Source of the DNA: an uncultured Micrococcaceae bacterium
GTDB taxonomy: Bacteria; Actinomycetota; Actinomycetes; Actinomycetales; Micrococcaceae
Length of the DNA stretch: 64,000 nt
NCBI GenBank assembly: GCA_947502645.1
Contig: CANNAD010000002.1
Coordinates: 124,001-188,000 of the forward strand
Reading direction: 5' to 3'
The notes under the pieces were generated by a model. The model was not told the origin of the DNA, searched no databases, and worked only from the letters and a program-made list of their open reading frames with translations. The translations under genes and the position numbers were made by a program. Every line of letters starts with the position of its first letter. Position 1 is the stretch's first letter. This document shows positions 1-64,000 of the stretch, piece by piece.

Positions 1-596
1 CGGTTGGCGTTGGTGATTGATTTGCGTGCCGGAACGAACGTCCATTTGGCTAACGGGGGCTCGCCCACATCCACGGGAGTTTCCGGCAGTTCAAAAGCCG
101 CTGAGACTTCCCAGACTCCGTCACGTCCACGCCAGGCATCCCAGTTGACGTCGTCACTATCCACGCCATAGGCCCGCAACCGGTGGTTCACCATGTCCAG
201 CAGCTTGGCGGGGGTGTCGCCGAACACCGAACGGTATCCGTCGTGTGAGGGCAGCGGTCCCGCGACGTCAACTTTTTGGGCCTGTTCCGCGATGTAGTTT
301 CGTTCTGCTCGAACTGGGCCTTCATAGCGCAGGATATGGGACATCTCGAGGCCCGATTCGGCAGCTACGTCCTCCGCCGTGGCGCCTCCACGGATACGCG
401 CCTGAATATCGCGCGGCGTCATGACTGTTTCGTTCTCCGCGCTGCGGGCCGGGGCCGGACGCTGCGGGGTGCCCTGATGCGACGCGGCCATTCTCAGAGC
501 CTCGTTGATCGGCAAGCTGTAGGTTTCGCTTCCTTCTCCGCTCAAGAGTAGATGCCCGCCGTCTTCATGGACACCTACCAGCCGTAGCTCCTGCAT
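1..596 (-). CDS. sepH: Septation protein SepH (DUF3071), 3'-truncated by window edge
   Basis: About 198 N-terminal residues are present and the frame stays open to the left edge of the window. The product begins MQELRLVGVHEDGGHLLLSG and carries the DUF3071 pattern: conserved N-terminal strands, then a helix-turn-helix-like stretch (TPRDIQARIRGGATAEDVAA) around residues 72-92. In this family SepH binds FtsZ and promotes its assembly in actinobacterial cell division. The ATG at 594-596 is preceded on the minus strand by a GGAGGG ribosome-binding site. It is divergent from the DUF4193 gene; the 276 bases between hold no other gene I can see. Confidence 0.85.
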   Translation of the reverse strand, partial: MQELRLVGVHEDGGHLLLSGEGSETYSLPINEALRMAASHQGTPQRPAPARSAENETVMTPRDIQARIRGGATAEDVAAESGLEMSHILRYEGPVRAERNYIAEQAQKVDVAGPLPSHDGYRSVFGDTPAKLLDMVNHRLRAYGVDSDDVNWDAWRGRDGVWEVSAAFELPETPVDVGEPPLAKWTFVPARKSITNAN

Positions 597-872
597 AGAA
601 CCCTCCGCCAGAGTGATGATTTTCCTATCCGAAACTCTGCCACTGTTGGGAGGCAATTGATACTAACGGCGGGGGTGTGGCGAGCACGGATGCTGTCGTT
701 TTGGGCTAGGACTGGCATTTTCTTCGTTAATGCGCAACAATCTGTCCGTTACGGGCACAAAAACGAGTCTCGCAGCGTTGTGAACAAACAGTTCAGTGGA
801 CCAAGACGAAGCCCGTTGAACCCCTGAAGTTTCAAGGAAAGCCCCCAACCACCGGAGCGTGAGCAATAAACT

Positions 873-1172
873 ATGGCGACTGATTATGATGCGCCGCGGA
901 AAACCGACGACGAACTCAGCGAAGACTCAATTGAGGAGCTGAAGACGCGTCGGACAGACAAGCAGTCTGCCGTGGTCGATGAGGATGAGACGGAAGCCGC
1001 CGACGGGTACGAACTCCCCGGTGCGGATCTGTCCGGGGAGGAACTCCTTGTGCGGGTTCTGCCCGCACAGGAAGACGAGTTCACCTGTGCCTCATGCTTC
1101 CTGGTGCGGCACCGTTCGCAGATTGCGAAAGAAAAAGGCGGAATGGTCTACTGCAAGGATTGCGAAGGCTAA
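873..1172 (+). CDS. DUF4193 family zinc-ribbon-like protein
   Basis: A 99-residue acidic protein. The N-terminal two thirds is Asp/Glu-rich and probably disordered; the C-terminus holds a CxxC pair (TCASC) and a second pair (CKDC) about 20 residues apart, as in a small zinc ribbon. This matches DUF4193, an actinobacterial family of unknown function found near sepH and dut. The gene is monocistronic and ends in a strong hairpin terminator. Function is unknown; metal binding is inferred from the four cysteines. Confidence 0.8.
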   Translation: MATDYDAPRKTDDELSEDSIEELKTRRTDKQSAVVDEDETEAADGYELPGADLSGEELLVRVLPAQEDEFTCASCFLVRHRSQIAKEKGGMVYCKDCEG

Positions 1173-1190
1173 AACGCTAGTTTGATCGTC

Positions 1191-1227
1191 AGAAGGGGCT
1201 GTTCGTCGTTGACGGACAGCCCCTTCT
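1191..1227 (+). terminator. Rho-independent-type hairpin
   Basis: Perfect 12-bp arms (AGAAGGGGCTGT and ACAGCCCCTTCT) around a 13-base loop, between the convergent DUF4193 and DUF3093 genes. The U tract is short, so it may work in both directions. Confidence 0.8.
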
Positions 1228-1275
1228 GCTATGCCACTGTTGATGAACGCTGGACGTCCTCTGGCGATCCGGGTT

Positions 1276-1749
1276 CTAGGCTCCGGAAGTGAGCGCGGCC
1301 ACCAGTTTATCCGGATGACGAGTTGAAGTGATCCAGTAGGGCGTGCGGTCCATCTCGTCGGTGATCTCAATGCGTACCACTGGAGAAATCCAGCCACGGA
1401 TGCACTGGAAGGCAAGGGCGTTGAGCGCAGTACCTCGCTGCTCTGTGGCGTCCTCGCCCCGGAAACCTTCGACCCGGCCAACGAAACTCCGATCGATGCG
1501 GGCCCTGCCCACCTCAAGTTCCGTCTCGGTCACCCGGATACGGGGGGTCGAGAGTACGAGAAGGACGACGAGCAAAATGCCTACGAGAATGGCCGCGATG
1601 ATCCCCGTTGTGATGTTGATGGGGGCGAATACAAGGATGGACGCGCTGGCGGTGCCGGCAGCAACCGCCCAGATCCACAGTGCTGGCCACAACCGTTCCT
1701 CGTAGAGCGGCGCATTCGAAGCGGTGGACGGATGATCGGCAGTTGACAT
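1276..1749 (-). CDS. DUF3093 family membrane protein
   Basis: 157 residues. Two adjacent hydrophobic segments (about residues 22-42 and 47-66) form a membrane hairpin, followed by a soluble C-terminal half of beta character containing [19 protein letters not shown] and a terminal [11 protein letters not shown]. This is the organisation of DUF3093, an actinobacterial family without known function that regularly lies divergent from dut. It is convergent with the DUF4193 gene. Function unassigned. Confidence 0.75.
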
Positions 1750-1853
1750 GGCATCAGCTTTCCACCTTTGCGGAAGGTTTTCACCTTGGCGCTGGTGATC
1801 GGCAACACGCTAAAGTGGTGACGGTGGGTCAATCAACAGGGTCAGGTGGGACA

Positions 1854-2318
1854 GTGCAAGAGAGCCGTACAACGTTGACGGTGGAGCTGACGCTTCTCGA
1901 CAAAGGGTTGGAACCGCCGTCGTACTCCCATCCCGGAGACGCTGGGGCGGACCTGCGGAGCACGGTTGACTGTGAGTTGAAACCAGGTGAGCGGCGGCTT
2001 GTTCCGACGGGCGTGGCCCTATCGCTGCCTTTTGGTTATGTCGGTCTGATCCATCCGCGCTCCGGTCTGGCTACCAAACACGGAATCACCATTGTGAATG
2101 CACCCGGAACGGTCGACGCCGGGTATCGGGGCGAGATTGCGGTCACCCTTCTGAACACGGATGCCGCGGAAACTTTCCGGGTCTCCCGTGGTGACAGGAT
2201 TGCTCAGCTCGTCATTCAGACAGTGGAGACCGCTGAATTCAAAATTGTTGACGAGCTTTCGTCGTCCGTCCGCGGAAGCGGCGGTTTCGGTTCCACCGGC
2301 GGCTTCAGCACGGAGTAG
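1854..2318 (+). CDS. dut: dUTP diphosphatase
   Basis: 154 residues; hydrolyses dUTP to dUMP and pyrophosphate, protecting DNA from uracil and feeding dTMP synthesis. The trimeric dUTPase motifs are in order: [42 protein letters not shown] and a C-terminal glycine-rich arm [10 protein letters not shown] that closes over the active site. The reading frame is open far upstream, but the GTG at 1854 has a GGTGGG ribosome-binding site and gives the usual family length. A TAAAGT box at 1810-1815 could be its -10. Confidence 0.95.
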
Positions 2319-2373
2319 ATCAACACTTTTCCGGTCCGCTTTGGACCATCCACATACGAAGGAGTGACCAAAA

Positions 2374-3060
2374 ATGGTTTTTGGGCGCCGCAAGACCAGG
2401 ACGAACAACGACGCCGTTGACGAGTCCGAAGATACACGCCTCTCGCCGGCCACGGGAGTTGGCCCCTTCGATGAGGAGGACCACCCTTCAACGGATGGAT
2501 ATGTCGATCTGGGGGCGATCCGTATCGCTGCGCGTGAAGGGCTGCAGCTTCGTCTGGAAGTGGAGGAGCGCACCAAACGTGTTGTCGCTGTGACACTTGA
2601 CCTCAACGGGTCCAGTCTTCAACTTCAGGCGTTTGCCGCCCCCAAAAGCGAAGGTCTGTGGGAGGAAATCCGTGGGCAGATTACCGAATCGGTAGGTTCG
2701 CAGGGTGGGGGCGTGGACGTAGTCGACGGTGCGTTCGGCACCGAGCTCCTCGCCAAGCTTCCGGCTCAGGCGGCCGACGGCACGGCGGGCTACCGTGTTG
2801 CACGGTTTGTCGGTGTGGACGGGCCTCGGTGGTTCCTCCGCGGCGTGTTCGGCGGTTCGGCAGCGGTTGATCGAGAAGCCGCTGCGGGCCTGGAGGAGGT
2901 CTTCCGCAATATCGTCGTCGTCCGTGGCGATGTCCCCATGCCTCCCCGGGACCTGCTGCCCCTGCGACTTCCCCAAGATGCTGCGCGACCGGGCGCGGAA
3001 GCGCGGATGCCGGATATGGAAGCAGTGAAGCGTGGGCCAGAAATCACGAAGATTGGCTGA
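2374..3060 (+). CDS. DUF3710 family protein
   Basis: 228 residues, soluble, acidic N-terminus, then a conserved core with GYVDLGAIRIAAREGLQLRL, a tract resembling VVAVTLDLNGSSLQLQAFAA, and PRWFLRGVFGG. These match DUF3710, which in actinobacteria sits between dut and an OB-fold gene. Its C-terminus overlaps the longest version of the next gene. Function unknown; the constant partnership with OB-fold and DUF3159 genes suggests a shared role. Confidence 0.8.
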   Translation: MVFGRRKTRTNNDAVDESEDTRLSPATGVGPFDEEDHPSTDGYVDLGAIRIAAREGLQLRLEVEERTKRVVAVTLDLNGSSLQLQAFAAPKSEGLWEEIRGQITESVGSQGGGVDVVDGAFGTELLAKLPAQAADGTAGYRVARFVGVDGPRWFLRGVFGGSAAVDREAAAGLEEVFRNIVVVRGDVPMPPRDLLPLRLPQDAARPGAEARMPDMEAVKRGPEITKIG

Positions 3061-3460
3061 GACCGTCCCAAAGGACTGCTCGGGCAGTACAACTAACGCG
3101 GCGGGCATGATCCGGTCAATTGCGCAGATGCCGGACCGCGGCCGGGTCCTGTGCCGGGGCTACGTGGAGTCCATCACGGTGCTGCCGTCAGGTGAAAACT
3201 GCAGCTTTTCGGCGGTCATTACGGACCTTGACGAGTGGCGGGAAGCGCTTCGCGGAACGTCTGGAAACGCACACAGTGCAGGGCCGTCCGTTCTGGCCGG
3301 GCACAGGGCACGGCTAATCTGGATGGGCCAACGAACCGTCCCGGGAATCGAGGCCGGGGTGGAACTGAGCTTCGAAGGCATGGTTCGTCCCCTCGGTTCA
3401 TTGCCCACCATCTATAACCCGCGATACGAAATCATCGGTCGCCCGAGGGAGTACCAGTGA
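3032..3460 (+). CDS. OB-fold nucleic-acid-binding domain protein
   Basis: 142 residues from the GTG at 3032. The core (DRGRVLCRGYVESITVLPSG through ARLIWMGQRTVPGIEAGVEL and FEGMVRPL) follows the five-stranded OB fold of RecG/tRNA-anticodon type seen in small actinobacterial proteins downstream of DUF3710. Start is uncertain: GTG 3032 overlaps the DUF3710 gene by 29 bases and has a GGAAG upstream; ATG 3107 would give 117 residues. I prefer the longer form because family members carry a short helical N-terminus. The stop overlaps the DUF3159 start. Confidence 0.7.
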   Translation: MGQKSRRLAETVPKDCSGSTTNAAGMIRSIAQMPDRGRVLCRGYVESITVLPSGENCSFSAVITDLDEWREALRGTSGNAHSAGPSVLAGHRARLIWMGQRTVPGIEAGVELSFEGMVRPLGSLPTIYNPRYEIIGRPREYQ

Positions 3461-4197
3461 GTGAGACGGGCCCGTCACCAGAGGAAGCAGCAGTGACCAA
3501 ATCGGAGACGCCGGAGCGTTCTGGAGCCGCGGATGGGGTATTGGCTCGTGCGGCTGCCGCGAAGAACGCGGATGGACAGATCGATGTCCTGAAAACCATT
3601 GGCGGATACCAGGGGCTGGCAGAGAGCATTGTTCCGGCACTGGTGTTTTCTGTGGTGTTCACCGTCGGGCGGGATCTTCCGTGGTCGCTGGCGGCAGCCA
3701 TTGTTTCGGCCCTGGTATTCACGATCATCCGGCTCATACAGAAGGCGTCGGTAACCCAGGCATTGGTGGGTATTGCCGGTGTGGCCATCTGCGCCGTCGT
3801 GGCCATGAAGACTGGTGATCCCAACGATTATTTTCTGCCAGGGTTTTTCGTCAACGGGGCGTACATTCTGGTCATGATCCTGTCGATTACGCTCAAATGG
3901 CCAGTAGCTGGCCTGCTGTTCGGTTTTATCCGCGGCGAAGGTACCCAGTGGCGTGCCAGCATCTCACGACGACGGGCATACGCCACGGCGACCTGGATTG
4001 TGGTTGCAGTGCTCGCTCTCCGCCTGGCCGTGCAGCTACCGCTCTATTTTGCGGGACAGTTCGTGGAATTGGCGACGGCCCGAATTGTCATGGGGCTACC
4101 GCTCTACGCCCTGGGACTGTGGATCGCCTGGCTTGTTTCGCGTGATCGCGACTATGCAGCTGACGTTGACCAGAGCGGACGTACCGCGGATTCCTGA
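3457..4197 (+). CDS. DUF3159 family integral membrane protein
   Basis: 246 residues with about six hydrophobic segments, beginning with a soluble, Ala/Glu-rich N-terminus of about 50 residues and including a polar loop MKTGDPNDYFLPGF. The pattern matches DUF3159. The GTG start overlaps the OB-fold stop in a GTGA junction, indicating coupled translation. The gene is convergent with the trkB-like gene, with only 7 bases between stops. No function is established for the family. Confidence 0.8.
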   Translation: MSETGPSPEEAAVTKSETPERSGAADGVLARAAAAKNADGQIDVLKTIGGYQGLAESIVPALVFSVVFTVGRDLPWSLAAAIVSALVFTIIRLIQKASVTQALVGIAGVAICAVVAMKTGDPNDYFLPGFFVNGAYILVMILSITLKWPVAGLLFGFIRGEGTQWRASISRRRAYATATWIVVAVLALRLAVQLPLYFAGQFVELATARIVMGLPLYALGLWIAWLVSRDRDYAADVDQSGRTADS

Positions 4198-4204
4198 TCT
4201 GGCC

Positions 4205-4876
4205 TCAGTCCGCGGACGCAGGTCCCATGAGCAGCTGACGGAGCTTGTCCTCAGCGGTGATGGTGGAGATGAAGAACAGTTCATCACCGCTGTCGATAAC
4301 ATCGTCACCACTGGGCGTGATCGGTTGATCGTCTCGCAGGATGGCCACCACAGTGACGTCTGCGGGCCAGGGGATTGAATCTAGCGTCCGGCCGAGGTAC
4401 GGGGACGTCGTAGGCACAGTGAACTCCACGATGGAGGCAACCCCGCTCTGAAGCGTCAGAAGTCGGACGACGTCTCCAACCTCAACGGCCTCCTCGACGA
4501 GGGCCGTCATGAGCCGCGGAGTGTTGACAGCAACATCAACTCCCCAGGAATCGTCGAACATCCAGTCGTTCTTGGGATTATTGACGCGCCCAACGGTACG
4601 GCCCACACCGAATTCGCTCTTCGCCAGCAGCGAGACGACGAGGTTCACCTTGTCGTCACCGGTAGCAGAGACGACGACGTCGGCCTCGTCGAGACGGGCG
4701 TCCTTCAGCGTGGTCAGTTCGCACGCGTCGCCGATGATCCATCGGGCGTCCTCAATACCGCTTCTGGTCACAGACTCGGGTTTCTGATCAATCAGGAGGA
4801 TGTCATGCCCGTGGCTTCGGAGCTCGCGTGCAATGGACGAGCCAACGCTTCCGGCCCCGGCGATAACGACTTTCAC
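4205..4876 (-). CDS. TrkA-family K+ uptake regulatory protein (second copy)
   Basis: 223 residues, cytosolic. N-terminal RCK Rossmann domain with the nucleotide motif GAGSVGSSIA and acidic LLIDQK at the end of beta 2, then a TrkA-C domain (about 140-220) containing GRTLDSIPWP. Members bind NAD(H)/ATP or cyclic di-AMP and gate Trk/Ktr channels. It begins with a GTG that overlaps the stop of the upstream trkA-like gene (GTGA). The two regulators probably assemble together, as in the ceoBC pair of mycobacteria. No Trk membrane subunit gene lies in this window. Confidence 0.85.
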   Translation of the reverse strand: MKVVIAGAGSVGSSIARELRSHGHDILLIDQKPESVTRSGIEDARWIIGDACELTTLKDARLDEADVVVSATGDDKVNLVVSLLAKSEFGVGRTVGRVNNPKNDWMFDDSWGVDVAVNTPRLMTALVEEAVEVGDVVRLLTLQSGVASIVEFTVPTTSPYLGRTLDSIPWPADVTVVAILRDDQPITPSGDDVIDSGDELFFISTITAEDKLRQLLMGPASAD

Positions 4877-5547
4877 TCTGACTCCTTCTGAGGTGCCTTG
4901 GCCAGGATTCGTGTGATGTCATCAGTTGCCTTGACGCGCATCATCGCGTGGACGACGTCACCCTGCTGGTAGCTGGTGTCGTAGCCAGGCAGCACGCCTT
5001 CGCCGAATCGGGTCACGTAGGCAACCCGGACGCCAGCTGCTTTCTCGATGTCGGAAAGCGCACTGCCGACCCATCCCTCGTGAAGTGACAATTCGCCGAG
5101 AATCAGACGCCCGGAGGATTCACGGAAGTCTCCGTTGATACTCTGCTCCGGCAGAATGCGCCTCAACACCTGATCGGCGCTCCATCGCACGGCTGCGACA
5201 GTGGGGATGCCCAATCGCTGGTAGATCTCCGCGCGTCCCGGATCGTAGATTCGGGCAACCACATGCGGGACGTGAAATGTTTCCCGTGCTACGCGGGTTG
5301 CCAGAATGTTGGAGTTGTCTCCGCTGGATACAGCGGCAAAGGCATATGCACTGTCAATGTCCGCATCCCGTAGGGTGTCGCGATCGAATCCGACACCAGT
5401 GACTGTCCGACCAGAGAACGACGCACGAAGCCGGCTGAAGGCGCGCTCGTTCTGATCAATGATGGCTATGGAGTGGCCTGCGTCCTCGAGCGTGTGCGCC
5501 AGTGTGGCGCCTACCCGTCCACAGCCCATGATCACAAAATGTGCCAT
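4873..5547 (-). CDS. TrkA-family K+ uptake regulatory protein
   Basis: 224 residues. RCK_N domain with MGCGRVGATLAHTLED and IIDQNE, and a C-terminal TrkA-C half with a PGYDTSYQQGDVVHAMM stretch. The ATG at 5545-5547 is chosen over upstream in-frame starts because it begins right before the first beta strand and has a GAGGAA ribosome-binding site. It forms an operon with the second TrkA gene and is divergent from the APC transporter, 96 bases away, which suggests joint control of ion and solute transport. Confidence 0.85.
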   Translation of the reverse strand: MAHFVIMGCGRVGATLAHTLEDAGHSIAIIDQNERAFSRLRASFSGRTVTGVGFDRDTLRDADIDSAYAFAAVSSGDNSNILATRVARETFHVPHVVARIYDPGRAEIYQRLGIPTVAAVRWSADQVLRRILPEQSINGDFRESSGRLILGELSLHEGWVGSALSDIEKAAGVRVAYVTRFGEGVLPGYDTSYQQGDVVHAMMRVKATDDITRILAKAPQKESE

Positions 5548-5629
5548 CCCCGGTTCCTCACGTCTCGTCCAGCCGTACCGTATCAGCCTATTCCAGAACC
5601 TGCCGTTCGCCAGCACGCATCTTTGAGAC

Positions 5630-5635
5630 TAGCGT
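5630..5635 (+). promoter_or_regulatory. -10 box of apparent leaderless APC transporter gene
   Basis: TAGCGT lies 8 bases before the GTG start, with no ribosome-binding site between. The match to a TANNNT -10 is moderate and no clear -35 is seen. Confidence 0.4.
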
Positions 5636-5643
5636 TTAGCGAT

Positions 5644-7617
5644 GTGCTGACATTTTTTGATGCGGTGAAGCGGATTCTGGTTGGGCAGCCATTCCGCAAC
5701 GACCATATCCGCCGCGAGTCCCTCCCGAAGAGAACGGCATTGCCCGTCTTCTCCGTGAGTGCGCTCTCATCGGTGGCCTACGCCCCGGACGAGATTATTC
5801 TGACCCTCGCACTGGCTGGCGTGGCGGCGTTGACCGTCTCACCGTGGGTTGGGCTTGGCGTCGTCGTCGTTCTGTTGGTGATCGTGGCCTCCTATCGGCA
5901 GGCGGTTTTCGCGTTTCCGACGGGAGGGAGCGACTATGAAATCTCATCCCGCAATCTGGGCAACCGTGCAGGTGTCACAGTTGCCTCCGCACTGTTGGTG
6001 GACTACGTCCTGACGGTCGCGGTATCGATGTCCTCGGCAGCACACTATGTGATTACTGCTTTCCCCGGATTGCGCCATGCTGAAACCGGGGTGGCGGTAG
6101 CGGGCGTGGCGATCCTGGTGATCCTCAATCTGCGAGGGGTCCGCAGGGGCAGCAGGGCTATCGCCATACCTGCCTATATTTTCATGGTGTCGATCCTCGG
6201 GATGTGCGTGGTCGGGCTGATCCGAAGTGCCAACGGCACGCTCGGTACGGCGCCGAGTGCGGACCTCGAGATCATCCCGCAGGCGGGTTTCGAGTCAGGA
6301 CTTGTGGGACTTGCCGGTGCACTGCTGGTCCTCCGAGCCTTCTCCACCGGCGCCGCGGCCCTGACTGGTCTGGAAGGGCCCGGCGGAAACGTGCAGAGTT
6401 TCCAAAAGCCCAAGCGCCGTAACGCTGCCGCCACTCTTCTCCTCGTGGGGATCATTGCCGGGGCCATGACCGCAGGCGTGATCTATCTGGCCCGCCTCAC
6501 GCAGGTCCATCTGGTGCAGGATCCTGCATCCCAACTTCTCCGCGACGGTGCTCCATTACCGGATGACTACGTGCAGAACCCTGTCGTCGGCCAGCTGGCT
6601 GCCACCATTTTCGACGGCGGGACTGTACTTTTCGTCGTCGTCGTCGCTTCAACGGCGCTGGTGTTGGTGCTGGCCAGCCATGCCGCGTTCAGCGGGTTTC
6701 CTGCCCTGGCCTCGATGCTGGCCGTTGACGGCTTCCTCCCGAAGCAGCTCCGGGCAAGAGGTGACCGGCTCACATTCTCCAACGGAATTACTGCTCTGGG
6801 CATCGCGGCGATCGTTCTGATCCTGATCTTCGACGCAGACGTCACAGCGCTCGTGCAGCTCTATATCGTCGGCGTTTTTGTCTCATTTACGGTGACCCAG
6901 CTGGGGCTGGTTCGGCACTGGAGCCGGCAGCTTCGTTCCACCCCGGGTTCCTCCGGACGATTCCGGATGATGAAGTCGCGCGCCATCAATGCCGTGGGCT
7001 TTGCGCTGACGGCCGCAGTGCTCGTCGTCGTGCTCGTGACGAAGTTCCGTTACGGCGCTTGGATCGCCGTTCTCGCCATCGCGGTGCTGGCGCTGCTCAT
7101 GTTGGCCACGCACAGGCACTACGCCATGGTGGAGAAGGAACTGGCCATCGATGGTGACCAGGTGTCGCGTGCACTTCCCTCGCGCGTCCATGCGCTGATT
7201 CTCGTGTCACATGTTCGCAAACCTGTGCTGCGCGCCCTTGCCTTTGCGCGGGCTTCCAGACCTTCGAAGATCGACGCCATTATTGTCGACATCAATCCCG
7301 AAGAGACACGGCAAACGCTCGATGACTGGGAAAAATATCGGATTCCCGTACCGGTGACGGTGCTCGCCTCGCCATACCGGGACACCATCCCGCCCATCCT
7401 CGAGTACATCAAAACGATCCGCAGCGAATCCCCGCGCGATCTCGTGGTGGTCTACATTCCCGAGTACGTGGTGGGGAAGTGGTGGGAACAGCTTGTGCAC
7501 AACCAGACAGCCCTGAGAATCAAGGCACGGCTGCATTTTGAACCGGGCGTCATGGTGGCAAGCGTGCCCTGGCAACTGGCGTCCTCCGAAGCCTCACGAA
7601 AGTATCAGGACCTCTGA
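5644..7617 (+). CDS. APC superfamily amino acid/K+ permease-like transporter
   Basis: 657 residues: about twelve membrane spans from residue 35 to 480, then a cytosolic C-terminal domain of about 170 residues with alternating strands (RVHALILVSHVRKPVLRALAF shortened here to its pattern). The N-terminus (LTFFDAVKRILVGQPFRN, then LPVFSVSALSSVAYAPDEI) matches actinobacterial APC permeases that sit next to TrkA genes. I set the start at GTG 5644, not at an open frame beginning 171 bases earlier inside the divergent trkA gene. The substrate is not evident; the C-terminal domain resembles universal-stress-type domains of KUP/CCC-like transporters. Confidence 0.8.
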   Translation: MLTFFDAVKRILVGQPFRNDHIRRESLPKRTALPVFSVSALSSVAYAPDEIILTLALAGVAALTVSPWVGLGVVVVLLVIVASYRQAVFAFPTGGSDYEISSRNLGNRAGVTVASALLVDYVLTVAVSMSSAAHYVITAFPGLRHAETGVAVAGVAILVILNLRGVRRGSRAIAIPAYIFMVSILGMCVVGLIRSANGTLGTAPSADLEIIPQAGFESGLVGLAGALLVLRAFSTGAAALTGLEGPGGNVQSFQKPKRRNAAATLLLVGIIAGAMTAGVIYLARLTQVHLVQDPASQLLRDGAPLPDDYVQNPVVGQLAATIFDGGTVLFVVVVASTALVLVLASHAAFSGFPALASMLAVDGFLPKQLRARGDRLTFSNGITALGIAAIVLILIFDADVTALVQLYIVGVFVSFTVTQLGLVRHWSRQLRSTPGSSGRFRMMKSRAINAVGFALTAAVLVVVLVTKFRYGAWIAVLAIAVLALLMLATHRHYAMVEKELAIDGDQVSRALPSRVHALILVSHVRKPVLRALAFARASRPSKIDAIIVDINPEETRQTLDDWEKYRIPVPVTVLASPYRDTIPPILEYIKTIRSESPRDLVVVYIPEYVVGKWWEQLVHNQTALRIKARLHFEPGVMVASVPWQLASSEASRKYQDL

Positions 7618-7618
7618 C

Positions 7619-8914
7619 ATGGAAAACCTTCTTGAACTCGTTCTCGGCCCCGTAGCCCACGGCGGGCATTGTGTTGCACGGCATGACGGCCGGGTGGTGT
7701 TTGTCCGCCACGGCATTCCCGGCGAGCGGGTGAAAGTGCGCCTGACCGAGCACGACGACGACGCCCGCTTCTGGCGAGCGGACGTCACTTCTGTTCTGGA
7801 GCCAGCCGCCAGCCGCGTTGAGCACTTTTGGCCGGCGGCGGATGCGCTTAAGGCCGCTGTCTCCAAACGGCTGCCCGTTGGCGGAGCGGAATGGGGACAT
7901 ATGGACCTTTCCGAGCAGTGTCACCTGAAGGGTGAGGTCTTTACAGAGCAGCTCAAACGTCTCGCAGGCGTGGAGCGGGCGGTTGAGGTTGAGGCGGTTC
8001 CGGGCGCGGCGGAGGATGGGTTGGCGTGGCGTTCACGCGCATCTTTTTCGGTTACGGCCCATGGCCAGCTCGCCATGCACCCGCATCGGTCCGAGGAACT
8101 GATTCCGGTGCACGCCATGCCTCTGGCCGTGCCAGCCATCAATGATCTCAAGTTGTGGGAACACGACTTTTCCGGCATTGAACGGGTCGAAGTTGCTGCG
8201 CCGTCGTCGGGCGAGCCCCCGCTGGTACTGCTGTTCCCCCGGGAAGGCGCAGGTGCAACCACGGTTCAGCGTACGGCCAGACGGCTTGTCGGTGAGCTTT
8301 CCGTGGCGATTGTCGGCGCACGTGGGGCAGTGGAGCGAGTCAGGGGAAAGACATGGGTCCGAGAGGTCGTGGGGGAGAACAGCTTCCGGGTATCGGGCCC
8401 CGGTTTCTGGCAGATCCATACGGCTGCACCTGCTGTGTTGACTGATGCCGTGATCGAGGCACTGGCCCCGGAAGCGGGGGAACGCCTTGCTGACCTGTAT
8501 GCGGGGGCTGGGCTCTTCTCCGCTGCTCTGGCAGACCGTGTTCGACCGGACGGTTCGGTCCTGTCCGTTGAAGGGTCGCCAGCGGCGAGCAGGGATGCAC
8601 GGAAGAACCTTCACCGGTACGCGGGAGTTGAAGTGCTGCAGGGAAAAGTGGAGCGGGTGCTGCAGGAAAGCCGCGATCTTACCGGCGTCGTTCTGGACCC
8701 TCCGCGCGTTGGTGCAGGCCGCGCGGTCGTGGAACGTCTCGTGGCGTCGTCAGCCCGCCGGGTCGTTTATGTCTCTTGCGATCCGGCGTCTTTCGCCCGC
8801 GACGTCGGCTACTTCCAGACGCAGGGGTGGAAGCTGGACCGTCTGAGAGTATTTGACCTCTACCCGCACACGCATCATATGGAGTCGGTTGGCGTCCTGA
8901 TGCCCGATTCCTGA
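7619..8914 (+). CDS. Class I SAM-dependent uracil-5 RNA methyltransferase (TrmA/RlmCD type)
   Basis: 431 residues. An N-terminal TRAM domain (about 1-60) precedes an RNA-recognition region and a Rossmann methyltransferase domain with DLYAGAGLFSAALAD (SAM-binding motif), LDPPRVGAG, and the nucleophile motif VSCDPASFARD. These define RNA m5U methyltransferases acting on tRNA or 23S rRNA. The four-cysteine iron-sulfur cluster typical of RlmD is absent: the equivalent region has a single Cys (SEQCHLKGE). The ATG lies one base past the APC stop, so the two are co-transcribed. The exact target uridine cannot be told. Confidence 0.85.
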   Translation: MENLLELVLGPVAHGGHCVARHDGRVVFVRHGIPGERVKVRLTEHDDDARFWRADVTSVLEPAASRVEHFWPAADALKAAVSKRLPVGGAEWGHMDLSEQCHLKGEVFTEQLKRLAGVERAVEVEAVPGAAEDGLAWRSRASFSVTAHGQLAMHPHRSEELIPVHAMPLAVPAINDLKLWEHDFSGIERVEVAAPSSGEPPLVLLFPREGAGATTVQRTARRLVGELSVAIVGARGAVERVRGKTWVREVVGENSFRVSGPGFWQIHTAAPAVLTDAVIEALAPEAGERLADLYAGAGLFSAALADRVRPDGSVLSVEGSPAASRDARKNLHRYAGVEVLQGKVERVLQESRDLTGVVLDPPRVGAGRAVVERLVASSARRVVYVSCDPASFARDVGYFQTQGWKLDRLRVFDLYPHTHHMESVGVLMPDS

Positions 8915-8940
8915 CCCGAAATCCGGCCGGGGGATAGGAT
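8911..8940 (+). promoter_or_regulatory. acnA promoter (candidate)
   Basis: CTGACC (8911-8916), an 18-base spacer, and TAGGAT (8935-8940), overlapping the upstream stop codon. This predicts an acnA leader of about 115 bases that contains an imperfect iron-box-like element at 8995-9008. Confidence 0.5.
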
Positions 8941-9064
8941 GGGGTCAGGAGTTCCGGTTAACCCCTCAAGCGTGGTGGAACCGGGGACCTCGTCTAAGGC
9001 GTGCCTAACTGGCGGGTACATGGGGACGGGGCAAAGATGAAGATGTGGCGAGAGGAGTCCTGTA

Positions 9065-11863
9065 ATGAGTAATGTGGACAGTTTTGGTGCCAAAGGTGTA
9101 CTGGATGTCAACGGTAACAAATATGAAATTTTCCGGCTGAGCTCGGTTGAAGGCGCAGATACACTGCCCTTCAGTCTCAAGGTCCTGCTGGAAAACCTCC
9201 TGCGGACCGAAGACGGTGCCAACATCACCGCCGACCACGTCCGTGCAGTCGGCGGGTGGGATTCCGATGCGCAGCCGACGACGGAAATCCAGTTCACCCC
9301 CGCACGTGTCCTGATGCAGGACTTCACGGGTGTGCCGTGTGTGGTGGACCTGGCAACAATGCGTGAGGCAGTCAAGACCCTCGGCGGAGATCCCAAGCGT
9401 GTCAACCCGCTTGCACCGGCAGAGATGGTCATTGACCACTCGGTGCAGATTGACGTCTTCGGCAATGCGGACGCAGTCCAGCGCAACATGGACATCGAGT
9501 ACCAGCGCAACGGGGAACGTTACCAGTTCCTCCGCTGGGGACAGACTGCATTCGATGACTTCAAGGTTGTTCCCCCTGGCACCGGAATCGTCCACCAGGT
9601 CAACATCGAGTACCTGGCGCGCACCGTCATGACCCGCACGGTGGAGACAGAAGACGGTCCGGTCCTCCGTGCGTACCCAGACACCTGTGTCGGCACTGAT
9701 TCGCACACCACCATGGTCAACGGCCTTGGCGTACTGGGTTGGGGCGTCGGAGGCATCGAAGCCGAAGCGGCCATGCTCGGACAGCCGGTTTCCATGCTCA
9801 TTCCCCGCGTAGTCGGCTTCAAGCTTTCGGGCAGCATCCCGGCCGGGGCAACCGCGACTGACGTAGTACTGACCATTACAGAGCAGCTGCGTAAGCACGG
9901 CGTTGTTGGCAAATTCGTTGAGTTCTATGGTGAAGGCGTGGCCCAGGTTCCCCTGGCGAACCGTGCCACCATCGGCAACATGAGCCCTGAGTTCGGTTCA
10001 ACGGCAGCCATGTTCCCCATTGACGACGTCACCTTGGACTACCTGCGGTTGACCGGCCGTTCGGATGAGAACGTGGCCCTCGTGGAGGCATACGCCAAGG
10101 AACAGGGAATGTGGCACGATCCTTCACGGGAATTGCGCTTCTCCGAGTACCTGGAGCTGGACCTCTCCACCGTTGTCCCCTCCATTGCCGGACCCAAGCG
10201 TCCCCAGGACCGTATCGCGCTCACGAACTCGAAGGAACAGTTCCGCAAGGACCTGAACAACTACGTCGGTTCCAGCAACGAAGACGCTCTGGACGAAGCA
10301 CTGGAAGAGTCATTCCCTGCATCAGACGTCCCATCCATGACCTCAACTGTCAGGCACTCGGCTGCGTCCAGCGCATCCGGGCGGCAGTCCAATCCGGTCA
10401 ACGTCCGGATGGAGGACGGCCGGGAATTCGTTCTTGATCACGGCGCTGTCAGTATCGCCTCGATCACCTCGTGTACCAACACATCGAACCCCTCGGTCAT
10501 GCTCGCTGCTGCCGTGCTCGCGCGCAATGCGGTCGACAAGGGCCTTGTGTCCAAGCCGTGGGTGAAGACTTCCGTGGCACCGGGTTCCAAGGTTGTCACC
10601 GACTACTACGACAAGTCGGGGCTGAACCCTTATCTGGAAAAGCTCGGCTTCTTCACCGTTGGCTATGGCTGCACCACGTGCATCGGTAACTCCGGGCCCC
10701 TGGAAGAAGAGATCTCGAGCGCGGTGCAGGACAACGACCTCGCGGTAACGTCGGTCCTTTCCGGTAACCGTAACTTTGAGGGCAGGATCAACCCGGACGT
10801 CAAGATGAACTATCTTGCGTCGCCGCCCCTCGTTATTGCCTATGCACTGGCTGGCACCATGGACTTCGATTTCGAGACCGAAGCCCTCGGGCAGGATCAG
10901 TCCGGCAACGACGTCTTCCTGAAGGACATCTGGCCTCACCCCACCGAGGTGCAGGAAATCATGGATGCCTCCATCGACGAGGGAATGTTCGCGAAGGGCT
11001 ACGAGGGAGTATTCGACGGCGATGACCGCTGGAAGTCACTCGATACCCCGGAGGGCGACACCTTCGAATGGCAGGACGACTCCACCTACGTGCGGAAGCC
11101 TCCATACTTCGACGGCATGACCATGGAGACGGACCCGGTGGAAGATATCACCGGCGCTCGGGTCCTGGCCAAGCTCGGCGATTCGGTGACCACGGACCAC
11201 ATCAGTCCTGCCGGGTCTTTCAAGTCCGACAGCCCTGCCGGACGTTACCTGTTGGAGAACGGGGTCGAGCGCAAGGACTTCAACTCCTACGGTTCACGCC
11301 GCGGTAACCATGAAGTCATGATTCGTGGAACGTTCGCCAATATCCGGCTGCGGAACCTCCTGCTTGACGGTGTTGAAGGTGGATTTACCCGCGACTTCAG
11401 CCAGACAGGCGGACCGCAGGCTTACATCTACGACGCCGCCATGAACTACCAGGCAGCCGGTACGCCGCTGGTGGTCCTTGCTGGCCGGGAATACGGCTCC
11501 GGCTCCTCCCGCGACTGGGCGGCCAAGGGAACCGCACTCCTCGGCGTCAAGGCTGTCATCGCCCAGAGCTACGAGCGGATCCACCGTTCAAACCTGATTG
11601 GTATGGGAGTTCTGCCGTTGCAGTTCCCGGAAGGTGAATGCGCTGCCACGCTGAAGCTGACAGGAACAGAGACGTTCTCCGTTGAAGGCGTTACCGCGCT
11701 GAACAACGGTGAAACGCCGAAGACCGTCCGGGTAACAGCGACACCGGAAGAAGGTGCGCCCGTCAGCTTTGACGCTGTTCTGCGCATCGATACACCGGGC
11801 GAGGCCGACTACTACCGTAACGGCGGCATCCTCCAGTACGTCCTGAGGCAGATCGCCAAGTAG
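9065..11863 (+). CDS. acnA: Aconitate hydratase A
   Basis: 932 residues; converts citrate to isocitrate in the TCA cycle. The [4Fe-4S] ligands are Cys470 ([10 protein letters not shown]) and Cys536/Cys539 ([10 protein letters not shown]); substrate-contact motifs include [19 protein letters not shown] and [16 protein letters not shown] near the C-terminus. AGGAG precedes the ATG. A linker of about 45 residues around positions 395-440 includes [12 protein letters not shown], longer than in E. coli AcnA. The gene ends in a strong terminator and so is its own unit. Confidence 0.96.
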
Positions 11864-11882
11864 GCGGATCAACACAGGTAGG

Positions 11883-11917
11883 AAGACCCGCGATTTCATG
11901 ATGGAATCGCGGGTCTT
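11883..11917 (+). terminator. acnA terminator
   Basis: Near-perfect 12- to 13-bp arms (AGACCCGCGATT and AATCGCGGGTCT) with a 9-base loop and a short T tract. Confidence 0.9.
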
Positions 11918-11958
11918 TCACGTATCTGCTGCTCACGCAGCACGAAAGGCGGTTGTAG

Positions 11959-13797
11959 ATGAAGCTCCAGCAGATCAGTTCGCCGGATCATCTGCGCTGC
12001 ATCCCCAGCACGGACCTTCCCGAGCTGGCGCACTCCATCAGAGAGTTCCTGGTCTCCAATGTGTCACTCACCGGGGGCCACCTGGGTTCGAATCTGGGTG
12101 TGGTGGAACTGACGCTGGCCATCCACCGGGTGTTCGAGTCGCCACGGGACGCCGTCGTCTTCGATGTGGGTCACCAGTCGTACGTTCACAAGATTCTCAC
12201 CGGCCGGCAGGAATTCAGTCAGCTGCGCGCCAGGGGAGGGCTGTCCGGTTATCCCAGCCGCTCTGAATCCGAGCACGACGTCGTTGAGAACTCCCATGCC
12301 TCGTCCTCACTGGCGTGGGCTGACGGAATTTCGAGGGCGTGGCACATTCAGGGTGTTGCCGATAGGTCCGTGGTTGTGGTGGTCGGTGATGGTGCACTGA
12401 CCGGGGGCATGTCGTGGGAAGCGTTGAACAATCTCTCCGAAGTACAGGGACGCAGCGTTGTCGTTGTACTCAACGACAACGGGCGTTCGTACGATCTCAC
12501 GGTAGGCGGTCTGTCGCAGCATCTGGCTGAATTGCGTGCTGGCACAGGTAGAGGTGCCCAACAGAAGGGTATCTTCGAACTGCTCGGGCTGGACTATCTT
12601 GGGCCCATCGACGGTCACGATACGGCCGCATTGGAGCAGACCCTTGCAGAAGCCAAAAGCATCGGGCGTCCCGTCGTCGTCCATGTGGTGACGGAAAAAG
12701 GGCGTGGTTACGCGCCCGCCCTCGCCGATGCGGCAGACAGGTTCCACGCCGTCGGCGTCATGGATCCGGACACTGGCAAACCCGCCGGAACAGGTGCGCA
12801 GTCTGAACCGACGTGGACAGACATCTTCGCGGAGGAGATCACCCTGGCTGCCCGTCGTCGCCCGGATATAGTCGCCATCACCGCAGCCATGTCCGGACCC
12901 ACGGGATTGACCGGCTTCGCGCAGGCATTCCCTGAGCGCTTCATCGACGTCGGCATCGCCGAACAACATGCCCTGACGATGGCAGCGGGGATGGCAGGCT
13001 CCGGTCTGCATCCGGTAGTCGCCATCTACTCAACGTTCCTCAACCGCGCTTATGACCAGCTACTCATGGACATCGCTCTCCATCAGGCAGCGGTGACACT
13101 GGTCCTGGACCGATCGGGTGTGACCGGCCCTGACGGGGCCAGTCACCACGGCATGTGGGACCTTGCGTTGATGCAGACTGTTCCCGGCCTTCGGGTGGCA
13201 GCCCCACGTGACGCAGCGACACTTCGCGAGGAGCTGCTCGAGGCCCTCGCCGTGCATGACGCGCCGACGGCACTCCGCTACGGCAAAGGCGCTGTCGGCC
13301 CTGACATCGAGCGCGTACGCCGGCTACCCGATGGATCTGATGTGCTGCTCGAGGCAGCTGACGGCGCCGCCGACGTTCTGGTGGTTGCCGTTGGGAGCAC
13401 CTGCCGGATGGCGCTGCATGCCGGATCATCTTTGCGCGGGCAGGGCATTGGCTGCACGGTCATTGATCCGCGCTGGGTGCTGCCGGTGGGGCCGTCACTG
13501 GTGGCGCTGAGCTCGAAGCACCGGCTCGTCGTCGTGGTTGAGGAGGGAATCGAAGGCGGAGGTATCGAAGCTGGAATTCGCCAGCAGCTGGCAGGCACGC
13601 GTTCGTCGACGTCGCTCATGACTATCGCGCTCCCGAAGCAGTTCCTCCCGCAGGGAACGCGAACAGAAGTTCTGGAAAATGCAGGACTGACCGCTGAGGC
13701 CGTCGTCGCGGGCGTGATCGCCAGATGGCGGATACTTGAAGAGAAAGCCCCGGTCGAATCGACGACCACATCCCGGAAAGAAGGCCCGCCCGAATGA
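11959..13797 (+). CDS. dxs: 1-deoxy-D-xylulose-5-phosphate synthase
   Basis: 612 residues. Condenses pyruvate and glyceraldehyde-3-phosphate to DXP with thiamine diphosphate, the first step of the MEP isoprenoid pathway. Motifs: GGHLGSNLGVVELTLA, DVGHQSYVHKILTGR, the ThDP-Mg motif GDGALTGGMSWEALNN, and in the pyrimidine domain IAEQHALTMAAGMA with the catalytic Glu and TFLNRAYDQ. The ATG follows AAAGGCGG. The stop overlaps the ATG of the next gene (ATGA). Confidence 0.96.
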   Translation: MKLQQISSPDHLRCIPSTDLPELAHSIREFLVSNVSLTGGHLGSNLGVVELTLAIHRVFESPRDAVVFDVGHQSYVHKILTGRQEFSQLRARGGLSGYPSRSESEHDVVENSHASSSLAWADGISRAWHIQGVADRSVVVVVGDGALTGGMSWEALNNLSEVQGRSVVVVLNDNGRSYDLTVGGLSQHLAELRAGTGRGAQQKGIFELLGLDYLGPIDGHDTAALEQTLAEAKSIGRPVVVHVVTEKGRGYAPALADAADRFHAVGVMDPDTGKPAGTGAQSEPTWTDIFAEEITLAARRRPDIVAITAAMSGPTGLTGFAQAFPERFIDVGIAEQHALTMAAGMAGSGLHPVVAIYSTFLNRAYDQLLMDIALHQAAVTLVLDRSGVTGPDGASHHGMWDLALMQTVPGLRVAAPRDAATLREELLEALAVHDAPTALRYGKGAVGPDIERVRRLPDGSDVLLEAADGAADVLVVAVGSTCRMALHAGSSLRGQGIGCTVIDPRWVLPVGPSLVALSSKHRLVVVVEEGIEGGGIEAGIRQQLAGTRSSTSLMTIALPKQFLPQGTRTEVLENAGLTAEAVVAGVIARWRILEEKAPVESTTTSRKEGPPE

Positions 13798-14351
13798 GTT
13801 TTGTCAGGTTCTACCGCAGGAGTGACGAGAGACCGCTGGAGTTTCGGGAAGCCTGGTACGACGACGAAGTGGGACAGTTCGTCGTCAACCACGGGCAGGT
13901 CGGTCACCAGAGCAGTACGTCAGTGAGCGACGACGTCACAGCCGAGGCCGCAGAGAGGATGCACACCGCTTTCGAGCAGCAATGCGCAGCCGATGGATAC
14001 GAGCTGATTCCCGACGAGGAGCAATCCCGCGTGGTCGCCCAATTTGCTCTGAAGACCGTTGCCGGCACTGAACGGGACCGCTACCTGGAAAGCAAGGCCG
14101 TCGCAGTCATCACCGGGTACTTTGCCTGGCGCGGACTCGGCACCGTAGAGGGCAGCGAGTTCAGACCGAGCAGATTGAATATCACCTGCCTCAGCCCGGA
14201 CCCGGGCAAGGCCGTCACGGCGTTGAAGGTGTGTCTGCGCGAGGCCGATCTCGACTTCACAAAGCTGAGGATAGGGGTTGCGTCCTATGATGAAAGTACG
14301 GGATACCGGCTGCGGCACCCCCTGCCAGCCAAGCAAAAGTTCGTTCTCTGA
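13794..14351 (+). CDS. Uncharacterised protein with WGR-like N-terminus
   Basis: 185 residues, no signal peptide or membrane segment. The first 75 residues look like a WGR-type fold: an opening strand FVRFYRR, a strand-turn QFVVNHGQVGHQSSTS, then a helix TAEAAERMHTAFEQQCAADG ending in GYELI. The C-terminal half (residues 90-185) has alternating strands and helices and no motif I recognise. Translation is coupled to dxs through an ATGA overlap. WGR domains bind nucleic acids or protein partners elsewhere; the assignment here is by pattern only. Confidence 0.6.
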   Translation: MSFVRFYRRSDERPLEFREAWYDDEVGQFVVNHGQVGHQSSTSVSDDVTAEAAERMHTAFEQQCAADGYELIPDEEQSRVVAQFALKTVAGTERDRYLESKAVAVITGYFAWRGLGTVEGSEFRPSRLNITCLSPDPGKAVTALKVCLREADLDFTKLRIGVASYDESTGYRLRHPLPAKQKFVL

Positions 14352-14396
14352 GCGCGCGCATCCCCGACAGGCACCAACACACGAGAGGATCCACAC

Positions 14397-15356
14397 GTGG
14401 AGTACCGCACACTGGGCACATCAGGGTTGACCGTTTCCGCCGTCGGATTGGGATGCAACAATCTGGGCCGGGAATCAACGGCATCGGAATCGCAAAGGGG
14501 AGCCACCGCGGTGGTCAGTGCTGCTGTTGAGGCTGGCATCACACTGTTCGATACGGCTGATTCCTATGGAAAAACTCCGGGACTGAGCGAGGAACTGCTT
14601 GGCAAGGCGCTGGGACGCAAACGTGACGACGTCATCATCGCGACAAAGTTCGGGTTGGACGTCAAGGGCCTGAACGGCCGTGACTTCGGTGCGCGCGGTT
14701 CACGGCGCTACATCATGAAGGCCGTGGAGTCATCGCTGAAACGGTTGGGCACCGAGTGGATTGATCTGTACCAGTTCCACGCACCTGATCCGAACACGCC
14801 CATTGACGAGACGCTTGCCGCGATGAGTGATCTGGTGAGCGCCGGTAAAGTCAGGTATATCGGGCATTCAAACCGGCCCGGGTGGTCCATCACCGAGGCA
14901 GAATTCACTGCACGGCAGGAGGGCTACACACGCTTCATTTCCGCGCAAAACCATTACAACCTCCTTAACCGCAACATCGAAGCAGAAGTTATCCCCGCGG
15001 CTGAAGCGTACGGAATAGGTGTGCTGCCATATTTTCCCTTGGCCAATGGTCTACTCACGGGCAAATACAGCAGCGGCAAGGCGCCTGCCGGCAGCCGCCT
15101 GACTCATTCGCGAACCAATCTGCTGGATACTGCAGATATGGAGCAGCTCCGGCTTTTCAAGGACTTCGCTCGCGCGCGGGACGTGACAGAACTGGACGTT
15201 GCGTTCTCGTGGCTGGCAACCAGACCGGCCGTTGCCAGCGTGATTGCTGGCGCCACCCGCCCTGACCAGGTTCGGCAGAATGCCGCCGCCGCACAGTGGA
15301 AGCCTTCGGAGGCTGATCTCAGGGAACTGGACGTGATCTTTCCGCCCGCTAAGTGA
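14397..15356 (+). CDS. Aldo/keto reductase
   Basis: 319 residues, a TIM-barrel NADPH-dependent oxidoreductase. The catalytic tetrad is visible as Asp (FDTADSYG, also giving the Tyr), Lys (ATKFG) and His (QFHAPDP). The C-terminal cofactor motif reads VIAGATRPDQVRQN. It resembles the MocA/YghZ-like group. The start is a GTG preceded by GAGAGG. It is followed by a strong bidirectional terminator. The physiological substrate is unknown. Confidence 0.88.
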   Translation: MEYRTLGTSGLTVSAVGLGCNNLGRESTASESQRGATAVVSAAVEAGITLFDTADSYGKTPGLSEELLGKALGRKRDDVIIATKFGLDVKGLNGRDFGARGSRRYIMKAVESSLKRLGTEWIDLYQFHAPDPNTPIDETLAAMSDLVSAGKVRYIGHSNRPGWSITEAEFTARQEGYTRFISAQNHYNLLNRNIEAEVIPAAEAYGIGVLPYFPLANGLLTGKYSSGKAPAGSRLTHSRTNLLDTADMEQLRLFKDFARARDVTELDVAFSWLATRPAVASVIAGATRPDQVRQNAAAAQWKPSEADLRELDVIFPPAK

Positions 15357-15363
15357 GGCGTAA

Positions 15364-15403
15364 AAAGGAACGGGCTCCGGCGTCAGCGGGAGCCCGTTCC
15401 TTT
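15364..15403. terminator. Bidirectional terminator between aldo/keto reductase and fadB
   Basis: 15-bp perfect arms (AAAGGAACGGGCTCC and its complement) flanked by A and T tracts on the two sides, between convergent genes. Confidence 0.9.
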
Positions 15404-15419
15404 AGCAGGTGAACTGCAC

Positions 15420-17558
15420 TCAGCGAGGGGTCGATGCTACGCCGGGCGCATGAAACCGGCGTCCGTTGATGCGCTCGGAGGCACCAGTGCGATCAAGGTA
15501 AGGCGTGATCCCGCCAAGCGACAGCGGCCAGCCGGCTCCGGTGATCATACAAAGATCCACGTCCTGCGGCGCCGCCACGACACCTTCATCGAGCATCCTT
15601 CCGATCTCGTCGGCCAAGGCATCCTGAGTACGTCGGAGCACTACGTCACGCGATGACGGGTCCTGCCCGAACTCCAGGAGGGCCAGAGTGCTCTCAGGAA
15701 TCGTCTGTGAGCCGTCCTCCGAAACCTGCCACAGACCCTTGATGCCATGGTCGATCAGCTTCTGCTGATTCCCGGATACGTAGAAGCGATCGCCAAAGGC
15801 CGCATGGAGCGATTCCTGAACGTGCTGCCCGACCGGCAGGCCCACGAGCGCAAGTAGCGAGAATGGGCTCATGGGCAAGCCCATAGGACGCAATGCCCCA
15901 TCTGCAACGTCGGCTGGTGTCCCCTCGTCGAAGACCTTCGTGATCTCACCGAACATGCGGCCGAGAACGCGGTTGACGACGAACGCGGCAGCATCCTTGA
16001 CGAGTACCGCAGTCTTCTTCAGGTCCCGTGCCATGGCAAAAGCTGTAGCGAGAACAGCCTCATCCGTCTGGCTGACCTTCACGATTTCCAGCAACGGCAT
16101 GACGGCCACCGGATTGAAGAAGTGGAAGCCGACCAGACGTTCCGGGTGAGCCAGATCGGCTGCCATCTCGGTTACCGAAAGCGAGGACGTGTTGGTCGCC
16201 AGGATGCAGGTGGGAGAGACCACTGCCTCCACCTCTGCGAACACCTGCTTTTTGACGGACAGTTCCTCGAACACTGCTTCAATGACAAAGTCTGCATCAG
16301 CGAATGATTCCTTGCCGACCGATCCGGTGACCAACGCCCTGGTGCGGTTCGCGGCGTCAGCGGACATGCGTTTCCGTCCGAGAAGTTTGTCGATCTCAGC
16401 GTGTACGTAGCCCACCCCCTTGTCTACCCGGGCCTGATCGATGTCCGTCATCACCACGGGAACCTTCAGCTGCCGTGCGAACAGGAGCGCGAGCTGACTC
16501 GCCATCAGTCCCGCGCCGACCACCCCGATCTTGGTGACAGGGCGCGCAAGCTTCTTGTCCGGCGCTCCGGCAGGCCGCTTACTGCGTTTCTGGACCAGAT
16601 CCAGGAACGCGTACACGGTCGCGTGGAACTCGTCGGTCTGCATGAGATCGCCGAGAGCTTCGCATTCTGCGGCGGCCGATTCCGACTTGGTGCGCGTCTT
16701 TCCCGCAGCTATCAGATCTAGTACTTTGCCCGGAGCTGGTGTGGCGTTGCCAGTCCGTGCTTCCACAATGTCCCTGCCGCGTTCTACTGCGGCATCCCAC
16801 TCAGGATTGGTGGAGGGTTCTGAGACAGCATGTGGCCGATCAACGCGAATTTCTCCGGTGAGGACGCCGGCGGCCCAGGTCACGGAGCGTTCCAGGAAAT
16901 CTGCTGGTTCGAAGATCTCGTCGACAATACCAAGATCGAAGGCAGCCTTGCCGCTGAGAGTGCGGTTGTTGTTCAATGCGTTCTCGATGGTTACGGTCAC
17001 AGCATTTTGTGGGCCGATGAGCCGCGGCAGCAGGTAGACACCTCCCCACCCTGGAACGAGTCCGAGAAATGCCTCCGGGAGAGCCAGCGCGCCAGCAGCA
17101 GTGGAAACAGTCCGGTAGGTCGAGTGCAGTGCCAGTTCCAGTCCGCCGCCGAGCGCGAGGCCGTTGACGAAGGAGAAGCTGGGTACTGGAAGGCCGGAGA
17201 GCGTGTTGTAAACGTCATGGCCGAGCTGCGCCATCTGGACTCCCAGCTCACGCCGGTCAAGACCCTTGACGGCGGAGAGGTCTGCGCCGGCAACAAAGAA
17301 GTACGGCTTGCCCGTGAGGCCGACGGCCTGGATCTCATCACGCGCTGCACGTTCATGCAGGGCCTCCAGCGTACGGCCGAGTTCCACTAGCGATCCGGGA
17401 CCCAGCGTCGTCGGTCGTTTGTGGTCCTTGCCGTTGTCCAGGGTCACCAGTGCCATGGTCCCCGCGCCGTTGGGCAGCGTCAGATCCTGCACCAGGCTAT
17501 GGGTGAGGACCTCGTCTGGAAAATGTCCTGCCAATTCCGTGAAATCTGCGGCGCTCAT
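15420..17558 (-). CDS. fadB: Fatty-acid oxidation multifunctional protein: enoyl-CoA hydratase / 3-hydroxyacyl-CoA dehydrogenase
   Basis: 712 residues, the alpha subunit of the beta-oxidation complex. Residues 1-300 are crotonase-like with FVAGADLSAVKG and NGLALGGGLELALH (oxyanion hole) and ALPEAFLGLVPGWGG (catalytic Glu). From about 340, the NAD-binding domain starts with KIGVVGAGLMASQLALLFAR, followed by NTSSLSVTEMA and GFHFFNP with the catalytic His, then two C-terminal 3HCDH domains. The ATG overlaps the fadA stop (ATGA), so it is the second gene of a fadA-fadB operon. Confidence 0.93.
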   Translation of the reverse strand: MSAADFTELAGHFPDEVLTHSLVQDLTLPNGAGTMALVTLDNGKDHKRPTTLGPGSLVELGRTLEALHERAARDEIQAVGLTGKPYFFVAGADLSAVKGLDRRELGVQMAQLGHDVYNTLSGLPVPSFSFVNGLALGGGLELALHSTYRTVSTAAGALALPEAFLGLVPGWGGVYLLPRLIGPQNAVTVTIENALNNNRTLSGKAAFDLGIVDEIFEPADFLERSVTWAAGVLTGEIRVDRPHAVSEPSTNPEWDAAVERGRDIVEARTGNATPAPGKVLDLIAAGKTRTKSESAAAECEALGDLMQTDEFHATVYAFLDLVQKRSKRPAGAPDKKLARPVTKIGVVGAGLMASQLALLFARQLKVPVVMTDIDQARVDKGVGYVHAEIDKLLGRKRMSADAANRTRALVTGSVGKESFADADFVIEAVFEELSVKKQVFAEVEAVVSPTCILATNTSSLSVTEMAADLAHPERLVGFHFFNPVAVMPLLEIVKVSQTDEAVLATAFAMARDLKKTAVLVKDAAAFVVNRVLGRMFGEITKVFDEGTPADVADGALRPMGLPMSPFSLLALVGLPVGQHVQESLHAAFGDRFYVSGNQQKLIDHGIKGLWQVSEDGSQTIPESTLALLEFGQDPSSRDVVLRRTQDALADEIGRMLDEGVVAAPQDVDLCMITGAGWPLSLGGITPYLDRTGASERINGRRFHAPGVASTPR

Positions 17559-18805
17559 GCTGCGTCCTCTCCTGCGTCGTCGATGTAATCCTCATGGTGC
17601 GGGTTCTCCCAGATCACAGTTCCACCCATGCCCAAGCCCACGCACATGGTGGTCAGGCCGTAGCGTACGGACGGGTTCTCCTCAAACTGACGTGCGAGCT
17701 GGTTCATCAGACGCACGCCGGACGATGCGAGCGGATGTCCCACTGCGATGGCCCCGCCGTACTGATTGACTCTCGGGTCGGTGTCCTTGATTCCGTAGAA
17801 ATCGAGGAACGACAGGACCTGCACGGCGAACGCCTCGTTGATTTCGAAGAGTCCGATGTCCTCGATTCCCAGTCCTGCCTGTTTCAGCGCCTTCTCGGTT
17901 GAAGGTACGGGACCGTAGCCCATGACCTCAGGCTCGACGCCGGCGAACGCGTAGGCGACAAGGCGCATCTTGACCTTGAGTCCCAGTTCGCGCGCCGTAG
18001 CGTCAGATGCAAGAACGGCAGCCGTCGCGCCGTCGTTGAGACCTGCAGCGTTGCCTGCGGTTACCCGTCCATGGGAACGGAAGGGTGTGCGCAATTCGGC
18101 AAGCATCTCGACGGTGGTGCCGGGGCGGGGCGGTTGGTCAACGGTGTTGATCGTCCAGCCCTGATCAGCACTTCGTGAGGCAACTTGGACGAGATCCGGT
18201 TGGATCTGACCGTGCTCATAAGCGGCCGCCAGTCGCCGTTGGCTCTCGGCTGCGTACGCGTCAGTGCGTTCTTTGGTGATTGCGGGGAACCGGTCGTGGA
18301 GATTCTCTGCCGTGTTGCCCATGTTCAGGGCCGCGGGATCGACGATCTTCTCGGCCATGAAGCGCGGGTTTGGATCCGCGCCCTCTCCCATGGGGTGATT
18401 ACCCATATGCTCGACTCCGCCGGCGATGACGACGTCGTACGCTCCGAAGGCAATGCCGGATGCTGTTGTGGTGACAGCGGTCATCGCTCCTGCGCACATG
18501 CGGTCGATCGCGAATCCGGGAACACTGCGTGGAAGGCCAGCCAGAAGGGCGGCCGTGCGCCCTATGGTGAGCCCTTGATCGCCCGTCTGCGTAGTGGCTG
18601 CGATAGCGACTTCGTCGATGCGCTCGGCGGGCAGCTCGGGATTCCGACGGATGAGTTCGCGGATGCACTTGACGACCAGGTCATCGGCGCGCATCCCTGT
18701 ATAGATACCTTTGTCGCCGGCCTTGCCAAAAGGTGTTCGCACACCGTCGACAAAGACAACGTCCCGGACACGGCGGCCTGCGCCAGCGGCTGTTCTTGAG
18801 CTCAC
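17555..18805 (-). CDS. fadA: Acetyl-CoA acyltransferase (beta-ketothiolase)
   Basis: 416 residues; thiolytic cleavage of 3-ketoacyl-CoA, the last step of beta-oxidation. Thiolase motifs: nucleophile Cys in IDRMCAGAMTAV, substrate loop GGVEHMGNHPMG, NEAFAVQVLSF, GGAIAVGHPLASSGVR (catalytic His), and the second Cys in LTTMCVGLGMGG. The GTG start follows AAAGGAG. First gene of the fadAB operon, controlled by the palindromic site just upstream. Confidence 0.93.
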   Translation of the reverse strand: MSSRTAAGAGRRVRDVVFVDGVRTPFGKAGDKGIYTGMRADDLVVKCIRELIRRNPELPAERIDEVAIAATTQTGDQGLTIGRTAALLAGLPRSVPGFAIDRMCAGAMTAVTTTASGIAFGAYDVVIAGGVEHMGNHPMGEGADPNPRFMAEKIVDPAALNMGNTAENLHDRFPAITKERTDAYAAESQRRLAAAYEHGQIQPDLVQVASRSADQGWTINTVDQPPRPGTTVEMLAELRTPFRSHGRVTAGNAAGLNDGATAAVLASDATARELGLKVKMRLVAYAFAGVEPEVMGYGPVPSTEKALKQAGLGIEDIGLFEINEAFAVQVLSFLDFYGIKDTDPRVNQYGGAIAVGHPLASSGVRLMNQLARQFEENPSVRYGLTTMCVGLGMGGTVIWENPHHEDYIDDAGEDAA

Positions 18806-18852
18806 CTGTTACTCCTTTAAAGAGGTAGTGCTCGGCTCGAGTGAACCTGATA

Positions 18853-18882
18853 CTGCTATGTTACTTGTCAGTAACATAGCAG
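18853..18882 (-). promoter_or_regulatory. Palindromic operator of the fadA-fadB operon
   Basis: A perfect inverted repeat with 13-bp arms (CTGCTATGTTACT and AGTAACATAGCAG) and a 4-base centre. On the minus strand a -35-like TTGCCC overlaps its edge and TAACAT, 18 bases on, lies inside it, so a bound protein would block the promoter. No T tract follows, which argues against a terminator. The TTACT-N4-AGTAA core is the kind of site TetR-family acyl-CoA-sensing repressors use; that assignment is inference. Confidence 0.7.
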
Positions 18883-18908
18883 GGCAAGCGACAGCGCAGT
18901 CCGCGAGG

Positions 18909-20213
18909 TTACTGTTCCGGCGCCGACTTGACGGCCAGCGGGTCAGGATCAAGAAATGCAACAGTGATGACAGCGGAAGTCAGCTTTACCTGCCATGGTC
19001 TGGCGCCCAGCTCCCGCAAACCCGCTTCAACGGATTCCGGGCTGATGGGCTGAGGAGGCCGCCAGGCAATGCGCCGAAGTGTATCGGGGGTCAGCAGGTT
19101 CTCGACCGGCATATCCAGGCGCTGCGCCAGTGCCACCAAACGGGGCTTGGCGGTAGCGAGCCTCGCCGCCGCGGCGGGGTCCTTGTCTGCCCATACGCGC
19201 GGCGGTGGCGGAGAGTTTGTTGGAACATGCAACGCGGGAAGGTCTGTTGTTCTGCGTGCTTCATCCAGGCAGCGCAGCCACCGGGGTGCATCTTTCTTCG
19301 CCGCACGCCCGTGGAATCCTGGGGTCGACAGTAACTGGGGAACAGTTGAAGGCATCGACTTGGCTGCAGCGACGATTGCAGAGTCCGGAATGAGGCGTCC
19401 GGGAGCCACATCGCGATTTTTTGCCAGCTGCTCCCGCTCATTCCACAGTGCCCGCACGGCTGCGAGCTTCTGACGGTCGCGGATCTGGTGCATCCCCGAT
19501 GTCCGTCTCCACGGATCAGTCCTCGGTCCGGGCAGGGGAGCGCTTCTCATCGCCTCGAATTCCTGTAAGGCGTACTCAAGTTTCCCCTGACGATCCAGCA
19601 ATTCCATCAGTTTCTCTCGAACGTCTGTGAGAACCTCGACGTCGAGGGTGGCGTACCGAAGCCACGGCTCCGGCAAGGGACGGGTAGACCAGTCGGCGGC
19701 CGAGTGCTCCTTCGCCAGAGTGAACCCCAGCAGCTCTTCGATGACGGCAGCCAGACCTACGCGGGGCAGCCCGGCGAGACGCGCCGCAAGTTCTGAGTCA
19801 AATAGACGGTGAGGCCACATACCCAGTTCAGCCAGACAGGGCAGGTCCTGCATTGCCGCATGGAGTATCCATTCCACTCCGGACAGGGCGTCATTGATGA
19901 TGACGAGATCGTCAAAGGGTTCCGGATCGATGAGCCAGGTACCGGCCCCCTCGCGCCGGATCTGAACGAGAAACGCGCGCTGACCATAGCGGAATCCTGA
20001 TGCGCGTTCGGCGTCGACCGCAGCAGGGCCTGTGCCCGCTGCCAAGGCCCTGGCAGCCCGTTCAAGACCGGAGGGCGTGTCAATAACATGAGGAACGCCG
20101 TCGCGCGGCGTATCCAGCAGCGGAAGGGGAGCGGGGTCGGCGGCCGACTCGGCAGGCTGACCTGTCGTGGTACCAGAATCACGTTCCGGTTGTTCGGCTG
20201 TCTGCGGCGTCAT
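18909..20213 (-). CDS. rnd: Ribonuclease D with HRDC domain
   Basis: 434 residues. A DEDD exonuclease domain (about 60-230) shows the metal-binding residues in AVDAERASGF (DxE), AAMQDLPCLAEL and YATLDVEVL (Tyr plus Asp, DEDDy type). An HRDC nucleic-acid-binding domain follows (about 230-320), then a C-terminal tail. Acts 3' to 5' in tRNA maturation and RNA turnover in the family. The N-terminal 40 residues are a low-complexity Pro/Ala/Asp extension. A TAGACT box lies 10 bases before the ATG. Confidence 0.85.
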   Translation of the reverse strand: MTPQTAEQPERDSGTTTGQPAESAADPAPLPLLDTPRDGVPHVIDTPSGLERAARALAAGTGPAAVDAERASGFRYGQRAFLVQIRREGAGTWLIDPEPFDDLVIINDALSGVEWILHAAMQDLPCLAELGMWPHRLFDSELAARLAGLPRVGLAAVIEELLGFTLAKEHSAADWSTRPLPEPWLRYATLDVEVLTDVREKLMELLDRQGKLEYALQEFEAMRSAPLPGPRTDPWRRTSGMHQIRDRQKLAAVRALWNEREQLAKNRDVAPGRLIPDSAIVAAAKSMPSTVPQLLSTPGFHGRAAKKDAPRWLRCLDEARRTTDLPALHVPTNSPPPPRVWADKDPAAAARLATAKPRLVALAQRLDMPVENLLTPDTLRRIAWRPPQPISPESVEAGLRELGARPWQVKLTSAVITVAFLDPDPLAVKSAPEQ

Positions 20214-20223
20214 GCGGATATCC

Positions 20224-20229
20224 AGTCTA
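20224..20229 (-). promoter_or_regulatory. -10 box before rnd
   Basis: TAGACT on the minus strand, 10 bases from the ATG, with no ribosome-binding site between; predicts a leader of only a few bases. Confidence 0.45.
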
Positions 20230-20284
20230 TTGATGTCGTGCTACTCGTCGGGACGCTGCCACCGTTCGTGCGGTCCCGATTCCG

Positions 20285-20923
20285 TCAGTTGCGTCGGAGG
20301 TGGGGCAGTGACGCCACTCCTTCCGGGAGGGGAGGTAGGCCCGCAAAAGTGCAGACCATGTCCGACCACGCCTCGAGATGGCTCGTAACCCGCCCACGCA
20401 CGGGCGTCCACGAAGCCCGTAGCTCGACGTCGATGCCTGCCGGCCTACCCTCAAGGGACCCGAAGCTCTCCGAGAGGATTCTCGTTGCCGTTCCGCCTGC
20501 CAGCGTGTGGTTCGCACCCCGGTCGTTGAGCGCATCAACGAGCCAGGCCCACGCGACCGAACCGAGGAGCGCGTCGTTGCCAATCTCGGGTTCCAGCCGC
20601 GCCCGAATATAGGTGACAATGCGAAAAGCACCCTCCCACAAGGAGGATCCCTCGGGGCTATGAAGCAGGATGAATCTCCCGGTTGCCAACGGGTCTGAGT
20701 CGTCTTCGGCAAGCGCATCGGAGCCAGTGCCGTGCATGGCACCTGATCCGGCCGTTCCGCGCGCCATGACGTCCGCCCCCAGAGCAACGCTGAAGGGTGC
20801 AAGGCGGGATGGTGCCGGAATCTCCTGCAGGTGGAGTTCAGGTCGGCAAGCAGCACGGCGTAAATCAGCCAATGCGGTCAGGAATGCGGGTGGTACCTTG
20901 GCCAGGTCTCCGGAAGCGCTCAC
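20285..20923 (-). CDS. DUF3000 family protein
   Basis: 212 residues, cytosolic. It opens with PPAFLTALADLRRAACRPEL and has the conserved ALGADVMA near residue 50, GRFILLHSPEGSSLWEGAFR and a terminal DVELRASWTPV. This is DUF3000, an actinobacterial family typically beside RNase D. Compared with relatives it carries a short Gly/Ser/Asp insertion around residues 55-75. Function unknown. The GTG start is 6 bases after a TAGTCT box, so the mRNA looks leaderless. Confidence 0.8.
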   Translation of the reverse strand: MSASGDLAKVPPAFLTALADLRRAACRPELHLQEIPAPSRLAPFSVALGADVMARGTAGSGAMHGTGSDALAEDDSDPLATGRFILLHSPEGSSLWEGAFRIVTYIRARLEPEIGNDALLGSVAWAWLVDALNDRGANHTLAGGTATRILSESFGSLEGRPAGIDVELRASWTPVRGRVTSHLEAWSDMVCTFAGLPPLPEGVASLPHLRRN

Positions 20924-20929
20924 CGTGGA

Positions 20930-20935
20930 AGACTA
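20930..20935 (-). promoter_or_regulatory. -10 box of apparent leaderless DUF3000 gene
   Basis: TAGTCT, then TCCACG, then the GTG start: a 6-base gap and no ribosome-binding site. Confidence 0.5.
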
Positions 20936-20985
20936 TGATTGCAGTCTTCCACAACCGCATGGGCGCGCCGGGCGTAACTCATTCG

Positions 20986-22062
20986 TTATCTACTGCGAGT
21001 CATTTCCTGGGCCAGAGCCGCCGCGAAACCATCGATGTCTTCCTCCGAGGTGTCGAAAGAGCACATCCACCGAACTTCACCTGTTGTGTGATCCCAGTCG
21101 TAGAAGCGGTACTGCTCCCGAACGCGGTCAGCCACGTCCTGGGGGAGCCTGGCGAAGACCGCGTTCGCCTTCGATTCCTGAGTGATAATGATGCCGTCAA
21201 TCCCCGCTACTGCATCCCGCAGCCGCGCAGCCATGGAATTTGAGTGACTCGCAATGCGCAACCATAGGTCATCGTCCAGAAGCGCGATGAACTGCGCCGA
21301 AATGAAGCGCATTTTGGACGCAAGCTGCATGTTCATTTTGCGCAGGTAATGAAGTCCCTCGGAAACTTCATCGTTCAACACCACGATGCATTCGCCGAAG
21401 AGAAGGCCGTTTTTGGTTCCGCCAAACGAGAGGATGTCGACGCCGGCGTCGCGCGTGATCTCCCGGAGGCTGACGCCGAGAGCGGCCGCGGCATTCGCAA
21501 TACGGGCACCATCCATGTGTAGCTTCATGCCCTTGGCATGCACATGGTCGGCAATCGCGCGGATCTCTTCCACCGAATACAGCGTCCCCAATTCTGTGGC
21601 CTGCGTGATGGACACAGCTAGCGGCTGCGCGCGGTGTTCATCTCCCCACCCCCAGGCTTCCTGGTCGATGAGTTCCGGGGTGAGTTTCCCGTCGGGCGTC
21701 GTGATGGACAGCAATTTGATGCCGCCGATCCGCTCCGGTGCACCGTTTTCATCGACGTTGATATGTGCTGTCTCAGCGCAGATAACAGCACCCCACCGGG
21801 GGAGGAGGGACTGAAGCGCCAGAACGTTCGCACCTGTCCCGTTGAACACAGGGAACGCGCGTGCACCCGCACCAAAGGTGTTGGCGACGACTTCCTGAAG
21901 ACGTGCCGTGTACACATCTTCTCCGTAGGCTACCTGGTGGCCCTCATTCGCCGCAGCGATCGCGGCCATGATCTCAGGGTGAACCCCCGAGTAATTATCG
22001 GAGGCGAAACCCCGAACAGAGGCATCATGGATTCTACGGGCGGTATCGGTTGTCTCAGTCAC
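20986..22062 (-). CDS. Low-specificity L-threonine aldolase family protein
   Basis: 358 residues, PLP fold type I. FASDNYSGVHPEIMAAI at the N-terminus, the PLP-stacking His region AHINVDENG, HMDGARIANAAAALG with the cofactor Asp, and the Schiff-base Lys in SFGGTKNGLLFGE. Cleaves threonine or other beta-hydroxy amino acids to glycine and an aldehyde in this family. I chose the GTG at 22062 because the longer open frame has no homologous N-terminus. Last gene of the DUF6421-SDR-aldolase operon. Confidence 0.88.
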   Translation of the reverse strand: MTETTDTARRIHDASVRGFASDNYSGVHPEIMAAIAAANEGHQVAYGEDVYTARLQEVVANTFGAGARAFPVFNGTGANVLALQSLLPRWGAVICAETAHINVDENGAPERIGGIKLLSITTPDGKLTPELIDQEAWGWGDEHRAQPLAVSITQATELGTLYSVEEIRAIADHVHAKGMKLHMDGARIANAAAALGVSLREITRDAGVDILSFGGTKNGLLFGECIVVLNDEVSEGLHYLRKMNMQLASKMRFISAQFIALLDDDLWLRIASHSNSMAARLRDAVAGIDGIIITQESKANAVFARLPQDVADRVREQYRFYDWDHTTGEVRWMCSFDTSEEDIDGFAAALAQEMTRSR

Positions 22063-22115
22063 AGTTCCAGTATCTCTGATTTTTTGGGTGGGCTCGTCCA
22101 GCTGGCTTGCAAAGG

Positions 22116-22859
22116 CTAGGAGGACAGTGGGATGCGGACGCCGTTGATCTCTGACGCGGGCGTCACGAAGAGCCCCGTCATGGCCTCCGCAACCTGGTCC
22201 ACATGCGTGTAGCCGGTGAAGGATTTTTCTGGTTCGGCGGCAATCATGGCGTCGTCCAGGAGAGCCTTGATCACCAGTACGCTGGCCGCCGAATGCTGCT
22301 CGACGGGGTTCTCCTTGCGAGTGCTCTGAGCCTTGGCCAGACCCTGGGCCATGGCCATGATCCACGTCTCCGCGGCCGCCTTCGCTGCCGTGTACGAAGC
22401 CCCACCCGCGGTCGGTTTGGCAACCGCCGTAGCTGACACGATTGCGTACCGTCCACGAGGCGAGGATTCGACGTCATCATAGAAAGTTCGCGTGACGTTG
22501 CGCAGCGTCGTCACAATCAGGCGATGGAGGAAGTCCCAATCTTCATCGGTCTGGCCCTTGATGCCCTTGCCTCCGCGCCACCCTCCCACGAGGTGGAGGA
22601 CGCCGTCGATCGTGCATCCTTTGTCCAAAAGGGAAGAGCGAAGATTCTCGACCGCCTTCCCGTCAGTGAGGTCGCACTGCTCCATCCGGACGCCGTCCAC
22701 ACCACTCATGGCGGTTCCGAGCCGGTCCATATTGATGTCCACAGCAACAATGGATGCACCAGCCGCGGCCAGGGCGCGTGCACACGCCGTTCCGGATGCG
22801 CTCGATGCGCCAGCTATCAGTACTGTCGTGCCCGTGAGGCTGCCAGTAGCGACACTCAT
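22116..22859 (-). CDS. SDR-family NAD(P)-dependent oxidoreductase
   Basis: 247 residues, Rossmann fold. The nucleotide motif is unusual, IAGASSASGTACARAL in place of TGxxxGIG. The catalytic Ser is in IVSATAVAKP and Tyr/Lys in ASYTAAKAA (YxxxK). The ATG overlaps the DUF6421 stop by 4 bases. A segment near residues 186-200 (STRKENPVEQHS) is Lys/Glu-rich. Substrate unknown; the fixed neighbours suggest it acts with the threonine aldolase and DUF6421 protein. Confidence 0.85.
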   Translation of the reverse strand: MSVATGSLTGTTVLIAGASSASGTACARALAAAGASIVAVDINMDRLGTAMSGVDGVRMEQCDLTDGKAVENLRSSLLDKGCTIDGVLHLVGGWRGGKGIKGQTDEDWDFLHRLIVTTLRNVTRTFYDDVESSPRGRYAIVSATAVAKPTAGGASYTAAKAAAETWIMAMAQGLAKAQSTRKENPVEQHSAASVLVIKALLDDAMIAAEPEKSFTGYTHVDQVAEAMTGLFVTPASEINGVRIPLSS

Positions 22860-24232
22860 ACGTCTGACCGGCCCGTGATGCCCGCAGTTGAGGAGATGAC
22901 ATCCTTCATCTTGCGGTTCAGCGCTTCGTAGAACATCGACAGCGGGAATTCGTCGTCGAGCACCTGGTCGGTGAGACCACGCGGCGGACCATCAAGCGGA
23001 AGAGCATCCGGGCCCTTGGCCCACACCGAAGCAGGGTTCGGTGTGAGGGTGGTCGACACGAGATCGTACGCAGCAAACCAGTGCGCAGTCTTGGGCCGGT
23101 CGATGGAGCGCCAGTAAAGATCCTCGATAGCCTCACCCAGACTCATGACCACGGCTGGCACTTCATCCCAGTCGATCGACATCTTTCCATCGGTCCAGTG
23201 GAGTACATGGTGCTGGTGCATCCAGGCAAACAACAGCTGTCCTCCGACGCCGTCGTAGTTGCGGACGCGGTTTCCTGTGATGGCGAAACGGAAAATCCGG
23301 TCAAAGATGACGGCGTACTGCACCAGGCCTGCATGGCGCCTGGCCTCCGGTGAAGCCTCTTTGTCCGCCTGGATCTTGACGGATTCCCGGAATGCCGTGA
23401 GGTCGCATCGCAGTTCTTCCAGCGAGTAGAGGAAGTACGGCATGCGCTGCTTGATCATGAAGGGATCGAATGGGAGGTCCCCACGCATATGTGTGCGGTC
23501 GTGGATCAGGTCCCACATGACGAAGGTTTCCTCGATGAGTTTCTGATCCTCGAGAAGCGCGGCGGCTTCCTCGGGTAGATCCAGCGACGTGATCTCGGAA
23601 GCGGCACGGACCACGCGGCGATACCGCGCTGCTTCGCGATCGGCGAAAATTGCACCCCAGGTGAAGGCAGGCGTTTCCCGGACAGCAACGGTCTCGGGGA
23701 AAAGGACGGCTGAGTTTGTGTTGTACCCGGAGGTGAAGTCCAGGAAGCGAATGGGGACGAACAACTTGTTCGAGTATTCGCCTGCTTCGAGTTCATCGAT
23801 GAACTCCGGCCAGAGAACCTCGATCAGGACGGCTTCGACCAGCCGTTCTGTGCTGCCGTTCTGGGTGTACATCGGGAAGACGACGAGGTGCTTCAGACCA
23901 TCCACCCGATGCTGCTGTGGCTGGAATTCCATGAGCGAGTCGAGGAAGTCCGGCTCCGCGAAGTCGTTCGCGGCCCATTTTTTGAAATCGGCAACAAGAG
24001 CATCCAGATAGGAGGCATCATGAGGGAAGAGAGGGGACAGTGCCCCAATGGACTCGATGATCGCAGTTACGTGACGCCGGGCGCTCTCGTGCTGTCCGAC
24101 GTCGGGCACAGAACCATCCTTGACCTGCAGCGGCTGAAGGGCCGTGACCGCGGCTTTCAGGTCCACCCACGCGGAGTGTTCCTGAATGTCCTCGGGGGCC
24201 CTTACGGTGGTGTCGAAGTCTGTCTCAGTCAC
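22856..24232 (-). CDS. DUF6421 family protein, zincin-like motif
   Basis: 458 residues, soluble, no signal peptide. I recognise it as DUF6421 by its partners (SDR, threonine aldolase) and by stretches such as DGLKHLVVFPMYTQNGS. Residues 241-250 read DLIHDRTHMR, giving an H244-D-x-x-H248 pair, followed 24 residues later by LEELRCDL with E272, E273 and D277; a further His cluster MHQHHVLHW lies at 338-346. This layout recalls the HExxxH...EExR zinc site of M49 peptidases and other gluzincins. Catalysis is inference. GTG start at 24232; first gene of the operon. Confidence 0.75.
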   Translation of the reverse strand: MTETDFDTTVRAPEDIQEHSAWVDLKAAVTALQPLQVKDGSVPDVGQHESARRHVTAIIESIGALSPLFPHDASYLDALVADFKKWAANDFAEPDFLDSLMEFQPQQHRVDGLKHLVVFPMYTQNGSTERLVEAVLIEVLWPEFIDELEAGEYSNKLFVPIRFLDFTSGYNTNSAVLFPETVAVRETPAFTWGAIFADREAARYRRVVRAASEITSLDLPEEAAALLEDQKLIEETFVMWDLIHDRTHMRGDLPFDPFMIKQRMPYFLYSLEELRCDLTAFRESVKIQADKEASPEARRHAGLVQYAVIFDRIFRFAITGNRVRNYDGVGGQLLFAWMHQHHVLHWTDGKMSIDWDEVPAVVMSLGEAIEDLYWRSIDRPKTAHWFAAYDLVSTTLTPNPASVWAKGPDALPLDGPPRGLTDQVLDDEFPLSMFYEALNRKMKDVISSTAGITGRSDV

Positions 24233-24256
24233 AGTGGGTGCCTTTCTATCGGGTCC

Positions 24257-24277
24257 AAAACACCGCACCACGTGCGG
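24257..24277 (-). promoter_or_regulatory. Hairpin in the DUF6421 leader, possible attenuator
   Basis: On the minus strand CCGCAC-GTG-GTGCGG is followed by TGTTTT, 30 bases before the DUF6421 start. The stem is only 6 bp, so a weak terminator or attenuator is possible but unproven. Confidence 0.35.
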
Positions 24278-24439
24278 CGTCCAAATCTGAACCCAGCGTA
24301 GCAACCAATCAGAACCACTAATCAATATCTGGCGCTCACATAAGAGATTCTGTTCCTCACGCGCGTCAACGACGACCCTTGAATCAGCGCCACTGGTGAG
24401 GGCATAGAGGCTGGGAGAGGGGAACCGTCCTATCGCCGA

Positions 24440-24853
24440 CTAATCCGCGGGGATATGTTTCATGGAGATGGAATTGATGCAGTACCTCTGGTCGGTTGGA
24501 GTGTCGTATCCCTCGCCCTCAAATACGTGTCCCAGATGGGAATCACAAGTGGCGCAGCGGACCTCCACCCGCTCCATGCCCATCGACCTGTCGTGCAGGT
24601 AGCGTACGGAATCCTCAGCGAGCGGTGTCCAGAATGAGGGCCAGCCGCAGCTCGAATCCATCCGGCCCGAACTGGTGAATAACTCTGCACTGCAGGCCCT
24701 GCACTGATAAACACCCGCCTGCGAAGTGTTCCAGTACTCGCCCGTGAAAGGCCGCTCTGTGCCTGCCTCACGAAGCACGCGATATTCCTCGGGTGTCAGT
24801 TCCTCACGCCACTCATCATCCGATTTCAGAACTGCCTCCGGTTTTGAACTCAT
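24440..24853 (-). CDS. msrB: Peptide-methionine (R)-S-oxide reductase
   Basis: 137 residues. Reduces methionine-R-sulfoxide in proteins. The zinc site is two CxxC pairs (YQCRACSAEL and RCATCDSHLG), the catalytic Cys is in RYCINS, and the substrate-binding stretch SSCGWPSFWTP is intact. The ATG at 24851-24853 follows a perfect AAGGAGG; the longer open frame upstream is ignored. Single-gene unit, minus strand. Confidence 0.95.
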   Translation of the reverse strand: MSSKPEAVLKSDDEWREELTPEEYRVLREAGTERPFTGEYWNTSQAGVYQCRACSAELFTSSGRMDSSCGWPSFWTPLAEDSVRYLHDRSMGMERVEVRCATCDSHLGHVFEGEGYDTPTDQRYCINSISMKHIPAD

Positions 24854-24906
24854 GCCTGCCTCCTTGAAATCAGATACCAAATCGTATGCCTCTAGTAAGT
24901 CAACGC

Positions 24907-25404
24907 TCAGGAGTCGCCGATAAATCCCGAACCGGAGTACAGATGCAGCACGGGGACCCCCAGATGGTCCTGAGCGCGGTTGGCCCAGTCCTGACGGAAG
25001 GTGTCGGCAACCGCATGCGGTGTCGTGATCACGATGCATTGTTGGGCGTTGTGGGTCTCCACGGCTTCGATGAGCGCAGACACTGGCTCGTGGTCGGTCA
25101 CTTCACCAATCGACTGGAGCCCGGCAGCAGCCATCATCTCCAAGGACGTGGCAAGGGCTGTCCGTGCATCCAGCTCCGCTTTCTCGGGATCAGGCTGCCC
25201 CTCACCGAGGTCCCGGAACGCCTCGGCAAAGTCCAACAGGCTGAGGTCGTCCAGAAAGTCAGCGAGCATGTTGCGGTGAAGCTCGGCAGGGACAATTACG
25301 ACGAAGTTCACCTTGTCGGAATCGGGACCGGCAAACGTCAGAAGGTTGTTGATGTCTGTCTTGCCCAGGGGTTCCTCGGTCAAAACGATTATCGAGTCTG
25401 TCAT
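24907..25404 (-). CDS. Universal-stress-protein-like conserved hypothetical
   Basis: 165 residues, acidic. The alternating strand-helix pattern, with a hydrophobic strand VNFVVIVPAE, a central helix, CIVITTPHAVADTF and a final VPVLHLYSG, resembles a USP-like alpha/beta domain. The usual ATP-binding GxxGxxxx(S/T) loop is not evident, so nucleotide binding is doubtful. TAGGGT lies 7 bases before the ATG, indicating a leaderless mRNA. Divergent from the following hydrolase gene. Function unknown. Confidence 0.65.
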   Translation of the reverse strand: MTDSIIVLTEEPLGKTDINNLLTFAGPDSDKVNFVVIVPAELHRNMLADFLDDLSLLDFAEAFRDLGEGQPDPEKAELDARTALATSLEMMAAAGLQSIGEVTDHEPVSALIEAVETHNAQQCIVITTPHAVADTFRQDWANRAQDHLGVPVLHLYSGSGFIGDS

Positions 25405-25411
25405 GTCGTCA

Positions 25412-25417
25412 ACCCTA
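25412..25417 (-). promoter_or_regulatory. -10 box of apparent leaderless USP-like gene
   Basis: TAGGGT on the minus strand, 7 bases from the ATG, no ribosome-binding site. Confidence 0.45.
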
Positions 25418-25501
25418 ACTTCGCGGAGGCCGGGGGCACAGGCCGCAGACTCGTGTCGGCGGAAGTTCGACTAGTCTGCGAAGGCCCGTAACAATGGTGG
25501 C

Positions 25502-26806
25502 ATGGATCGCAAATTCGCAGTGTCTGACGCCAATGTGCCCGATGAGCGCCACCCGGCCTGGCTCAAATGGACAGCCCTCGGTGTCGGGGCAGGGGCAGGC
25601 GCAGCATCAGTGGTGGCCGGAACCACCTCGGGACTCGCGGCCTACTTCGCCCGACAGGTCATCACCCCGCCGAGAACCCGCGAGGAGAACGTCGAAATTC
25701 TCGCTGTTACGGGACGGGGAGGCGACCGTCGAATCATTTTGCGCGCTGATAGTGAAACGACGGTCGACGGCACCTACAGTCTCATATTCAACAACGGTGC
25801 TGGGCATGCGCGGATCGGCCCGGTTCTGTCCTACGCTCCGCGTGAGGGCACCGTGGAAAGGCAGATTGAATGTGTCTACTCGGGAGATATCGCCACTGCA
25901 GTCAGGGGGTGGTGGAGCGGGTCCGTATACGCATCTCCATCGACGCTCGGATATCCGGACGAAGAGGTCCAGATCCCGGTAGAAGGCGGTACTGCGCCAG
26001 CATGGATCATCCGGGCCGGTGACGGATCAGGCACCTGGGCGATTATGGTGCATGGGCGAGGCGCGCGCCGTACGGAAGGGCTGCGGGCAGTTCCCACAGC
26101 GGCTGGTCTAGACATGACAAGCCTCCTCATCAGCTACAGAAACGATGGTGAAGCCCCTGATTCTGCTGATGGGCGCTACGGGTTGGGCGTGACGGAGTGG
26201 CGGGACGTCGAAGCTGCCATAAGATACGCCCTGGACCACGGTGCCGACGACGTCGTCCTCTTCGGCTGGTCCATGGGCGGAGCAGTCTGTTTGCAGGCAG
26301 TCGACCGATCACGCTATGCCCGCTACATCCGTGCCCTCGTGCTGGACGGGCCCGTGGTCAACTGGATGGATGTCCTTGCCCACCATGCAAGAGTGAATAA
26401 AATCCCCACTGTCGTGGGGAGATTCTCGCAATGGCTCATCTCGCACCCCCGGGGGCGAAAAATCACAGGTCTGGCTACTCCCGTCGACCTGAGAAGTCTC
26501 GACTGGGTTTCCCGCGCAGACCATCTCAGACAACACACACTCATCATCCATAGCGAGGACGACGAGTTCGTTCCGGTTGGGCCCTCCTCCGAACTAGCGG
26601 CCAAGAACCCACAGTTGGTTACGTTTGTGAGATTCACGAAAGCCCGTCACACCAAGGAGTGGAATGTATCTCCGCAGAAGTGGGAAGAAGTGGTCCGCTC
26701 GTGGCTCCTTCACCAGTTACGCGGACGCCGCTTTCCTGGAGAAGGAGACCGTCACGGAGCTATCGGAGTCACACTGACTGAGGAGCTTCCCGGATCTTCC
26801 GCTTGA
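25502..26806 (+). CDS. Alpha/beta hydrolase, membrane-anchored
   Basis: 434 residues. One hydrophobic, Gly/Ala-rich N-terminal segment (about 25-50) probably anchors the protein. The hydrolase domain starts near 175: oxyanion-loop motif MVHGRGARRTEG, nucleophile elbow VLFGWSMGGAVCLQ (Ser), acid in HSEDDEFVP and a candidate His in KARHTKEWN. The middle region (60-170) is beta-rich without a motif I know. Its 3' end overlaps the convergent sufE gene by 38 bases. Substrate unknown; a TAGTCT box sits at 25472-25477. Confidence 0.8.
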   Translation: MDRKFAVSDANVPDERHPAWLKWTALGVGAGAGAASVVAGTTSGLAAYFARQVITPPRTREENVEILAVTGRGGDRRIILRADSETTVDGTYSLIFNNGAGHARIGPVLSYAPREGTVERQIECVYSGDIATAVRGWWSGSVYASPSTLGYPDEEVQIPVEGGTAPAWIIRAGDGSGTWAIMVHGRGARRTEGLRAVPTAAGLDMTSLLISYRNDGEAPDSADGRYGLGVTEWRDVEAAIRYALDHGADDVVLFGWSMGGAVCLQAVDRSRYARYIRALVLDGPVVNWMDVLAHHARVNKIPTVVGRFSQWLISHPRGRKITGLATPVDLRSLDWVSRADHLRQHTLIIHSEDDEFVPVGPSSELAAKNPQLVTFVRFTKARHTKEWNVSPQKWEEVVRSWLLHQLRGRRFPGEGDRHGAIGVTLTEELPGSSA

Positions 26807-27218
26807 TCCGCCCCAGCATGGCACTCATGCCGCGCATCCTCAACGGCGTGATGGCCCTGCTGAGTCCGAGCCTGTCGGGCATATCGTCGGGCACCGACAG
26901 GATCGTGTCGGCATCCAGACCGTCAAGGCCCTCATGGAGTACAGCTGCGAAGCCACGCGTCGTCGGCGCTTCTTCGGGAGCAGCAAAAAACAACTGAACC
27001 TCTCCGCCGCCCGGTGCTACTTCCACAGTGAGGAAAAGCGGTGTCTGACACTCCACAACCTGTTCCATCAGATCAGGGTGATCGATCAGCCGGGCAGGCA
27101 GCGCCGGCAGGTTCCTGGAGAACTCGAGCAGGAGCTGCAGCCTCTCCGGCTCGTCCAGTTCCTGGAAATCATCAATTATCTCTGCCAACTGGGCTGGCAC
27201 CGCCTGGTCGGTTGTCAC
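26769..27218 (-). CDS. sufE: SufE-type cysteine desulfurase activator
   Basis: 149 residues from the GTG at 27218. The SufE core is present: [20 protein letters not shown], then [14 protein letters not shown] with the sulfur-accepting Cys, then an SxxxGF-like [12 protein letters not shown] and the terminal [15 protein letters not shown]. Transfers sulfur from cysteine desulfurase. Translation is coupled to the upstream sulfurtransferase by a GTGA overlap, an arrangement common in actinobacteria. The 3' end runs 38 bases into the convergent hydrolase gene. Confidence 0.85.
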
Positions 27219-28126
27219 TGACGCCCATATCCCTTCGGCGCTTCGCCGCGCTCTTCTCCGCGAACGATGGGTACGCGAACAGCGTTTCCCCATTCCGTCC
27301 AGGAGCCATCGTAATTTCGTACGTTCTCGAAGCCCAGCAGGTGCTTCAACACGAACCAGGTATGACTTGATCGTTCCCCGATACGGCAGTAGGCAACGAC
27401 GTCGTCGTCGTCCTTCAGCCCCGCTTCCTCGCGGTAGATGGCGTCAAGCTCGGTCCGGCTTCGGAAGGTTCCATCCTCGGCTGCTGCCCGCCCCCACGGG
27501 ACCGAAGCTGCTGAGGGGATATGCCCGCCGCGCAGCGCTCCCTCTTCAGGGTATGACGGCATGGTTGTCCGCTCGCCGCTGTATTCCTGCGGTGAGCGCA
27601 CGTCGATCAGCGGCTTTCCGAAATGATTGAGCACGTCCGGAAGGAACGCCCTGATTTCTTCATCCCGCCGCTCGCAGACAGGGTAGTCGGTGCTTTCAGG
27701 AGTTGGCTTCTCCGTGGTGAATGGACGCTTTTCCGCTATCCACTTGTCTCTGCCGCCATCAAGCAACCGCACATCTTCATGACCGAAAAGGGTGAAGACC
27801 CACAGTGCGTAGGCAGCCCACCAGTTGCTCTTGTCGCCATAGATGACAACCGTGGTGTCGCGTGAGATGCCTTTGGCGGACATCAACGCGGCGAATTGTT
27901 CCCCGTTGATGTAATCGCGCGAGACAGGATCATTGAGGTCCGTGTGCCAGTCCACCTTGACTGACCCGGGTATGTGACCAACCTCGTATAGAAGGATGTC
28001 CTCATCTGACTCCACAACGACGAGGTCATCGGAGCCAAGACGTTCTTCCAGCCACTGTGCGGACACGATTCTTTCTGGGTGAGCATACTCCGAGAACTTC
28101 GAACTGGAATCTACTGCCATGGGCAT
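27215..28126 (-). CDS. sseA: Thiosulfate/3-mercaptopyruvate sulfurtransferase (two rhodanese domains)
   Basis: 303 residues. The N-terminal rhodanese domain (about 20-140) is inactive-like; the C-terminal domain carries the active-site loop [13 protein letters not shown] with the persulfide Cys. Conserved [17 protein letters not shown] and [11 protein letters not shown] stretches are present. Of two nearby ATGs I chose 28126, which has AAAGG 9 bases upstream. Forms an operon with sufE, so it probably feeds or receives sulfane sulfur from the same system. Divergent from zapE. Confidence 0.9.
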
Positions 28127-28322
28127 TGAAAACGACCTTTCTGGTGCGTCTGGAAAAAATCCACCGTCCTCTAGCCTAACCACGCGCTGGCACAGTAACT
28201 TCCCACCGATCTTTTTGCGTGTTTCAGCTCACACGACTTCGGGTCTGCGGAATGTTGTGGCGTATCGTAACGGAGGCGGATATTTGATCCGTCCCACCTC
28301 TCATCAACAGAACGGACTCCGT

Positions 28323-29360
28323 GTGCCCACGATTGAGCGTCTGACACAACGTACCCCGCATGTTTCGGCGGACGAGTTGCTCTCAGGGTTTCATCCGTCG
28401 GCACGGTTTGGCGAGGTCTCCTTCGACAGTTACCGTCCCGATCCCGCTCAGCCCTCACAGGCTGCTGCTGTCAAGGCGCTGCGCGCATTTGCCCACGGCG
28501 TTGGTCAGGGGCAGGCGGGCGTGCTCCAGCGCTTGTTCGGAGGTGGGAAAAGTGCGGGCAAGGCCGGTATTTATCTGGACGGCGGGTTTGGTGTGGGAAA
28601 AACGCACTTGCTGGCGTCGCTGTGGCACGCATCGCCGGGCCCCAAAGCCTTCGGCACATTCGTCGAGTACACAAACCTCGTCGGAGCGTTGTCGTTCCGC
28701 AGGACCGTGGAGGAACTGAGTTCCTACAAGCTGGTATGCATCGACGAGTTCGAACTCGATGATCCAGGCGACACAGTACTGATGTCTCGATTGATGCGTG
28801 AGCTGGCCGACGCCGGCGTGAAACTGGCCGCGACGTCGAACACTTTGCCTGGTTCACTGGGGGAGGGGAGATTTGCCTCCGTCGATTTCCAGCGCGAGAT
28901 TCAGGTTCTTGCCAACCAATTCGACGTCATCCGTGTTGACGGAGAAGACTACCGGCATCGTGGACTTCCGGAAGCGCCGAGCCCACTCGGAACGGAGGAC
29001 CTCGCAGAAAAAGTAGAGGCCCTGCCCGAGGATGTCGTCGTCGCCGAGGATCGCTTCCCTGAGCTGATCCGTCACCTCTCCACTGTCCATCCGAGCCGCT
29101 ATCGTCAACTGCTCGATGGTATCGACGCGGTTGCCTGGCACGACGTCGAGCCGATCCACGAACAGGCGGTAGCACTACGCTTTGTGGTTCTGGCGGACAG
29201 ATTGTATGACCGCAATATTTCAATCGTTGCCAGTGGAACCCCTATGGACGGGCTTTTTACCGATGAAATGATGTCCGGGGGATATATGAAGAAGTATCAC
29301 CGGGCGGTGTCGCGGTTGACGGCATTGGCGCGTGAAGGGCAGCAGGGCGAAGAAGCCTGA
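28323..29360 (+). CDS. zapE: AFG1-like ATPase, cell division protein ZapE
   Basis: 345 residues. P-loop ATPase with Walker A GGFGVGKTHLLASLW and Walker B KLVCIDEFELDDPGD, a sensor-like AATSNTLPGSLGEGRF and a C-terminal TDEMMSGGYMKKYHRAVSRL. The frame is open about 200 bases further upstream, but the GTG at 28323 gives the usual N-terminus (PTIERLTQRTPHVSADELL). ZapE interacts with FtsZ in E. coli; whether it does so here is unknown. Convergent with the tRNA cluster. Confidence 0.88.
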   Translation: MPTIERLTQRTPHVSADELLSGFHPSARFGEVSFDSYRPDPAQPSQAAAVKALRAFAHGVGQGQAGVLQRLFGGGKSAGKAGIYLDGGFGVGKTHLLASLWHASPGPKAFGTFVEYTNLVGALSFRRTVEELSSYKLVCIDEFELDDPGDTVLMSRLMRELADAGVKLAATSNTLPGSLGEGRFASVDFQREIQVLANQFDVIRVDGEDYRHRGLPEAPSPLGTEDLAEKVEALPEDVVVAEDRFPELIRHLSTVHPSRYRQLLDGIDAVAWHDVEPIHEQAVALRFVVLADRLYDRNISIVASGTPMDGLFTDEMMSGGYMKKYHRAVSRLTALAREGQQGEEA

Positions 29361-29396
29361 ACGGCCGCCGCTGAACTGAAGCGGTTACTCAATGGG

Positions 29397-29468
29397 TGGG
29401 CGATACTGGGATCGAACCAGTGACCTCTTCCGTGTCAGGGAAGCGCGCTACCGCTGCGCCAATCGCCC
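29397..29468 (-). tRNA. tRNA-Val (GAC)
   Basis: A 72-base cloverleaf with acceptor GGGCGAT, anticodon loop CTGACAC (anticodon GAC) and T arm ACTGGTTCGATCCCAGT. CCA is not encoded. Identical to the copy at 29599-29670. Confidence 0.95.
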
Positions 29469-29494
29469 GGGAATGCAACATTCAAGATGTTCTG

Positions 29495-29571
29495 TGGAGC
29501 GGACGACGGGATTCGAACCCGCGACATCCACCTTGGCAAGGTGGTGCTCTAGCCAGCTGAGCTACGTCCGC
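29495..29571 (-). tRNA. tRNA-Gly (GCC)
   Basis: Acceptor GCGGACG, anticodon loop TTGCCAA (anticodon GCC), T arm with GGTTCGAATCC, discriminator U. Here the CCA end is encoded, unlike in its identical-bodied copy at 29832-29905. Confidence 0.95.
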
Positions 29572-29598
29572 ATGATGTGGTTTCAAAGAACCACATCG

Positions 29599-29670
29599 TG
29601 GGCGATACTGGGATCGAACCAGTGACCTCTTCCGTGTCAGGGAAGCGCGCTACCGCTGCGCCAATCGCCC
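29599..29670 (-). tRNA. tRNA-Val (GAC), second copy
   Basis: Same 72-base sequence as 29397-29468. It is separated from the Gly gene by a 9-bp hairpin at 29574-29597, a likely processing signal. Confidence 0.95.
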
Positions 29671-29696
29671 GTAAGGGTAAAACAAATCCTGCCACG

Positions 29697-29767
29697 AGGT
29701 GGGGACGGGATTCGAACCCGCGTATACGGCTTTGCAGGCCGCTGCCTCGCCTCTCGGCCACCCCACC
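29697..29767 (-). tRNA. tRNA-Cys (GCA)
   Basis: Acceptor GGTGGGG, anticodon loop CTGCAAA (anticodon GCA), discriminator U, T arm GGTTCGAATCC. Single copy in the cluster. Confidence 0.95.
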
Positions 29768-29831
29768 GTGACCTGGCCGGAACCAGGAACGCCATGCCGT
29801 ACGAGACGACGATGGCTGACAGTGACTTGCG

Positions 29832-29905
29832 AGCGGACGACGGGATTCGAACCCGCGACATCCACCTTGGCAAGGTGGTGCTCTAGCCAGCTGAGCTACG
29901 TCCGC
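29832..29905 (-). tRNA. tRNA-Gly (GCC), second copy; first gene of the cluster
   Basis: Same body as 29498-29571 but no encoded CCA. Transcription order is Gly-Cys-Val-Gly-Val. Confidence 0.95.
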
Positions 29906-30037
29906 ATGTTGGCCGCTGATGAACCCAATTACCCGGGTTTCCCCGCGAAGAATCGGTGCTGATCCGCACTTTCCAACGAGTAAGAACAATATATGAGGAA
30001 TGGGGGTTCGTCCAATTGAAGTCTCAGAGACGTGCAA

Positions 30038-30066
30038 TTGTTCATCGACGCCGTCCTGGGTTAGCA
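30038..30066 (+). promoter_or_regulatory. Promoter of tRNA-Val (CAC)
   Basis: TTGTTC, a 17-base spacer and TTAGCA, ending 16 bases before the tRNA 5' end. Confidence 0.5.
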
Positions 30067-30082
30067 TTCTTGGTGCATGTAG

Positions 30083-30154
30083 GGGCGATTGGCGCAGTGG
30101 TAGCGCGCTTCGTTCACACCGAAGAGGTCACTGGTTCGAACCCAGTATCGCCCA
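30083..30154 (+). tRNA. tRNA-Val (CAC)
   Basis: Acceptor GGGCGAT, anticodon loop TTCACAC (anticodon CAC), T arm ACTGGTTCGAACCCAGT. Shares its acceptor, D and T arms with the tRNA-Val (GAC) genes and differs mostly in the anticodon arm, so it is a paralogue. Transcribed away from the cluster; CCA not encoded. Confidence 0.95.
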
Positions 30155-30168
30155 CAGCCATCCGGGTC

Positions 30169-30196
30169 ATCCGCCAGCCGTTCATGGCCGGCGGAT
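30169..30196 (+). terminator. Hairpin after tRNA-Val, weak or U-less terminator
   Basis: Arms ATCCGCCAGCC and GGCCGGCGGAT (one mismatch) with a 6-base loop; no T tract follows. Confidence 0.4.
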
Positions 30197-30232
30197 ACCA
30201 AAAATGTCAGTGCAACATGGAATGCTGATTTT

Positions 30233-31087
30233 ATGACAGCCCCAGCACTTGCCCACCAGACGGCGTACGGCCGTATGTATTCCCGGTCCCTGTCGGAGTC
30301 ACCAAGCGTCCCCTCGATCACTACGGTCATAGGCCAGGCGCCGCATTCCCTTGATGGATGGTTTGGCTTCATGTCGGCGAACGCGCTGGCCCAAGATCCT
30401 CGTCTCGCTGGTTCGTTGGGAGACCCGGCAAAGCTGAAAACCTGCATCAGGGAAGCCGCGAATGCAGCAGCGCTCTACCGGGACGAGGCTGCCGCGCGTG
30501 GAGACAGGGTCCACACGTACTGTGAGCAGGTGTCGCTGAAGGCTCTTGGGCGGCCCCACCGTCTGGACGAATGCCGGTCGGAGCTCGCCGCACACGGTGA
30601 GGAAGCGTTCGCCGCGCGCTTTGACGAATGGTGGGACCTTTATCAGGTGGAACCCCTCGCGCCGGAAATCACCATTTGGAACAGCGAGGTCGGGTATGCC
30701 GGAACCCTGGATCTCGTAGCCCGCATTGCAGGACGTACGTGCCTGATCGATTACAAGACCAAGGGCACAGACCGCTACGGCAAAGTCAAGGACATGGATG
30801 CCAAGGTAGTGATGCAGCTGGTTGCCGGGCTGAAGGCCATGGAGTCCCTGGTGGATGCACAGGAGGGCACCTGGGAGCCATGGGCGCACGGCGACGCCCC
30901 GATCCTCATGGGCGTTGCAATCGGTGAAACCGAGGTGCGGCCCATGCGCGCAAACCCTGAGGTACTTCCCAGGCACTGGTACAAATTCTGTTCGCTACGC
31001 AGGATGTGGGAGACCAGCCGGGACGCGGCCGAGGCCGGACATCCGCTGTTGCCCATTGCTCCACCGCCCCAGTCCCGAGGTGATTAA
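30233..31087 (+). CDS. PD-(D/E)XK superfamily nuclease-like protein
   Basis: 284 residues, soluble. The central region holds a RecB/Cas4-like nuclease signature: a Glu in WNSEVGYAG, Asp in GTLDLVARI, the D-x-K pair in CLIDYKTKG and a Gln in VMQLVAGLKAM. The N-terminal third is a helical domain with a KLKTCIREAANAAA helix. No helicase or phage gene is near, and codon use matches its neighbours, so it looks like a resident gene. Substrate and partners unknown. It follows the tRNA-Val gene by 78 bases. Confidence 0.7.
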   Translation: MTAPALAHQTAYGRMYSRSLSESPSVPSITTVIGQAPHSLDGWFGFMSANALAQDPRLAGSLGDPAKLKTCIREAANAAALYRDEAAARGDRVHTYCEQVSLKALGRPHRLDECRSELAAHGEEAFAARFDEWWDLYQVEPLAPEITIWNSEVGYAGTLDLVARIAGRTCLIDYKTKGTDRYGKVKDMDAKVVMQLVAGLKAMESLVDAQEGTWEPWAHGDAPILMGVAIGETEVRPMRANPEVLPRHWYKFCSLRRMWETSRDAAEAGHPLLPIAPPPQSRGD

Positions 31088-31165
31088 ACTGACGAGTCCC
31101 ACGGTGAGGGGGCAACTAGCCATCGACGGTGTGGGCGCGTCGATAACCTCCCCTCCAGCAACAAC

Positions 31166-31171
31166 TAGACT
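31166..31171 (+). promoter_or_regulatory. -10 box upstream of def
   Basis: TAGACT 42 bases before the def ATG. No clear -35. The same hexamer occurs before rpsA, hisI and the 57901 gene. Confidence 0.45.
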
Positions 31172-31213
31172 GGACTTTTCACAGACTCGCGAGGCAAAGG
31201 AACCGCAGCACAC

Positions 31214-31813
31214 ATGGCAATTCTCCCCATCCGGACCGTAGGTGACCCGGTGCTGCGCACTGAAGCGTCAAAGGTCACTAAATTCGGAGTCGAGCTGGAG
31301 CGTCTGGTGGCGGACATGGCTGAAACGATGGCGGATGTTCACGGCGCAGGACTTGCCGCGCCGCAGGTGGGTATTTCGCTTCGAATCTTTACCTTCAACG
31401 TAGACGGTGCTTCCGGACACGTCATCAATCCACATCTTGAAATCGGTGAGGAACTGCAGCCGGATCATCCGGAAGGCTGCCTGTCCGTGCCTGAACTGGG
31501 GTTTGTGGTGCCCCGTCAACAATGGGCCAGGGTCACTGGAGTTGATGCCTCCGGAGCTCCGGTCAGCTATGAGGGTACTGGCATGCTCGCGCGGTGCTTT
31601 CAGCATGAAACAGATCATCTCAATGGGCAGCTGTACATCGACCGGCTGGAAGGGGAAGACCGGAAAAGCGCTTTCAGAGCGATCAGGAAATCTGACTATG
31701 AAGCAGTTATTGCGCGGACCGTTGCTGAGCGGGGACAGAGCATCGATTCGAGTTTCGGCCGCCCCGCACGCTCCGGTCGTCCGTCTGCTGGCGGCACGAC
31801 GAAAGGGAGCTAG
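31214..31813 (+). CDS. def: Peptide deformylase
   Basis: 199 residues. Removes the formyl group from nascent polypeptides. The three motifs are GAGLAAPQVG, EGCLSVP (metal-ligand Cys) and QHETDHLNG (HExxH-type metal and catalytic residues). A C-terminal tail of about 35 residues is Ser/Arg/Gly-rich. AAAGGA precedes the ATG. Followed after 3 bases by fmt, the enzyme that puts on the formyl group, in an operon with rsmB and rpe. Confidence 0.95.
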   Translation: MAILPIRTVGDPVLRTEASKVTKFGVELERLVADMAETMADVHGAGLAAPQVGISLRIFTFNVDGASGHVINPHLEIGEELQPDHPEGCLSVPELGFVVPRQQWARVTGVDASGAPVSYEGTGMLARCFQHETDHLNGQLYIDRLEGEDRKSAFRAIRKSDYEAVIARTVAERGQSIDSSFGRPARSGRPSAGGTTKGS

Positions 31814-31816
31814 AAG

Positions 31817-32740
31817 ATGCGCGTTCTATTCGCCGGGACCCCCGACGTCGCCGTCCCGTCACTGGACGCACTCGTGGAGGCCGGGTTCGACGTCGTAGCT
31901 GTTCTGACACGTCCAGATGCCCAGCTGGGAAGGAAAAAAATCATGACTCCTTCTCCGGTCGCAGCGAGAGCCGCGGAGCTGGGCATACCCGTCGTCAAAG
32001 CATCCAGAATTGATGAGGGCGTCGAGAGCAGCCTTCGGGCTTTCAGCCCTGAAATTGCTGCTGTCGTTGCGTACGGTGCCTTGATCCCTGCGGCAGCGCT
32101 GGAGATCCCGACCCACGGCTGGGTCAACCTTCATTTTTCCCTCTTGCCGGCCTGGCGAGGCGCCGCTCCCGTTCAATACGCTGTCATCAACGGCGACGAC
32201 GTCACCGGTGCATCCACATTCCTTCTCGAACCAGGGCTGGATACCGGTCCGGTCTTTGGCACCATGACAGAGTCCGTCAAGCCAACGGACACGGCGGGGG
32301 AACTGCTGGTGCGCCTGTCGCATAGCGGTTCTGCATTACTCGTCCAGACCATTGCTGCAATCGGTTCCGGTCAGGTAGTACCCGTGCCACAGACCGGGGA
32401 CGTGACGTCTGCCCCCAAACTGACGATTGGGGATGCACGCGTGGACTGGGAGAAACCAGCGTTGGCTATCCGCCGGCACATCAATGGGGTGACGCCGGAG
32501 CCCGGCGCCTGGACAATGGCCGACGGGCAGCGGATAAAAATTGGACCTGTGCGGATCTCCGGGGACACACACAAGCTGCTGCCAGGGGAGGTCTCCAGGG
32601 ATGAGGCGGGAAACGTCGTCGTCGGTAGCGGTTCAGGAAGCCTAGTTCTCGGCCAGATTCAACCGGCGGGTAAAAAATCAATGTTCGGCACAGACTGGTT
32701 TCGCGGTGCATCCCAAAGTAAAAAGGTGGTATTTGAATGA
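31817..32740 (+). CDS. fmt: Methionyl-tRNA formyltransferase
   Basis: 307 residues. Formylates initiator Met-tRNA with 10-formyl-THF. N-terminal LFAGTPDVAVPSLDAL, catalytic region HFSLLPAWRGAAPVQYAVINGDD with the Asn/His/Asp set (NLHFSLLPAWRG), and a C-terminal OB-like tRNA-binding domain from about residue 205. Its stop overlaps the rsmB start (ATGA). Confidence 0.95.
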   Translation: MRVLFAGTPDVAVPSLDALVEAGFDVVAVLTRPDAQLGRKKIMTPSPVAARAAELGIPVVKASRIDEGVESSLRAFSPEIAAVVAYGALIPAAALEIPTHGWVNLHFSLLPAWRGAAPVQYAVINGDDVTGASTFLLEPGLDTGPVFGTMTESVKPTDTAGELLVRLSHSGSALLVQTIAAIGSGQVVPVPQTGDVTSAPKLTIGDARVDWEKPALAIRRHINGVTPEPGAWTMADGQRIKIGPVRISGDTHKLLPGEVSRDEAGNVVVGSGSGSLVLGQIQPAGKKSMFGTDWFRGASQSKKVVFE

Positions 32741-34272
32741 GCCCGGGTCAACCTCGGCGTCGGCCCGAAAACGGCGAACAGAACAGACGCAACAGTCAGG
32801 GCAGAGAGCGCAACCGCGGTGGACAGCGTGACTTCTCCCAGGCGGTCCCGTCGCAGCGTAAACGTGCTGCTGATCCGGCCCGTCTGGTGGCCTTTGAGGT
32901 GCTCCGTGCGGTGGCCGAAGACGACGCCTACGGCAATCTTGTGCTCCCGGAAAAGATCCGCAGCCATCGTCTGGACAAGCGGTCATCCGGATTCGCTACC
33001 GAACTGACGTACGGCGCCCTGCGCGGACAAGGGTTCTACGATGCAGTGCTGGCAACCTGTGTAGACCGTCCCCTCGCACAACTGGATCCGGCAATTCTTG
33101 ATGCCCTCCGGATCGGAACCCACCAACTTCTTGCCATGCGCGTGCCGCATCATGCTGCCCTGGATGAAACGGTGAGCCTCGGCCGCGCCGTGATCGGAGC
33201 CGGGCCTGCCGGACTGATCAACGCCGTGCTAAGGAAAGTGACCCAGCGCACCCGCGATGAATGGGTCGAAGAACTCACCTCCGGTGAAAGCGATTCAAAT
33301 CGTCGAGCCTCCATCCAGTACAGCCACCCTGCCTGGATTGTCAGGGCGTTCCGGCAGTCGTTGGTTGCACACGGTCGGCCGGTCACCGAAATAGACGAAC
33401 TTCTGGCAGCGAACAACGCCGCGCCCGTCGTCAATCTCGTGGCCCTTCCGGGCATCGGGATATTGGATGAGGCGCGGGCAGCCGGAGGCGAGGACGGGGA
33501 CCTGGCACCGGAATCAATGTTTTACAGTCAGGGCGATGTTGCCCGGCTGGAAAGCGTGCGCTCGGGCGCGGTCCGGGTTCAGGACGCAGGTTCACAGCTC
33601 ATAGCGCGCGCAACAGCTGCAGCTGAGCTGGGCAATGGTACGGATGAGAAGTGGCTTGACCTCTGCGCCGGACCCGGCGGGAAGGCGGCGCTGCTGGCTG
33701 CCCTTGCCCAGCAGCGCGGAGCAGTCCTGACGGCAAATGAGCCAGCGCAGCACCGGGTGAGGCTCGTAGCACAGGCTTTGAAGGCCGTCGGTCAGGAGAG
33801 CTGGGTGGTGCGTCACGGCGATGGCCGGGACGTCGGAACGCAGTTCCCTGGCCACTATGACCGCGTTCTCGTTGACGCACCCTGCACCGGTCTGGGCGCC
33901 CTTCGACGACGCCCGGAGGCCAGATGGCGCCGTCAGCCCGGAGACATCGCTGAGCTCGGAGTGCTGCAACGCGAATTGCTGGCCTCTGCGGTGGACGCAG
34001 TCCGTCCCGGCGGCATCGTTGTGTACGCAACATGTTCACCGCACCCAGCGGAAACCAAGGCCGTCGTCGATGACATCCTGCAGAACCGGCAGGACCTTGA
34101 AGCAGTGGACGCTCCGGCTCTTCTCGGCGATGTGAGCATGAGGGGCAGCCAACTCGACGCCGGAAATGGGATGACCGCGCAGCTGTGGCCGCACGTCCAC
34201 GTCACAGATGCCATGTTCATGGCCGTCATACGTAAGAAGCAGGACACCACGGAGCCAGCAGAGACGAAGTAA
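32737..34272 (+). CDS. rsmB: 16S rRNA (cytosine-5) methyltransferase RsmB family
   Basis: 511 residues. A basic, Arg/Gln-rich N-terminus of about 45 residues, a NusB-like domain (about 50-185), then a Rossmann methyltransferase domain with LCAGPGGKAALLAALA, the catalytic Cys pair in DAPCTGLGALRRRPEARW and YATCSPHPAETKAVV. Modifies C967-type positions of 16S rRNA in the family. Co-transcribed with def and fmt. Confidence 0.92.
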   Translation: MSPGQPRRRPENGEQNRRNSQGRERNRGGQRDFSQAVPSQRKRAADPARLVAFEVLRAVAEDDAYGNLVLPEKIRSHRLDKRSSGFATELTYGALRGQGFYDAVLATCVDRPLAQLDPAILDALRIGTHQLLAMRVPHHAALDETVSLGRAVIGAGPAGLINAVLRKVTQRTRDEWVEELTSGESDSNRRASIQYSHPAWIVRAFRQSLVAHGRPVTEIDELLAANNAAPVVNLVALPGIGILDEARAAGGEDGDLAPESMFYSQGDVARLESVRSGAVRVQDAGSQLIARATAAAELGNGTDEKWLDLCAGPGGKAALLAALAQQRGAVLTANEPAQHRVRLVAQALKAVGQESWVVRHGDGRDVGTQFPGHYDRVLVDAPCTGLGALRRRPEARWRRQPGDIAELGVLQRELLASAVDAVRPGGIVVYATCSPHPAETKAVVDDILQNRQDLEAVDAPALLGDVSMRGSQLDAGNGMTAQLWPHVHVTDAMFMAVIRKKQDTTEPAETK

Positions 34273-34281
34273 GGGGTAACC

Positions 34282-34971
34282 ATGGCACATTGCGCTATTC
34301 ATCCGAGCATCCTCAGCGCCGACTTTGTGAATCTGGAGCGGGAACTCGGTCGAATCAGGGGAGCCGACGCCGTCCATGTGGACGTCATGGACAACCATTT
34401 CGTACCGAACCTGACGCTTGGGCTGCCTGTTGTGAAGCGGATCGCAGAATCAACGCAACTGCCAATCGATGCTCATCTCATGATTGAGGATGCAGACCAC
34501 TGGGCCCCCAGATATGCCGAGCTTGGTCTGGCCTCAGTGACTTTTCACGCCGAGGCTGCGCGGGCTCCCATCAAGCTCGCGCGGGATCTGCGGAGCAACG
34601 GGGCCAAGGCCGGAATGGCGCTGCGCCCTGCGACGTCCGTGCTGCCCTACCTGGACATGTTGCCCGAACTGGATCTGCTCCTGATCATGACGGTGGAGCC
34701 AGGGTTCGGGGGCCAGTCTTTCCTTGACCTGACACTGCCCAAGATTCGTACCGCTGCCAGGGCCGCTGCGGACGCAGACCTTGATCTTGCTATCCAGGTT
34801 GACGGCGGTATTTCACTGGAAACCATTGAACGGGCAGCAGAAGCCGGGGCCACGGTCTTCGTTGCCGGTTCCGCCGTATATGGCGCTGAGAGCCCTGAGG
34901 ACGCAGTGGCAGCACTTCGTCGAACAGCGGGATCTGCTGCTGGCGGCACCCCCAGGACGTCGTCGGAATAA
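34282..34971 (+). CDS. rpe: Ribulose-phosphate 3-epimerase
   Basis: 229 residues, TIM barrel. Interconverts ribulose-5-P and xylulose-5-P in the pentose phosphate pathway. Motifs: [33 protein letters not shown] (metal ligands), [24 protein letters not shown] and [10 protein letters not shown]. The ATG comes 9 bases after the rsmB stop. Lies directly before the FMN-riboswitch-controlled operon; ribulose-5-P is the substrate of RibB, so the adjacency makes metabolic sense. Confidence 0.94.
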
Positions 34972-35020
34972 GAAGCGTCCATATCTGCTTCTATGAGATA
35001 ATCAACGCATAACTGCATAC

Positions 35021-35160
35021 ACGTGCTCCGGGGTCGGTGTAATTCCGAACCGGCGGTTATAGTCCGCGACCCGATCAGCAGCGCCCTCAGGGCAACGTTG
35101 GACGGTTGAGCCGGTGAAATTCCGGCACCGACAGTTAAAGTCTGGATGGGAGAAGCACGT
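35021..35160 (+). ncRNA. FMN riboswitch (RFN element)
   Basis: The strand shows the classic element: closing P1 helix ACGTGCT/AGCACGT at its two ends, the conserved CTCCGGGGTCGGTGTAATTC, AACCGGCGGTTATAGTCCGC, GACGGTTGAGCCGGTGAAATT and ACCGACAGTTAAAGTCTGGA stretches in order. Represses riboflavin genes when FMN is bound. A GATAAT box at 34997-35002 could be its promoter. No terminator with a T tract follows, so control of translation start is more likely than transcription attenuation. Confidence 0.96.
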
Positions 35161-35258
35161 ACAGAAGGTCGATGCTTCGGCGCGTTCACTGGACGCTGTC
35201 GAGCCAAAATACCGACCCTGTCGTCACCCCCGGAGCCGCCGCGAAAGGGAAGGACGAA

Positions 35259-35366
35259 ATGAATATTCTGCGGTGGCTCTATAACGCGACCATTCAGCGT
35301 GGCTCAAGCCAGCTGCTGGTCTGTAACAACTCAGAACTTCTGGTCTGTCCGCTGGTGCAACAGTGA
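35259..35366 (+). CDS. Small leader ORF coupled to ribD
   Basis: 35 residues, beginning MNILRWLYNATIQRGS and ending PLVQQ; it contains a repeated QLLVC / ELLVC pattern. GGGAAGGA lies 4 bases before the ATG, a near-perfect ribosome-binding site, and the stop TGA overlaps the ribD GTG (GTGA). The frame remains open back to an ATG at 35172, just after the riboswitch (64 residues, weaker site with a 3-base gap). I recognise no family. The position implies a translational-coupling leader peptide. Confidence 0.5.
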   Translation: MNILRWLYNATIQRGSSQLLVCNNSELLVCPLVQQ

Positions 35367-36445
35367 AGGCCGACGACGCCGGTATCGCGCCGAAGGGTTC
35401 GTCCGCTGTTTCGCCCGAATCGGCTATGGAACGTGCACTGGAGGCGGCCGCGGGCGGTCCGCGCGGCGCCAACCCCCTTGTTGGAGCTGTCCTGACCAGC
35501 GCGGCAGGGGATGTAGTCTCCGTCGGCTGGCATCGAGGCGCTGGAACCGCGCATGCGGAAATTGATGCGCTTCGGCAGGCTTCAGCAGCTGGTATGCCGC
35601 TGGCAGATTGCACCATGTACGTGACGTTGGAGCCCTGCAACCATACTGGGCGGACTGGTCCGTGTTCCGAAGCGATCCGGGCTGCAGGTATCAAAAGAGT
35701 TGTTTACGCAACACCGGACCCACAGGTTCCCGCCAGCGGCGGCGCGCAGTACCTGGAGGCCCATGGAGTCGCCGTCGAGCGTGGCCTTCTGGAAAGTCGT
35801 GCCCGTGCACTGAACCACCGGTGGTTCCTTTCCCGTGCCGAACACCGGCCCTTCGTCACCATCAAGATTGCGCAGACTCTCGATGGATTTCTTGCAGCAG
35901 CGGATGGATCCAGTCAGTGGATCACCGGAAGCGCCGCACGGCAGGACGGTCACAGGCTGCGGCAGCTCGCAGATGCGGTGCTGGTCGGAATGGGAACCGC
36001 TCACACGGACAACCCTCGACTAACGGCGCGGAACGAGGACGGTACGCCGTCTGTTCGCCAGCCTCTTCGTGTAGTGGCCGGACTCCGCGATCTGGGATCG
36101 GGCCTGCAGCTGAGTTCCGATGACGGATCGTCGCTCCATATACGAGAACGGGATCCGAAGCGCATTCTTGATGTTCTGCAACAGCGGGGGATCGGTCATG
36201 TCCTGATTGAGGGCGGTCCCACGATCGCGGGTGCTTTTATCGCTGCCGGAATGGCTGACGAAATATTCGCATACGTAGCACCATCAATCCTCGGCGGAGG
36301 GAAGTCGGCGTTCGCCGGCTTCGCAGCCGATTCAATCCGCGATATCCGTCGGTGGGACTGGGATTCCACCATGAATGGACCAGCCACAAGACTAGGGGCT
36401 GACCTCCGGCTCCATCTGCAGCCGGACGAGAAAGGAACATCCTGA
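35363..36445 (+). CDS. ribD: Bifunctional pyrimidine deaminase/reductase RibD
   Basis: 360 residues. N-terminal cytidine-deaminase-like zinc domain with GTAHAEIDAL and TLEPCNHTGRTGPCSEAI (zinc ligands His and two Cys, catalytic Glu), and a C-terminal reductase domain (about 155-355) with KIAQTLDGFLAAADGSSQWITG and EGGPTIAGAFI. Acts on the second and third steps after GTP cyclohydrolase II. Start GTG at 35363, overlapping the leader ORF stop. Stop overlaps ribE (TGATG). Confidence 0.94.
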   Translation: MKADDAGIAPKGSSAVSPESAMERALEAAAGGPRGANPLVGAVLTSAAGDVVSVGWHRGAGTAHAEIDALRQASAAGMPLADCTMYVTLEPCNHTGRTGPCSEAIRAAGIKRVVYATPDPQVPASGGAQYLEAHGVAVERGLLESRARALNHRWFLSRAEHRPFVTIKIAQTLDGFLAAADGSSQWITGSAARQDGHRLRQLADAVLVGMGTAHTDNPRLTARNEDGTPSVRQPLRVVAGLRDLGSGLQLSSDDGSSLHIRERDPKRILDVLQQRGIGHVLIEGGPTIAGAFIAAGMADEIFAYVAPSILGGGKSAFAGFAADSIRDIRRWDWDSTMNGPATRLGADLRLHLQPDEKGTS

Positions 36446-37077
36446 TGTTTACAGGAATTGTCAGCGAACAGGGACGGGTCATCAAGACCGGACAATCCGC
36501 TTCGGAGGCTGTTACAGAATTGGTGTTCGATGCACCAGAGACATCGAAGGGGCTGGCCCTTGGGGGGTCCATAGCCGTGAACGGGGTATGCCTCAGCGCG
36601 ACGACGATCGACGGGACAGCCATCACTGTGGATGTCATGGGCGAAACGATGCTTCGAACAACAATCGGACAATTGCAGAGCGGTGACGCCGTAAACCTTG
36701 AGCGATGTGTTCCGGCCGGCGGACGTCTGGACGGGCATGTGGTCCAGGGACACGTTGACGGAGTGGGAGTTCTCAGCGACCGCGAGGATCTGGGGCAATG
36801 GGAGCGGGTTCGAATCGGCGTTCCTCCGGCCCTCGCTCGATACATCGCAGAAAAGGGATCGGTTGCCGTCGACGGCGTTTCACTGACCGTGACGGCTGTC
36901 AGCCAGCCCGCGGAGGAGAAGCCCTGGTTCGAGGTCGGACTGATCCCCATCACACTGGCCGAGACCGCGCTCGGATCGCGCTTAATTGGCCATAACGTGA
37001 ACGTCGAAGTGGACGTCCTCGCCAAATACACCGAGCGGTTACTCGCTTTCAACACAACCGAAAGAGATATCTCATGA
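36445..37077 (+). CDS. ribE: Riboflavin synthase alpha chain
   Basis: 210 residues, two repeated lumazine-binding barrels. The first begins [12 protein letters not shown] and has [13 protein letters not shown]; the second starts near 98 with [12 protein letters not shown] and has [13 protein letters not shown]. Dismutates two 6,7-dimethyl-8-ribityllumazines to riboflavin. Overlaps the next start by 4 bases (ATGA). Confidence 0.95.
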
Positions 37078-37727
37078 GTACGGTACTGGATACCGTGGAA
37101 GCCGCTGTAGCTGCGATCGCTGAAGGGCGAGCTGTTGTCGTCGTCGATGACGAGGACAGGGAAAACGAAGGCGACATCATCTTCGCGGCTGAGCACGCAA
37201 CACCGGCCCTGATGGGCTGGACTGTTCGCCATAGCTCGGGTGTGATCTGCCTTCCGATGCCGCAGTCGTACACGGAACGATTGATGCTTCCGGCCATGGT
37301 TGCTGTCAACGAGGACGCAAAGGGCACCGCTTACACCATCTCTTGTGACGCGGCAGACGGTATTACAACGGGAATCAGTGCTTCGGACCGCGCACGGACG
37401 GCCAGGATTCTGGCGGATCCATCCACGGCGCCCTCACAACTGACCCGCCCCGGTCATGTCTTCCCACTGCAGGCAGCGGCAGGAGGCGTCGCCACCCGGC
37501 GCGGCCATACGGAAGCCGCCGTCGAACTTTGTTTACTCGCAGGTGCTGCACCTGTCGGTGTGATCGCCGAGATTGTGCACGACGACGGCGAGATGATGCG
37601 TCTTCCCGACCTTCGCAAATTTGCAGACAGGGAAGGGATTCCGCTGATCTCTATCGAAGATCTCGCGAAGGAGCTGGCGGCTAGACCACTTCGTTCGATG
37701 AATGCCGGAGGAGTGTCATCATCATGA
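37074..37727 (+). CDS. ribB: 3,4-dihydroxy-2-butanone-4-phosphate synthase, stand-alone
   Basis: 217 residues, same length as E. coli RibB. Motifs: [20 protein letters not shown] (metal-binding Glu), [45 protein letters not shown]. Makes the four-carbon unit from ribulose-5-P. In many actinobacteria this domain is fused to GTP cyclohydrolase II as RibBA; here the frame stops and the GTP cyclohydrolase II gene begins by ATGA overlap. Nothing in the domain looks broken. Confidence 0.94.
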
Positions 37728-38377
37728 GCGCCGGAGTTGTGCCGTCACCGTTGATTTCGGGCGGGCCAGTGGTCAGTCTTCCGACACCGTTCGGCCGGTT
37801 CCACGTACAGGTCTGGACTGAGAGCGCCACAGGTGTTGAGCACATGAGTCTCAGTTCTGAACAGGAGTCCGAGGATTCCGGCACCCCGCTGGTTCGTTTA
37901 CATTCTGAGTGTCTTACCGGCGACGTATTTGGTTCCTACCGGTGTGATTGTGGTGAGCAGCTGGACCAGGCTCTGGCCCTGATCTCCCGTCAGGGCGGTA
38001 CCGTGATCTATCTCCGTGGGCAGGAAGGCCGAGGGATCGGGCTCGCCGACAAGGTGCGCGCCTACGCGCTGCAGGAGGAAGGCGCGGATACCGTAGAAGC
38101 CAATGAACAGCTGGGTCTGCCCGTTGATGCGCGTGACTATCAGGCTGCCGCGGAGATTCTTCGAAACCTTGAGCTCGATCACATTGCACTGCTGACAAAC
38201 AACCCGGACAAGGTCAATGCCTTGACCGGCCTGGGCATAACAGTAGACCGCATGGTCGCCAGTGAAGTCCCAGTTCGGGAAGAAAACCGGCGATATCTGG
38301 AGACCAAGCGGGACCGAATGCACCACCGCCTGCTACTGGCCGCGGACTACATCGACGCGCCGATCCGGCAAAGCTAA
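37724..38377 (+). CDS. ribA: GTP cyclohydrolase II
   Basis: 217 residues. Zinc cysteines lie in [17 protein letters not shown] (with the Cys of HSECLTG), then [20 protein letters not shown] and the catalytic [14 protein letters not shown] stretch. Opens GTP to the pyrimidine precursor, the committed step of riboflavin synthesis. The first 35 residues are a linker-like extension as found at the RibBA junction. A stand-alone gene overlapping ribB by 4 bases. Confidence 0.95.
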
Positions 38378-38417
38378 CAGAAGACATCTACAGAAGTCGT
38401 ACGGAAGGAATACTGAG

Positions 38418-38897
38418 ATGAGTGGGCACGGAGCACCGCAGATCGAACCCGACAAACTGATCAAGGACAGTAAGGGACTGAGGGTCGTGATCATCGCGGC
38501 CCAATGGCACACGCAGATCATGGATGCGCTGCTGGAAGGCTCGCTAAGGGCTGCGCGGGCATCCGGCGTCGAACCCGTTGTGGTGCGCGTTCCCGGGAGT
38601 TTTGAGTTGACTGCCGCCGCGGCGCGGCTGGAACCGCACTTCGATGCTGTTGTTGCGCTCGGTGTGGTCATTCGGGGTGGGACGCCGCACTTTGAGTACG
38701 TTTGCCAGGCCGCAACGATGGGTCTTTCCGAGGTGAGCGCCCGGACCGGAACGCCCGTCGGGTTTGGTCTGTTGACCTGCGACACAGAGGAGCAGGCCCT
38801 GGACCGATCAGGTCTTCCAGGTGCCAGCGAAGACAAGGGATTCGAGGCCATGATGGCGGCCATCTCCACCAGCGTTGCACTGCAGGAATGGACATGA
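38418..38897 (+). CDS. ribH: 6,7-dimethyl-8-ribityllumazine synthase
   Basis: 159 residues. Family motifs: VVIIAAQWHTQIMDALLEGSLRA, the phosphate-binding VPGSFELTAAAARL, ALGVVIRGGTPHFEYVC with the catalytic His, and FGLLTCDTEEQALDRSG. The ATG at 38418 follows GGAAGGAA; the longer open frame is not used. Final gene of the rib operon. The pathway in this operon is complete apart from the phosphatase step. Confidence 0.95.
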   Translation: MSGHGAPQIEPDKLIKDSKGLRVVIIAAQWHTQIMDALLEGSLRAARASGVEPVVVRVPGSFELTAAAARLEPHFDAVVALGVVIRGGTPHFEYVCQAATMGLSEVSARTGTPVGFGLLTCDTEEQALDRSGLPGASEDKGFEAMMAAISTSVALQEWT

Positions 38898-38943
38898 TGA
38901 TGCCGGGTCACCTAGTGAAAATGCAATTGCCCTCCACGACCGG

Positions 38944-38949
38944 TAACCT
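38944..38949 (+). promoter_or_regulatory. -10 box of apparent leaderless hisE
   Basis: TAACCT ends 6 bases before the GTG start of hisE, no ribosome-binding site between. Confidence 0.45.
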
Positions 38950-38955
38950 GACACA

Positions 38956-39219
38956 GTGAAAACGTTTGAGACCCTCTTCGCCGAACTTACGGACAAGGCG
39001 TCGTCGCGCCCGGAAGGTTCCCGAACCGTTGCAGAACTTGATTCTGGAGTTCACGGGATTGGTAAGAAGATCGTGGAGGAAGCTGCTGAAGTCTGGATGG
39101 CGGCTGAGTACCAGTCCGATCAGGAAACAGCGGAAGAAATGTCACAGCTGATCTACCACCTACAGGTCATGATGGTGGCGAAAGGCCTTACGCCGGCGGA
39201 CATTTACCGGCATCTCTAG
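38956..39219 (+). CDS. hisE: Phosphoribosyl-ATP diphosphatase
   Basis: 87 residues, MazG-like all-alpha fold. [19 protein letters not shown] carries the metal-binding Glu cluster and [16 protein letters not shown] the second. Second step of histidine synthesis, PR-ATP to PR-AMP. The GTG start sits just after a TAACCT box, so it is probably transcribed on its own leaderless mRNA. hisG follows 79 bases on. Confidence 0.93.
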
Positions 39220-39298
39220 CCGCGCCGGCACACACTGCTGGTCCGGGCGCGGCCAACCACCACCTATATTCCCCGTCGCCTGAAGGACACAACTCACC

Positions 39299-40141
39299 AT
39301 GCTTCGTATCGCTGTACCCAATAAGGGCTCCCTGTCCGAACTCGCTTCCGCCATGCTGAGTGAAGCTGGCTATCGGCAGCGCCGGGATTCCCGCGAGCTA
39401 GTGATGGAGGATCCCGAGAACAACGTCGAATTCTTCTTCCTCCGCCCGCGGGACATTGCCGTATACGTCGGGGCCGGAACGCTCGACGTCGGCATTACAG
39501 GCCGGGATCTATTTCATGACGCTCAGGTCAGCGCCGAAGAAATCATGGCCCTCGGATTTGGCCGGTCGACGTTCCGGTTCGCTGGTCCTGCGGGCACCTT
39601 TTCGGAAGTTTCCGAGCTGGAAGGCAAGCGTCTGGCCACCAGTTATGACGGACTGTTACGCGGCTACCTGGCAGATTGCGGCATCACCGCGAGTGTTGTT
39701 CGTCTCGATGGGGCGGTTGAGTCCTCGGTGCGTCTGGGCGTTGCGGATGCCATTGCTGATGTGGTGGAGACGGGCAGCACTCTGCGAGCTGCTGGTATGG
39801 AAATCTTCGGCGACCCGATCCTTACCTCCGAGGCTGTGCTGATCGGACGCAGCGGCCACTCGCCCAAGGGCGTGGATGTTCTGGTCCGAAGACTCCAGGG
39901 TGTCATTGTGGCGAGGAGCTACGTGCTGCTTGATTACGACATCAAGCGCGATCTGGTGGATCGGGCGGCTGACCTCACTCCGGGACTCGAATCGCCGACC
40001 GTGTCGCCGCTGAGGGATTCAGACTGGGTCGCTGTCCGGTCGATGGTGAAGCGTTCTGAAACCAACCGCGTGATGGATGAACTTTACGACCTCGGGGCCA
40101 GGGCCATTCTGGTCAGCACCATCCACGCTTGCAGGATATAG
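39299..40141 (+). CDS. hisG: ATP phosphoribosyltransferase, long form
   Basis: 280 residues. The catalytic part ([52 protein letters not shown]) starts at the N-terminus; the C-terminal 75 residues with [20 protein letters not shown] form the PII-like histidine-binding domain, so it should be feedback-inhibited and needs no HisZ. Commits ATP and PRPP to histidine synthesis. hisF begins 2 bases past the stop. Confidence 0.95.
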
Positions 40142-40143
40142 CG

Positions 40144-40914
40144 ATGGCCGTCTCAGTTCGTGTCATTCCCTGTCTGGATGTCGATGCCGGACGGGTGGTC
40201 AAAGGAATCAATTTTGAGAACCTCCGCGATGCGGGGGACCCCGTGGAACTGGCGCGTCGGTACGACAGCGCTGGTGCAGACGAGCTCACGTTTCTCGATG
40301 TCACGGCGAGCTCAAGCGCGCGGGAGACCACTTTTGATGTGATCTCCCGAACTGCCGAGGAAGTGTTCATCCCGCTGACCGTAGGCGGCGGCGTCAGAAG
40401 AGTGGAAGACATCGACCGTCTGCTCAGGTGCGGTGCGGACAAGGCGTCCATCAACACAGCGGCTGTTGCCCGTCCTGCCATCATTGATGAAATCACCAGC
40501 AGGTTCGGTTCGCAGGTTCTGGTGCTGTCACTCGATGCTCGGCGCACTCGTGGTGCTGCCACGCCATCAGGGTTTGAGGTGACCACGCACGGTGGTCGTC
40601 AGGGAACCGGGATCGACGCTGTTGCCTGGGCCAGGGAAGCAGCGGATCGGGGCGTCGGAGAGATTCTATTGAACTCGATAGACGCGGACGGAGTGGGCGA
40701 AGGGTTCGACCTCGAGTTGATTCGTGCGGTGCGCGAGGCCGTTTCGGTACCGCTGATTGCTTCAGGCGGAGCTGGACTCCCGGAACACTTTCCTCCTGCG
40801 GTCGCCGCCGGAGCAGACGCAGTACTGGCTGCCTCCATGTTCCACTTCGGACCGTTGGATGCGCTGGGGAAGGTAAAGGAAGCTCTGCGTGCAGCGGGGT
40901 ATGCGGTTCGCTGA
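40144..40914 (+). CDS. hisF: Imidazole glycerol phosphate synthase cyclase subunit
   Basis: 256 residues, TIM barrel. Begins [25 protein letters not shown] with the catalytic Asp, includes the second catalytic Asp in [12 protein letters not shown], and the phosphate motifs VGGGVRR and IASGGAG. Takes ammonia from HisH to make the imidazole ring. Start ATG 40144 after AGGA. hisH and hisA are not in the window. Confidence 0.95.
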
Positions 40915-40957
40915 GCCCAGACTCAATCGTCGGTCGGACGGCGAGCTCTGGAACTAG

Positions 40958-41608
40958 TCAGTCGTCGGCTTGACCAGTGGCGGAATTCATGAGGGCAACA
41001 GCATCTGGTTGACCTTCGAAGGTTACTAGCGAGTGACAGGTGCGTCCATGGGCGTGCATCAGAAGCTCGCCAGGATCGCCTTTGATGGCCACGGACGTCG
41101 CGCCGCGTCGAGCCACGTGCCGGGGTCCGTCAGAGCGGACAAGCACGACACCGACGTCGGCGTGTCGATAGAGAAGTCCAGCTCGCTTGATCAGCTCGTT
41201 CCACAGGGCTTCGGAGTATTCAGGATCCAGCGCACGCGGTGCCCATCGGTCCACGGCGCGGCGCACATCCTCGGTATGAATGAAGTACTCGACGAGATGC
41301 ATGCTGGTCTCAATCGACGGCATGCGCATGGGGGAGAATTTCCCGGGGCCTGAGCGGAAATCAGCGACGAGTTGTTCGTAATCCACCGCACCCTCAGCTC
41401 GGTCCGCGCGCTTGTTGGTGGCTCTGTCGGCAATGCCGGAGAGCGGCTTCAGGACGATCCCCAGACCCACGTCCGGGCGCCGTTCGCGAAGGTACAGATG
41501 TGATGCGAGGTGCCGTGTGCGCCATCCTTCACAGAGCGTGGGGGAGTCTGGCCCAGCCGCCAAAAGCGTCTCGGCCAATACTTCCCTGGAAGGATTCACA
41601 AATAGCAT
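40958..41608 (-). CDS. TIGR03085 family (maleylpyruvate-isomerase-like) metal-binding protein
   Basis: 216 residues from ATG 41608 (222 if 41626 is used). A DinB/MDMPI-type helical bundle: SREVLAETLLAAGPDSPTLC, then WRTRHLASHLYLRERRPD with a metal-type His, and HLVEYFIHTEDVRRAVDRW. The family TIGR03085 lies near his and trp genes in actinobacteria; MDMPI relatives are mycothiol-dependent. The shorter start fits family N-termini and has TAATTT 8 bases upstream. Lies between hisF and hisI on the other strand. Function unknown. Confidence 0.78.
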   Translation of the reverse strand: MLFVNPSREVLAETLLAAGPDSPTLCEGWRTRHLASHLYLRERRPDVGLGIVLKPLSGIADRATNKRADRAEGAVDYEQLVADFRSGPGKFSPMRMPSIETSMHLVEYFIHTEDVRRAVDRWAPRALDPEYSEALWNELIKRAGLLYRHADVGVVLVRSDGPRHVARRGATSVAIKGDPGELLMHAHGRTCHSLVTFEGQPDAVALMNSATGQADD

Positions 41609-41616
41609 TACTGCTG

Positions 41617-41622
41617 AAATTA
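41617..41622 (-). promoter_or_regulatory. -10 box supporting the 41608 start
   Basis: TAATTT on the minus strand, 8 bases from the ATG at 41608, no ribosome-binding site. Confidence 0.4.
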
Positions 41623-41690
41623 GCATGAACCGTAGCTCCGTGGGGTGTGAACCACCAATACGGCGTGGTCTTTCGCGTGAGAGGAGCGAC

Positions 41691-41696
41691 TAGACT
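41691..41696 (+). promoter_or_regulatory. -10 box of apparent leaderless hisI (start of his-trp operon)
   Basis: TAGACT ends 8 bases before the ATG of hisI; no ribosome-binding site lies between and no attenuator-like leader peptide is possible. Confidence 0.55.
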
Positions 41697-41704
41697 GGGA
41701 ATCG

Positions 41705-42184
41705 ATGGCACCTGAGATTTTTTCCGCAGCAGAAAACCCTGATTCGCGTGATGTTCCGCGGAGTGATCTGGGTGCAGTTCGGCCGGGTTTTAGCGATCTG
41801 GATGTGGACGTCATGCAGAAGCTGAAACACGACGACGACGGGTTGGTTGCTGCCGTTGTCCAGCAGTATGACTCCGGTGAGGTGCTCATGCTCGGATGGA
41901 TGGACGACGAGGCGCTGCACCGGACTCTGACCACAGGGCGGGTAACTTACTTCTCACGCTCCCGGCGCGAATATTGGCGCAAGGGTGATACGTCGGGCAG
42001 CGTTCAGTGGGTTAAAGGTGTCAGTCTCGACTGCGACGGGGACGCGTTGCTGGTGCGCGTGGATCAGGTGGGCGCTGCCTGCCATACCGGGGCTCCCACG
42101 TGCTTTACGGGGCGAGATCTTGAGGCATTGACGGGTCATGACCCTGTTCAGTCCGAAGCTGATGAACAGGTGGGCCAAGAATGA
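41705..42184 (+). CDS. hisI: Phosphoribosyl-AMP cyclohydrolase
   Basis: 159 residues. [21 protein letters not shown], then [15 protein letters not shown] with [16 protein letters not shown] and CHTGAPTCF, the zinc and magnesium ligands. Third step of histidine synthesis. About 35 extra residues precede the domain. First gene of a unit with trpE (ATGA overlap), mixing histidine and tryptophan synthesis; both draw on PRPP. Confidence 0.94.
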
Positions 42185-43737
42185 CGGTTCGTGACGGCGT
42201 GAGCCCTGATCTGTCGACGTTCCGTGAGCTCGCCGCTACCCGGCGTGTTATCCCTGTCCGGTTCAAGGTGCTTGCAGATTCCGAGACGCCAGTGGGCATC
42301 TATCGAAAACTCGCGGGTTCACGGCCCGGAACATTCCTCATGGAGTCGGCGGCCGTCGGCGGAGCGTGGTCGCGCTATTCATTCATCGGGGTAAAGTCGC
42401 GGGCAACTCTGACGAGTGACGATGGACAGGCCCGCTGGATTGGCGAGCCACCTGTCGGAGTCCCGGACTCCGGCGACGCCCTGGAAGCTCTCCGCGGCAC
42501 CATCGAGGCTCTCGCCACGGAGCGGTTCGACGACGTCCCACCGTTGACTTCCGGCATGGTGGGGTTCATCGGGTGGGATGCTGTGAGGCACTGGGAGAAA
42601 CTGCCATCGCCGCCTCCCGATGATCTGCACCTGCCCGAGTTGGCCATGAACCTCGTCAGCGATCTGGCGGTCCACGATAATTCTGATGGCACCGTCACGC
42701 TCATCGCCAATGCGATCAACTACGACGATTCGCCGGACCGCGCTGATGAAGCGTGGCATGAGGCTGTGGAACGGCTGGAGAGTATGCTCCAGCGGCTTCG
42801 GGCCGGCGACAACGGGGACATTCTGGAAGCGGCTATGGACCCGGTCTCTGAGGAAGAGTTGATGTCCGGTGTGCGGCAAAGTTGGGATCGCGCTGAATTT
42901 ATGCGCGCCATCGATGTCTGCAAGGAAGCGATTGTGGACGGCGAAGTTTTCCAGATTGTCGTTTCGAGACGATTTGAACTCGCCTGCGACGCTGAGCCCC
43001 TGGACGTGTACCGCATGCTTCGCCGCAGCAATCCGAGCCCCTACATGTATCTTTTCAATTTTGAGGACCAGGTCGGAGTACCGTATTCGGTGGTCGGCTC
43101 GTCTCCTGAGGCGCTAGTGACGGTGGCCGACGGCGGCGTCTCGATGCATCCCATAGCCGGATCCCGTCCGCGCACCAAAGACGCTGAATCCGATCGCCTG
43201 ATGGCAGAGGAGCTGCTGGCGGACACCAAGGAACGATCCGAGCACCTGATGCTGGTGGATCTGGCCCGGAACGACATCTCCCGGGTCTGCGTTCCAGGGT
43301 CCGTCGAGGTCAGTCAGTTTATGGAGGTCGAGCGTTTCAGCCACATCATGCACCTGGTGTCTACCGTGGACGGAAAACTGTCCCAGGGTTCGAGCGCCTT
43401 TGATGTTTTGCGGGCAACGTTCCCCGCAGGGACACTGTCCGGTGCCCCCAAACCGCGGGCGCTGCAATTGCTCGACGAACTCGAGCCCCATCGCCGGAGC
43501 GTCTACGGAGGAGTTGTGGGCTACTTTGACTTCGCGGGGGATATGGATGTGGCGATTGCCATCCGCTCAGCATTGCTCAAAGGCGGATCAGCGTTTGTTC
43601 AGGCCGGAGCGGGCATCGTGGCGGATTCCGATCCAGACAGTGAAGCCGCGGAAACGCTGAGCAAGGCGGCGGCGCCACTTCGCGCCGTATATTCTGCGCA
43701 TCGTGGCGCACTTGACGGAAGCACGGTGGCATCGTGA
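42181..43737 (+). CDS. trpE: Anthranilate synthase component I
   Basis: 518 residues. N-terminal domain with [23 protein letters not shown] (Trp-binding Ser in the LLES-like ESA motif), C-terminal chorismate-binding domain with [33 protein letters not shown] and the active-site [16 protein letters not shown]. Feedback regulation by tryptophan is likely from the conserved N-terminal motif. ATGA overlap on both sides. trpD and trpG are not adjacent. Confidence 0.95.
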
Positions 43738-44348
43738 GCACGGCGGCCTCGTCGAGGGTATGGAAACGAAGCACCGTGGTGCTCGTGGCAGTGCTTCTGT
43801 CCCTTGCAGCATTTGGCGCCACCACTCAGACGTGGCTCAGCATTCAACTGCCGCAGACAGCTGTGAAAACACCGCCAATTGATGTTCCTGGTTCCGATGC
43901 CGCGACGGCCGTTACCGCGTTTGCCCTGGTCGGATTGGCAGCGGCTCTGGCCATCTCCATCGCGGGAAGGATACTCGGCTGGGTCATTACTGTCGTCCTC
44001 TTCGTGGCAGGCATAGGAATTGCGTGGTCGAGCGCCGCCATTATGAGCGAACCTGCAACCGCCGCCCAGGTCGCCATCGGTAAGGCCATCGGCGTCACGG
44101 ACAGCAGCGCGGCGTCCATATCTGTCACCCCGTTTCCTCTGGTCGCCCTGATCGCGGGATCACTTCTTTCGGTGACGGCGGTGTGGGCCGCAGTTGCTGG
44201 CCGTAGATGGGCAGCGTCCCGCCGTTACTCTGCACAGGCCGGAGGCGGTCCGGAAAGCCAGCTGTCGCGGGATCCTCACGAGAGCGGCGCACGCGACGAT
44301 ATTGATAGTTGGGACCAGCTCAGTCACGGCCAGGACCCCACCCGGTAA
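43734..44348 (+). CDS. Trp biosynthesis-associated membrane protein
   Basis: 204 residues, four hydrophobic segments (about residues 13-33, 59-80, 85-105, 137-160) and a hydrophilic tail. TWLSIQLPQT and the general layout match TIGR02234 (Trp_oprn_chp), always found between trpE and trpC in actinobacteria. Its GTG overlaps the trpE stop. The molecular role is unknown. Confidence 0.85.
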   Translation: MSTAASSRVWKRSTVVLVAVLLSLAAFGATTQTWLSIQLPQTAVKTPPIDVPGSDAATAVTAFALVGLAAALAISIAGRILGWVITVVLFVAGIGIAWSSAAIMSEPATAAQVAIGKAIGVTDSSAASISVTPFPLVALIAGSLLSVTAVWAAVAGRRWAASRRYSAQAGGGPESQLSRDPHESGARDDIDSWDQLSHGQDPTR

Positions 44349-44423
44349 CGCGACCCCGATAATTCGAGCCTGTCGAGAACTAATGGCAGAATGAACACAG
44401 CAACGTTTTCTAGGAGACACATC

Positions 44424-44723
44424 ATGGCCAAGAGCCCCGTAACGCCCGCCAGTCCGACGACGGCTGATGCAAATGTGCATCCAGCGCAGACAAGAAGCAT
44501 CCACGACGAATCAGTCGGCCACGGCAACAGCCCCGCGGCATGGACCTGCGTCTTCGTGATGATTCTGGGAGCGGCCATCGCCTCAGTCGGCTACATCATG
44601 GCGTCACATCTCGTGTTCTGGACGGGCGTGGGCGTTATGTTCGTCGGTCTCATCGTTGGTTACATCATGAAGAAGGCCGGATACGGCGTCGGAGGCCACA
44701 AGCTCTCCAAAAGCGACCACTGA
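44424..44723 (+). CDS. HGxxPAAW family small membrane protein
   Basis: 99 residues from ATG 44424, which follows TAGGAGA. The defining HGNSPAAW motif sits at about residue 44, followed by two membrane spans (about 50-70 and 72-90) and a short basic tail. This motif family is common in trp operons of actinobacteria, with no function known. It abuts trpC exactly (TGA then ATG). Confidence 0.85.
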   Translation: MAKSPVTPASPTTADANVHPAQTRSIHDESVGHGNSPAAWTCVFVMILGAAIASVGYIMASHLVFWTGVGVMFVGLIVGYIMKKAGYGVGGHKLSKSDH

Positions 44724-45542
44724 ATGAGTGTGCTCGACGACATCATCGAGGGTGTCCTCGAGGATTTGGCGGAACGTCGGCGGCTTGCTCCGCTTGACAC
44801 CATCCAACAGCAGGCACTTTCCGCTCCTCCGGCTCTGAATGCCTTTGAAGCGCTGGGGTCCGGACACGCTGCCCATGGATTTTCGGTCATCAGTGAAGTC
44901 AAGCGCAGCAGCCCATCCAGAGGCGCGTTGTCGCCAATAGCGGACCCTGCGGAGCTCGCGGCCACTTACGCTCGGGGCGGAGCAGCTGTGATCAGCGTTC
45001 TCACCGAGCAGCGACGTTTTGGCGGTTCGCTGCAGGATTTTGACGCTGTGCGCCAGCAGGTCAATGTTCCTTTGCTGCGTAAGGACTTCACGGTTGATTC
45101 GTATCAGATCTGGGAGGCGCGCGCTCATGGTGCGGATCTCATTCTGCTCATCGTGGCTGCCCTGGACGACCAGCAGCTGAAAGCATTTCTGGAGCTGGCC
45201 GAAGAGCTGGGCATGAACGCGCTCGTTGAAGCCCACACCGACGAGGAAGTACGGCGGGCTGTCGATGCAGGAGCCCGGATCATTGGCGTGAACGTGCGGA
45301 ACCTCAAAACGCTCGACGTCGACCGCGCAGTATTTGAAGCATTGGCGCATGCCATTCCGGACGGGACGGTCGTGGTCGCGGAGTCCGGCGTTCGGGACGT
45401 CCACGACGTCGAACAATATGCAATGCACGGCGCGCATGCCGTCCTGGTCGGTGAGGCTCTCGTCCAGCATGCCGACCCCGGTGCTGCCGTTGCACAGTTC
45501 TCGGCAGCGGGCACTGCGGCCATGCCTGCCCGGGGTGACTGA
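44724..45542 (+). CDS. trpC: Indole-3-glycerol phosphate synthase
   Basis: 272 residues, TIM barrel. Motifs: [13 protein letters not shown] (catalytic Lys), [48 protein letters not shown] and VAESGV. Fourth step of tryptophan synthesis. No trpD or trpF is near, so those lie elsewhere in the genome. Confidence 0.96.
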
Positions 45543-45608
45543 AATATCCATTGACGGCTGGCTGTAGCGGGCCTTCGTCACCGTACGATCAGACAGGACA
45601 CTGAACTC

Positions 45609-46925
45609 ATGGCCGATTCAGCGCATGATGACCAAGCCGCGGCAACGGAGGCTTTCCTCACCGGTACCGACAGCCTGAAACACGCCAGTGGGCCCTACTT
45701 TGGTGAGTATGGCGGTCGATGGATGCCGGAGTCGTTGATAGCTGCGCTCGACGAGCTGGAAGAAACTTTCGATAACGCGCGCAACGATCCTTCCTTCCGG
45801 GCTGAAATTGCTGAGCTGAACAAAAATTATTCCGGGCGCCCTTCTCTTCTGACAGAGGCGTCGCGGTTCGCGGAACACGCTGGTGGAGTGCGTGTCTTTC
45901 TCAAACGTGAGGACCTGAACCACACGGGCTCGCACAAAATCAACAATGTACTTGGTCAGGCTTTACTTGCCCGGCGAATGGGCAAGACGAGGATCATCGC
46001 TGAGACGGGGGCCGGCCAACACGGAGTAGCCAGCGCTACAGCGTGTGCGCTGCTCGGTCTGGAGTGCGTTGTCTACATGGGCGCCGAGGATTGCAGGCGC
46101 CAGGCGCTCAATGTTGCACGAATGGAACTTCTTGGCGCAACTGTTGTCCCGGTAGCTACGGGTTCGCAAACGCTGAAGGATGCCATCAACGAGGCTCTTC
46201 GCGACTGGGTTGCCAATGTGGAGAACACGCATTACCTGCTGGGCACGGCGGCTGGAGCACATCCCTTCCCCGCCATGGTTCGCTACTTTCATGAGGTTAT
46301 CGGGGATGAGGCCCGGCAGCAGATCCTCGAACAGGCGGGGTGCCTTCCTGACGCCGTGTGTGCCTGTATCGGTGGGGGATCCAATGCGATCGGAATTTTC
46401 CACGGTTTCCTTGACGACCGGGACGTGGCTTTGTATGGATTCGAAGCGGGAGGCGACGGCGTTGATACGGGACGGCATGCAGCCACCATCACGCTCGGCA
46501 GGCCCGGTGTCCTGCACGGCGCCCGGTCCTATCTGATGCAGGACGACGACGGTCAGACGATCGAATCCCATTCCATTTCGGCCGGTCTTGATTACCCCGG
46601 TGTGGGGCCGGAGCACGCGTTTCTTGCCGACTCCGGCAGGGTGGCCTACGAACCGATCACGGATGCGGAAGCCATGGAGGCGTTCCGGCTGTTGTGCCGC
46701 ACGGAGGGCATCATTCCCGCGATCGAGTCGGCCCATGCGCTGGCGGGTGCGATCAAGGTCGGGCAGCGAATGGCCGCCGAGTCGTCGAGGCCGGAGGAGC
46801 GATTGATCGTAGTCAATCTCTCAGGCAGGGGAGACAAAGACGTCGCAACCGCCGCGGAATGGTTCCAGCTCCTCGACAGCACATCAGTAGAGGCCGAAAT
46901 AGGTAAAGACGGGGAGCAGCTGTGA
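45609..46925 (+). CDS. trpB: Tryptophan synthase beta chain
   Basis: 438 residues, PLP fold type [15 protein letters not shown] holds the Schiff-base Lys, [20 protein letters not shown] the catalytic Glu, and [11 protein letters not shown] the phosphate loop. [24 protein letters not shown] is also intact. Condenses indole and serine. The N-terminus has about 20 extra residues. GTGA overlap to trpA. Confidence 0.96.
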
Positions 46926-47731
46926 ACAGCACACCAGGTACCAGCAAGGCCGCAGCTGCCATTGACAAGGCGCGCAGCGAGGGCAGAACTGCTTTGATCG
47001 GATACCTCCCGGCCGGGTATCCGAGCGTGCAGGAGAGCATCGATGCGGGGATCGCCCTAGCGAAAAACGGTGCGGACCTCATCGAGATCGGTATCCCTTA
47101 TTCGGATCCGGTTATGGATGGTCCTGTCATTCAGGAAGCCACGAACAAAGCTCTGCGCAACGGATTTGCTGTCGCAGATGTCTTCAAGGTCGTCGAAGGC
47201 ATCACCAGTGCCACGAACACGGCGGTTCTCGTCATGACGTACTGGAATCCAGTAGTACGGATGGGCGTGGACGAATTCTCCCGACGGTTGGCCGAAGCAG
47301 GCGGCGCGGGCCTCATCACACCGGATCTGATTCCGGACGAAGCAGCCGAATGGATGGAAGCGTCCGACCGCTACGGGCTGGACCGTGTTTTTCTGGTGGC
47401 GCCGTCGTCGTCGCCGAAGCGCATGGCAGCCACCGTTCAGGCAAGCCGCGGATTTGTTTATGCGGTATCCGTCATGGGTATTACAGGGGCGCGTACAACG
47501 GTCGGCGAGGCAGCCAGAGCGGTCGTGGACGCAGCGCACGCAGCCGGAGCTGAACGGGTATGCGTGGGCCTGGGCGTCTCACGCTCGGAGCACGTGCGCG
47601 AAATTGCCGCCTACGCTGAAGGTGTCATCGTCGGTACGGCACTGGTCTCGGCGCTGACGGACGGCGGCCCCGCTGCCGTCGGACAGCTCATGGCCGACCT
47701 TTCAACCGGCTCAGCCAGAAAAGAACCCTGA
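46922..47731 (+). CDS. trpA: Tryptophan synthase alpha chain
   Basis: 269 residues, TIM barrel. [35 protein letters not shown] with catalytic Glu and Asp, [37 protein letters not shown]. Releases indole from indole-3-glycerol phosphate and channels it to TrpB. Its stop overlaps the lgt ATG (TGATG), so lipoprotein processing is expressed with the trp genes. Confidence 0.96.
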
Positions 47732-48582
47732 TGACTCCGATCCCCCTGAGCATTCCCAGCCCGAGCTGGAGCGGCTTCGACATAGGGCCGCTGACAGTTC
47801 ACGCGTACGCTCTGTGCATCCTTCTTGGCATAGTCCTCGCCATGTGGATGACGGCCAGCCGGTGGAAAGGCCGGGGCGGCAACCCGGACGTTGTCTACGA
47901 CATCTGCATCTGGGCGATTCCCTTTGGCATCATCGGAGGACGCCTCTATCACGTGGTCTCATCCCCGGATGCGTACTTCGGTCCTGACGGAGACCTCGCG
48001 CTGATTCCGCAGATCTGGCTTGGTGGGCTCGGGATATGGGGCGCTGTGGCCCTGGGCGTCGTCGGTGCATGGATAGGCTGCAGGCGAGCCGGTGTGCGGC
48101 TCACTGATTTTCTTGATGCGGCCGCTCCAGGAGTACTTCTGGCGCAGGCGGTAGGGCGTTGGGGAAACTGGTTCAACCAGGAATTGTTTGGCGGCCCAAC
48201 GGACCTTCCGTGGGGTTTGTCCATTGATTCCAGTCACCCGAATTTCCCTGCAGGTGCAGAACCTGGCACCCTGTTCCACCCAACGTTCCTCTACGAATCT
48301 CTATGGAACCTTGCTGGTGTCGCCATTCTCCTGCTGTTGGACAGGAAGGTTCGCCTCACCGGCGGCCGTATGTTCTGGCTCTACGTGGCGTACTACACGC
48401 TGGGCAGAGTCTGGATCGAAGCCTTACGCATTGATGACGCTGAAATGGTGACATTCTTTGGTCTCACCCAGAGGCTCAACGTTTGGGTAAGCGCACTGGT
48501 CTTTGTGGTGGCCCTCGCCATATTTGTCTTCCTGACGATCAGAAGGCGGAAGAACGCGGTGATTGGCGAGGACGCGTTGTAG
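47731..48582 (+). CDS. lgt: Prolipoprotein diacylglyceryl transferase
   Basis: 283 residues, seven membrane spans. Lgt signature GRWGNWFNQELFGGPTDLPWGL, plus GGRLYHVVSSPD with the conserved His and an Arg-rich C-terminus. Transfers diacylglycerol from phosphatidylglycerol to the lipobox Cys. Ends in a basic tail. Its pairing with trpA is typical of actinobacteria. Family assignment is secure. Confidence 0.94.
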   Translation: MTPIPLSIPSPSWSGFDIGPLTVHAYALCILLGIVLAMWMTASRWKGRGGNPDVVYDICIWAIPFGIIGGRLYHVVSSPDAYFGPDGDLALIPQIWLGGLGIWGAVALGVVGAWIGCRRAGVRLTDFLDAAAPGVLLAQAVGRWGNWFNQELFGGPTDLPWGLSIDSSHPNFPAGAEPGTLFHPTFLYESLWNLAGVAILLLLDRKVRLTGGRMFWLYVAYYTLGRVWIEALRIDDAEMVTFFGLTQRLNVWVSALVFVVALAIFVFLTIRRRKNAVIGEDAL

Positions 48583-48628
48583 CATTTCGGGTTTTGCCGA
48601 AGGCAGGAAAATCTGTCTGCGATGCGGT

Positions 48629-48634
48629 TAGTGT
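48629..48634 (+). promoter_or_regulatory. -10 box of apparent leaderless pyk
   Basis: TAGTGT ends 6 bases before the ATG of pyk. A GGGT is present but too close to serve well as a ribosome-binding site. Confidence 0.45.
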
Positions 48635-48640
48635 GGGTAC

Positions 48641-50143
48641 ATGAGACGCGCAAAGATTGTTGCAACTTTTGGCCCGGCCATTTCCAGTTACGAAAGCACG
48701 CTTGCAGTACTCAAGGCGGGTGTCGACGTGGCACGGATGAACATGAGCCACGGCGATTACGCCGTACATGACCAGACGTATGAAAACGTCCGAAAGGCAG
48801 CCGAGGAACTTGGGCTTCCCGTCGGAATCTTCGCTGACCTTCAGGGTCCCAAAATTCGCCTGGGACGTTTTTCCGATGGTCCGCACGACCTCGTCGAAGG
48901 TGACACGTTCACGATTACTACCGATGACGTTGAGGGAACCAGGGACATGTGCTCGACGACGTTCAAGGGTCTCCCCGCCGACGTCAATGTCGGTGACACA
49001 TTGTTGATCGATGATGGAAAAGTGGCGCTTCGGGCCGTGGTGGTCACCTCGCGCAACGTGGTCACCACCGTCACCGTGGCCGGGACCGTCTCCAACAACA
49101 AGGGCATCAATCTTCCGGGGGTCGCGGTCAACGTGCCGGCCCTGAGTGAAAAAGACGAGTCCGATCTCCGGTGGGCGCTTAACCGGGGCGTCGACATGGT
49201 GGCCCTGTCTTTTGTTCGTGACGCCGCGGATATCACGCGTGTCCACGAGATCATGGATGAAGAGGGCAGGCGGGTCCCGGTCATCGCGAAGATCGAGAAG
49301 CCTCAGGCTGTTGAAGCTCTGGAGGAGATCGTCGATGCTTTCGACGCAATCATGGTGGCACGTGGCGATCTCGGTGTGGAACTTCCGTTGGAGGAAGTGC
49401 CCATAGTCCAGAAGCGGGCGGTCGAAATGGCTCGCCGATGGGCTAAACCCGTGATCGTCGCAACTCAGGTACTCGAATCAATGATTGACAATCCTCGCCC
49501 CACCCGCGCAGAAGCGTCAGACTGCGCCAACGCCGTCCTGGACGGCGCGGATGCGGTCATGCTGTCGGGGGAGACGAGCGTTGGAAAGTACCCTATAGAA
49601 ACTGTCGAAACGATGGCTCGCATTATCGAGTCGACTGAGCAGCACGGGCTGGATCGGATGCCGCCCCTAGGCAGTGAACCGAAGACTCGTGGCGGTGCCA
49701 TTACCCGCGCGGCTGTGGTCATCGCAGGTCAGCTGGATGCGAAGTACATCTGCGCTTTCACGCAGTCAGGGGACTCGGCGCGGCGCCTATCGCGGCTCCG
49801 GCCGGCCAAACCCGTCATCGCTTTCACACCGGTGCAGCAGACGTTGAACACCATGACGTTGATCTGGGGTGTCCAGCCGCGTCTGGTGGAGTTTGCCGAG
49901 CACACGGACAAAATGACCGCACAGGTGGATAAACACTTGCTGGAGCAGGAGCTTGCTGCGCCGGACGACCTCGTGGTGATCGCGGCCGGATCACCTCCCG
50001 GCCAGGCCGGGTCCACCAACTCGCTCAAGGTGCATAAGGTCGGCGATATCGCTGACGCGGGGCAGCTGCTGAACGGGACACAGGGTTCCGGACGTACGGA
50101 AAAAGTTGGTCCGTGGTCAGCGAATAACCCTGTGGCCCGCTAG
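48641..50143 (+). CDS. pyk: Pyruvate kinase
   Basis: 500 residues. MRRAKIVATFGPAISSYES at the N-terminus, FADLQGPKIRLGRF, VIAKIEKPQAVEALEEI (catalytic Lys), VARGDLGVELPLEEVP and MIDNPRPTRAEASD. The B domain and C-terminal allosteric domain are complete. Final ATP-forming step of glycolysis. Ends 1 base from the stop of the convergent ANTAR regulator, and lacks a visible terminator. Confidence 0.96.
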   Translation: MRRAKIVATFGPAISSYESTLAVLKAGVDVARMNMSHGDYAVHDQTYENVRKAAEELGLPVGIFADLQGPKIRLGRFSDGPHDLVEGDTFTITTDDVEGTRDMCSTTFKGLPADVNVGDTLLIDDGKVALRAVVVTSRNVVTTVTVAGTVSNNKGINLPGVAVNVPALSEKDESDLRWALNRGVDMVALSFVRDAADITRVHEIMDEEGRRVPVIAKIEKPQAVEALEEIVDAFDAIMVARGDLGVELPLEEVPIVQKRAVEMARRWAKPVIVATQVLESMIDNPRPTRAEASDCANAVLDGADAVMLSGETSVGKYPIETVETMARIIESTEQHGLDRMPPLGSEPKTRGGAITRAAVVIAGQLDAKYICAFTQSGDSARRLSRLRPAKPVIAFTPVQQTLNTMTLIWGVQPRLVEFAEHTDKMTAQVDKHLLEQELAAPDDLVVIAAGSPPGQAGSTNSLKVHKVGDIADAGQLLNGTQGSGRTEKVGPWSANNPVAR

Positions 50144-50144
50144 G

Positions 50145-50747
50145 TCAGGAAACCTGGTTGACGATGGTGTCTGCCACTTCCTTCATGCTGAGGCGCCGGT
50201 CCATGGACGTCTTCTGAATCCAGCGGAATGCCTCGGGCTCGCTGAGACCCATCCGGGACGTCAGTAGGCTCTTGGCACGTTCCACCAGTTTGCGGGTTTC
50301 AAATTGTTCCTGCAGGTCGCCGACCTCCGCCTCGAGCGCTGTGATCTCTTCATACCGCGACAACGCGATTTCGATGGCCGGAATGAGATCCGCGGGAGTG
50401 AAGGGTTTGACCACGTAGGCCATGGCTCCGGCCTCTCTGGCTCTTTCAACCAGTTCCCGCTGGCTGAAAGCCGTCAGGAGGACCACTGGAGCGAGCCGCT
50501 GCTGTGCAATATGCTCAGCCGCGGTGATTCCGTCCATGACCGGCATCTTGACGTCCATAAGGACCAGATCCGGACGATGCTCGACCGCGAGAGCTATGGC
50601 CTGCTCGCCGTTATCAGCCTCTGCCACAACGTTGAACCCTTCGTCGCGCAGAATCTCCACGATGTCGAGGCGGATCAGCGTTTCATCTTCTGCGACTACG
50701 ACCGTCGGGGCTGCGGGCGGCGCGTCCGGTTCGATTGGTTCAGTCAC
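50145..50747 (-). CDS. Response regulator with ANTAR RNA-binding output domain (PdtaR-like)
   Basis: 200 residues. Receiver domain (about 15-130) with the acidic pair in VVAEDETLIRLD, the phosphoacceptor Asp65 in LVLMDVKMP, and Lys in VVKPFTP; ANTAR domain (about 145-197) with LVERAKSLLTSRMGLSEPEAFRWIQ. ANTAR domains bind dual-hexaloop RNAs to prevent termination. Partner kinase PdtaS is not in this window. GTG start after GAGGAGG. Confidence 0.9.
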   Translation of the reverse strand: MTEPIEPDAPPAAPTVVVAEDETLIRLDIVEILRDEGFNVVAEADNGEQAIALAVEHRPDLVLMDVKMPVMDGITAAEHIAQQRLAPVVLLTAFSQRELVERAREAGAMAYVVKPFTPADLIPAIEIALSRYEEITALEAEVGDLQEQFETRKLVERAKSLLTSRMGLSEPEAFRWIQKTSMDRRLSMKEVADTIVNQVS

Positions 50748-50875
50748 TTGTCCTCCTCGGGAAAGCGGCGGTGTGCGTTGCGGACACCTGTTCTCCGAAA
50801 CAGCCTATCGGCATGTAAAGTAGATTCCCGTACACGACCTCCCACGCCGCAGACGGCGTCAGGGGAAGTCGAGTG

Positions 50876-50957
50876 GCCCGAATGGCGGAATTGGTAGACG
50901 CGCTGCACTCAAAATGCAGTATGGAAACGTGTGTGGGTTCGAGTCCCACTTCGGGCA
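50876..50957 (+). tRNA. tRNA-Leu (CAA)
   Basis: 82-base gene, acceptor GCCCGAA, anticodon loop CTCAAAA (anticodon CAA), a type II variable arm and T arm GGTTCGAGTCC. CCA is not encoded. Ends 51 bases before the polA start. Confidence 0.93.
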
Positions 50958-50995
50958 CCGCTTCTGATCGACATGAAATTGTCTGTTGTGGGAAC

Positions 50996-51001
50996 TAGGC
51001 T
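50996..51001 (+). promoter_or_regulatory. -10 box of apparent leaderless polA
   Basis: TAGGCT ends 7 bases before the GTG chosen as the polA start; this also argues against the in-frame ATG at 50973. Confidence 0.5.
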
Positions 51002-51008
51002 GGCAGGT

Positions 51009-53759
51009 GTGAGCGAAACTACCAAACCTGTCCCGTCCACTTCCGCAGTCGAACCGGTCGGGGCAGACGCCGCGAATCGCCATCGATTGCTCATTATCGA
51101 CGGTCATTCGATGGCCTTCAGGGCATTCTTCGCCCTCCCTCCCGAGAATTTTTCCACGGATACCGGGCAGCACACGAACGCCGTATACGGGTTCACCTCG
51201 ATGCTGATCAACCTGATCAAACAGGAGCAGCCAACCCATATCGCTGTGGCCTTTGACCTGGACACGCCAACCTTCCGGACCGAGGAATATTCGGAGTACA
51301 AGGGCGGGCGTTCAAAAACTCCTGAGGAGTTCCATGGGCAGATCGATCTCATTATCAAAGTCATGGATGCGCTGCGCATCCCTACTCTTTCCCTGGACGG
51401 GTACGAAGCCGATGACATTCTGGCAACGCTCGCGGAGCAGGCCGGAGCAGCTGGATGGGACGTGTTGGTTGTCTCCGGTGACCGGGACGCGTTCCAGCTC
51501 GTCAACGATCGTGTAACGGTTCTGTACCCGCGCAAGGGTGTGACGGATCTTCCGCGGATGAACGCCGTCGCCGTGGAGGAGAAGTACCTCGTCCCACCGC
51601 ATCTTTACCCTGACCTTGCGGCGCTCGTGGGGGAGTCCGCGGATAACCTTCCCGGCGTTCCGGGGGTTGGTCCCAAGACGGCTGCCAAGTGGCTGAAGCA
51701 ATATGGCGGACTTGATGCGGTCCTCGAAAACGTGGAGGAAATTCGCGGCAAGGTTGGGGATTCCCTGCGTCAGCATGTTGATGCGGTCAAGCGAAACCGC
51801 CGCCTCAACCGGCTACTGACGGACCTTGATCTCCCGGTCAGCATCGAGACGATGATTGCGGACCGTCCGGATCGGACGGCTGTGGAGGAGCTCTTCGACG
51901 CCCTTCAATTCAATACCCTGCGCAAGCGTCTTTTCGACCTGCATGGAGAGGACGCCACCCAACCAGATCAGGATGACCTGCTGGTTCCGGCGCACGAGGT
52001 TCTTGCCACGGATGTGGGGCTGCGCACCTGGTTCCGTGCGACGAATCAGGCGACGACGGCGATTCAGTTGGTGCTGGAACCAACGGCGGGAGATCAGGAC
52101 GTCCTGGGAATTGCGATGGCAACCGGGACGGCAACGGCTTATGTGCCGCTGTCGGAGTTGGACGATTCAGCTACGCGTGTGTTGGTTGGATGGTTGGAGG
52201 ATCTCGATGCGCCGAAGGTGGTTCATCATTACAAAGCTGTCTACAAACAGCTGTGTGCGTTGGGTCTGCCTCTGGTCGGCGTGGTGGATGACACAGCCAT
52301 TTCCGGCTATCTCATCCAGCCGGATCGCCGCAGTTACGAACTTCCAGACCTCTGCCAGTCCCATCTGCGGATAACGGTAGATGCCCAGGACTCTTCGGGG
52401 AATGGGCAAACAGCACTGCAACTGGAGGTATCGGATCCAGCCGTCGCGGCAGTGCGCCAGGCGTTCGCGGCACTGCAGTTGAGCGAGTTCTTTGCGGGCC
52501 AGCTGATTGAGCGGGGGGCAAACCAGTTACTTGGAGGTCTGGAGCTACCGTTGGCACTTGTCTTGGCAGAGATGGAAATGCGGGGAATCGCTGTATCGGG
52601 GGACCGGCTCCAGACGCTCCTCGATGACTTCAACACCACCATCAGTGCAGCATCGTCCGCGGCCTTCGCCATCATCGGCAAGGAGATCAATCTTGGTTCA
52701 CCGAAGCAGCTCCAGACAGTCCTTTTTGATGAATTGGATATGCCGCGGACCAAGAAAATAAAAACCGGCTATTCCACGGACGCTGATGCGCTCAATGACC
52801 TGATTTCCAAGACAGATCCGGAATCAGACGGCAATGCATTCCTGGTGCAGCTGCTCGCCAATCGTGATGCCACCAAGCTGCGGCAGACTGTGGAGGGTCT
52901 CCGAAAAGCCATCGGAGACGACGGCAGAATCCACACAACGTACGCGCAGACGGTCGCGGCGACAGGCCGTCTGTCCTCTATCAACCCGAACCTGCAGAAC
53001 ATTCCTGTCCGCTCTGAGGCCGGCCGCCGCCTCCGCGAGGTCTTCGTAGTCGGCGAAGGGTACGACTGCCTGCTGACGGCGGATTACTCGCAGATCGAAA
53101 TGCGCATCATGGCTCACTTGTCCGGGGACGAGGGGCTGATTCAGGCCTTCCGCGACGGGGAGGACCTTCACAGGTTCGTGGGCGCTCACATCTTCTCTGT
53201 GGCGCCGGAAGACGTGACCAACGAAATGCGTTCCAAGGTCAAGGCGATGTCCTACGGGCTCGTTTACGGTTTGAGTTCATTCGGCTTGTCCAAACAATTG
53301 GCCGTTTCTGTGGATGAAGCCCGCACACTGATGCGCGACTATTTCGACAGGTTCGGAGCCGTCCGGGATTACCTGCGCGGCGTCGTCGAGCAGGCACGTG
53401 TTGATGGTTTCACGTCCACCATCGAAGGGAGGCGCCGGTACCTACCCGATTTGACCAGTGATAATCGTCAGCTCCGCGAGATGGCGGAACGGGCAGCCCT
53501 TAACGCTCCAATTCAGGGCTCTGCAGCCGACATCATCAAGAAGGCCATGCTCGGCGTCGACCAAGAGCTGAAATTCGCGGGGCTGGCGTCTCGCATGTTG
53601 CTGCAGGTTCACGATGAGCTCCTGCTCGAGGTTGCGCCGGGAGAGCTCGAGGCGGTGGAGAAGCTCGTGCGGGAACAGATGGGTGCGGCGGCCGACCTCG
53701 CAGTGCCTCTTGACGTCGAGGTGGGTACCGGACGCAGCTGGCATGAGGCGGCACATTGA
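51009..53759 (+). CDS. polA: DNA polymerase I
   Basis: 916 residues. Flap endonuclease domain first (LLIIDGHSMAFRAFFALP, GYEADDILATLA, SGDRDAFQLV, ESADNLPGVPGVGPKTA), a degenerate 3'-5' exonuclease domain (about 320-510) lacking the DxE active site as in other actinobacteria, then the polymerase domain with TAATGRLSSINPNLQNIPVR-like sequence, DYSQIEMRIMAHLSGDE (motif A), KAMSYGLVYG (motif B) and QVHDELLLEV (motif C). Fills gaps in replication and repair. Stop overlaps the next start (TTGA). Confidence 0.95.
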   Translation: MSETTKPVPSTSAVEPVGADAANRHRLLIIDGHSMAFRAFFALPPENFSTDTGQHTNAVYGFTSMLINLIKQEQPTHIAVAFDLDTPTFRTEEYSEYKGGRSKTPEEFHGQIDLIIKVMDALRIPTLSLDGYEADDILATLAEQAGAAGWDVLVVSGDRDAFQLVNDRVTVLYPRKGVTDLPRMNAVAVEEKYLVPPHLYPDLAALVGESADNLPGVPGVGPKTAAKWLKQYGGLDAVLENVEEIRGKVGDSLRQHVDAVKRNRRLNRLLTDLDLPVSIETMIADRPDRTAVEELFDALQFNTLRKRLFDLHGEDATQPDQDDLLVPAHEVLATDVGLRTWFRATNQATTAIQLVLEPTAGDQDVLGIAMATGTATAYVPLSELDDSATRVLVGWLEDLDAPKVVHHYKAVYKQLCALGLPLVGVVDDTAISGYLIQPDRRSYELPDLCQSHLRITVDAQDSSGNGQTALQLEVSDPAVAAVRQAFAALQLSEFFAGQLIERGANQLLGGLELPLALVLAEMEMRGIAVSGDRLQTLLDDFNTTISAASSAAFAIIGKEINLGSPKQLQTVLFDELDMPRTKKIKTGYSTDADALNDLISKTDPESDGNAFLVQLLANRDATKLRQTVEGLRKAIGDDGRIHTTYAQTVAATGRLSSINPNLQNIPVRSEAGRRLREVFVVGEGYDCLLTADYSQIEMRIMAHLSGDEGLIQAFRDGEDLHRFVGAHIFSVAPEDVTNEMRSKVKAMSYGLVYGLSSFGLSKQLAVSVDEARTLMRDYFDRFGAVRDYLRGVVEQARVDGFTSTIEGRRRYLPDLTSDNRQLREMAERAALNAPIQGSAADIIKKAMLGVDQELKFAGLASRMLLQVHDELLLEVAPGELEAVEKLVREQMGAAADLAVPLDVEVGTGRSWHEAAH

Positions 53760-55066
53760 CAGCGGCAGAGCAGCAGAGCGACGCCGGTGCCATCGAGTTT
53801 CGACGGTTCGATGCTTCACCTACGGACCCGCAGTCAATCGACTGGCTGCACGCCGCCCAGTCGGGATTCTATGAGGGCCGTTCCACAGAGGAACACATCA
53901 ACCTGTCGTTGAAGGCCTCCGAAACTGATGGCCGGGTCTTTACCGGTGTGTACGACAACGGTCAGGGTGCCAGCGCGCTGGATACGGCAGTGCCGGTTGC
54001 CACCTACGCGACCATGCAGCATTCCCTGAATACTGGGGGCGGCCGGCGCGTGCCGGTGCATCAGATCACCTCCGTCACTGTGAGACCGACACACCGCCGT
54101 CGGGGACTTCTGCGAGAGCTCATGACCGATGATCTTGCCAGGGCCCGGAAGGGGGGCTTGTCCGTTGCAGCGCTCACGGCTACAGAAGCCAGCATCTATG
54201 GGCGCTTCGGATTCGGCGTCAGCACCTTCCTGCACTCCGTCGAGGTCGTGACCGATGAACGTTTCCGCATTACCGGGGGGACCATCGGCCGGATGGAGAT
54301 GACAGACCCGCGGAATCTGGAATCGTGGGCACCAGAGATTTTTGACCTCTTCCATGCCTTCACGCTCGGGTCACTGGGCCGGCAACACCGATACGCGCTC
54401 AGCGCTGCCGGTCTTTGGGGGCGCAAGCCTGAACCCGATCCGGACGTTCGGGCCGCCGTACACGTATCGGCGGACGGCACCCGCGACGGCTATGTCAGCT
54501 ACCGCTTTGAGGGTTGGGACAGCGATACGCCCACGGTTCAGATCGTTGACCTGGTTGCTGCTACACCCGAGGTCTATCGCGAATTGTGGAGATTCCTCGG
54601 CTCACTGGATCTCGTCACACTTATCAAATACGGGGCGGCCTCGCCAGCAGATCCTCTGCCCTGGATGCTTTCGGACCGACGCGCCTACCGCGTGAAGGCT
54701 GAGCGGGACCACTTGTGGCTACGTATCCTGGACACTGTCGGCGCCCTTCAGTCGCGGCAATGGCCAAGGGACGGTGCTCTGACCCTGTGCGTCCAGGATC
54801 CCCTCGGGTTGGCCGGAGGAGTATTCCGGATTGAGGTATCCGACGGGAGCGCCAACGTCCGCGATGCAGGTGATGCCTCACGGGCCAGTGCCGACGTCGA
54901 GGTCGATATCCAGACGCTTTCGTCCCTGTATCTCGGAGCGACAGGGGATGCAGTGCAGGCGCTGGCTGCTGCGGGCGGTATCCGGGAACTCCGCGAGGGC
55001 GGGACGCACGATCTGGAACATCTATTTGCAACAACCCGAATTCCGTATTGCATCACTGGTTTTTAG
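53756..55066 (+). CDS. Eis-like GNAT N-acetyltransferase
   Basis: 436 residues. Two GNAT-like halves and a C-terminal SCP2-like domain, as in Eis. The acetyl-CoA loop is VTVRPTHRRRGLLRELM near residue 110, the Tyr in SIYGRFGFG acts as general acid in relatives, and the chain ends in CITGF, whose C-terminal carboxylate is catalytic in Eis. TTG start overlapping the polA stop. Substrate unknown; Eis relatives acetylate aminoglycosides, polyamines or peptides. Confidence 0.8.
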   Translation: MTAAEQQSDAGAIEFRRFDASPTDPQSIDWLHAAQSGFYEGRSTEEHINLSLKASETDGRVFTGVYDNGQGASALDTAVPVATYATMQHSLNTGGGRRVPVHQITSVTVRPTHRRRGLLRELMTDDLARARKGGLSVAALTATEASIYGRFGFGVSTFLHSVEVVTDERFRITGGTIGRMEMTDPRNLESWAPEIFDLFHAFTLGSLGRQHRYALSAAGLWGRKPEPDPDVRAAVHVSADGTRDGYVSYRFEGWDSDTPTVQIVDLVAATPEVYRELWRFLGSLDLVTLIKYGAASPADPLPWMLSDRRAYRVKAERDHLWLRILDTVGALQSRQWPRDGALTLCVQDPLGLAGGVFRIEVSDGSANVRDAGDASRASADVEVDIQTLSSLYLGATGDAVQALAAAGGIRELREGGTHDLEHLFATTRIPYCITGF

Positions 55067-55079
55067 TGTGCCAGCAGTT

Positions 55080-55109
55080 TTGACCCGCGTTGTAGCCAGA
55101 GGCTAGACT
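55080..55109 (+). promoter_or_regulatory. rpsA promoter
   Basis: TTGACC, an 18-base spacer and TAGACT: the best vegetative promoter in the window. It leaves a leader of about 85 bases. Confidence 0.75.
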
Positions 55110-55200
55110 GAAACAGCGCTTGCTACGTTCTCTTTTTAGGCGTTTCATCGCTTTACATCTGTCCGTTTGACCATAAAATCCACATCGGAGTCCCAACTAC

Positions 55201-56691
55201 ATGACCACCACCACTACCGAGAAGCCCGGCACCCCGCAGGTCGCCATCAACGACATCGGGTCCGCTGAGGACTTCCTTGCCGCCGTCGACGCCACAATCA
55301 AGTACTTCAACGATGGAGATCTCGTTGAAGGCACGGTTGTCAAGGTGGACCGCGACGAAGTTCTGCTTGACATCGGTTACAAGACCGAGGGTGTCATCCC
55401 TTCGCGCGAACTTTCGATCAAGCACGACGTCGATCCCGGAGACGTTGTTTCCGTCGGCGATCAGGTCGAAGCCCTTGTTCTCACCAAAGAGGATAAAGAA
55501 GGCCGCCTGATTCTGTCCAAGAAGCGCGCACAGTACGAGCGTGCCTGGGGCGACATCGAAAAGGTCAAGGAAGAAGATGGTGTCGTCACCGGTACCGTCA
55601 TCGAGGTTGTCAAGGGTGGTCTTATCCTCGACATCGGCCTCCGAGGCTTCCTGCCCGCATCCCTCGTGGAGATGCGCCGCGTTCGCGATCTGGCACCGTA
55701 CATCGGTCAGCAGATCGAAGCCAAGATCATCGAGCTGGACAAGAACCGCAACAACGTCGTTCTGTCCCGCCGTGCATGGCTCGAGCAGACCCAGTCCGAG
55801 GTGCGCTCGACGTTCCTCAACAAGCTGGAAAAGGGCCAGGTTCGTCCCGGCGTCGTGTCCTCCATCGTCAACTTCGGTGCATTCGTGGACCTGGGCGGCG
55901 TCGACGGGCTCGTTCACGTATCCGAGCTGTCCTGGAAGCACATCGACCACCCGTCAGAGGTTGTCGAAGTAGGCCAGGAAGTCACCGTAGAGGTTCTCGA
56001 AGTGGATCTGGACCGCGAGCGGGTTTCCCTTTCGCTCAAGGCCACGCAGGAAGACCCATGGCAGACCTTCGCACGTACGCATGCACTGGGTCAGGTTGTA
56101 CCCGGTAAGGTCACCAAGCTGGTTCCGTTCGGTGCGTTTGTCCGTGTTGAGGACGGCATCGAGGGTCTCGTGCACATCTCAGAGCTTGCTGTCCGCCACG
56201 TTGAACTGGCCGAGCAGGTTGTTTCCGTGGGCGACGAGCTGTTCGTCAAGGTCATCGATATCGACCTCGAGCGTCGCCGGATCTCACTGTCCCTCAAGCA
56301 GGCCAACGAGGGTGTGGACCCTGAAGGCACCGAGTTTGATCCTGCTCTGTACGGCATGGCCGCAGAGTACGACGAAGAGGGCAACTACAAGTACCCAGAG
56401 GGCTTCGATCCCGAGACCAACGAATGGCTCGAGGGCTACGACACCCAGCGCGCCGTATGGGAGCAGCAGTACGCTGATGCCCAGACCCGCTGGGAAGCTC
56501 ACAAGAAGCAGGTTGCCGAGCACGCCAACGAGGACGCCGCTTCGACGTCCGAGTCAGGCGAAGCAGCACCGACCAGCTACTCCTCCGACGCCCCTGCGGC
56601 GGACAACGCGCCGAGCAACGCAGGCGGCGGTGGCACCCTTGCCTCCGACGAAGCACTCGCTGCGCTGCGTGAGAAGCTGACCGGCAACTAA
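55201..56691 (+). CDS. rpsA: 30S ribosomal protein S1
   Basis: 496 residues with four S1 OB repeats (about 38-107, 125-190, 210-278, 295-365), for example GTVVKVDRDEVLLDIGYKTEG and VSSIVNFGAFVDLGGVDGLVHVSEL. The C-terminus is an acidic Ala/Ser-rich tail of about 90 residues, typical of actinobacteria, which lack the two last S1 repeats of E. coli. mRNA loading on the ribosome. Strong own promoter and terminator. A GGAG lies 10 bases before the ATG. Confidence 0.96.
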   Translation: MTTTTTEKPGTPQVAINDIGSAEDFLAAVDATIKYFNDGDLVEGTVVKVDRDEVLLDIGYKTEGVIPSRELSIKHDVDPGDVVSVGDQVEALVLTKEDKEGRLILSKKRAQYERAWGDIEKVKEEDGVVTGTVIEVVKGGLILDIGLRGFLPASLVEMRRVRDLAPYIGQQIEAKIIELDKNRNNVVLSRRAWLEQTQSEVRSTFLNKLEKGQVRPGVVSSIVNFGAFVDLGGVDGLVHVSELSWKHIDHPSEVVEVGQEVTVEVLEVDLDRERVSLSLKATQEDPWQTFARTHALGQVVPGKVTKLVPFGAFVRVEDGIEGLVHISELAVRHVELAEQVVSVGDELFVKVIDIDLERRRISLSLKQANEGVDPEGTEFDPALYGMAAEYDEEGNYKYPEGFDPETNEWLEGYDTQRAVWEQQYADAQTRWEAHKKQVAEHANEDAASTSESGEAAPTSYSSDAPAADNAPSNAGGGGTLASDEALAALREKLTGN

Positions 56692-56705
56692 GTCGGATCA
56701 TTGTG

Positions 56706-56742
56706 AAGGAGGGCCCCACCGTTCGGTGGGGCCCTCCTTTGT
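56706..56742 (+). terminator. rpsA terminator
   Basis: 15-bp perfect arms (AAGGAGGGCCCCACC and complement) around a GTTC loop, then TTTGTTT. Confidence 0.95.
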
Positions 56743-56767
56743 TTGTGAGCGATAGAGACGTAGCGGG

Positions 56768-57901
56768 CTACTTCGTTCCGCGCGTACTGACCGTCACCGT
56801 GAACTTCTGGTTCCGGTCTATCTGACGAGTGGATCCGACGATGCGTTTCAGCGGCTGGGCATAGCCCAGATGGCTATTCCATACAGTCCAGAGCTGGCCA
56901 CCCGGAGACAGGGCCCGGGCTGCTTCCCGGAACAGTTTAAGCGCGATGCCAGCGTGAACGGTCGCCCCCATATGGAACGGTGGGTTCAGGACAATGAGTT
57001 CCTGACTCTCGTTCGCCAAGGAGTCCAACCCGTCGTCCCGCACCACCGTTACCTGCTTGTCCACCCCGTTGGCGGCCGCGGTGAGCAATGTCGAACTGAC
57101 AGCGGAGGCGGACTGATCTGACGCTAAAACCTTCAGGCCGGGTCGCTGGAGAGCAAGGTAAGTGGCGATGGCACCGGTACCGCACCCAAGATCCACAGCG
57201 GAGGAAGCGAGCGGAACCTGACGCAGATGTGGCAGGAGGAACCGGGTTCCCGGATCAAGCCGGCCACCGCCGAATGCCGCTCCGTAAGAACGCAGGATCA
57301 ACGGCTCCGCAGAGCCGACGTCGTGCGATTCCTGCACGGGAAACGGTGATTCGCCGGTCGGCAGTGGGCCCGACGCCGTCAGAATGCGCGACTTTCGCTG
57401 TGCCAGCGAGACCTGCACGCTACCGAAATAGCGTCCGAGAATGCCGTTCATGGCAAGCGTCATGTGCTTGATGCGGCCTGCTGCCATGACGACCACGGCC
57501 GGATCGGCGTATCGGGCGATGTGCCAGCACAGTTCTTCCAGAGCGGAAAGTGAACGGGGCAACCGCATCAGCACAAGCTTCACCCCAGATAGCAATTCCG
57601 GTCCGGGCTGGTGGTGCTCATACGCCCTGGGCAGCGATAGCCGCAGAGCATTCCTGGCCAACGCGAGTTCTCCAGAGATCGGATCCTGTTGGACCCGCAA
57701 TGAGTGATGGCCGCCATGGATCAACGTCAGGGTGATGGCCCCGTACTGATCCCCTACAACAGCAATGGTGCCTGGTGCTGCGTCCTCGACTCGGTGACGG
57801 GACCCCTCAAGGAGGTATTCGTCTGCGGCATCCCATGCGAAGAGGTTGGGTGCTTCCACATCCGGGGCTCGTCTGAGCAGGGAAAGATCGAGTTCAGCCA
57901 C
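56768..57901 (-). CDS. Guanine-N2 rRNA methyltransferase, RsmC/RlmG family
   Basis: 377 residues. Duplicated methyltransferase-like layout: an N-terminal degenerate half, then a C-terminal catalytic half with VDLGCGTGAIATYLALQ (SAM loop), VLASDQSASAVSST, and the substrate motif VLNPPFHMGAT (NPPF). Acts on 16S G1207 or 23S G1835 in relatives. GTG start, 6 bases after TAGACT. Divergent from coaE with 23 bases between start codons. Confidence 0.88.
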   Translation of the reverse strand: MAELDLSLLRRAPDVEAPNLFAWDAADEYLLEGSRHRVEDAAPGTIAVVGDQYGAITLTLIHGGHHSLRVQQDPISGELALARNALRLSLPRAYEHHQPGPELLSGVKLVLMRLPRSLSALEELCWHIARYADPAVVVMAAGRIKHMTLAMNGILGRYFGSVQVSLAQRKSRILTASGPLPTGESPFPVQESHDVGSAEPLILRSYGAAFGGGRLDPGTRFLLPHLRQVPLASSAVDLGCGTGAIATYLALQRPGLKVLASDQSASAVSSTLLTAAANGVDKQVTVVRDDGLDSLANESQELIVLNPPFHMGATVHAGIALKLFREAARALSPGGQLWTVWNSHLGYAQPLKRIVGSTRQIDRNQKFTVTVSTRGTK

Positions 57902-57907
57902 CCTGAC

Positions 57908-57917
57908 AGTCTAGTGT
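57908..57917. promoter_or_regulatory. Overlapping divergent -10 boxes for the methyltransferase and coaE
   Basis: Minus-strand TAGACT spans 57908-57913 and plus-strand TAGTGT spans 57912-57917, sharing two base pairs. Each ends 6-7 bases before the start codon of its gene. Confidence 0.6.
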
Positions 57918-57924
57918 TGGGAAC

Positions 57925-58947
57925 ATGCTCAAAGTTGGATTGACCGGCGGCATAGCTGCCGGCAAATCAGTGGCTGCTGCACGCCTCGCCGCCCTCGGCG
58001 CCGTCCTGATTGATGCGGATGTGCTCTCCCGCGAGGTGGTAATGCCGGGAACGGATGGTCTGCGAGCGCTGGTGGAAGCCTTCGGAGACGGAATTCTTAC
58101 GGACGCTGGCGAGCTCGATCGACCGGCGCTTGGCGACATCGTATTCAACGATCCAGCCCAGCGTGATTGTCTCAACGCCATTGTGCATCCGCGGGTGCGC
58201 GAGCGTGCCGCGGAGCTTGAGAAGGCGGGCGAGGGGAGGATCGTGGTCCAGGACATCCCACTGCTGGTTGAAACGGGGCAGAGTCCCTCGTTCCATCTCG
58301 TCATTGTTGTGGACGCGCCCGACGACGAGCGGCTGCGGCGCATGGTGGAAGATCGGGGTATGTCGGCCGCTGATGCCCGTTCCCGGATGGCGGCTCAGGC
58401 GTCGGCTGCCGAGCGCAATGCTGGTGCTGATGTGGTGCTGCTGAACACTGGTTCTAGAGATCAGTTGCTCGCTGCCGTGGATGAGCTCTGGGAGGACCGT
58501 CTGCTGCCTTTTCACCAGAATCTGGTGCAGTCTCGTCCGGCGGAGTCCAACGATTCGGTGCAGGTGTCGGGTGGGCCGGCGCGTCTGTCTGAGCTGGCGG
58601 CTCTGCTGTCGCAGCGCATAATGCGGGCAGATTCATGTATTGCGGCGGTGGACCGCATGGATCCACCCGCGGATTCGGCTGCGGCCGACGCTCTGCACCT
58701 GCTGGTCACGGTGCGTGACCGTGAGGACGTCGACGCCGTTGAGGGTGCGTTGGCTGCCGTGGGCTTCCCCCGGTGCCTCCAGTCAGGCCGAGTCAAGTCA
58801 GGGGCTGATGGAGAAGATTCCGATGGAGGGACCCTGCCGTTGCACTGCAACGCGGATCCCGGCCGGAGCGTCCGCCTGCATTTCAGGGTTGCTGGTTCGG
58901 ATGGTGAGCCCAACTGTCCGGGTGAGGTACTACCCTGTAAAGCATGA
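57925..58947 (+). CDS. coaE: Dephospho-CoA kinase with degenerate GrpB-like C-terminal domain
   Basis: 340 residues. Kinase domain 1-200 with P-loop [38 protein letters not shown] and [14 protein letters not shown]. Last step of coenzyme A synthesis. Residues about 205-340 form the extra domain seen in actinobacterial CoaE (UPF0157/GrpB); here it keeps [20 protein letters not shown] and AVGFPR but not the HVGSTAVPGL motif and ends in a low-complexity tail. Stop overlaps uvrB (ATGA). Confidence 0.9.
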
Positions 58948-61034
58948 GCCTTGCACAGGACATCAAGCGGGTAGTAGCCCCGTTCGAAGTGATCAGTGAG
59001 TTCCAGCCAGCCGGTGACCAGCCCACGGCGATCGCGGAACTGACGGATCGAATCAACGCCGGAGAGAAGGACGTCGTCCTGCTTGGTGCCACGGGTACCG
59101 GTAAGAGCGCGACGACGGCGTGGCTCATCGAGCAAGTCCAGCGCCCCACTCTCGTCATGGTGCAGAATAAAACTCTCGCGGCTCAGCTAGCCAACGAGTT
59201 CCGCGAGCTTCTGCCCAACAATGCTGTGGAATACTTCGTTTCCTACTACGACTATTACCAGCCTGAGGCGTACGTTCCCCAGACGGATACGTTTATCGAA
59301 AAGGATTCGTCCATCAATGAGGAAGTGGAGAGGTTGCGCCACTCTGCCACCAATGCCCTGTTGACCCGTCGTGATGTGGTTGTTGTCGCTACGGTCTCGT
59401 GTATTTACGGCTTGGGGACTCCGGAGGAGTACGTGGCCGGGATGGTGACGCTCCGTCGGGGTGAGGAGATGAACAGGGACGAGCTGCTTCGTCGGTTTGT
59501 GTCCATGCAGTACACGCGCAACGACATGGACTTTCATCGCGGAACTTTCCGCGTGCGCGGTGACACCGTGGAAATCATCCCCATGTACGAGGAGCAGGCT
59601 CTACGGATCGAATTTTTTGGTGATGAGATCGAGAGTATCCAAACTCTCCACCCGCTGACCGGTGAGATCATCCGCGAAGAGAACGAAATGTATGTTTTCC
59701 CGGCCTCGCATTATGTGGCTGGCCCTGAGCGGATGTCGAGCGCCATTGCCCGGATTGAGGATGAGCTGCAGACGCGTCTTGATGAGCTGGAGCGCCAGAA
59801 CAAGCTGGTGGAGGCACAGCGCCTGAGGATGCGCACTACCTACGATCTCGAAATGATGCAGCAGATGGGTTTCTGCAATGGCATCGAGAACTACTCGCGG
59901 CATATAGACGGGCGTGGCGCTGGCACTGCGCCCCACTGTCTCATTGACTATTTCCCGGACGACTTCCTGCTGGTGGTGGATGAGTCACACGTGACCATCC
60001 CTCAGATCGGCGCAATGTACGAGGGTGACATGTCGCGTAAGCGGACGTTGGTGGATCACGGATTCCGGCTTCCGTCGGCGATGGACAACCGGCCGTTGAA
60101 ATGGGACGAATTTCTGGAGCGCATCGGTCAGACTGTGTACTTGTCGGCCACCCCTGGAAAGTATGAGCTGGGGAAGTCCGATGGGTACGTGCAGCAGATC
60201 ATCCGGCCTACGGGTCTTGTTGATCCGGAGATCGTGATCAAGCCGAGCAAGGGCCAGATCGATGATCTGTTGGGCGAGATCCGGGCACGCGTGGACATCA
60301 ACGAGCGCGTCCTGGTGACAACGCTCACCAAACGTATGGCCGAGGATCTCACGGGATACCTGCTGGAGCACGGTGTCAAGGTTGAGTACCTGCATTCGGA
60401 TGTAGACACCCTGCGTCGGGTGGAGCTATTGCGTGAACTGCGCATGGGCACTTTTGACGTGCTCGTCGGTATCAACCTTCTTCGTGAAGGCCTGGACCTG
60501 CCCGAGGTTTCCCTGGTAAGCATTCTTGACGCCGACAAGGAAGGGTTCCTGCGCAGTTCCACCTCGCTGATCCAGACCATCGGCCGTGCGGCCCGTAACG
60601 TGTCTGGTCAGGTTCACATGTATGCGGACCGAATCACTGACTCGATGGCGCATGCCATCGAAGAAACGAACCGTCGTCGTGATATTCAGGTGGCCTTCAA
60701 CAAGGAGCATGGAGTTGACCCGCAGCCGCTGCGGAAGCGCATCGCAGATATTACCGATCAGCTGGCGCGGGAGGATGCAGACACAGCCGCCTTGTTGGAG
60801 GCAGCTGCGTCAGGAAAGAAGGGCGGCAAGAAGGGGTCTTCGGGAAGCGGAGTCCGTCGCGATGGGCTGGCGGCCGTGCCCGCGGAAGATCTGATAGACC
60901 TCATCGCTCAACTGACCGAGCAGATGCATGGGGCCGCCACCGAGCTACAGTTTGAGCTTGCTGCGAGACTGCGTGATGAAGTGTCCGATCTAAAGAAGGA
61001 ATTGCGGCAAATGCAGACTGCAGGCCACGCCTGA
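58944..61034 (+). CDS. uvrB: Excinuclease ABC subunit B
   Basis: 696 residues. DEAD-type helicase motifs [17 protein letters not shown] (Walker A) and DESHVT, the beta-hairpin [20 protein letters not shown] that clamps damaged strands, [17 protein letters not shown] and QTIGRAARN, and a C-terminal UVR motif ([23 protein letters not shown]) that binds UvrC. Damage verification in nucleotide excision repair. No LexA box was seen in front; it is co-transcribed with coaE. Confidence 0.96.
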
Positions 61035-61048
61035 CGCTGGGGGTGAAC

Positions 61049-62857
61049 ATGGCTGAAAAGTCAGATGGCATTGTTGAAATCAGGGTTCATGGTGTCGGAG
61101 ACCAGTCAGGTTACAGGGCGCTTGGGGAGCCTCAGGGAACTGCCGTGAACGGGTGGGTTGAGCTCCGGCGCCCACCGGTTCTGCCGTCGCACCCGCTGAA
61201 GCTCATCAATTGGTGGCGTGCCAACCGGAAACAAACGAGCCGCATCTGGTGGTACCTGGCCTTTCCATTCACGCTCATTAATGTGGCCGGTCGAATGGAA
61301 CCGGAATCAGGACATTCTTCCGCCCGGGCAGTACACGCGAGTGTTGTTGCCATCGTGGCGGTGGTGATTACTCTGGTGCAGTTGGCGTGGACGGTGGTCC
61401 TGCTCGAGACGGTCCTGCGTTATGTTCCCTTGCCGGCTGACCCATCATGGGTGGGCCGGATGACGCCGCTTGCAGTGGCTGCAGGATTGTCGGGGCTGCT
61501 CATTCACCGTTGGCGCCGCGTGGTGCGGCACCAACCGAACGAGGCGGACACCTCGGCGGGCCCCGTCCTGCTTCATACTGGAGCCGTGCTCGCCGGGGGA
61601 GTGCTGCTATCGGTACTACGGCCGGCTCAAATCACTTACGGAGGCTGGCCCTCCGTTGATCCTCCAGGGCCGGGACGCGAGCCGCTGGTCGACGCCATGG
61701 CTCTGGTGGTTGTGGTGAGCACTCTTGCAGTCATGCTTCTGACGGCGCTGTTGGTTGGCGTCTATCTACTCACTCCGTCCAACCGGCGCGCCGGTGTTCG
61801 ACCATTGGTCATGACAGGACTCGTTCTCACGGCTGCGGTCGTGCTCATGCACACGGTGACAGCACTGGTGCGCATGGCGGTCGAGAACCTGACGAGTTAC
61901 ATCAGCGCCCTGTTTCAGGTTCAACAGAATCGAGGCCTTGAGTACCAGCACCGTGTCCTGCTCTCCTATGGAGATCCGGGGATCGCGGGGGACAGCCGAC
62001 TGGATCTGCTGCCGTTTCAATCCATGATTCTTCTCATTGCCCTGCTGGTCGCCATCATCGTCGTCCTGCGAACGCGCACTCAATTGACGCTATCCGGGCT
62101 GTTCTCCGATGAGTACGCCAGGGCAAAGTGGTGGCATGACTTTATCGGCGTCTTCCCTTCCATCATTCCAGTGGTCACTCCACTTGCAGGCGTTCTCGGG
62201 CTTGGGGGAGTAGCAACAGCCGTAGGACTCGGAGAGGGCAACCTCGGCGGGCCTCTCTTTGGACTGGGTGTGCTGGTCCTCCAACTGGCCTCCGCCGTCG
62301 TCATCCTGAGCATGCTGCTGGGTCAGTTCCCCGCGATCAGGGAAGTGATGGCAAAAATTGGAGACCTCGCCGGTTTCTGGCCAATCCACGCCCACCCACT
62401 GGCGGGAGTTTCGTACCGGTATGCCGTTCTGGCAGGAATACGTCGTGAACTCGACGTGTGCGGATCATATGTGAGGCCAGTCCTCTTCGGTCATAGTCAG
62501 GGCTCTGTGCTGTGCGCATGGCTACTGGCCACCGAAGAACCCCACAGCGGCCCTCGTCCAGTTCTTGTGTCCGCTGGATCGCCCATCGATTCCCTGTATG
62601 GACCGTTGTTCCCTGCCTATTTCAACGCAGATTTCCGCGCAAAAGTCACTGCCGCGGCCGAGGAGTGGGTAAATTACTGGCGGGACACAGATCCGCTGGG
62701 TGGCACGGTGACCGGCGCGCACAATGAGCAGCTGGGCGATACGCCTTCTGACCCGCTGGGCCACAGCGGCTACTGGGATCATCCGAGCATTGCAGCATTC
62801 ATCGCCCGTATGGAAACTAAACATCAGGCATTTCCTCCTGACACTGACTGCATCTAA
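61049..62857 (+). CDS. Membrane protein with split alpha/beta hydrolase fold
   Basis: 602 residues. A short soluble start, IVEIRVHGVGDQSG, is the oxyanion strand of an alpha/beta hydrolase. From about residue 85 to 450 there are about eight membrane spans. Only then comes the nucleophile elbow VLFGHSQGSVLCAWLL (Ser483), an acid candidate D548 in DTDPLGG, and His572 or His578 in GHSGYWDHPSI. So a hydrolase domain appears to be built from both ends of a membrane protein. ATG 61049 is preferred over GTG 61043 because of GGGGGTGA. Substrate unknown, perhaps a lipid. Confidence 0.7.
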   Translation: MAEKSDGIVEIRVHGVGDQSGYRALGEPQGTAVNGWVELRRPPVLPSHPLKLINWWRANRKQTSRIWWYLAFPFTLINVAGRMEPESGHSSARAVHASVVAIVAVVITLVQLAWTVVLLETVLRYVPLPADPSWVGRMTPLAVAAGLSGLLIHRWRRVVRHQPNEADTSAGPVLLHTGAVLAGGVLLSVLRPAQITYGGWPSVDPPGPGREPLVDAMALVVVVSTLAVMLLTALLVGVYLLTPSNRRAGVRPLVMTGLVLTAAVVLMHTVTALVRMAVENLTSYISALFQVQQNRGLEYQHRVLLSYGDPGIAGDSRLDLLPFQSMILLIALLVAIIVVLRTRTQLTLSGLFSDEYARAKWWHDFIGVFPSIIPVVTPLAGVLGLGGVATAVGLGEGNLGGPLFGLGVLVLQLASAVVILSMLLGQFPAIREVMAKIGDLAGFWPIHAHPLAGVSYRYAVLAGIRRELDVCGSYVRPVLFGHSQGSVLCAWLLATEEPHSGPRPVLVSAGSPIDSLYGPLFPAYFNADFRAKVTAAAEEWVNYWRDTDPLGGTVTGAHNEQLGDTPSDPLGHSGYWDHPSIAAFIARMETKHQAFPPDTDCI

Positions 62858-62861
62858 ACTG

Positions 62862-62975
62862 GGACGAGCGTAGGGGAGTATCCATAACGCTGTATTCGTC
62901 AACACGTGGAGCGCCGTAGCCCCGCCGGATGCAGCGGCTGGTAGCTGGATAGCCGGTGGAGAGACTTGCGGTGAC
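62862..62975 (+). ncRNA. yybP-ykoY type (Mn2+) riboswitch
   Basis: The leader of terC shows TAGGGGAGTATCC (the conserved GGGGAGUA of L1), CGCTGTATTCGTCAACACG, a GC-rich helix near 62910-62945 and GGTGGAGAGACTT, in the order typical of actinobacterial yybP-ykoY elements. TerC/Alx genes are a standard target. AGAGAC (62961-62966) can pair with GTCTCT (62980-62985) next to the GAAAGG ribosome-binding site, suggesting control of translation. Boundaries are approximate. Confidence 0.8.
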
Positions 62976-62999
62976 TCGTTGTCTCTTTGAAAGGTTGTC

Positions 63000-64000
63000 A
63001 TGCCTGAATTACCCATAGCGTTTGAGATCGGAACATTCATTGTTCTCGGGCTCATCCTGTTGATCGACCTCCTCCTGGTCGTCAAGCGTCCACACGAGCC
63101 GTCCATGAAGGAAGCGGGCCTGTGGGTCGCTTTCTACGTTGGCCTGGCCCTTGCCTTTGCCGGTCTCATGTGGATTTTCACGGACCCCGAACACACAGGC
63201 CAATTCGTGGCCGGCTGGGTCACCGAATATAGCCTCAGCGTGGACAACCTCTTTGTCTTCATCATCATCATGGCCCGCTTCTCGGTACCCAGAAAGTACC
63301 AGCAGGAAGTGTTGATGGTCGGAATCGTCATCGCCCTGATCCTTCGGGGAATCTTCATCCTTATTGGTGCGGCTGTCATTGAGAATTACAGCTGGGTCTT
63401 CTACATTTTCGGAGCCTTCCTCCTGTACACGGCCTACAAGCAGGCCACGGATGCCGGTGAGGATGAGGAATCGGGCTCGGAGAACAAGCTCATTGCCAAG
63501 CTCCGCAACGTCGTTCCCGTCTCCGAGAACTACGACGGCAACAAGCTGCGGACGGTCGTCAACGGCAAAAAGGTCTTCACCCCGATGGTGATTGTGTTTG
63601 TCACCATCGGCATGACGGATCTCCTGTTCGCAGTCGATTCCATCCCCGCAATCTTCGGGTTGACGCAGAGCGCGTTCATTGTGTTCACCGCCAATATTTT
63701 TGCTCTGATGGGACTGCGGCAGCTGTACTTCCTGCTGGGCGGCCTCATGGACCGGCTAATCTACCTGAAGCACGGCCTCTCAGTGATTCTCGCGTTCATC
63801 GGCGTCAAGCTCGTGCTGCACGCCATGCACGTCAATGAGCTCCCGTTCATCAACGGCGGTGAACCCGTTGCATGGGCTCCGGAGATCCCGATCGAATGGT
63901 CTTTGGGAGTTATCCTCGGAACCATAGTCATCGCAACGGTGCTGAGCCTCCTCAGCCCCAAAGCGAAGGCCCAGCAGGCCGTTGCCGAACTGGAAACCGC
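63000..64000 (+). CDS. TerC family integral membrane protein, truncated by window edge
   Basis: About 333 residues are present and the frame is open at the edge. Seven to eight membrane spans; VTEYSLSVDNLFVFIIIMARF and GMTDLLFAVDSIPAIFGLT carry the paired acidic residues of TerC/Alx proteins, with a 40-residue charged loop between (about 155-195). Relatives export Mn2+ or act in metal homeostasis at the membrane. The Mn2+ riboswitch in front supports a role in manganese export. ATG follows GAAAGG. Confidence 0.9.
   Translation, partial: MPELPIAFEIGTFIVLGLILLIDLLLVVKRPHEPSMKEAGLWVAFYVGLALAFAGLMWIFTDPEHTGQFVAGWVTEYSLSVDNLFVFIIIMARFSVPRKYQQEVLMVGIVIALILRGIFILIGAAVIENYSWVFYIFGAFLLYTAYKQATDAGEDEESGSENKLIAKLRNVVPVSENYDGNKLRTVVNGKKVFTPMVIVFVTIGMTDLLFAVDSIPAIFGLTQSAFIVFTANIFALMGLRQLYFLLGGLMDRLIYLKHGLSVILAFIGVKLVLHAMHVNELPFINGGEPVAWAPEIPIEWSLGVILGTIVIATVLSLLSPKAKAQQAVAELET

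Follow-up and report, generated by a model that had tools for sequence, protein, structure and literature searches.

A remnant of the ribM/pnuX transporter gene as a probable FMN-controlled translational relay to ribD in an uncultured Micrococcaceae bacterium

The closest described counterpart of the locus analyzed here is the ppe2 B12 riboswitch of Mycobacterium tuberculosis. In the available text of its report, the riboswitch is accompanied by an upstream open reading frame (uORF), uPPE2, which shares an AUGA overlap with the next gene and whose translation that gene needs (PMC11260477). A related arrangement is iraD/CsrA, in which, according to the accessible part of the publication, a short uORF is the target of the regulator, whose effect is carried on to the gene by coupling (PMC5574718). 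In Actinobacteria, riboflavin operons with an FMN riboswitch and an intact ribM/pnuX gene are described in the available sections of two papers (PMC4418817, PMC3239331). We present a riboflavin locus in which a short ORF behind the FMN riboswitch is best explained, on sequence comparison, as a relic of ribM/pnuX that serves as an FMN-controlled relay to ribD, an explanation that we consider likely as a whole.

The window, a 64,000-nucleotide stretch of one contig, contains an FMN riboswitch aptamer (RF00050) at 35019–35162, which cmscan scored at 101.9 bits (E 1.6e-22) compared with a gathering score of 66.2 bits; this and all other features of the locus lie on the plus strand. The gene upstream is rpe (PF00834). 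An ORF scan confirmed the small ORF that the initial annotation had placed between the riboswitch and ribD: it runs from ATG 35259 to the TGA ending at 35366, 35 codons plus stop, and shares GTGA (35363–35366) with the start of ribD. GTG 35363–35365 opens the 360-aa ribD frame (35363–36445), identified by its PF00383 and PF01872 matches. The frame of the short ORF is open further up and comprises 64 codons when read from ATG 35172 to TGA 35364–35366. Duplexes between the 16S tail and the bases preceding the start had energies of -6.8 for ATG 35259 and -2.8 for both ATG 35172 and the ribD GTG. The 64-codon start was dropped for its weak ribosome-binding site, and it is ATG 35259 that corresponds, in the alignment, to the start of ribM in the sister genome. 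The initial annotation had also assigned ribD little ribosome-binding site of its own, in agreement with the difference of -2.8 versus -6.8, and had ranked the site of the ORF among the best in the window. The latter is true in part, as the site is good (top 4%) but not extraordinary, with 242 of 5701 starts on both strands of the window having one at least as strong.

Two further observations concern the surroundings of the locus. Six tRNA genes, all on the minus strand except one on the plus strand, occupy less than 800 bases at 29397–30154, and those at 29498–29571 and 29832–29905 are apparently identical. Two separate genes at 37074–38377, which we take to be ribB-like and ribA-like, overlap by 4 nt; they are also separate in genomes G001, G032, and G008.

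The origin of the short ORF was disclosed by the sole other genome of the genus compared (G001), which has a 228-codon gene between the riboswitch and ribD that matches PF04973, a PnuC-family transporter (E 1.2e-45). By its position, its riboswitch and the literature, as far as the available sections describe it (PMC4418817, PMC3239331), this gene is ribM/pnuX. Its first codons, MDILRWLFDATIQIGSSQLL, correspond to MNILRWLYNATIQRGSSQLL in the window, and 51 of the first 62 nt are identical (35259–35320). Past this point the alignment breaks down, and 35321–35362 is without clear ribM similarity. The ribM stop of G001 overlaps ribD by GTGA, the same junction as in the window. With 108 nt in the window versus 687 nt in the sister genome, the net loss is 579 nt; the body of ribM is gone, while the platform of the riboswitch, about 20 codons and the GTGA junction are retained. 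The sequence CTGGTCTGT is present twice in the relic region, at 35316 and 35340, and is perhaps a trace of rearrangement. The 51 identical positions and the common junction argue for common descent of the remaining part with G001 ribM, and no Pfam match was obtained for the 35- or the 64-residue ORF. Judged by this comparison, the short ORF is what a deletion has left of the riboflavin-transporter gene ribM/pnuX, a relic and not a member of the PF04973 family, and the earlier view of a novel leader peptide is not supported.

A search of the window genome found no RibM match. Its two PF04973 matches were both below the cut-off, the better one in an FtsW/RodA protein and the other at 11.9 bits, and two ECF families, which hold riboflavin carriers, gave no match. 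Since the genome is represented by a single assembly and no reads, the loss of ribM could in principle be an assembly error in this one genome; we give this next to no credence, because what is left of the ORF keeps its frame and its GTGA overlap with ribD, and because comparable losses are seen in other genera.

To place the locus in its family, we collected FMN riboswitches from three sources. The riboswitch was found in 90 of 99 related genomes (96 matches, all fetched). A RibM match was present in 295 of 395 family genomes and absent from 100, and an FMN search run on 94 genomes taken as RibM-less, some of them with weak RibM matches, gave a match in 91, all read; several genomes without RibM, mostly of genus g13, lie outside that search. 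Nine intact-ribM loci were hand-picked from strong RibM matches. Of these 196 FMN loci, 37 outside the family were left out, and 156 of the remaining 159 had ribD in reach. The three family loci left out on this ground, L019 and L039 (g12) and L020 (g11), have an FMN riboswitch, a RibM match in the genome and no ribD match within the stretch, and are possibly transporter-only loci.

Intact ribM was present at 53 of the 156 loci and absent from 103. The latter comprised 58 with a short ORF that begins with a ribM-type start, one in which such a start forms an in-frame fusion with ribD, and 44 others. In four genomes (G002, G017, G022, and G049) a RibM match exists elsewhere although ribM is absent at the riboswitch. 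The 58 relics measure 19–79 codons and are all in one phase with ribD, and the overlap with ribD is 4 nt in 57 of them and 1 nt in one. The letters of the overlap are ATGA in 44, GTGA in eight, TTGA in five (readable as TGATG too), and TGATG in one. As a control, a 4-nt overlap with a start in the ribD frame was seen in none of 103 third-frame ORFs from the same loci. The relics represent 19 genus-by-length states, and two phases are open to each because the class leaves out in-frame fusions; the chance of all states agreeing in phase is about (1/2)^18, or some 4 in a million, which is approximate because the states are not fully independent. The same 4-nt overlap with ribD occurs in 33 of 48 intact ribM genes (the other 5 of the 53 lack the start motif as written and fall outside this count), which argues that the junction is older than the ribM losses.

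Among the 44 other loci are five very short ORFs at the ribD start (12, 13, 14, 16, and 19 codons), four overlapping ribD by exactly 4 nt and one by 14 nt. In most of the remaining ones, ribD itself seems, by eye, to use the start behind the riboswitch. L107, L113, L114, and L155 (g10) have lost the relic, and the apparent start of ribD there is a TTG immediately after the platform. A mechanical rule, taking the first start with a ribosome-binding site after the platform, assigned the 103 loci to 54 ORFs with a 4-nt overlap, 13 cases of ribD itself, 15 other, 19 without an anchor, and two with another overlap, and was too noisy to use.

The losses appear to be repeated. On a RibD tree of 155 of the 156 loci (one was too short), the relic label, carried by 63 loci, needs 12 changes, gains and losses taken together, at least seven of them forced by starred branches; the tree was built quickly and contains long branches, and the exact numbers may change. 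Of the seven genera with relics, g1, g5, g7, g8, g10, and g31 also contain intact ribM, whereas g30 groups with the intact g18, suggesting that ribM was lost in about seven lineages. Intermediate ORFs of 79, 67, 62, and 47 codons, with RibM sequence still visible, were found in g7 and g10.

The initial annotation had proposed a synonymous bias in the frame as its test. The window's genus offers a single relic, and the codon test was carried out on 30 of the 58 relics, the 27-codon ones of g10, 28 of which form 14 close pairs. pN/pS was 0.32 for codons 1–8, 1.05 for codons 9–24, and 1.11 for codons 25–27, whereas the first 100 core ribD codons of these g10 genomes gave 0.11. The proposed bias thus fails beyond codon 8, and the values near 1 indicate a relic peptide without coding constraint beyond its start. 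About two stops were expected in the test and none was seen, a difference that is not significant and partly circular, as only open 27-codon ORFs were taken; the constraint on the frame appears to lie in phase and overlap and not in the absence of stops. All 58 relics have TGG CTC at codons 6–7, and at codon 5 the 45 from g10 share CGA and the 9 from g7 share CAG, which fits a constraint on the RNA.

These data bear on two alternatives. A functional leader peptide, acting through its amino-acid sequence, for example, by ribosome stalling or as a small membrane protein, would account for the open frame, the good ribosome-binding site and the conserved start residues. It is very improbable given the pN/pS of 1.05 at codons 9–24, a value from 14 pairs of one genus other than the window's, and given lengths of 12–79 codons with unrelated sequences in other genera. 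The lack of coding constraint past codon 8 would suit instead a decaying pseudogene without a role, a leftover with ribD started independently, as would the good ribosome-binding site at ribD in some relatives. We consider this unlikely, since the phase is kept throughout the 58 relics and the 4-nt overlap in 57, across 19 states, and since the ribD site of the window is weak (-2.8). In g10, the relic peptide looks irrelevant while its frame is kept.

The platform behind the aptamer, which reaches into the relic, contains two candidate stems. Stem A pairs 35221–35231 with 35247–35257, the latter arm including the ribosome-binding site GGGAAGG (35247–35253), and is proposed to hide this site. 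Stem B pairs 35232–35242 with 35270–35280, inside relic codons 4–8 (LRWL), and appears in both the minimum-energy and the centroid fold. A cross-genus test took a single sequence from each of 23 genera, in three draws; own pairing exceeded cross-genus pairing for stem A (p 1e-4 to 5e-4) and stem B (p 5e-5). For stem B, column shuffles, with L095 left out for want of an anchor, were weak, at 220 of 5000 for all pairs and 954 of 5000 for pairs 7–11; stem A is absent from the predicted folds of the platform, with or without the aptamer. Overall, the platform folds only slightly better than its shuffles (z -1.56; -1.80 with the aptamer).

The segment 35228–35236 is common to stems A and B and is the exact complement of GCTCCGGGG at 35025–35033, in the 5' part of the aptamer. 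This double complementarity underlies the switch model, in which the two segments would form an alternative pairing. The predicted fold of 35019–35300 shows neither the canonical aptamer nor this pairing; the aptamer strand pairs there with another downstream stretch. Stem B is kept in that fold without the proposed pairing, and the ligand-free state therefore differs from the proposed model.

A simple scan of 34950–35500 detected no terminator-like site, which fits translational control. FMN riboswitches of other bacteria work by a terminator, and the riboswitch of the window might do likewise, with the ORF as a passenger of transcription control; in view of the scan, we regard this as quite unlikely. 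Rho-dependent termination could act together with coupling. A terminator-based attenuator of the trpL kind was discarded, there being no terminator-like site and, in the related genus, no coding constraint past codon 8.

We propose that an internal loss took the body of ribM and left its initiation region, about 20 codons, the frame and the stop/start overlap with ribD. Without FMN, 35228–35236 would pair with 35025–35033, so that the relic start is open and the relic translated. On FMN binding, the aptamer would close and free 35228–35236 for stem A, stem B or both, hiding the relic's ribosome-binding site and its start. Ribosomes ending at the relic TGA would restart at the overlapping ribD GTG by termination-reinitiation. 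The control of initiation by FMN is suggested by the anatomy of the platform, and the reinitiation step by the kept phase and overlap. The claim that FMN control acts on the leader and reaches ribD by coupled translation therefore stands in modified form: comparison favors the coupling, the platform points to control at the leader start, and the leader peptide as such gives way to a ribM/pnuX remnant. Coupling as the exclusive route to ribD is another matter. The ribosome-binding site is stronger at the relic than at ribD in only 41 of the 58 relics, which counts against exclusivity; in some relatives, independent initiation at ribD may also occur.

Because the platform extends into the first gene's coding region, loss of ribM would leave a short in-frame stump or ribD on the start of the stump. 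Relatives without ribM probably keep similar stumps because the switch sets where ribosomes start, and these are then passed to the next gene. With some hesitation, we favor the broader view that the family cannot drop ribM cleanly, as the platform reaches its first codons and ribD starts by reinitiation at its stop, and that in about seven genera the transporter collapsed to a contentless relay ORF, as short as 12 codons, retained only for the sake of its start, phase, and stop. If this is true, decay into such relays may be a general fate of genes under translational riboswitches, and the surviving relic lengths are a natural deletion series. It would be a route to a regulatory uORF, in which the loss of a gene with a riboswitch platform leaves a stump that is retained as a relay, and would provide repeated natural experiments on termination-reinitiation and on platforms inside coding sequence. 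It would also caution that a conserved small ORF behind a riboswitch can be a relic with an irrelevant peptide, and it predicts that relic-bearing lineages have lost RibM-type riboflavin uptake.

The published uPPE2 relay makes a riboswitch–uORF relay a known kind of device. Among the open-licence papers listed by our searches, we found no report of one for an FMN riboswitch and none made from a deleted gene; the initial annotation had likewise not seen such coupling through a leader described for this riboswitch. From iraD/CsrA, the proposed relay shares the uORF coupling and differs in that, in the text available, the regulator there is a protein and no riboswitch is involved (PMC5574718). 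It shares its riboswitch family, transporter gene, and riboflavin operon with the FMN riboswitch–ribM/pnuX operons; the transporters are intact in the accessible sections of those papers, whereas only the start and stop of ribM are left in the window (PMC4418817, PMC3239331). Closest is uPPE2, which is described in the available text as a translational off-switch with a uORF that has a ribosome-binding site, an AUGA overlap, a downstream gene without its own site, and termination-reinitiation (PMC11260477). We liken the window to it: here, too, a uORF lies directly behind the riboswitch, its stop overlaps the start of the next gene, and that gene is without a ribosome-binding site of its own (-2.8 versus -6.8), although only 41 of 58 relics in relatives have the stronger site at the relic. 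The uPPE2 relay, which belongs to a B12 riboswitch, is shown by experiment, while that of the window, which would respond to FMN, is suggested by its sequence. Unlike uPPE2 as portrayed in that text, the ORF of the window appears to derive from a deleted transporter gene, and ORFs of its kind are found in several genera.
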